Shown: in pieces, positions 1 through 22,586 of the stretch
Layout of the letters: every line of letters begins with the position of its first letter
Position numbering within the stretch: the first letter of the stretch is position 1
Virus record (IMG/VR): IMGVR_UViG_3300042691_013741
Location: 1-22,586 of that record
Length of the DNA: 22,586 nt
DNA from: a virus
Direction: 5' to 3' (one strand)
Program-made: the position numbers and the translations under genes
Notes under the pieces: generated by a model
Seen by the model: only the letters and a program-made list of their open reading frames with translations
Database searches by the model: none
What the model was told of the DNA's origin: nothing

Positions 1-21
1 GTCGTTGACCTCACCCCGATG

Positions 22-55
22 AAAACCCCCTGTAGAAGACTTCCTATGGGGGGTG
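22..55 (-). terminator. Probable terminator of the leftward early operon
   Basis: On the minus strand this reads as a long hairpin with an outer ACCCCC/GGGGGT stem (48-54 and 25-30) and an imperfect inner stem of the TAGGAAG/CTTCTA type, followed by a short T run (complement of the A4 at 22-25). It begins about 10 nt past the stop of the last early gene, where an operon end is expected. The U-tract is short, so efficiency is uncertain. Confidence 0.55.
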
Positions 56-65
56 GAGATACCCC

Positions 66-404
66 TTACCCTAGGATGGCCTTCCGTGCCCGCTCCCCAG
101 CATCAGCCACCGCCTGCCTGCTCACCCCCAGCGCGTGCGCCGCGGCAGCCTGGTGCTCGTGCCCTGTGATGTGTCCCATGCCAACCCCAAAGGCTAACCC
201 TACAAGTCGCAAGTGCAGGTTGCTGTCCTTGTGTCCCGTCAGCATGTAGGTCAGCAGCCTCACAATCGCCACGCCCCCCGCAGTCTGCGCCTGTCGTCTA
301 GCCGTGATCCGATGCCATCGCCACACGTCGTCTATCTGGTCCTCGGTCAGCCCGAGGTCGGCTAGGTCGTCGCATGCTGCTGAGTAGTCGGCGTCGTCAA
401 TCAT
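66..404 (-). CDS. Small helix-turn-helix protein, candidate late regulator
   Basis: A protein of about 112 residues, starting at the ATG at 404; a TTG two codons upstream is the alternative. I do not recognise the family. The C-terminus (about residues 85-110) has a helix-turn-helix look: an alanine-rich first helix, then ALGVSRQAVADAGERARKAI, resembling the recognition helix of sigma-like or Sigma70-r4-type regulators. The N-terminus is acidic. It is the last gene of the leftward early transcript and is followed directly by a hairpin terminator. In many temperate phages that slot holds the late activator or antiterminator, which is inference only. No good ribosome binding site is seen: the nearest GGAGAG lies about 18 nt upstream, inside a repeated hairpin. 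It could instead regulate its own leader, which contains three copies of that hairpin. Confidence 0.7.
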   Translation of the reverse strand: MIDDADYSAACDDLADLGLTEDQIDDVWRWHRITARRQAQTAGGVAIVRLLTYMLTGHKDSNLHLRLVGLAFGVGMGHITGHEHQAAAAHALGVSRQAVADAGERARKAILG

Positions 405-410
405 TTGCAA

Positions 411-688
411 AGTGCCGCTAGTCTCTCCTAGCTGTCACACCATTCGTGGTTGCAATCCACGCACTATCGGGCTAATTGCCGTGTTTGTGGCAGGTGTCGC
501 TAAAGCGTGCAGTCTCTCCTGCTGTCACGCCTTTTGACTCAGCGGCGTTCCTGTCTCGGCGTCCCGAAAGCTGGGCAGTGCTCTCCTGCTGTCGCACCAC
601 TTTTGCCCCAACAAGGTCAGAGCCGCAGGTGTCGCGGAAGTTATGGCCCGCCGGTTTGAGCCGTGAGGCTTGGCAGGCTCTGTCGCAC
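411..688 (-). repeat. Intergenic array of three related hairpins
   Basis: This 278-nt stretch between the methyltransferase stop and the HTH gene has no convincing coding sequence. It contains three copies of a minus-strand element of form GGYGYGACAGC(T)AGGAGAGACT..GC at about 415-443, 505-533 and 574-600. Each can fold into a small hairpin with a conserved GAGAGA or GAGAGCA loop. The stems are GCTAG/CTAGC in the copy nearest the HTH gene and GCAG/CTGC in the other two, so stem bases change in a paired way. The copies fall in different reading frames, which argues for a nucleic-acid rather than a protein role. They could be RNA protein-binding sites, operators for the adjacent HTH protein or part of a small RNA. 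Confidence 0.6.
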
Positions 689-2086
689 TCAGTGATGCAC
701 ACTAGGCTGTATTTCGTCAAGTAAAGTCCGAAACGCCAAAGCAGCCGTTGCCGGCACAACGCCATTGCCCAACAGCCTCAACTCGTCTACGCGGGAGTCA
801 CAGGAGACGCACAACTCGGCATCGTCCAGCCCACTGGAAGGCCCATCAGGGTCTCCACCCAACGTGGGTTGAGTTTGCCGTTGTTCTTGTTGCTGTTCAG
901 TGCTTGTCCCGTCAGCGTGTCCTCTGGCTTCCCGTCCGCTAGTCTGGCTTGGTTCATCATCCAGTCCATTGCATCTTTCGTTCGAGGTGTTGCCCATGCT
1001 TTGATCTGGCTGTGCAGCGTGTCCGGCTTCCCCCTGTGCGCTCCACTGTCCATCTCCGCCCTGGGCGTTGCCCATAAAGTCACTTGGTGCTGTAACATCA
1101 CTTGCCGCTTTGTCCTCTTGTCCTCCGCCCCCGATGTCGTTTGCCCTCCGTTTGGAGGACGAGGTGTCGCCCAAGCCTTCGCCTGCATCGTTAGACTCAC
1201 ATGGCAATGCTCGCCCCTGTCTGCATTCCTCGACACAAAGTTCGCGTCCGCTGCTGGCTCGTTTGCTCTTGGAGTCAGCCACAGTTCTGGGTGGCTCCCA
1301 TGCGTGCTGTGGTTCTCCGGGCCGGCTTGGCCAAACACAATCACCGCCTCGTCCAGCCTGCTGTTGTAACCCTCCGGCGTCACTCTGCTCGCGCAGGCAC
1401 CTTTGTAGTCCCTCTGGGATGGGGTCGGCCAAACTATTACAGACTCCCGCAATTGTGTTCCTTTTTCCCGATTCAGTCTTTCTGGCCTCGGGTCGGGATT
1501 GTAGCAGTCGGTTGTCTGAGCAGTGGGCCAATTTCGCGTAGATAAACACTCGCTTGCGCTGGTGGCTCGCACCGCATTCAGACGCACTGAATACGCCTGC
1601 CGTTGCCTTGTAACCCACACGCTCCAGCTCCCGGAGGACATGGAGCAGAACAGGCGTTCCTGCCGGGTCGTTCCAGTGGTCTCCAACGAGTTTGCTGGAG
1701 ATGATTCCTTCAACATTTTCAAGGAAAACAACGGAAGGTCGGCACTGTCTAATTCCCTCCAGAATGTGAGGGAAGAGGTGTCTGGCGTCTTCGTCTCCGG
1801 CTCGCTTGCCGGCACTGGAGAATGGCTGGCACGGGAACCCGCCAGTGAGGATGTCCACCAGCCCAGAAAACTCTTTCCAAGGGAAGGACTTGAGATCGCT
1901 CCAGATCGGAGCCGCATCAAGTTGCCCGCCTTCCATTCTCGCAAGTAAGTTTTCGCAGGCGAAGGCTTCGATCTCCGCATAAGCGACTGTGCGCAGATTC
2001 GGGAGCACTCGCCTGAGTCCAAGGTCAATGCCTCCGTATCCTGAGCAAAGGCTGATATGAGTGATTTCGGTAGTATCCACATTCAT
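689..2086 (-). CDS. dcm: DNA (cytosine-5) methyltransferase
   Basis: A 465-residue C5-cytosine DNA methyltransferase that would modify phage (and perhaps host) DNA, probably to escape restriction. Motif I is SLCSGYGGIDLG (residues 12-23), the catalytic PC motif is GGFPCQPFSSAGKR (Cys86), motif VI is ENVEG (123-127) and motif VIII is QRKRVFIYA (176-184). The closing motif IX/X region is LRLLGNGVVPATAALAF, near residues 437-453. The 230 or so residues between motif VIII and the end, the target-recognition region, are low in complexity. They repeat a short pattern (LADP, VADSKSKR, LGDTSSSKR, MGNAQ, MGNTSNER) and overlap a second long open frame. The start overlaps the upstream stop (ATGA) and has GAGGA a few bases before it. 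Target specificity cannot be read from sequence. Confidence 0.95.
   Translation of the reverse strand: MNVDTTEITHISLCSGYGGIDLGLRRVLPNLRTVAYAEIEAFACENLLARMEGGQLDAAPIWSDLKSFPWKEFSGLVDILTGGFPCQPFSSAGKRAGDEDARHLFPHILEGIRQCRPSVVFLENVEGIISSKLVGDHWNDPAGTPVLLHVLRELERVGYKATAGVFSASECGASHQRKRVFIYAKLAHCSDNRLLQSRPEARKTESGKRNTIAGVCNSLADPIPEGLQRCLREQSDAGGLQQQAGRGGDCVWPSRPGEPQHAWEPPRTVADSKSKRASSGRELCVEECRQGRALPCESNDAGEGLGDTSSSKRRANDIGGGGQEDKAASDVTAPSDFMGNAQGGDGQWSAQGEAGHAAQPDQSMGNTSNERCNGLDDEPSQTSGREARGHADGTSTEQQQEQRQTQPTLGGDPDGPSSGLDDAELCVSCDSRVDELRLLGNGVVPATAALAFRTLLDEIQPSVHH
787..2082 (-). CDS. Overlapping second-frame ORF inside the methyltransferase gene
   Basis: A 431-codon open frame in a shifted register, starting at an ATG 4 nt after the dcm ATG, so both could use the same GAGGA site. 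Its first half looks like a frame shadow of the conserved methyltransferase motifs. Its second half does not: it repeats WPTP/WLTPR/WATPR units (for example at about 1420, 1275, 1165, 1065 and 990) and ends with LNPRWVETLMGLPVGWT (about 822-875), followed by a short tail. To my recollection such WPTP repeats and an LNPxWVExLMGxPxGWT ending occur in phage proteins annotated as cytosine methyltransferase-like. It may be a true overprinted protein, or the alternative C-terminus of a frameshifted methyltransferase product. Expression is not proven. Confidence 0.45.
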   Translation of the reverse strand: MWILPKSLISAFAQDTEALTLDSGECSRICAQSLMRRSKPSPAKTYLREWKAGNLMRLRSGAISSPSLGKSFLGWWTSSLAGSRASHSPVPASEPETKTPDTSSLTFWRELDSADLPLFSLKMLKESSPANSLETTGTTRQERLFCSMSSGSWSVWVTRQRQAYSVRLNAVRATSASECLSTRNWPTAQTTDCYNPDPRPERLNREKGTQLRESVIVWPTPSQRDYKGACASRVTPEGYNSRLDEAVIVFGQAGPENHSTHGSHPELWLTPRANEPAADANFVSRNADRGEHCHVSLTMQAKAWATPRPPNGGQTTSGAEDKRTKRQVMLQHQVTLWATPRAEMDSGAHRGKPDTLHSQIKAWATPRTKDAMDWMMNQARLADGKPEDTLTGQALNSNKNNGKLNPRWVETLMGLPVGWTMPSCASPVTPA

Positions 2087-2259
2087 TTGTCCTCGTTGAT
2101 TGCGTCAAGGTCCTCCTGTGTCCACCCCTCGCGGCGCATCTGTTGTTCCAGTGCTGCCGCCTTGGCCTGTGCCCGTAGAAGTCGATTATTTGACTCCTGC
2201 AATTGCATTTTGAGTGACTCAATCAAAAACTGGTTTTCTAGGCGTTCAATAGGTGTCAT
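2083..2259 (-). CDS. Small coiled-coil protein
   Basis: A 58-residue protein of unknown function. The start is taken at the ATG at 2259 because GGAGGAGGGGG lies just upstream. An earlier in-frame ATG at 2277 overlaps that ribosome binding site and would give an unlikely MGGGGT leader. The start also overlaps the preceding gene's stop (ATGA), and its own stop overlaps the dcm start in the same way, so the three genes are translationally coupled. The sequence is rich in Leu, Gln, Glu and Arg with heptad-like spacing (LENQFLIESLKMQLQ, then LLRAQAKAAALEQQ), consistent with a single coiled coil. It resembles small phage scaffold-like or accessory peptides, but no family can be named. Confidence 0.75.
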   Translation of the reverse strand: MTPIERLENQFLIESLKMQLQESNNRLLRAQAKAAALEQQMRREGWTQEDLDAINEDK

Positions 2260-2576
2260 TGTTCCCCCTCCTCCCATTTACCCAGCGTCCTCAGGAACGC
2301 CTCTGCGCGTTGGCGGGCTGTGGCGCACACCCACGGCCAGTCTGCGTCCAACCCGCGCAAATGATCCACTTCAACTAAACCGGCAAGAGTGGTGAGATAC
2401 GAATTGCGGTCTTTGGTCAGCACCATCTGAGCATCATGCATCGCGTTGAGGTCGGTGCAGTAGTTTGGACAATCCACCACCCAGCCTTGATCCGTTTTGT
2501 AAAGCGGGCCGTGTTGGTCTGAATGGCAAATGCCACACGCCTTAGCAATCGCCGCGTTGATTTGTTTGTCAGTCAT
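2256..2576 (-). CDS. Phage ABA-sandwich-like conserved protein
   Basis: A 106-residue protein matching a widespread phage family of unknown biochemical role. The telling parts are an N-terminal KQINAAIAKACGI segment, a central PNYCTDLNAMHDAQMVL core (about residues 37-53) and a C-terminal ATARQRAEAFLRTLGKWEE. From memory this is the pattern of the Phage_ABA_S (phage ABA sandwich) family. There is a pair of cysteines and a histidine near the N-terminus (CGICHSDQH), a possible metal site. It sits in the block of small accessory genes between the initiator and the cytosine methyltransferase, and its stop overlaps the next start. Confidence 0.8.
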   Translation of the reverse strand: MTDKQINAAIAKACGICHSDQHGPLYKTDQGWVVDCPNYCTDLNAMHDAQMVLTKDRNSYLTTLAGLVEVDHLRGLDADWPWVCATARQRAEAFLRTLGKWEEGEQ

Positions 2577-2577
2577 A

Positions 2578-2766
2578 TTATTCCCCCTTCAACGGTGCCA
2601 ATGTTGCCTCTATCAGCACCGGATCCACCCCGAGCTGGTCGGCAATGATCCTGCGGGCTTCGTATTCCCCCTCCGCGGTGACGGACCACCACCGGAATGG
2701 GTGGTAGTCGCATGAGACGATGTAGTGCAGTTTTCTTGGTTCGGCTGTGGTCATATTGGTTTCCAT
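2578..2766 (-). CDS. Hypothetical small protein
   Basis: A 62-residue protein with no recognised family. The body reads as one small alpha/beta fold: KLHYIVSCDYHPFRWWSVTA (a strand-like stretch with aromatics) followed by a helix EYEARRIIADQLGVDPVLIEAT. An internal ATG at 2754, four codons in, has GGAA a few bases upstream and may be the true start. It ends one base before the next gene's start codon, in keeping with operon packing. Confidence 0.65.
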   Translation of the reverse strand: METNMTTAEPRKLHYIVSCDYHPFRWWSVTAEGEYEARRIIADQLGVDPVLIEATLAPLKGE

Positions 2767-2782
2767 AGTTATGGCATCAGAA

Positions 2783-2998
2783 CTAGGCTTTCTGTGCGTT
2801 GGTGAGCCTTTTGAATGATTCGTTGAGGTCGGATCTGTCGCGGATGAACTGTTCTACGGTTCCGACGTACAAACTCCCCTCCTCAACTTTGACGAGGTCA
2901 AGCATGCAAAGTGCACCGCGAAGTTCGGCTTCGAGGAGTTCAGCCCGGTCCCGAAGTTCGGGAAGGATTACGTCACAGGTTAGGCAATTAAGGCTCAT
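2783..2998 (-). CDS. Hypothetical small protein
   Basis: A 71-residue protein of unknown function. I chose the ATG at 2998; the open frame extends further upstream, but that part overlaps the initiator gene and has a biased Arg-rich composition typical of a shadow frame. The N-terminus has a CLTC pair, followed by a predicted helical stretch LPELRDRAELLEAELRGALC. It lies about 30 nt after the initiator stop. No ribosome binding site is evident. Confidence 0.6.
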   Translation of the reverse strand: MSLNCLTCDVILPELRDRAELLEAELRGALCMLDLVKVEEGSLYVGTVEQFIRDRSDLNESFKRLTNAQKA

Positions 2999-3030
2999 GG
3001 GTCTGTAGTCGGTTTTGGTCTGTCTGAAGT

Positions 3031-3618
3031 TTAGAGAGAATTCAAAATTCTCTCCTGCTCTATTTCGCGCCAGTGCTTTTTGCGTTCGGGTTCTTTCGAG
3101 CCGCTGCCGCCCGTCAGGGGCGAGCAAGCGGGCTCGGTTTCTTCTTTCTCTACTACTCCCGCTGCCGCTTGCGGCGGCGCGGAGTAGTTGTTCTCTTTCT
3201 CTCTAAAGCGCGCCTGTGGGGCGTTCACGTGCCACGCCTGTGAGGCGTTCACGAGCCGCGCCTGTGGGGCGTTGCCACGCGCCTGTGGGGCGTTGCTAAT
3301 CGAGGCCAAAAAAAAGGCATTTCGGGTCGCTCGATAGCCTCCATTTGCGCCGGAAAAGATGCGAATCAGACCAGTCTTTTCGAGGTCAACAAGAGCCCGG
3401 CAAACGGTCCGTTGAGAGCATCCTACGTGCTCCGCCAACTGCTGGTAAGACGCCGAAAAACGCCTTTTGTGTTCGCTCGCTGCCGCGCTTTGAAAGTGCG
3501 TAAGTGCGCAATAAATCGCATATGCGTTAATGCCTAGTTTGCCAGCTTCCACAGCAGCCTCGCGTGTCTGCCAAGCAAACGGGCCTTCATCTTTTGGGTT
3601 ATCAGAGCGTGGTTTCAT
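3031..3618 (-). CDS. Winged-helix replication initiator, lambda O-like
   Basis: A protein of about 195 residues, likely the origin-binding initiator of phage replication. The N-terminal half holds a winged helix-turn-helix: AVEAGKLGINAYAIYCALTHF, then a recognition region FSASYQQLAEHVGCSQRTVC and ALVDLEKTGLIRIFSG, typical of phage O-like proteins and the HTH_36 type. It is followed by four tandem peptide repeats (NAPQARG, NAPQARL, NASQAWH, NAPQARF) encoded by DNA iterons, then a charged C-terminal tail. Lambda O likewise carries its origin between its DNA-binding and its helicase-loader-binding domains. The start at 3618 (MKPRSDN) overlaps the acetyltransferase stop by 17 nt; a longer start at 3741 lies wholly inside that gene and is rejected. 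The replicative helicase is two genes upstream. Confidence 0.8.
   Translation of the reverse strand: MKPRSDNPKDEGPFAWQTREAAVEAGKLGINAYAIYCALTHFQSAAASEHKRRFSASYQQLAEHVGCSQRTVCRALVDLEKTGLIRIFSGANGGYRATRNAFFLASISNAPQARGNAPQARLVNASQAWHVNAPQARFREKENNYSAPPQAAAGVVEKEETEPACSPLTGGSGSKEPERKKHWREIEQERILNSL
3208..3302. repeat. Four iterons, putative replication origin
   Basis: Four copies of the core CGCCTGTGGGGCGTT on the plus strand begin at 3211, 3235, 3259 and 3280, with spacings of 24, 24 and 21 bp, close to two helical turns. The second copy reads CGCCTGTGAGGCGTT and sits in a perfect dyad (ACGCCT-GTG-AGGCGT); the others are near-dyads (CGCC/GGCG). An A8 tract lies at 3308-3315 on one side and a pyrimidine-rich tract at about 3190-3203 on the other. 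The repeats are in frame within the initiator gene, as in lambda ori. The function is inferred from this arrangement. Confidence 0.7.
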
Positions 3619-4216
3619 TTTGGGAAATAATTTGTGCCCGATAGTCACGCATCTGCTTTCCACGAGCAAACTGGGTGATAATTCCAGTCTGCTTGTTCTT
3701 CCTCCAAATAGAGGCATCAGTTTTTCCAGCAGCGGGCTCAACTATCAGGTCTTGAAAGAGTTCAACGGAAAGCGACTTTCTCCAGACATTGATTTTGCGC
3801 ATCCTCCTAATCCCCCCGTCTTGGACGGCAATGCAGTTGTATCCCATCGCGGCCCAAAATTGATTTGCCTCAAGGTCAAATCCGCACCGCAAAGTTATAG
3901 AGTAGGAACCTTGTGCGTAGTCCTCCATCGCTTGCACCAAAGCAGCCCCGTAAAGCCGTTTTCTCGCGTCGTATTCGATGCAAACTTGATGGCATTTCAC
4001 ATCGTTCCCGTGCGCTCCAACATAAAGGTAGCCTGCAGGCTGACCATTCAAGATGCCCAGAAAAATCCTTCCCTTTTCTGATTCACGCTCAAAAACGCAT
4101 TTTGGGTAAAAGCTCAATGCCTCTGCGTTTTTCTTTTGCAGGTGATCCACATAAAGCAACAGGTCTGGATGTGCTTTTACTATTGAGAAATTGGAATCAA
4201 TTTGTGTCGTTTCCAT
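3602..4216 (-). CDS. GNAT family N-acetyltransferase
   Basis: A 204-residue protein with a GNAT (Gcn5-related acetyltransferase) look. Beta strands with RIFLGILNGQPAGYLYVG (about residues 50-67) are followed by the acetyl-CoA-binding region EYDARKRLYGAALVQAMEDYA, then CGFDLEANQFWAAMGYNCI and a closing RRMRKINVWRK. That QFWAAMGY/INVWRK ending is typical of phage-borne GNATs. The C-terminal 50 residues extend past the domain and are basic. It sits between the replicative helicase and the initiator, so a role in modifying a replication or host protein is possible but not shown. Sampled base composition is more AT-rich than its neighbours (about 40% GC in the line at 4081), hinting at separate acquisition. 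Confidence 0.8.
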   Translation of the reverse strand: METTQIDSNFSIVKAHPDLLLYVDHLQKKNAEALSFYPKCVFERESEKGRIFLGILNGQPAGYLYVGAHGNDVKCHQVCIEYDARKRLYGAALVQAMEDYAQGSYSITLRCGFDLEANQFWAAMGYNCIAVQDGGIRRMRKINVWRKSLSVELFQDLIVEPAAGKTDASIWRKNKQTGIITQFARGKQMRDYRAQIISQNETTL

Positions 4217-4222
4217 GTGTTG

Positions 4223-5551
4223 TCATTTCCGTTTTTTGGGTTCTTCTGGTGGTTCTGGCTTCCGGCACTGTTGCCAAATCATCCCGTGCCGTTCGGGTTC
4301 CGGGCTGTGGCGAATGTGTATTTTTGCCGACGGCTTCTCGGTGTCCCAGCACTGCATTCCTGCTCGCAGTCTGCGTTTGGTCGCTGTGAATGAACACGTC
4401 GGAGGCTGCCCCGGTTCAGTCTCAACGCGCTGCAAAGTGACGACCTCTCTTGCCCAGTTTGTGAGAGCGCTTGAGCCAAACCCCGAGTAGGCCAGATCGG
4501 AATCGGTGCGTGCTGTGCCCTCCCGCGGTTTTGGGAGGTGATGAATCAGCACCAAAAGCACGCCGGTCTTGCTGCTGATTCGGTTTAATCCGTTGCAAAA
4601 TTCTGTGACAACCTTTTGGTCTGAAATATCATCCCCGAGGTAACACATCAACGGGTCAATCCATGCCACATCGGGCCGATGGCGTACCACCAAAGCCTCC
4701 AGCACGCGGAGAAACTCGGCGCCTGAATGCACGTTGTCGCGGTAAAACACTAGCCGCTCGTTTAACGCGGCCATGTGCGTCTCGTCGAAGTAGTGTTTGC
4801 CATACTTGCAAACTACCGATTGCAAGATTTCGGCTTGATCTCCAATGTCATTTTCGGCCTGCAAAATCAGGCTTTTGAGCGGCCGGACTGGCAAAATCCC
4901 AAACGTCAAAAGGTCAGAAAAAGTGCCGCTTTTCAAAGCCCATCCGATTGCCATTTGCATCGTGAGGCTGCTTTTTCCAATGCCGGACTGAGCGTTAATA
5001 AGCAAGGAACCACCCTTACAAAGCCAGCGGTTGCCGATTAGCGTGTTGGGGTCTGTGTCCGTCTGATAGGTCAGCAGGTCATCAAAACTGGTCTGTTTGA
5101 CATCTCCCAGTCCCTGCTCGGCATTAGCCACTGTCACGGCGTCACCAAGTCCCGCCACGATGTCACCAGTCGGGATTCCAGCGGAGAGCGCTTTTGCGGC
5201 CTCCCTAAGCTGGATCAGCAGCCTGCGGCGCCTTGCTGCGTCTTGCACGAGTCCGCACCAGCTCGGCAGCGGTTCGAGGCTCGGCATTCCGGTGGACAGT
5301 TCCGAAATGGTCGGAAATGGAATGCCCTGGTGCGCCAGCCTTGTAGCAAGTCCAATCGGGTCTAGGCTTGCACCGGCGTCTGCCGCGGATTGGATCCCCG
5401 CAAAGATCGTCGCAAATGTTGGGTCAAAGAAATCTGCGCTCGAAAGCCCGGACGCGACAACCGCGGGAAATGCGGTGTGGGGGGCAAAAAGTAGACAGCC
5501 CAGCACCGCCCGCTCGGCCTCGATGGCCTGCGGGATTATTGGTTCACTCAT
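4223..5551 (-). CDS. Replicative helicase, DnaB N-domain with RepA-like ATPase
   Basis: A 442-residue protein likely to unwind DNA at the phage origin. Residues 5-110 look like the DnaB N-terminal domain (PQAIEAERAVLGCLLF, then a DFFDP motif). Residues 165-380 form a RecA-fold ATPase of the RepA/AAA_25 type. Its Walker A is AQSGIGKSS (about 187-195), its Walker B is VAWIDPLMCYLGDD (about 295-308), and LVLIHHLPKP (about 333-342) is the sensor typical of this group. The C-terminus is basic and proline-rich. The next genes are a GNAT and the winged-helix initiator, so this is a replication module in the reverse order to lambda O-P. It might be annotated as DnaB-like or RepA-like; the mix of both domains is the notable part. 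Confidence 0.88.
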   Translation of the reverse strand: MSEPIIPQAIEAERAVLGCLLFAPHTAFPAVVASGLSSADFFDPTFATIFAGIQSAADAGASLDPIGLATRLAHQGIPFPTISELSTGMPSLEPLPSWCGLVQDAARRRRLLIQLREAAKALSAGIPTGDIVAGLGDAVTVANAEQGLGDVKQTSFDDLLTYQTDTDPNTLIGNRWLCKGGSLLINAQSGIGKSSLTMQMAIGWALKSGTFSDLLTFGILPVRPLKSLILQAENDIGDQAEILQSVVCKYGKHYFDETHMAALNERLVFYRDNVHSGAEFLRVLEALVVRHRPDVAWIDPLMCYLGDDISDQKVVTEFCNGLNRISSKTGVLLVLIHHLPKPREGTARTDSDLAYSGFGSSALTNWAREVVTLQRVETEPGQPPTCSFTATKRRLRAGMQCWDTEKPSAKIHIRHSPEPERHGMIWQQCRKPEPPEEPKKRK

Positions 5552-5554
5552 CTA

Positions 5555-5764
5555 TTAGAGCGTCGCCAAAAAAGCGCGTTGTGCCTGTTCCGCCGTGGAA
5601 ACCCATTCGGCTTCCGCCTCGGCATCGAAAAGCTGGATTGCTTTAGCCAGCGTCATGGTCTGGATGCTTTGCGGGTCGAGTCCAGGTCTGCCTCTTTTCA
5701 AAAAGGTCTGGTGAACCTTGAGTAGCTGCTCTGCAATTTGTTCCGGCGTGGTTTTGGTTTTCAT
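5555..5764 (-). CDS. Hypothetical small protein upstream of the helicase
   Basis: A 69-residue protein, starting at the ATG at 5764 with a clear GGAG seven bases upstream. The longer frame to 5935 is rejected because it overlaps the SSB-like gene and reads as a shadow. The sequence is helical and acidic: TPEQIAEQLLKVHQTFLKRG, then LAKAIQLFDAEAEAEW. No family is recognised. It ends three bases before the helicase ATG, so the two are probably translated together. Confidence 0.75.
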   Translation of the reverse strand: MKTKTTPEQIAEQLLKVHQTFLKRGRPGLDPQSIQTMTLAKAIQLFDAEAEAEWVSTAEQAQRAFLATL

Positions 5765-5778
5765 CTGTTGTCTCCTGC

Positions 5779-5807
5779 AAAAAAAACTCTGCGTGTAGGA
5801 TGCGCAG
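5779..5807 (-). terminator. Possible weak terminator or attenuator
   Basis: On the minus strand CTGCG and CGCAG (arms 5803-5807 and 5789-5793) can pair around a 9-nt loop, followed closely by AG and a T8 run (complement of the A tract at 5779-5786). It lies between the SSB-like gene and the replication genes and would partly end transcription there. The stem is only 5 bp, so it may be only a weak terminator. Confidence 0.35.
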
Positions 5808-5822
5808 CCCCCTAGTGTTACC

Positions 5823-6224
5823 CTAGAACGGAATCTCGTCAGATTCCAGATCGGTTCCAGCGGCGGCCGGTAGCCAGCGCTTGATTTCAAGGTACGCCTT
5901 GCCGGTCTTCTCGGAAATACGGTCACCGGGCCCAAGTTCTACCTTGGCAATCTTGCCGATGCAGTCCTCGGTTTCGATTACTAGGGTTCTCCCTTCGACG
6001 ACCTTTTTCCCGATGGCAGTAGCAAACTCAGCCACGTTGCGGCTGTTCTTGGCGGTGAAGACAACCCATGATTTGAACGTGAGCGGTCCCACTTTCACTT
6101 CGAGTTGCAGCATCTCGTTTCCGGCTTTGGAAACTGCTTCGATCGCGTGCTCAATACGTGCCAGATGGATTCCGGCCTCGATGGATTGCTGTTGCTCTGT
6201 TGTTTCGATTTTCAGTGATGGCAT
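5823..6224 (-). CDS. Small protein with SSB-like acidic tail
   Basis: A 133-residue protein, possibly a phage single-stranded DNA-binding protein. The central part (about residues 40-115) is beta-rich and fits an OB-like fold (QLEVKVGPLTFKSWVVFTA, later GRTLVIETEDCIGKIAKVEL, then AYLEIKRWLPA). The C-terminus ends ESDEIPF, closely matching the acidic DDIPF-type tip with which bacterial SSB proteins recruit partners. The position supports the reading: it directly follows the RecT-like annealing gene and precedes the replicative helicase. I infer SSB function from the tail and context; no clear OB-fold signature motif is seen. Confidence 0.7.
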   Translation of the reverse strand: MPSLKIETTEQQQSIEAGIHLARIEHAIEAVSKAGNEMLQLEVKVGPLTFKSWVVFTAKNSRNVAEFATAIGKKVVEGRTLVIETEDCIGKIAKVELGPGDRISEKTGKAYLEIKRWLPAAAGTDLESDEIPF

Positions 6225-6230
6225 ATGTAT

Positions 6231-6956
6231 TTAGATGGAAAACGCTGCAAAGAATCTTTCGGGAAATGCAACTGCCTGAGTCGCGATGTCGGCGGGAATG
6301 TCTAGGTAGGTTTCGCCTTCCTTGATCCATCCCCGTTTAAGTGCTCCTGCGGTGACTTTTTCACGCTGCGCACTGTTTTTGTCGGCAAGTAGCCGCTGCA
6401 TCGGGTTGATGCGCTGGATCGGTTCCGGCAGCGGTTGCGAGGTCGCCTCAATCTGAATCGGTTCTGGTTCGGTCTGCACTGTCACCGGCCCAAACTCGGC
6501 CACTTCCTCCGGCGCGTAAAGGCCAGACATGACGCCAGGGTAAATCCCACGCACGGCCTCGGAGATGCACCTAGCCTTGAGCATTTGTCTCGGAAACTTG
6601 CGCCAAGTTGGATTCGATGTCAGCCCGGCGCGCTCGGCGTCCTTAATGGTCCAGCTCACCTTCAGACTGCCCCCTTGAGGATGTGTAAACGTGCCACTGA
6701 CAGCCTCGTGAGTGTAGTCGTGCCACTCTACGCGCCCACCTGCCTGCTGAAATCGTGCAAGCATGGCCTCGGATTTCAAGGACGGCTTGCCGTTGATGAT
6801 GTGATAATCGCGGGCTGCCTCGGCTGGATGCCTGCCCTCGGCTTGGCATAGCAATCCCAATGCTAAAGCCTGCTCGGCAGTTTGGATCCCGAACAACTTG
6901 GATTTGGCGATGGCCTCGGCCATCAGTTTGGTTTGGTCGAATGGTATTAGTTGCAT
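6231..6956 (-). CDS. RecT-like single-strand annealing protein
   Basis: A 241-residue protein resembling the phage RecT group of single-strand annealing recombinases. The typical core is visible: IINGKPSLKSEAMLARFQQ (about residues 53-71), AGGRVEWHDYTHEAV, a strand pair ending LKVSWTIKDAERAGLT, and FPRQMLKARCISEAVRGIYPGV followed by MSGLYAPEEV. The last 90 residues are variable and proline-rich. It would anneal strands made by the nearby nuclease and protected by the SSB-like protein. Its start overlaps the resolvase stop by about 10 nt. The family assignment is from memory of conserved phrases; fold-level confirmation is lacking. Confidence 0.8.
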   Translation of the reverse strand: MQLIPFDQTKLMAEAIAKSKLFGIQTAEQALALGLLCQAEGRHPAEAARDYHIINGKPSLKSEAMLARFQQAGGRVEWHDYTHEAVSGTFTHPQGGSLKVSWTIKDAERAGLTSNPTWRKFPRQMLKARCISEAVRGIYPGVMSGLYAPEEVAEFGPVTVQTEPEPIQIEATSQPLPEPIQRINPMQRLLADKNSAQREKVTAGALKRGWIKEGETYLDIPADIATQAVAFPERFFAAFSI

Positions 6957-7459
6957 TTGGTTTTCATTTTTAATCCCGCCTCAAGAATGAGAAGAGCGTC
7001 TGCGGTTTTCAGTGTGACTGAAAGTTTGGGGAAAAGCGCCTGTGCGCGTCCTTTGAGATGAGCTTTCCAGCGGTTTCCGTGCGTCTTCTTGTCGCCCAGC
7101 CCAAGGGCCTGCTGCCACTTCTTGGGCGGGAGGTACTCGATCCGGGCGCCGTAGGCGGCCAGCAATCCCTCAATCCTGCCGTAATTGCGAAACATGGTTG
7201 CCATGCTGCTGCCGCTCATTTTACCCGCAAACTTTGGCAGTTCTTCAAGGAAGACCGTTGGCGTCAAATCATGTCGCTCAAATTTTCCGGGGATCCCGTT
7301 TCCGTAATCCTCAAACTCAACGCAAATGATTGAGATTTGCTCCATCATGTCGTGTAGGGTGCCCGGCATTGGCAATGCATGGACGCTGCCGTCGGTGTCA
7401 ATGTAGGCAATTCCGCCGCCCACGCCTGGGTCGATGGCGATGTAGTTTTGAGTGCTCAT
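6947..7459 (-). CDS. RuvC-like Holliday junction resolvase
   Basis: A 170-residue RNase-H-fold nuclease of the phage RuvC type, expected to cut branched DNA during recombination or before packaging. Motifs: YIAIDPGVGGGIAYID with Asp10, the FLEELPKF strand with Glu72/Glu73, PPKKWQ (about 111-116) and TADALLILEAG with Asp154, giving the acidic catalytic set. The start at 7459 is chosen because it overlaps the nuclease gene's stop (ATGA); a longer frame to 7507 lies inside that gene. It belongs to the block with the RecT-like and Cas4-like proteins. Confidence 0.88.
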   Translation of the reverse strand: MSTQNYIAIDPGVGGGIAYIDTDGSVHALPMPGTLHDMMEQISIICVEFEDYGNGIPGKFERHDLTPTVFLEELPKFAGKMSGSSMATMFRNYGRIEGLLAAYGARIEYLPPKKWQQALGLGDKKTHGNRWKAHLKGRAQALFPKLSVTLKTADALLILEAGLKMKTKCN

Positions 7460-8445
7460 TTTGCCTGTACCAAGGGAGCCTGCCCAACCTTTTTCTGCAC
7501 AATCCATTCCGGCAGCTCATGCCCGGCGTTGCTCCAAAGCGTCTCCGCTTTTTTGCGACTGAGTCCGCCCAGTGCGGCGATGGCATCACCGGCGCCGATT
7601 AGCCCTTCCTCGACTGCGCGTGCGACATGCTCGGCCTCGATGTACTCGGACGCCCTCGGCTTTTGCAGCCTCCAGCCGTGCACCGGCTGCCCAGCTTCGA
7701 GCAACTCGCGAGCCTTTGCCTTGGCCGCGTCTCTAAAATCCTCCAGCGTGCTACATGCCGTCAGGAACTTTCCAAGCTGCACCGGGTCGTTGAGCAGCGC
7801 TAGGAATCCCTCATCCTGCACTGTAGGCGCCAGTCCCGCCACTGTCACCAGCGCGCTGTCTTTGCTGGCAACGCGAGCGGGACAGGTCAGCGATTTGGCG
7901 CACCACCCGCAGTAATCGTTTTCACGCGGGCCGGTGCCGACGTTGGCAAGGATGCCGCGCACCATGTCGCTTGCGGACTTGTACGTCCAGTGGTGCGTCA
8001 CCAGTTTGCGCTGGTCGCAAAAAAGCAAATGCGTGCTCCACGTCTGCTCAAATCTCATCTGCATCAGGCCCAGCGCGTAGGCTGCCATTTGCCCTTGGTA
8101 GTCGTAAATCTGCCCGCTCTTGAGGTCCATGCTCCAGTTCGCCCTAGCAGCAATGCCGTCCACAGTGCCAGTGTGCTCCAGCCCCGCTGTCTGCACTCGG
8201 CATGCGTCGTCGGCTGTTACAAGCCCGTCTGCGCCGCCACCCAGATTCATGCACTGTTTTAGCGCCCAGCTAATGGCTGCGGCATCCTCGTCGGAGAGGT
8301 CCCGCGGGATCTCGCCTGTTGTCCAGGCGTCGCGAAAGACGCGGTCAAGCATTGTGCCGCGTTCGGCCGCCGGACTGGATCCCGGCGCGCCTTCGTACTG
8401 GCCGCAGAGGGCCAGCTTGGGGAGTGAGCTGTGTCGTATTTTCAT
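7456..8445 (-). CDS. Cas4/AddB-like iron-sulfur PD-(D/E)XK exonuclease
   Basis: A 329-residue nuclease of the RecB-like PD-(D/E)XK superfamily. Active-site residues are TVDGIA (Asp96), MDLKSG (Asp107-x-Lys109) and a YQGQM motif (Gln117 to Gln119). An ERGTMLDRVF stretch (about 28-37) matches the RG/H motif of the Cas4/RecB group. Four cysteines fit the AddB/Cas4 4Fe-4S pattern: Cys14 before the nuclease core, and Cys179, Cys182 and Cys188 (C-x2-C-x5-C) after it. Residues 200-329 are a further helical region. It probably supplies single-stranded ends to the RecT-like protein. Its start is coupled to the helicase-methyltransferase stop by TAATG. It could equally be classed as a phage DUF2800-type exonuclease. 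Confidence 0.85.
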   Translation of the reverse strand: MKIRHSSLPKLALCGQYEGAPGSSPAAERGTMLDRVFRDAWTTGEIPRDLSDEDAAAISWALKQCMNLGGGADGLVTADDACRVQTAGLEHTGTVDGIAARANWSMDLKSGQIYDYQGQMAAYALGLMQMRFEQTWSTHLLFCDQRKLVTHHWTYKSASDMVRGILANVGTGPRENDYCGWCAKSLTCPARVASKDSALVTVAGLAPTVQDEGFLALLNDPVQLGKFLTACSTLEDFRDAAKAKARELLEAGQPVHGWRLQKPRASEYIEAEHVARAVEEGLIGAGDAIAALGGLSRKKAETLWSNAGHELPEWIVQKKVGQAPLVQAK

Positions 8446-10634
8446 TAGAAAAGGCTCGGTTGAGCTTCAATGTTGCGAAGGTTTGTCACTGCATGTTCTG
8501 CGTAGCTTTTTTTCAATTCTGAGCCGACAAACTTCCTGCCAAGCGTCAACGCGCCGTAGCCTTCAGATCCAATGCCGGTAAACGGTGAGTAAACTAGATC
8601 GCCCGGATTACTCCAAAGCGTAATGGCTCGCTCGATCACGTCGAGCTGTAGCGGGCAAATGTGCTTTTCGTCTGCCTGATCTCGCGCCACCTCTCCGTTC
8701 AAAACGCGCCCTTGATCGACTGTCATCCAGACAGGAGATGCCACTTCCTGCCACCAAGAGACTGGAAACTCTGATCCGTCTTTTGTCACTGGGACAACCG
8801 TCTGCCCTGGTGCTCGGAAAACTAGCAGATAGTCAGCGCAGCCGACTCGCGAACTGGAGGAGTCGGTTTTGAGCGTCTTGTGCAGGAGGCCGTGCGCCTT
8901 TGTGCGCTGCATCTCTGTCACCGGACTCTTCCAGATGCAGATGCGAGAGTGAAACAGGAAATCATGCTTCCAAAATGCTCGGATAATTTCGCCGCTGAAA
9001 TCCTGAAACTGGATGGATCCCGTCTTCCACTTAGTCGAAAGCAAATCCACACAATGCACCGCCACTTCACGCCCAGGCTGCATGATCCGTTTTATTTCCT
9101 GGATCAGGAAATCAAAGTGCACCATGAAGTCTGCCATTGAGTCACAGTTTCCCATGTCTTGCGGGTCGTTTGAGTAGGTGAAAAGGTCAGCAAAAGGCGG
9201 GCTGAAAACTGAAAAGTCAATCGAGCCCGTCGGGATCATCTTGGCAACTCGGACACAGTCGCCGTGGTGCACTGTCCAATTCTTGCCTGAATAACTGTCC
9301 ACCCCTGTCTTTGCTTCCACTGTCTCGGACTTCTGAAAAGTCATTTCTGCTGCTGCTAGTTTCATGTTCTCTTGCATTTTCTCATGTTGCTCAATTTTGC
9401 GTCTGATTGATTGAAGGATGGCTCCTTCCGTCTTTGCCTGCACGATGTAGGCGTTCACCTCTTGCGTTTGCCCAAACCTGTAGGAGCGTCTGAGAGCTTG
9501 GTAGAAGTCCTCAAACGAGTAGGAAAGCCCGACAAACGCCACGTTGCGGCAGTGCTGCCAGTTTAAGCCAAACCCAGCAATGCTCGGCTTGGTAATAATT
9601 ACGCGAGCCCGCCCTTGGCTAAAATCACTCAGCAACGTTTCCTTGCGCGTTGATGTGTCAGAGCCCCGGACTTCAATTGCATCTGGTATGCGCTGCGCCA
9701 GGTTGTCTGCCTCGTCGTTCGTGTTACACCAGACAATCCAAGGTTCGCTTGATCCATTCACGAGATTTGCCACCGCATTGGATCGGTCTGCCGAGGTCAT
9801 GCGCATTTCGCGGTGCATCGTCGTCGCTGATAGCGTGGCAATGCGAAACAAGTCCTCCCCAGTGTTTGTGCTGATGTCAGCGTCCACCAGAATTGTTTGC
9901 ATGTTAAGTGCTGGCAGATCGTACCCAGCGTTTTCAAAGCCAATGTCAGACGGCTTTGAAACGCACGCGGCCCAACTCGCGAGCCATTTCCAAAACTCAC
10001 TCTCAGCGTGCTTTTTGAGCCGCCAGTCCCCAGTGTTGAACGTGTCGTTCACGAAGAACGTCGCCAGCATCTGAGCAGGCGAGCAGATCCCGAGAAAATC
10101 AGCGTGCTGCCCGAGTTCGGTGTAGTCGTTCGGTGATGGGGTCGCGGTACATGCGAGCCTATAGGGAGTCTGCGAAAAAGCATCTGTCAGTGCTTTTCTT
10201 GTCTTGCCTGTAAAGGATTTAAGGATGCTGCTCTCGTCCAAAACTACCCCGGCAAACACTGAACAGTCAAAATGCTCCAGCTTCTCGTAGTTCGTGATCC
10301 AGACTCCTGGTGCGGTGATTTCGTCGCCGCTGGCAATCTGATTTGCTTCGATTCCAAACTTCTGCGCTTCCCGTGCAGTTTGAGAAGCAACAGCCAACGG
10401 AGTAAGAATAAGCACGCTGCCGCCAGTATGTCGCACAACCTGGCTCGCCCATTCAAGCTGTTGAGCGGTCTTGCCAAGTCCGCAGTCCTCAAACAGTGCG
10501 CAACGGCCCTTCCTGACGGCCCATCGCACGATGTGCGCTTGCCAGTCAAACAGTGGAGCGATGATTGGCAGAGGTTCAAAACCGGCGTCCCGCACGGTCT
10601 TTTGCTTGCCTGTGATGTAGTCGTCGTAGGTCAT
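8445..10634 (-). CDS. SNF2-type helicase fused to N4/N6 DNA methyltransferase
   Basis: A 729-residue fusion. Residues 28-420 are an SF2 helicase of SNF2 type: Walker A EDCGLGKT (49-56), a DESS box (133-136), ACTATPSPND (161-170) and a C-terminal QALRRSYRFGQ (379-389). Residues 450-729 are a permuted, beta-class N4-cytosine or N6-adenine methyltransferase: catalytic SPPF (478-481) comes before the SAM-binding SPFTGIGSEG (683-692). No endonuclease motif is seen. The start at 10634 is set by GAGAGGA and an ATGA overlap; the frame extends to 10892, but that part is inside the zinc-protein gene. The helicase may move along DNA while the methylase modifies it. Phage P1 DarB also joins methylase and helicase, in the opposite order. 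Confidence 0.88.
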   Translation of the reverse strand: MTYDDYITGKQKTVRDAGFEPLPIIAPLFDWQAHIVRWAVRKGRCALFEDCGLGKTAQQLEWASQVVRHTGGSVLILTPLAVASQTAREAQKFGIEANQIASGDEITAPGVWITNYEKLEHFDCSVFAGVVLDESSILKSFTGKTRKALTDAFSQTPYRLACTATPSPNDYTELGQHADFLGICSPAQMLATFFVNDTFNTGDWRLKKHAESEFWKWLASWAACVSKPSDIGFENAGYDLPALNMQTILVDADISTNTGEDLFRIATLSATTMHREMRMTSADRSNAVANLVNGSSEPWIVWCNTNDEADNLAQRIPDAIEVRGSDTSTRKETLLSDFSQGRARVIITKPSIAGFGLNWQHCRNVAFVGLSYSFEDFYQALRRSYRFGQTQEVNAYIVQAKTEGAILQSIRRKIEQHEKMQENMKLAAAEMTFQKSETVEAKTGVDSYSGKNWTVHHGDCVRVAKMIPTGSIDFSVFSPPFADLFTYSNDPQDMGNCDSMADFMVHFDFLIQEIKRIMQPGREVAVHCVDLLSTKWKTGSIQFQDFSGEIIRAFWKHDFLFHSRICIWKSPVTEMQRTKAHGLLHKTLKTDSSSSRVGCADYLLVFRAPGQTVVPVTKDGSEFPVSWWQEVASPVWMTVDQGRVLNGEVARDQADEKHICPLQLDVIERAITLWSNPGDLVYSPFTGIGSEGYGALTLGRKFVGSELKKSYAEHAVTNLRNIEAQPSLF

Positions 10635-11209
10635 TTGGTTTTCCTCTCCGCGTTCCTGATTGCCCGGTATTCTTTGGAGCACTCCGGGCTGCATGCTTTG
10701 GCGATACCGCTGCCGGAGGGTCGCACTGGCTTGATCTGGTGGCAGATAATGCACTCGGCCATCTTTGGTAGGCTTTTGGTGTAGGTGTGCTGCGCCTTGA
10801 AGCTGGCGACCTGCATCGCTTGGCTGCAAATCCGCGAGCAGCAAACCTTTTTGCGGTCTGCCGGGCGGAACTCCTTCTGGCAGTTTTTGCATGGCTTAAT
10901 CGGAATCCGGCAGATCTCGCACTTGGTGAGCGTCCTCTTGTGCCGCTCAAATGTCACGCCGCACTCGCAGCACTGCGTAGTCTGCCAAGGTGCCAGCGGA
11001 CCACGCTTAATGATTGGCACTGGCACTAGGCCAGCGGGGTCGGGCCGTTTGATTAAGCCCTGGCGGATTGCCGCAGCAACTAGCGCAGGCATCTCTGCCA
11101 GCTCTGGCTTAAGCACGTTTTCGGCAAGTGTGCCCAGTCGGGCCATGTAGCACTTTTGGTGCCGGTGTGGCGCCGAGTAATACGGCGCGCCGTTCATGAG
11201 TCCGCTCAT
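10631..11209 (-). CDS. Cysteine-rich zinc-binding protein
   Basis: A 192-residue protein with three clusters of paired cysteines, probable zinc ribbons: Cys81/Cys83 with Cys97/Cys100, Cys107/Cys110 with Cys123-128, and Cys153/Cys156 with Cys173/Cys177. Short loops rich in Lys and Arg lie between them. The N-terminal 70 residues are a separate helical part ending PVPIIKRGPLAPW. The function is unknown; zinc ribbons of this type often bind nucleic acid, and some belong to HNH nucleases, but no HNH catalytic triad is evident. Its stop overlaps the start of the helicase-methyltransferase, so the two may act together. It follows a small membrane protein with an ATGA overlap. Confidence 0.75.
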   Translation of the reverse strand: MSGLMNGAPYYSAPHRHQKCYMARLGTLAENVLKPELAEMPALVAAAIRQGLIKRPDPAGLVPVPIIKRGPLAPWQTTQCCECGVTFERHKRTLTKCEICRIPIKPCKNCQKEFRPADRKKVCCSRICSQAMQVASFKAQHTYTKSLPKMAECIICHQIKPVRPSGSGIAKACSPECSKEYRAIRNAERKTK

Positions 11210-11421
11210 CGGGTAATGTGGAGCAGGACGGCCACGTTGATAAGAGTCAGCCCTGCAAATGTCAGCGCCTCGATTATGTCAGTGGACCCAGCAAGGGCCA
11301 TGATATCAACAACTGCCAGTGCCCAGAATCCGCTGGCGAAAAGGAGGCTGTGGCGCTTTTTGTTGGGCGGCGTTGGTGTTGGGCCCTGGAAAGGGCGGGA
11401 AGAATAGTGTGAGGTGCTCAT
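11206..11421 (-). CDS. Small two-segment membrane protein
   Basis: A 71-residue protein with two likely transmembrane helices, HSLLFASGFWALAVVDIMAL (about residues 25-44) and a second near residues 50-68 (EALTFAGLTLINVAVLL), after a basic, proline-rich N-terminus. The start at 11421 avoids overlap with the next gene upstream; the longer frame to 11592 is a shadow. Early-operon membrane peptides of phages sometimes act in superinfection exclusion or host takeover, which is a guess here. Its stop overlaps the zinc-protein start. Confidence 0.7.
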   Translation of the reverse strand: MSTSHYSSRPFQGPTPTPPNKKRHSLLFASGFWALAVVDIMALAGSTDIIEALTFAGLTLINVAVLLHITR

Positions 11422-11425
11422 CGGA

Positions 11426-11653
11426 TTAGCGAGGAAGAGCGTTTGCCATTGCAGCGCGGCGGTCAGTTCCGAGAGCGCCAAAAGAAGCTGGCTTGCGAGT
11501 GCCATCTGGCAAAATGAGACTGCACTCAAAACCAAGGTGCCAGCCGTAAGGGTGACGTTCGTTGCGGTAGTAGCGAATGCTGCGCGGATCAACGGTGCAA
11601 GGTCCGTAGGTATGGTCTTTGATGATCCAGCGCGGTTTGATTGTCGTGTTCAT
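11426..11653 (-). CDS. Hypothetical small protein
   Basis: A 75-residue protein, not recognised. It is rich in aromatic and basic residues (TIKPRWIIKDHTYGPCTVDP, then RYYRNERHPYGWHLGF) and looks beta-rich. The start is the only ATG after the hairpin cluster at 11684-11738. There is no ribosome binding site, only A-rich sequence (CAAAAACGACA) before the ATG. The hairpins just upstream may control it or end the previous transcript. Confidence 0.65.
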   Translation of the reverse strand: MNTTIKPRWIIKDHTYGPCTVDPRSIRYYRNERHPYGWHLGFECSLILPDGTRKPASFGALGTDRRAAMANALPR

Positions 11654-11683
11654 TGTCGTTTTTGGGTTTGTTGTTTACTCTCA

Positions 11684-11738
11684 GACGAAGGACGGCCTCG
11701 TCAGCACCCGCCTTACGGGTGGACGCCCCGGAGGGCGT
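11684..11738 (-). other. Cluster of three adjacent hairpins in an intergenic leader
   Basis: On the minus strand three stem-loops follow one another almost without gaps. The first is ACGCCC/GGGCGT with a TCCG tetraloop (11723-11738). The second is CACCCG/CGGGTG with a TAAGG loop (11705-11721). The third is GACGA/TCGTC with a 9-nt loop (11684-11702). They lie in the gap between the 11747-11950 gene and the 11426-11653 gene. No T-tract follows, so this is not a standard terminator. It could be a transcript end-stabiliser, a regulatory leader or a protein-binding RNA. Confidence 0.6.
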
Positions 11739-11746
11739 TTCGGCCT

Positions 11747-11950
11747 TTAGAACTTGCGAGCTGCCAGCTTTGCAAAACCTTCAGCCCCTAGGCGCTCGGT
11801 CAACACTTCTGTGTAAGCCTGCATGATGAGAACCTTTTCGCGGCCCTGTGCCTTGCTGTTCTTGCGGCGGGTCATAAAAAACATCATTTCGATCAAAGAT
11901 GTTTCGCAGGTTGCGAGGCGGTTGATGAGAGGAGCGATGGTCGTTGTCAT
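11747..11950 (-). CDS. Hypothetical small protein from a leaderless promoter
   Basis: A 67-residue protein of unknown function, helical and basic: TTTIAPLINRLATCETSLIEM, then MTRRKNSKAQGREKVLI and a C-terminal TERLGAEGFAKLAARKF. The ATG at 11950 is chosen because a promoter-like element ends 7 nt before it and a terminator lies behind that; the longer open frame to 12064 would run through the terminator. The gene therefore forms its own transcription unit start. No Shine-Dalgarno sequence is present, in keeping with a leaderless transcript. Confidence 0.65.
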   Translation of the reverse strand: MTTTIAPLINRLATCETSLIEMMFFMTRRKNSKAQGREKVLIMQAYTEVLTERLGAEGFAKLAARKF

Positions 11951-11987
11951 GGGCCCAACTATATCCACCCAAACGCGCTTGGCTAGC
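11950..11987 (-). promoter_or_regulatory. Promoter P1 predicting a leaderless mRNA
   Basis: On the minus strand a TAGCCA -35-like box (11980-11985), a 16-nt spacer and a TATAGT -10 box (11958-11963) are followed by 7 nt and then the ATG. The element GCTAGCCAAGCGCG..TGGGT...TATAGTTG is repeated almost exactly before the next gene upstream (P2). The +1 would fall within a base or two of the ATG. Confidence 0.6.
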
Positions 11988-11997
11988 TTTATTTTAA

Positions 11998-12027
11998 GAA
12001 AAAAAGCAGGGGGATTGGACCCCTGCT
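11998..12027 (-). terminator. Strong rho-independent terminator
   Basis: On the minus strand AGCAGGGG pairs with CCCCTGCT (arms 12020-12027 and 12005-12012) around a 7-nt loop, followed at once by a T7 run. It lies 9 nt beyond the stop of the 12036-12278 gene and just before promoter P1, so it separates two small transcription units. Confidence 0.88.
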
Positions 12028-12035
12028 CACATTTG

Positions 12036-12278
12036 CTAGGCGTGGATATATCCTTTCTTTGCAAGGTGCTTCACAACTTCGGTTTGCGAGTAGCTCTCAA
12101 AGTATTTTCCGCCAACCGGGTAAGCGTAAAACTTACCAGAAGCGAGTTGACCGATCATTGAGGCGGCTTGGCGCTCAAGGCGTTCGAGGCGGGCCATTGC
12201 GCGGTCTTCAGAGTTGAAGCGGAGGCGTTCAACGCGTTCGATTCTGGACCAGAAGGACTTTTCAGTGGTTGCTTTCAT
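12036..12278 (-). CDS. Hypothetical small protein from a leaderless promoter
   Basis: An 80-residue protein of unknown function. The N-terminal half is strongly helical with many Arg and Glu (ERVERLRFNSEDRAMARLER, about residues 14-33). The C-terminus is a more polar part with SGKFYAYPVGGKYFESYSQ and a final KHLAKKGYIHA. The start at 12278 sits 7 nt after the -10 box of promoter P2; a GTG two codons earlier is possible but lies inside the spacer. It ends 9 nt before the strong terminator, so it is likely a one-gene transcript. No Shine-Dalgarno sequence is seen. Confidence 0.7.
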   Translation of the reverse strand: MKATTEKSFWSRIERVERLRFNSEDRAMARLERLERQAASMIGQLASGKFYAYPVGGKYFESYSQTEVVKHLAKKGYIHA

Positions 12279-12315
12279 GAGCACAACTATAGCTACCCAT
12301 TCGCGCTTGGCTAGC
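12278..12315 (-). promoter_or_regulatory. Promoter P2 predicting a leaderless mRNA
   Basis: On the minus strand TAGCCA (12308-12313), 16 nt, then TATAGT (12286-12291), then 7 nt and the ATG at 12278. The -35 box overlaps the stop codon of the preceding gene. It is a near copy of P1, with 14 bases identical around the -35 box (GCTAGCCAAGCGCG) and TATAGTTG at the -10. Confidence 0.6.
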
Positions 12316-12484
12316 TATTTTGTGAACTTTTTTTCGCCCGCTTCAAAGCGTTCATTTCCCGTGCTTTAGGACGCGGCTTGCTGGCATTCCGGCGCGCTGC
12401 CTCTGCTTTTTTCTCGGACTTTGCTGCGCCGCCCAGCTTGCCAATCTCCCGGCAGTGCTCTCGGAGTGTTTTATCGGTTGCCAT
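12311..12484 (-). CDS. Short Lys/Arg/Ala-rich basic protein
   Basis: A 57-residue, strongly basic peptide (KLGGAAKSEKKAEAARRNAS, then PKAREMNALKRAKKSS). The KLGG...K..AA.RRNA phrase resembles small phage or plasmid peptides of the KGG type, of uncertain function; nucleic-acid binding is likely from charge alone. The start at 12484 overlaps the end of the DUF3310-like gene by 14 nt; the longer frame to 12550 is inside that gene. Confidence 0.7.
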   Translation of the reverse strand: MATDKTLREHCREIGKLGGAAKSEKKAEAARRNASKPRPKAREMNALKRAKKSSQNS

Positions 12485-12695
12485 TTTGATGCAAGCGGTT
12501 GATTTCGCGCTCGATGTACCAGATTGCTTTGCGCAAATCCTGCACGGCATCGCCTTTTTTCCCCTGTCGAATCAGGTATTTCAACGCATTCCCGATACAG
12601 AAGTTTTCGTGTTCGCAAATCGTAATGGCCTCAACGCCAGATTTGTGACTGGTGTAGTGGGCGGGATGGTTGACTGGGTCGTCGGGTTGCTTCAT
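12471..12695 (-). CDS. DUF3310-like phage protein
   Basis: A 74-residue protein matching the small phage family DUF3310, sometimes labelled nucleotide kinase although the activity is not well established. The family phrases are clear: PVNHPAHYT near the N-terminus, then GVEAITICEHENFCIGNALKYLIRQGKK and LRKAIWYIEREINRL. The start is the ATG at 12695, five codons after an alternative upstream start, because a promoter-like element (P3) ends five bases before it. Confidence 0.85.
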   Translation of the reverse strand: MKQPDDPVNHPAHYTSHKSGVEAITICEHENFCIGNALKYLIRQGKKGDAVQDLRKAIWYIEREINRLHQNGNR

Positions 12696-12730
12696 GCCGC
12701 ACCCTAGCAAACCCCGCTTTGCTGTCTAGG
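12695..12730 (-). promoter_or_regulatory. Possible promoter P3 of the early operon
   Basis: TAGACA (12723-12728 on the minus strand), a 16-nt spacer and TAGGGT (12701-12706), with the ATG five bases further on. It shares the CTAG lead, the 16-nt spacer and the short -10 to ATG distance with P1 and P2, but its -10 box is poor. It could start the early leftward transcript. Confidence 0.4.
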
Positions 12731-12777
12731 TCCTCTTTTTCAACGTCAACGCAAGTGCCTTTGTTTCATGAGGTAAC

Positions 12778-12804
12778 AACGCCCCGTTGCGGGATCTCCC
12801 CGCA
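12778..12804 (-). other. Tandem hairpins between lysis and early genes
   Basis: On the minus strand TGCGGG/CCCGCA with a 5-nt loop (12788-12804) is followed directly by AACG/CGTT with a 3-nt loop (12778-12788). They lie in the gap after the endolysin stop and before P3. They may end the late transcript, but there is no T-tract, so the role is uncertain. Confidence 0.4.
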
Positions 12805-12823
12805 CACCATCCGGCAAATTGTG

Positions 12824-13426
12824 CTATTCGCCCGCAGGCACCAGTCCAGATTCAAACAGTGCGGCCTCCTCCTCCCGACGCCTGCGCAACCCCTTGACTG
12901 TCGGCCAAAGCCTAGTCATGGCGCGCAGCTGCGCCGGAATCTTTGCAACGTCACCGGCGCGCAAGAGTTCTTGAATACGCGCCATTTCGGTTCTGCGTTC
13001 GCCGGTTAGTGAAGCACCGCGGTTGAACACCAGGCTAACCAGCGCTGCGGCACAATCGCCCGGCAGCCCTTCAGCTTGCGGGTAGATCCTGAGCGTCCTG
13101 AGATACCACGTCGGGATCGTCACCTCCTGAAACACTTCAATCGCTGCGGCCCACGGGATCCCGATGTGCCGGACATGCGGCAGTCGCTGCTGCGCCGCGG
13201 CGCCCTTGTGGCTACTGACGGACACGAGCAGCGCTAGGGCAGCGTCATTAACTCGGCCACGCCAGGCGCGTGTTGTTTCACCCGCGTGCGTGTGCCCGAG
13301 GTCCCAGCCGACTCCGATAGTAATGCCGGACTCGCCACCGGGCCATTCTGGGTTGGGGTCGTAATAAGACTCCCCGCCAGTTTCCCAGCGGATAATGGCT
13401 TCAATTCCGCGCTGGCTAAGATTCAT
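12824..13426 (-). CDS. Endolysin, T4-lysozyme/pesticin-like
   Basis: A 200-residue muramidase-like endolysin that would cleave host peptidoglycan at lysis. Likely catalytic Glu15 lies in IIRWETGGES; Asp23 follows, then SGITIGVGWDLGH (about 33-45) with Thr36, the pattern E...D...T of the T4 lysozyme and pesticin group. The C-terminus has the usual AALVSLVFNRGASL and RRTEMARIQELL, then TRLWPTVKGLRRRREEEAAL. There is no signal peptide, so it would depend on a holin. It is the last gene of the lysis cluster; its start overlaps the end of a small gene upstream. Confidence 0.88.
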   Translation of the reverse strand: MNLSQRGIEAIIRWETGGESYYDPNPEWPGGESGITIGVGWDLGHTHAGETTRAWRGRVNDAALALLVSVSSHKGAAAQQRLPHVRHIGIPWAAAIEVFQEVTIPTWYLRTLRIYPQAEGLPGDCAAALVSLVFNRGASLTGERRTEMARIQELLRAGDVAKIPAQLRAMTRLWPTVKGLRRRREEEAALFESGLVPAGE

Positions 13427-13637
13427 CGTCCTCCTCCTCGGTTAGTTCGGCTTCTGTCGGGTGCTCGGACCAGCGCATCGCCTGGTACATGCGTGCGTAA
13501 AGGCTCCCAGATCCCGCTTCAAAAGTCTGGTAGGTGTCAGTGTCGCTGTCGTGCGCCAGCACTTGGACGCAATCAAAATACTCGCCCAAGTCAGCGGCAA
13601 TACGCTCAAGGTGCGCTTGTTTTTCGTCAGTGGTCAT
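13416..13637 (-). CDS. Acidic small protein upstream of the endolysin
   Basis: A 73-residue acidic protein (many Asp and Glu, ending ELTEEEDDES). No family is recognised. Its stop overlaps the endolysin start and its start overlaps the preceding gene's stop (ATGA), so it is translated with the lysis genes. It may be a structural or lysis-timing accessory, but nothing in the sequence shows which. Confidence 0.7.
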   Translation of the reverse strand: MTTDEKQAHLERIAADLGEYFDCVQVLAHDSDTDTYQTFEAGSGSLYARMYQAMRWSEHPTEAELTEEEDDES

Positions 13638-13858
13638 AGTTTGCCAATGTGGTAGTGATTCATTTTTAACATTTTGCCATCTTTGGCCACGGCATTGTAT
13701 TTACGCACCTCAAACCGCTTGCGCTCCACAAAATTCTCAACCGCAGTGCGTTTTGCACCTAGCAACTGCATGAGTTGTTGCAAGTTGTACCAGCCTTCCG
13801 GCGCGGTTTCGCCGATGAGCTCAGCTTTTAGTTGCTCCAACAATGTTTGTTTTTTCAT
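13634..13858 (-). CDS. Small protein with possible winged-helix fold
   Basis: A 74-residue protein, with its start at 13858 (MKKQTLLEQL); the longer frame to 13954 is inside the phosphoesterase gene. It has a helix-turn-helix-like core: GWYNLQQLMQLLGAKRTAVE, then NFVERKRFEVRKYN and a closing strand, suggesting a small wHTH DNA-binding protein. Its place between the phosphoesterase and the lysis genes is unusual for a regulator, so it may instead be a structural accessory. Confidence 0.7.
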   Translation of the reverse strand: MKKQTLLEQLKAELIGETAPEGWYNLQQLMQLLGAKRTAVENFVERKRFEVRKYNAVAKDGKMLKMNHYHIGKL

Positions 13859-14604
13859 ATCGGCAACTTGAAGTCTCCGGCTTTTGTTTCCTTGGCAAGC
13901 CAGACCACAGTTTCGGAGTCGCAAAATTCTCCGAACCCCATGCCCCTTGACCAACTGGTTGTTGCCCTGCGGTTTGCACAGTAGCCGAGCTGGTTAACGT
14001 CCCCCAACCAGCCCACGCAGTAACCTGTCGGGTGAGAGCGGTTTCTGCCCTCGGCCTGCGTCACGCGGTGCAGGTGCGCTATAATTACCTTAGTCGTTCC
14101 GCTTGGACCGCACACGGCCTCCGCATGATCGCGTACGGCCTGCTCATTGCACATGTACCCGTGCCCAAAAAGCGTGTCTCCTAACTGCCGCCATCCGTGC
14201 TGGAAATTGTAGTCCACCACCTCGCACCGCATGCGGCGTGCTTGGTCAGTGATCTGCCCCATCACACGGCCCGCCAGTGCGGCCACAATGGCCCGAGGTG
14301 ATTCCATCAGCGTATTTAGGCGGGCCTCATGGTTGCCGAGGAAATAAAGCTGCGGCGCCAGTTGGTGCAGGAACGCAAGCCCGTCTTGGAGGTCGCCCTC
14401 GGGGTCCACGGCGTCATCTGCTGTGCCCGCTGCACCGGCCCGCAAGCACGCCAGATCAATGGCGTCGCCCAAGTGGATCGTCGTGTGTGGCTTCCATCGG
14501 GCCTTGAAAGCCAGCACCTTTTTTAGCAGCGCCTGGTCCGCGTGGTGCCCGTGCGAGCACCCAACGGCCAAAAACCGCTTCCATGCCCGCGTGATGTTCG
14601 CCAT
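13855..14604 (-). CDS. Calcineurin-like metallophosphoesterase
   Basis: A 249-residue protein of the metallophosphoesterase superfamily, seen in phages and often linked to nucleic-acid or nucleotide processing. Motifs: AVGCSHGHHAD (about 14-23), HLGDAID (44-50), FLGNHE (88-93), FGHGYM (146-151) and AHLHRV (176-181), the metal ligands of the fold. The first motif is unusual: where the family has D-x-H, this reads CSHGH, so one metal ligand may be replaced. The start at 14604 is chosen because the preceding gene ends 4 bases before it. It lies just upstream of the lysis genes. Confidence 0.82.
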   Translation of the reverse strand: MANITRAWKRFLAVGCSHGHHADQALLKKVLAFKARWKPHTTIHLGDAIDLACLRAGAAGTADDAVDPEGDLQDGLAFLHQLAPQLYFLGNHEARLNTLMESPRAIVAALAGRVMGQITDQARRMRCEVVDYNFQHGWRQLGDTLFGHGYMCNEQAVRDHAEAVCGPSGTTKVIIAHLHRVTQAEGRNRSHPTGYCVGWLGDVNQLGYCANRRATTSWSRGMGFGEFCDSETVVWLAKETKAGDFKLPI

Positions 14605-14608
14605 AGGC

Positions 14609-14842
14609 TTACACCCGAGCCAGAAACGTAATGCCAGCACCCGGCACGCGAGGCAGGCGCCCCTGCGCGTCGTAGATGCCGCTGTACGGACTAATCTTGT
14701 CAGGCGGCAATCCCACGCCGTCCATCCCCGCGGGCGGGAGCACACGCTTTACGGCTGCGAGGATTTGCAGCCCAGCGGGAGGAGTTGCGCCCAGATAGCG
14801 GGCCTGCATCGCCGGGATCACCGGCACGGGAAGGACGGTCAT
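14609..14842 (-). CDS. Hypothetical small protein
   Basis: A 77-residue protein, proline- and glycine-rich (PVPVIPAMQARYLGATPPAG, then PPDKISPYSGIYDAQGRLPR), and not recognised. It may be a minor tail or baseplate component, since it sits between fibre and lysis genes. Its start overlaps the preceding stop (ATGA). Confidence 0.65.
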   Translation of the reverse strand: MTVLPVPVIPAMQARYLGATPPAGLQILAAVKRVLPPAGMDGVGLPPDKISPYSGIYDAQGRLPRVPGAGITFLARV

Positions 14843-15021
14843 AGTAGTGGCTTCTGTCCCCGCTCGTTGCGGATCACGTCGATCACGCCAAAGATGCCAA
14901 GGATGGCGTCCATGGTCGTATTGCCGACGCCGGTGGAGTAAAGCCCGAGGGCTGCGCCCATCTTTGCAAGCCCAAGCCAGGTAGAAGGCTGCCTAACGTA
15001 GTTTTTGAGAGTCTGTTTCAT
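14839..15021 (-). CDS. Small membrane protein, possible holin
   Basis: A 60-residue protein whose middle (about residues 12-47) is mostly hydrophobic: TWLGLAKMGAALGLYSTGVG, then TTMDAILGIFGVIDVIRNERG. This fits one or two membrane helices with a charged C-terminal tail, as in small phage holins. The start at 15021 is chosen over the upstream frame to 15093, which is inside the next gene. It overlaps that gene by 29 nt, typical of lysis cassettes, and may be the holin or its partner. Confidence 0.65.
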   Translation of the reverse strand: MKQTLKNYVRQPSTWLGLAKMGAALGLYSTGVGNTTMDAILGIFGVIDVIRNERGQKPLL

Positions 15022-15181
15022 GATTTTCGGTGTGTTGGAAAAGTCGTTCCCAGAGTGCCTTGCGGTCAGCTTCGCATTCGCGGATTTTGCCATTGAGATA
15101 CCAAACTGCTGCCAGCGTAAGGGCCATAGAAAGCCCCTGCGCGGCTGCCTGTTGGGCTATGAGGTCGAAGAGTTGGGTCAT
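14993..15181 (-). CDS. Single-segment membrane protein, BhlA/UviB-like
   Basis: A 62-residue protein with an N-terminal amphipathic stretch (QLFDLIAQQAAAQG), one membrane helix (LSMALTLAAVWYLN, about residues 18-31) and a charged coiled-coil tail (IRECEADRKALWERLF). This layout matches BhlA/UviB-type holin-like proteins. Its start is coupled to the fibre gene stop (TAATG). Together with the next small membrane protein it would make the membrane part of the lysis system. Confidence 0.65.
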   Translation of the reverse strand: MTQLFDLIAQQAAAQGLSMALTLAAVWYLNGKIRECEADRKALWERLFQHTENHETDSQKLR

Positions 15182-16854
15182 TAGAAGTAGGTGGTGACAA
15201 TCACGATGCCCTGCGCCCCTGCACCGCCTGCACCAGAGTTGCCGACGTTGTCAAGCGCAGCGCCTCCACCCCCGCCTCCTCCGCCGTAAAGCCCACCATT
15301 GCCACCGTTTCCAGCGTTTCCAGTGACGCTAGACCCACCGCCTGCGCCTGCGCTGCCACTAGCAGTAAACCCTGCAGTGACGCTTGGAGCAGATGCACCG
15401 TTGCCCCCAATTGTGCCGCCTGAGGCGGTTCCACCAGTAAGCCAAGTGCCAAGCTGGGTTCCCCCTGAGCTTCCAGTAAATCCAACGGTTGCAGAAGCTG
15501 GAAGCCCGCCGCCAGCGCCGCCGCCAGCGCCGCCAACAGTTATATTTGACCCACTACTAAGAACTCCTGCACCTGCGCCTCCCGCAGATCCGTTAGCGCC
15601 TTGGAACATGGCGCGGGCACTTGAAGAAGCCCCAGCAGGTCCACTTGCGGTTGTTGCAGCCGCAGCGGCTCCGCCTCCCGACACTTGTATCCAATTTCCA
15701 AAGGAAGAATTTCCTCCAGCAACGCCAGCGGTTCCGTTTGTCGTATTAATTGCAACTGACGCGCCACCAGTCCCTCCGCTTCCGACAATAACAGTTTCAG
15801 TCGATCCCAAAATTGAAGCTGCAATATCACGAACTGAATATGATCCACCACCGCCACCACCGCCGCCAGATGCTTGCGATGAAACGCCCGCTTTGCGACC
15901 AGAGGCCCCGCCGCCGCCGCCAGAAATCACGACAACATTCACCGCTTTCGCTCCCGCCGGTTTTGTCCATGTAAACGTTCCCGCCGTGCTGTACACGTCC
16001 ACCTGAGCCTGTGCAGCTTTTGCCGCCAGTGCGTCTGTCAGCCCGCTGATTTTACTCTGCGCAATAGCCGCGTTGGCGTCCACGTCTGCATCAACCAGCA
16101 AGCTGGCCGGTGATTGTAGCGTGCCAGCCACGTTTTTCCAGAGCCCTGTGCCTGCTACCAGCCCGAGAGATGTGTGGACATGGCTGGGCGTGTTGTTGCC
16201 AAACTCGCCAGTGACGCTGTGCCCATTGCCGGTTGCGTAGGCTTCGAGGGTCACATAAATGCGGTCAGTTACCAGCATGGCGGTCTCGGGCACTAGGACA
16301 GAAATCCCGACTAGTGCAGAAGTCTGGCCAATGGTCACCGCTGCCGAGGTCGCAAGCAGCGTCGGAGCGTTGCTGCCGTCGTATTTGTAAACCTTTGCAC
16401 GGACGCTGTTGCTGTGGTTATTGTCAGCCACACCGGAGAGCCAGACGTTAAAGTCCCACAGGCCAGCCGGGATGTCAGTTGAGCCGGGATCTTGCGGCGT
16501 GGACTCGGTGACAAAGCCCGCAAACTGCGTCCACGTCGTCGGCGTCAGCGTCCCACTCGCTGCGGTCGTCTGGCTTGCGTCAGCACTGCGACCAAGCTGC
16601 TTGGGAGTCCCCGGCAGATTGGTTGTTGGTGCGTCTGCGTCGGTGCCCTGGTTGAGATAGTAGGTCAGCCCGTTAGCTCCGCCTCCGCCGCCGCTAGACG
16701 GCGTTGCTGGCGTCCAAGCCGTGCCACTCCACACGAGCGTCTGCCCGCTGGTTGGTGCCGTTGCCGCCACCGCGTTGCCTTTGAGCTTGTCCACGCTTGT
16801 GGAGTGCAGCCCGCCGGACACGTCGCCGGTAATGATTGGAGAGTTGAGCGGCAT
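15181..16854 (-). CDS. Tail-fibre protein with glycine-rich C-terminus
   Basis: A 557-residue fibre-like protein. The N-terminus (IITGDVSGGLHST) leads to a linker LKGNAVAATAPTSGQTLVW with SGTAWTP (about 24-49), shared in form with two neighbours. A folded middle follows (about 60-250), then from about residue 300 a long glycine-rich part (many GGGGG and GGAGG runs) that starts TWTKPAGAKAVNVVVISGG. This matches the phage glycine-rich tail domain, which forms polyglycine-type helices at the receptor-binding tip. It ends in VTTYF. It is the last of the fibre genes, overlapping the holin-like gene. Confidence 0.85.
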   Translation of the reverse strand: MPLNSPIITGDVSGGLHSTSVDKLKGNAVAATAPTSGQTLVWSGTAWTPATPSSGGGGGANGLTYYLNQGTDADAPTTNLPGTPKQLGRSADASQTTAASGTLTPTTWTQFAGFVTESTPQDPGSTDIPAGLWDFNVWLSGVADNNHSNSVRAKVYKYDGSNAPTLLATSAAVTIGQTSALVGISVLVPETAMLVTDRIYVTLEAYATGNGHSVTGEFGNNTPSHVHTSLGLVAGTGLWKNVAGTLQSPASLLVDADVDANAAIAQSKISGLTDALAAKAAQAQVDVYSTAGTFTWTKPAGAKAVNVVVISGGGGGASGRKAGVSSQASGGGGGGGGSYSVRDIAASILGSTETVIVGSGGTGGASVAINTTNGTAGVAGGNSSFGNWIQVSGGGAAAAATTASGPAGASSSARAMFQGANGSAGGAGAGVLSSGSNITVGGAGGGAGGGLPASATVGFTGSSGGTQLGTWLTGGTASGGTIGGNGASAPSVTAGFTASGSAGAGGGSSVTGNAGNGGNGGLYGGGGGGGGAALDNVGNSGAGGAGAQGIVIVTTYF

Positions 16855-16855
16855 T

Positions 16856-18157
16856 TTAGTAAGTGATTGTGATGCTGGCGTTTCCTTCGCCTTCAGAAAT
16901 TACGATAGACACTTGCCCGCCTGCGTAGGCTGAGAAGTCTGCTGCGCCGTTAAATGTCTGGCCTGCAGTTCCTGCGGTGCCTTGCGTTCCAGTTCCGCCT
17001 GCGCCGGGTGCGCCTGACATTGCTGGCGAAGATCCGAAGGGATTTCCACCACCCCCACCTCCACCCCCACTGCGAAACCCACCGCCACCGCCACCGCCAC
17101 CGCCGACAGCGTTGCTGTCGTTAACGCCAGCATTCCCCCCGGCACCGCCAGAAGCATCGTTTCCAACGCCACCAGCGCCACCAAGCCCCGCGCTTTGATC
17201 TCCTCCTGCCCCAGCAGTTCCACCTCCAGCAGCGCCGCCAATTCCGCTTGCAAGCCCAGCACCGCCTCCAGCAGGGCCAGAACCTGCCGCGCCATCAAGT
17301 CCAGATTGGCCTACTGCGCCACCTCCGCCGCTGCCACCGCCACCGAACCCTTTAAGCCCCTTTATTCCGCCACCGCCGCCAGTAAGGGCCAAAGAAATTG
17401 CTGAAACTGTTAGGCTTTTACCAGCTACACCATCAATCCCATCCTCTCCATCCGCTCCATTTGCGCCTTGAGTTGGCGGAATTAATTCCTGCAAATCGTA
17501 GTCAAAATAACCTACGTTGCCAGTTGCGCCTGCTGCGCCGTTTGTGCCTGCCGTTCCTGCACTTCCATCGCCTGCTGTTGCAGAAATTGCCGCATAACGC
17601 ACGGACGCCGGGACACTCCACAAATGCGTGCCGACTGTGTTAAATGTGACGCTGCCGCCCCCGCCCTGCGGTTCCCATTTTGAGGTTGTCGCGTTCCAGG
17701 CCAAAAACTGCGCGTTGGTCGGAGCAGTGTCAGCAACGTCGCGACCTTGGATCTGGATTGCATTGCCATCCCCACCGCCGCCAGAGCCTGCTACAATGGC
17801 TCGGATGCTAATTAGCTCCCCCGCTGTTGGAGCCTCCACAAACGTGATGGTGCCGCCCGCAGTCGAGGTCACTGCGTACTTGCTCGGAGGCTGGTCAATG
17901 CCGCCCACGCTCACTATGTAGCCGCCGTCGGCAGTCCCGTTGTACCCCGTAAAAGCAAACGCCGTGGTCGTGCCGTCACCAGTTGCCTCGGTGACGGTAG
18001 TGCCCGCCGCGGTTGGCGGGTTGAGCAACATCACGGCGGTGTCACCGCCTAGGAAAAGCTCCCCTGTGGCGGTGTTGACGGCCAGCTCGCCAACGGTCAA
18101 GGAGGACGGGTTGCCCGTCGCTCCTGACCTTTTGCGTGGGATAATCGGGAATGCCAT
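16856..18157 (-). CDS. Second glycine-rich tail-fibre protein
   Basis: A 433-residue fibre-like protein that starts MAFPIIPRKRSGATG, like its upstream neighbour. VGELAVNTATGELFLG (about 22-37) is the usual N-terminal fibre motif. Next is a beta-rich part AFAFTGYNGTADGGYIVSVG leading to VEAPTAGELISIRAIV, then a linker IQGRDVADTAPTNAQFLAW (about 136-154), and a glycine-rich C-terminus (about 255-400). It ends ITITY. The glycine-rich ends of the two fibres are alike in composition but not in order of blocks, suggesting an old duplication with divergence. Confidence 0.85.
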   Translation of the reverse strand: MAFPIIPRKRSGATGNPSSLTVGELAVNTATGELFLGGDTAVMLLNPPTAAGTTVTEATGDGTTTAFAFTGYNGTADGGYIVSVGGIDQPPSKYAVTSTAGGTITFVEAPTAGELISIRAIVAGSGGGGDGNAIQIQGRDVADTAPTNAQFLAWNATTSKWEPQGGGGSVTFNTVGTHLWSVPASVRYAAISATAGDGSAGTAGTNGAAGATGNVGYFDYDLQELIPPTQGANGADGEDGIDGVAGKSLTVSAISLALTGGGGGIKGLKGFGGGGSGGGGAVGQSGLDGAAGSGPAGGGAGLASGIGGAAGGGTAGAGGDQSAGLGGAGGVGNDASGGAGGNAGVNDSNAVGGGGGGGGGFRSGGGGGGGGNPFGSSPAMSGAPGAGGTGTQGTAGTAGQTFNGAADFSAYAGGQVSIVISEGEGNASITITY

Positions 18158-18160
18158 GGC

Positions 18161-19108
18161 TTAGTAAGTCCCTGCGCTTGCGACAGTTGCGGTGCCGTCT
18201 TCTGCGATTTCAATCGAAGCGGATGACTTCACACCGCCCACCACCGTAGACGTGCCCGGAATGATCTTGGCAGCACCCGCGCCCGAAACGAAAAGGCCGT
18301 TAGTCGAAAGCGGGTCAATGCTCAAAACCCCAAGCTGCGCCGTGGTGGCAATTGCCAACTGCGTAGTGGAGATCTGCCCCAGCACGTTAAGCTGCGGCAC
18401 CTTGCCAGCCTCGGAAAGCTCAGTGATCTGCGTGGTGCTCAGTGCGCCAATGTCCGCCGGGGTCAGCACCACATTTCCCGCTGCCGTTGGTGCCACAGAG
18501 TTGACGGACCGCACCTCAGATTTTGCGCCGTCGATAAAGTCCCATGTCGTGCCATTGTAGGCGATCATGTCGCCAGCCTGCACATAAGTTTGGCCATCAA
18601 TTGCGGGGTCAAGCGCCGCGCTATTGGCGGCAATGTAGTAGTCACCTGTGGCCGCAGTCCCACTGCCGACAACTCCCCCCGATGCAATAACCGGCGAGCT
18701 ATTGACCGTCCAAGCTCCCCTGTATGTCAGCGCACCAGCCACGCCGGCGGGCAACATGGTGGACGGGATCTTGCCGTCAACGCCCAACTGCGGGATCAGC
18801 CCAGCCACCGGCGCAGTCGTAAGCGCTGGCCCCATTTCGGCCGTGGTCAAATTGGGGATCTGATCTATTGCAATTTTCCCAGTCAAGGTCAGCTGCGGAA
18901 TCTTGCCAGGATCATTGAGCTGAGTGATGTCGTTGGTCGTCAGCGCGTTAGGCGTCCCCGACACTTCGACCACGCCCGAGTTGGCTTTCATGTAAACTTT
19001 ACCCGTCTGGGTGTTTACAGCAATTTCTGCAAGCTGCATGGAGCCAGCAAGAGGCGCCGCTTGACTGGTCGTTATTGCGTTACGGAGAGGAATGATCGGG
19101 AATGCCAT
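18161..19108 (-). CDS. Third tail-fibre protein, MAFPIIP family
   Basis: A 315-residue fibre-like protein sharing the MAFPIIP start and the LAEIAVNTQTGKVYMKA motif with the next gene. Two LxxPGKIPQLT/GKVPQLN units suggest an internal repeat (about 65-73 and 235-246). The central module ALTYRGAWTVNSSPVIASGG to DMIAYNGTTWDF (about 128-192) is the fibre domain often seen as YKGTW...GDxVxYNGTxW in tail proteins, and a divergent copy is present in the large protein at 19916-21211. There is no glycine-rich end; it closes with ASAGTY. Confidence 0.82.
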   Translation of the reverse strand: MAFPIIPLRNAITTSQAAPLAGSMQLAEIAVNTQTGKVYMKANSGVVEVSGTPNALTTNDITQLNDPGKIPQLTLTGKIAIDQIPNLTTAEMGPALTTAPVAGLIPQLGVDGKIPSTMLPAGVAGALTYRGAWTVNSSPVIASGGVVGSGTAATGDYYIAANSAALDPAIDGQTYVQAGDMIAYNGTTWDFIDGAKSEVRSVNSVAPTAAGNVVLTPADIGALSTTQITELSEAGKVPQLNVLGQISTTQLAIATTAQLGVLSIDPLSTNGLFVSGAGAAKIIPGTSTVVGGVKSSASIEIAEDGTATVASAGTY

Positions 19109-19117
19109 GGTCGTATT

Positions 19118-19363
19118 TTAGTAAGTTCCTGCGGTGTAGTTAACCGGCACCCACTCGGTGCCGTTGAATTGGTAAATTTGATCTGCTGCTGGTGTTGCTT
19201 CGGCAACCTGCTTGCCGCGAATGCCGACGACGGTGGCAGTATTGATGCCAGACTCGGCAACAATGCGCACGTCGCCCACTACGGTGCCGAGACTGCCCGG
19301 CATACCAGGCACGCCTGTCAAAAGTGTGACCACTAGAGGGCCGCAAGAGTTGTCGCAGCTCAT
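19118..19363 (-). CDS. Short fibre-related protein
   Basis: An 81-residue protein built mainly from the linker module seen in the fibres: IRGKQVAEATPAADQIYQFN with GTEWVPV (about 48-74), closing in YTAGTY like its neighbour's SAGTY. The N-terminus has two cysteines (MSCDNSCG). It may be a small fibre or spike cap, or a remnant of a longer fibre. Confidence 0.7.
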   Translation of the reverse strand: MSCDNSCGPLVVTLLTGVPGMPGSLGTVVGDVRIVAESGINTATVVGIRGKQVAEATPAADQIYQFNGTEWVPVNYTAGTY

Positions 19364-19364
19364 G

Positions 19365-19685
19365 TCAGGAAATGGTTACGCGGGCCTCTATAAGGCGGAT
19401 GTCCCAGCCATCAGGCCGCTGGACGTTAATGGTTAGCACGGCGCCAAACTGCGCCGAGAGAAGAGCGGTCTGCGTGTTACTCAGCCGGAGGGAAACCGTT
19501 TCGGGGGTCGCCCGCACGATGCTGGGCGTCGTCAGTGCCACGCCAGCGGCGGTCTTGAGCGTGACGGCCACAAACCAGTTGGTGAGGTCGGAGCATGCGC
19601 TGCATGGCCCGTCCTCCTGAAGCTGGAACGAAAAGTCCCAGTCGGTCCCGCGCTGGATTGTGGAGGATGTTTGGACGGCGACCAT
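19365..19685 (-). CDS. Small tail-associated beta-rich protein
   Basis: A 106-residue protein with a beta-sandwich look: QRGTDWDFSFQLQ, then FVAVTLKTAAGVALTTPSIV, VSLRLSNTQTALLSAQFG and DIRLIEARVTIS at the end. This resembles small phage Ig-like or tail-accessory domains that occur just before the fibre genes. Two cysteines (CSAC) are near residue 30. No name can be assigned. Confidence 0.72.
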   Translation of the reverse strand: MVAVQTSSTIQRGTDWDFSFQLQEDGPCSACSDLTNWFVAVTLKTAAGVALTTPSIVRATPETVSLRLSNTQTALLSAQFGAVLTINVQRPDGWDIRLIEARVTIS

Positions 19686-19919
19686 CTACCTAGGGGTGTG
19701 GGACAAGTAATTTTGGGCCGAGTCACAGCAGCCCGACACTGGCTGTGCGCCCGCGGGCCACGCCCTGGCGGCGATCTCGTCAGGGGCTGATGGGAGTGCG
19801 CCCAGCGGGCACGGCGGTGCCGGTGCGTAGATCTGCCAGCGGGCAACACAGCCAGTGTGCTGGTGGCAGTTGATGCAGGTCAAGACTCGCTTTTGGACGA
19901 TCCACGTTGGCGTTGTCAT
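19686..19919 (-). CDS. Cysteine- and proline-rich small protein
   Basis: A 77-residue protein with five to six cysteines (CINCHQHTGC, later PC and CC) and a proline-rich middle (APAPPCPLGALPSAP). A zinc or disulfide site is possible. Its start overlaps the preceding gene's stop (ATGA) and its stop abuts the next start, so it belongs to the same transcript. Function is unknown. Confidence 0.7.
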   Translation of the reverse strand: MTTPTWIVQKRVLTCINCHQHTGCVARWQIYAPAPPCPLGALPSAPDEIAARAWPAGAQPVSGCCDSAQNYLSHTPR

Positions 19920-21211
19920 GACAAAGATGGAGTGGCTTGCACGGTGATTGTGAAAGTGTTTGTCAAAGTCTCACCTTCGTCATTTTGTGCTGTTTCAACA
20001 ATCTGTGTAATGTTTCCGTCCACAAACTCTTCCACATACAGTGGCAGCGTAACTTCTGGTTCAATGTTTTTTGACTGCAACACAAATCCAGCTCCGAAAA
20101 ATCCAGGGATTCTGCTTTTTACCCATTCCCGATTTGCTTTGTGATAGCCAGTCCATGCGTCAAAAAAGTCGTAAATAACCGGAACGCTTGGCTGAATGTT
20201 TGTCAGGATTCCATTTAATGGAGAAAGCCACGAAAAATAAAGCGACGTTGTTTCAGTCGATCCTCCTTCATAAGTTACCGTAAATTCCAATGGACTTGTG
20301 TCGTCAATGGTTTGATTGGTAATAATAAACGGTTTGTTTTGGAAAAGGTCTTCAAGCAAGGATTCGTATCGTTGACTGGAGACATAAGAAACCATGAAGT
20401 TGCGAAATTCCTTTTCGCCTTCCTCAGGCTCGTAAACTAAAGGGTCAGGGAGGTTTTTTTTCCAAATTTGCCCGTCAAATATCACTCCTTGATTTTCATA
20501 AAAATAACGCATCCCATCAACAGCGTCTTCTGGATCTTCGATGTAGAAATTTGCAGTCGGAAGCATGATGGTTCCGGGCTTTGCCAATTTTCCGTCGGCA
20601 AGTCCTCCAGATTCTAAAAACGGGTCTTCGTTAGGTTGCCAAAAAAAGGTTCTGTCAGGTTTTGGAAACCTAGTTTGTGGGCCGACAAACCATTTTGCAA
20701 ACTCTCCAGTGCCTTGGACGTTTACAAAGTCCCCCGGGTAAACTCTGCCAATGTTGTCAATTTTTGGATCTAGCTCAATTGGGTCATCAACTTTCCCATC
20801 TTCTGGCAAGTCCACAACGTAATATGCGCCAGCAGCCACTTCTCCATTTGCTTTTCCTCCTGCGCTTAAAATTGGACTTGTATTAACCTTCCACATTCCA
20901 GCAAATGCGCCTTTCACGGCTTCTGCTGAAATCACAGAGACGTATTGTCCAAGGGTTATAAATCCCGATGTGTTGCCAGTGCTGCTGGGGGTAAAGTTAA
21001 ACCGACGAAACTCTTTTGTGGATCCAAACTCCAGACCACAGGTTTTTTCCTTAATCGTTAAATCATCTGTGAACGATTTTGCAGCCACGTTCCCTTCTAA
21101 TGACCAATTCATCGAAGAACTGCCTGTTCCAAATGGACTAAACTCCCCCGACCCAGAAATAGTGATCCGAATGTCCAACCTAGCACGGTCATTGAAATCA
21201 TTCAGTGACAT
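19916..21211 (-). CDS. Large structural protein with fibre-like repeats
   Basis: A 431-residue protein, likely a minor tail or baseplate-fibre component. It contains two divergent copies of the fibre module seen in the 18161 gene: GMWKVNTSPILSAGGKANGE (about residue 106) with YPGDFVNVQGTGEFAKWFVG, and FFWQPNEDPFLESGGLADGK with YFYENQGVIFDGQIWKKN. The rest is beta-rich. The start at 21211 (MSLNDFNDR) lies one base after the upstream stop; the longer frame to 21313 is inside the next gene. Base composition is clearly more AT-rich than the fibre genes downstream. Confidence 0.78.
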   Translation of the reverse strand: MSLNDFNDRARLDIRITISGSGEFSPFGTGSSSMNWSLEGNVAAKSFTDDLTIKEKTCGLEFGSTKEFRRFNFTPSSTGNTSGFITLGQYVSVISAEAVKGAFAGMWKVNTSPILSAGGKANGEVAAGAYYVVDLPEDGKVDDPIELDPKIDNIGRVYPGDFVNVQGTGEFAKWFVGPQTRFPKPDRTFFWQPNEDPFLESGGLADGKLAKPGTIMLPTANFYIEDPEDAVDGMRYFYENQGVIFDGQIWKKNLPDPLVYEPEEGEKEFRNFMVSYVSSQRYESLLEDLFQNKPFIITNQTIDDTSPLEFTVTYEGGSTETTSLYFSWLSPLNGILTNIQPSVPVIYDFFDAWTGYHKANREWVKSRIPGFFGAGFVLQSKNIEPEVTLPLYVEEFVDGNITQIVETAQNDEGETLTNTFTITVQATPSLS

Positions 21212-21212
21212 G

Positions 21213-21773
21213 CTATGACGAAGTTGGAGCCAGTGAACAAGGACTAGGGAACGGTTGGCTGCAAATGTTGGAAATGCTTTTGATGAACTTAGGTTCTGCT
21301 TCTGCGTCCACAAATACTTTTGCCACCAGATTGTATTGCGTGGTTGAGCTGTTTTGTTTGAGTTCCGGTTCAGCCGAAAAGGACACGCTAGAAGGTAAGA
21401 GTGTGTCTGTGTTGAAGATGATTTTGCTGTAAATGTAGCACGTTTCAGTGACGGTGAGCCTTAACGGAGGGTCATTGTCTGGAAACATGCCAGTCGGTAG
21501 CATTTGCCAGATTAGTCCCCAGGCAATTTCAACCTTCAATCCTTCCTCGTCCGAAACATCCGAACACTCAAATGGACAGGGGATCCCCGATCCACCACTT
21601 TGACCGCCTCCTCCAGCGTTGCCGGAGAAAATGTTGATGCTCGTCCCGCCAATAGTTCGGTTGAAGTTTCCTCCAACAAGGCCGGTAATTTGGTTGGATT
21701 TGACTTCATCTATCAGCGCGTTAAATGCGCTTGGAGAAATGGGTTGCCCGCGTTGTTGGTATGGAGGAATCAT
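21213..21773 (-). CDS. Phage structural protein of unknown role
   Basis: A 186-residue protein. The N-terminus (PPYQQRGQPISPSAFNALID) followed by a helix and a glycine-rich linker (NAGGGGQSGGSG, about 52-63) resembles proteins found between phage tail genes; the rest is beta-rich with scattered Cys (PCPFEC). It ends one base before the next gene start. Not assigned to a family. Confidence 0.72.
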   Translation of the reverse strand: MIPPYQQRGQPISPSAFNALIDEVKSNQITGLVGGNFNRTIGGTSINIFSGNAGGGGQSGGSGIPCPFECSDVSDEEGLKVEIAWGLIWQMLPTGMFPDNDPPLRLTVTETCYIYSKIIFNTDTLLPSSVSFSAEPELKQNSSTTQYNLVAKVFVDAEAEPKFIKSISNICSQPFPSPCSLAPTSS

Positions 21774-22451
21774 TTAGTAGAGAATGGCATTCCAAGCCGT
21801 TCCAGCAGGCGAGGACTGATATTCATAGGTCGTTCTGAACGAATCCCCCTCTTGTTGCGATCTAACGCCGGACAAAATAAAAGTGCTTCCTTCAGGAGGA
21901 GTAAAGCCACTAGGCCACTCTCCCCACTGGTCAATTTTACCCAGCCTAGTCATGTCGGGAGCTCCAGTTTCCAGAACCGTAACCCTAGCTGTGACTCGGC
22001 CCACATAGTAACTTTCCATCCCGGCTTTCCAGAACGTATAAAAAACGGTAAAACTAGGATCATCCTCTCTTGCAGGCTGCCACAAATTTAACTGATTTTC
22101 AGGTGTAGTGCCTTTGCCCTTGCCCGCTAAATAGGGGTCAGTTGGGTTTCTTTTGTAGGTGATCCACTGCTTTTTGATTGCGTCAGAAATCTGGAAATCT
22201 CCTCCGTCATTAAAGGCTGGATGTGTCTCAAGGGGCTCAGTGCCAATGCTCCCGTCAAAAGCAAATTGAGGAGTGCCTTGCTCCATTAAAAATTCTTCGA
22301 CGAGGGTGTAGACTCCATCGGTCTGATCTTCCCGGTAGCTTCTTGCGTTGGGATTTTTTGAAATCTCGCCATCTAGGCTTTGCCTTGTGATCGTTTCGAT
22401 GACGCACTTGTCAATGCCCATCGAACTTTCAATTTTTACCTGTGTTGCCAT
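21774..22451 (-). CDS. Phage structural protein of unknown role
   Basis: A 225-residue, probably beta-rich protein with many Tyr, Thr and Gly residues (DAIKKQWITYKRNPTDPYLA, WKAGMESYYVGRVTARVTVL and WGEWPSGFTPPEGSTFILSG), ending YQSSPAGTAWNAILY. The layout fits a minor tail or head-tail protein. No family is recognised. The stop is directly adjacent to the next start, and its start is 5 nt after the stop of the truncated gene at the window edge. Confidence 0.72.
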   Translation of the reverse strand: MATQVKIESSMGIDKCVIETITRQSLDGEISKNPNARSYREDQTDGVYTLVEEFLMEQGTPQFAFDGSIGTEPLETHPAFNDGGDFQISDAIKKQWITYKRNPTDPYLAGKGKGTTPENQLNLWQPAREDDPSFTVFYTFWKAGMESYYVGRVTARVTVLETGAPDMTRLGKIDQWGEWPSGFTPPEGSTFILSGVRSQQEGDSFRTTYEYQSSPAGTAWNAILY

Positions 22452-22455
22452 AAAG

Positions 22456-22586
22456 TTAGATCACTCCAAGCTGGGGAATCACGCTCCCGATGTAAGGGTT
22501 GGACGTTGGCGTTGCGGCCTTGAGAAAAGCGTCGATTGAATTGGCAATGCGCTGCTGCACAGCGAGCTGGTCCCTTTGCACGTTTA
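22456..22586 (-). CDS. C-terminal part of a gene cut by the window edge
   Basis: An open frame runs from the right edge to a TAA at 22456-22458, giving 42 codons that end in a stretch closing IGSVIPQLGVI. It starts beyond the window. It resembles the end of a structural protein, but too little is present to assign it. Confidence 0.6.
   Translation of the reverse strand, partial: NVQRDQLAVQQRIANSIDAFLKAATPTSNPYIGSVIPQLGVI

Follow-up and report, generated by a model that had tools for sequence, protein, structure and literature searches.

The usual role of phage methyltransferases is a protective, anti-restriction one. Multispecific phage C5-cytosine methyltransferases of the SPR and phi3T type carry several consecutive recognition modules, located between motifs VIII and IX. 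In M.EcoHK31I, the beta polypeptide is reportedly encoded in another frame inside the alpha gene. M.EcoHK31I (YGGCCR) is a two-polypeptide C5 methyltransferase whose large subunit carries motifs I–VIII and X and the predicted target-recognition domain, and whose small subunit carries motif IX only (PMC3404938). M.AquI also consists of two polypeptides, and its small one has part of the recognition region together with motif IX (PMC3404938). Finally, the record of Paenibacillus phage Diva lists a "g49 internal gene" within its methyltransferase, in the +1 frame, which matches phrog_1008 at 1e-73.

Here we analyzed a viral DNA stretch of 22,586 nucleotides (the window), in which a previous reading of the sequence alone had reported two long open frames in one methyltransferase gene. 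Both frames were present where that reading had placed them. We refer to them as frame a and frame b; they share 1296 nt, corresponding to 93% of a. The features of the locus are as follows:

689-2086, minus strand: frame a, C5-cytosine methyltransferase, proposed alpha subunit; 465 aa, motifs I–VIII and X.
787-2082, minus strand: frame b, proposed beta subunit (target recognition and motif IX); 431 aa, +1 frame of a.
2078-2094, minus strand: shared ribosome-binding site and overlapping starts; GAGGA, a-ATG 2086-2084, b-ATG 2082-2080, a-frame GTG 2080-2078.
1544-2053, minus strand: catalytic motifs I–VIII of a (SLCSGYGG ... GGFPCQPF ... ENVEG ... QRKRVF), from Pfam and invariant columns in 35 relatives.
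1540-1635, minus strand: conserved helix of b, residues 150-181 (W153, V157, R161, Y164, R167), read over the motif VIII region of a.
874-1530, minus strand: cassette region, six W[PLA]T[PA] units in b; a is an unconserved open linker there.
823-873, minus strand: putative motif IX equivalent of b, LNPRWVETLMGLPVGWT, from hhalign to M.HhaI and phrog_1008 profile positions 245-279; near-invariant.
752-775, minus strand: motif X of a, LLGNGVVP, directly 3' of the b stop, from the phrog_1008 profile; invariant in relatives.

Frame a contains the catalytic motifs I–VIII of a C5-cytosine methyltransferase, including PCQ and ENV, whose columns were invariant in the 35 relatives. Pfam DNA_methylase matched it at 3e-34 over aa 9-195 only, and its C-terminal end matched motif X (phrog_1008 profile positions 292-320). 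Between the catalytic domain and motif X, a had no Pfam match. Motif IX was not seen in a when the sequence was read by eye, and the cassette region of a is poorly conserved; this chain thus does not combine motif IX with a target-recognition domain. Frame b had no match in Pfam or NCBIfam, and a PDB sequence search with b returned nothing. The family phrog_1008, which bears the name DNA methyltransferase, matched three stretches of it at 1.5e-17 (1.2e-7 for the tail); this significant profile match covers the cassette region and motif IX and places b in this family. No homologue of the N-terminal third of b was found outside the overlap arrangement.

The sequence-only reading had also held that b ends in a motif of phage methyltransferase-like proteins and that a closes with its own normal motif just beyond; LNPRWVETLMGLPVGWT was indeed found at 873-823, and LLGNGVVP at 775-752, after the b stop. 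In b, shuffled W-x-T-P cassettes are followed by GKLNPRWVETLMGLPVGWT, which aligns with motif IX. When b was compared with M.HhaI by hhalign, only residues 398-420 (NKNNGKLNPRWVETLMGLPVGWT) were paired, at motif IX of M.HhaI (268-290), although weakly (E 0.03). In the phrog_1008 alignment, the tail of b occupies positions 245-279 and motif X of a-type proteins about 292-321; gene 83 of mycobacteriophage Maminiaina holds both pieces in one frame (109-321). The cross-frame distance from motif IX to motif X had a median of 34.7 codons at 112 loci, as compared with 29-33 in single chains. By sequence comparison, b carries a motif IX-like element and a has no recognisable one. As in an M.EcoHK31I-like split, motifs I–VIII and X lie on one polypeptide, and the second, b, holds the putative motif IX at the sequence level only, its structural placement being of low confidence.

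Structure models were then compared with this assignment. Modeled alone from 87 aligned sequences, b was poorly predicted (mean pLDDT 53.6, pTM 0.25) except for part of the helix at 150-181 (residues 150-170, pLDDT about 93) and the motif IX helix. A chimera joining the a half and the b half of a relative (L008) reached a pTM of 0.49, with a confident catalytic half and unfolded cassettes. This model, which carries the a-frame catalytic half, superposed on M.HhaI with Z 16.9 and an rmsd of 2.9 Å over 164 residues. In the best alignment, the last matched pair was model residue 323 and HhaI 281, a position within motif IX that keeps the register of the sequence alignment, but this placement is suggestive only, because the pLDDT of that helix is below 50. 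As a prediction, the chimera confirms the a half only.

From these and the following observations, we consider it very probable that the locus encodes a two-subunit C5-cytosine DNA methyltransferase, alpha (a) and beta (b), with overlapping frames and starts. Frame a would be the catalytic alpha subunit with motifs I–VIII and X (cofactor binding, the PCQ nucleophile loop and ENV), and b would be the beta subunit, supplying tandem W-x-T-P cassettes as target-recognition modules and the missing motif IX. A single Shine-Dalgarno sequence would load ribosomes that initiate at either start, a few nucleotides apart, giving two proteins per message, which would assemble into the active enzyme. We infer the separate initiation, the alpha/beta assembly and the role of the cassettes as DNA-recognition modules, as well as the protection of phage DNA from host restriction.

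The start region of the window reads GAGGAcaaATGAATGTGG. As had been claimed, both starts lie behind one GAGGA (cGAGGAcaaATGAATGTGG), with the b ATG 4 nt after the a ATG. An a-frame GTG overlaps the b ATG in the window, and the a ATG overlaps the stop of an upstream open frame (ATGA). Among 110 relatives, 44 have no a-frame ATG near the start and only a GTG overlapping the b ATG (ATGTG), and another 30 have an ATG in both frames, with the sequence ATGACATGG. The start ATG of b is kept in relatives while a reads N, H or D there. Two closely spaced starts behind one ribosome-binding site suggest one message with two products.

In the catalytic half, frame a dominates, with mismatches of 0.27/0.20/0.43 at its codon positions 1/2/3. 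Selection on b in this half was evaluated with 12 sequences below 75% nucleotide identity: column conservation of b was 0.605 against 0.458 (sd 0.007) under the synonymous null, and b had 0 stops where 44 were expected. R161 of b is invariant where position 162 of a varies (T/A/S), and where position 6 of a varies (T/P/A), b nearly always has P. The strength of selection in the N half is less certain than that in the C half, because shared descent inflates the N-terminal test.

These data bear on a different reading of the locus, in which ribosomes past motif VIII of a change to b by programmed +1 frameshifting, so that the catalytic half is fused to the cassettes and motif IX in one protein. 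In its favour are the collinearity of the two parts, their existence as a fused single chain in actinophages and the preserved spacing to motif X. However, a mid-gene shift needs neither the strongly conserved b ATG at the gene start nor the b-specific conservation of the N half, and the fused product would be without motif X. Given the conserved start of b, the selection on its N-terminal part and its extension past a in two relatives (L019 and L126), a frameshift that swaps the target-recognition half, which the sequence-only reading had offered beside overprinting, is not favoured, and we regard it as unlikely.

In the window, the repeated DNA motif described earlier was found in six copies, read in both frames as had been proposed:

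1519-1530, minus strand: motif copy 1, WPTA in b and LAH in a.
1420-1431, minus strand: motif copy 2, WPTP in b and LADP in a.
1270-1281, minus strand: motif copy 3, WLTP in b and VADS in a.
1162-1173, minus strand: motif copy 4, WATP in b and LGDT in a.
1063-1074, minus strand: motif copy 5, WATP in b and MGNA in a.
985-996, minus strand: motif copy 6, WATP in b and MGNT in a.

The strict form, TGGSCVACNCC, has four occurrences inside the gene and one outside it, whereas 0.47 would be expected for the whole window. For 94 pairs of homologous cassettes, mismatches in the cassette half were 0.156/0.130/0.403 at codon positions 1/2/3 of b, and mean identity was 0.82 in b as against 0.55 in a. 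Therefore, b is the coding frame in this half and a is the passenger. Frame a is nevertheless held open there, with 18 stops in 100 genes against 693 expected if only b mattered. At fourfold sites of a, 0.17 differed in the overlap (a301-430) as compared with 0.61 past the b stop. Selection maintains both frames, acting on each mainly in its own half.

Strong selection on b in the cassette half, together with the ability of b to run beyond a (L019, L126), would also fit a real protein unrelated to the methyltransferase reaction, such as an anti-restriction or DNA-binding protein that overprints the gene. We find this improbable: a is without motif IX, b has a look-alike at the right distance from motif X, and single-chain homologues hold both parts.

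Relatives of the locus were collected by several routes. A search of viral contigs with b gave 34 loci and an independent search with a gave 18; nearly all loci fetched by a alone showed similarity to b, most of them over its full length. A profile scan yielded at least 517 relatives (517 confirmed among the first 600 viral stretches) as well as 11 bacterial contigs, the best four of which were Verrucomicrobia, with b present from the start onward. Phage records searched for DNA similar to the C-terminal half gave no match, and a plasmid search gave one Paenibacillus record only. As a null model, synonymous codons of a were shuffled and stops in frame b were counted. For the window gene alone, b had 0 stops against a mean of 5.9 in shuffles (P about 0.001). 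Among 38 genes (the window and relatives), b was without a stop in 36, where about 6 stops were expected in each; the third frame of the same 38 genes, used as a control, behaved as the shuffle null predicts. In the two exceptions (L002 and L014), b stops ahead of a long extra region of a.

The sequence-only reading had proposed aligning homologous genes and comparing conservation per frame, and had named, among the outcomes that would make b a chance shadow, homologues keeping only one frame open and absence of the C-terminal motif of b from close relatives. Instead, b was kept open and under selection, running from its start to near the end of a in 111 of 141 fetched loci, and its C-terminal motif was near-invariant. 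Stop-free b across relatives, the codon-shuffle nulls and the b-type codon pattern strongly support overprinting. A chance or composition-driven shadow of a, for which solely the lack of a Pfam or NCBIfam match to b would speak, retains a negligible probability, being refuted by the shuffle nulls and the codon-position evidence as well as opposed by the third-frame control and the invariant b residues where a varies. A constraint on the DNA alone (sites of recombination, or exchange directed by the TGGSCVACNCC motif) in place of a b protein is rejected with the same near-certainty on codon-position evidence: although the motif is repeated and cassettes starting at it are exchanged, cassette substitutions fall at b third positions and b identity is far above that of a, and such a constraint is disfavoured because it would not follow the codon periodicity of b.

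To return to the proposed two-subunit enzyme, the cassette units begin with W[P/A/L]TP, are mostly about 25-55 residues long and fill the second half of b. A given unit recurs in other phages at other places, beside other neighbours; the cassettes are modular and shuffled among phages. In L019 (3001-4890) and L126, b extends about 580 nt and 340 nt past the a stop, respectively, and the extension contains another cassette and a second motif IX of the LNPRWVE-LMGLPVGW type, so b units exist free of a. The earlier proposal that target recognition lies in the second frame finds support, with the cassettes as the predicted recognition modules. A further, evenly balanced proposal is that the second frame holds exchangeable target-recognition cassettes, which recombination at the W-x-T-P DNA motif would swap to change the restriction sites protected, every cassette keeping both frames open. 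According to this proposal, the N-terminal extension of b would be a new protein born by overprinting the catalytic domain, with both subunits starting at one ribosome-loading site.

Other phages show related layouts. Mycobacterium phage Cornucopia and Gordonia phage Neville encode the complete enzyme in one frame, the matching motif and motif X among its parts, and Citrobacter phage Miller and Streptococcus phage MM1 have an ordinary in-frame motif IX and no b. The motif lies in the +1 frame in Escherichia coli phage Bas73, Erwinia phage Gungnir39, Pseudomonas phage 5371 and Vibrio phage 1.091.O; in the Bas73 methyltransferase, this frame has WPTP and LNPAHSRWLMGYPPEW. Genes 84 and 83 of Maminiaina (L065, MN234200.1, 1501-2530) look like a natural AquI-type split: motifs I–VIII lie in one gene, and the gene that follows, which overlaps it in the +1 frame, has LPTP cassettes and motifs IX and X.

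These extant forms suggest an order of origin, running from one chain through the Maminiaina form to the window type. A single chain, as in Cornucopia, would first have changed frame downstream of motif VIII and become two overlapping genes, the second of which held motifs IX and X, as in Maminiaina; a second frame change would then have put motif X back in the first frame. In b the cassette half and in a the catalytic half would be the old parts, and each would have grown a younger overlapping extension.

Several variant forms were also observed. In L002, L014 and L117, b stops early, closing with a variant motif (such as LNPRWVCVLMNLPVFWVKP), and a has about 190 extra residues ahead of motif X. 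In L022 (3001-3744), b changes from its usual N-terminal part to a cysteine/histidine-rich sequence, HNH-endonuclease-like as judged by eye, that replaces the cassettes, and a stays open to motif X. In L015, L021 and L134, a ends early and b continues for 400-800 nt; these early ends may be single indels, in-gene frame switches or metagenome assembly errors. Gp46 of Acidovorax phage Alfacinha1 (L061, OP131590.1, 934-2067), annotated as a cytosine-specific methyltransferase, is b, and the catalytic frame is another. Elsewhere in the window, most of the length of an 815-aa protein (8448-10892, minus strand) is matched by phage DNA helicases and its C-terminal third by DNA methyltransferases (phrog_67, phrog_498), which reflects either a fusion or a family-naming effect.

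A double reading of about 430 same-strand codons, with selection on both products, would be unusually long for an overlap in a DNA phage. The arrangement is widespread (more than 500 viral stretches in one scan) and is missed by gene callers, which retain one frame. Should b be the recognition subunit, half of the enzyme has been missing from studies of many phage "orphan methyltransferases", and the array of cassettes would lend itself readily to testing how phages change their methylation targets.

The suggestion that such a gene may be undescribed holds in part. M.EcoHK31I has motif IX on a second polypeptide (PMC3404938), and therefore the principle has precedent; Diva, moreover, lists an internal gene. 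A literature search, which left subscription papers mostly outside its reach, returned no description of an alternative-frame phage methyltransferase, a full-length overlap, overlapping starts or a cassette array. The window type resembles M.EcoHK31I in having motifs I–VIII and X on one polypeptide and motif IX on the second, but differs in that its second frame covers 93% of the gene, starts 4 nt after a, bears an array of cassettes and is found in phages; moreover, the cassettes lie in b, whereas M.EcoHK31I has its predicted recognition domain on the large subunit. M.AquI is likewise a split C5 methyltransferase whose small polypeptide holds part of the recognition region and motif IX, but its motif X is on that small subunit, whereas here it is on the catalytic subunit; the gene 84/gene 83 pair of Maminiaina is closer to the AquI layout than the window type is. 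The internal gene of Diva and b both match phrog_1008, but b of Diva spans the inner and C-terminal part only, whereas that of the window begins at the gene start. As in the SPR and phi3T type, putative recognition modules stand in series, yet those modules share one frame and chain and the array here lies in a second frame. The novel points are the near-complete overlap, the starts that are shared and overlap, the second-frame array of shuffled cassettes and the wide, unannotated spread among phages.
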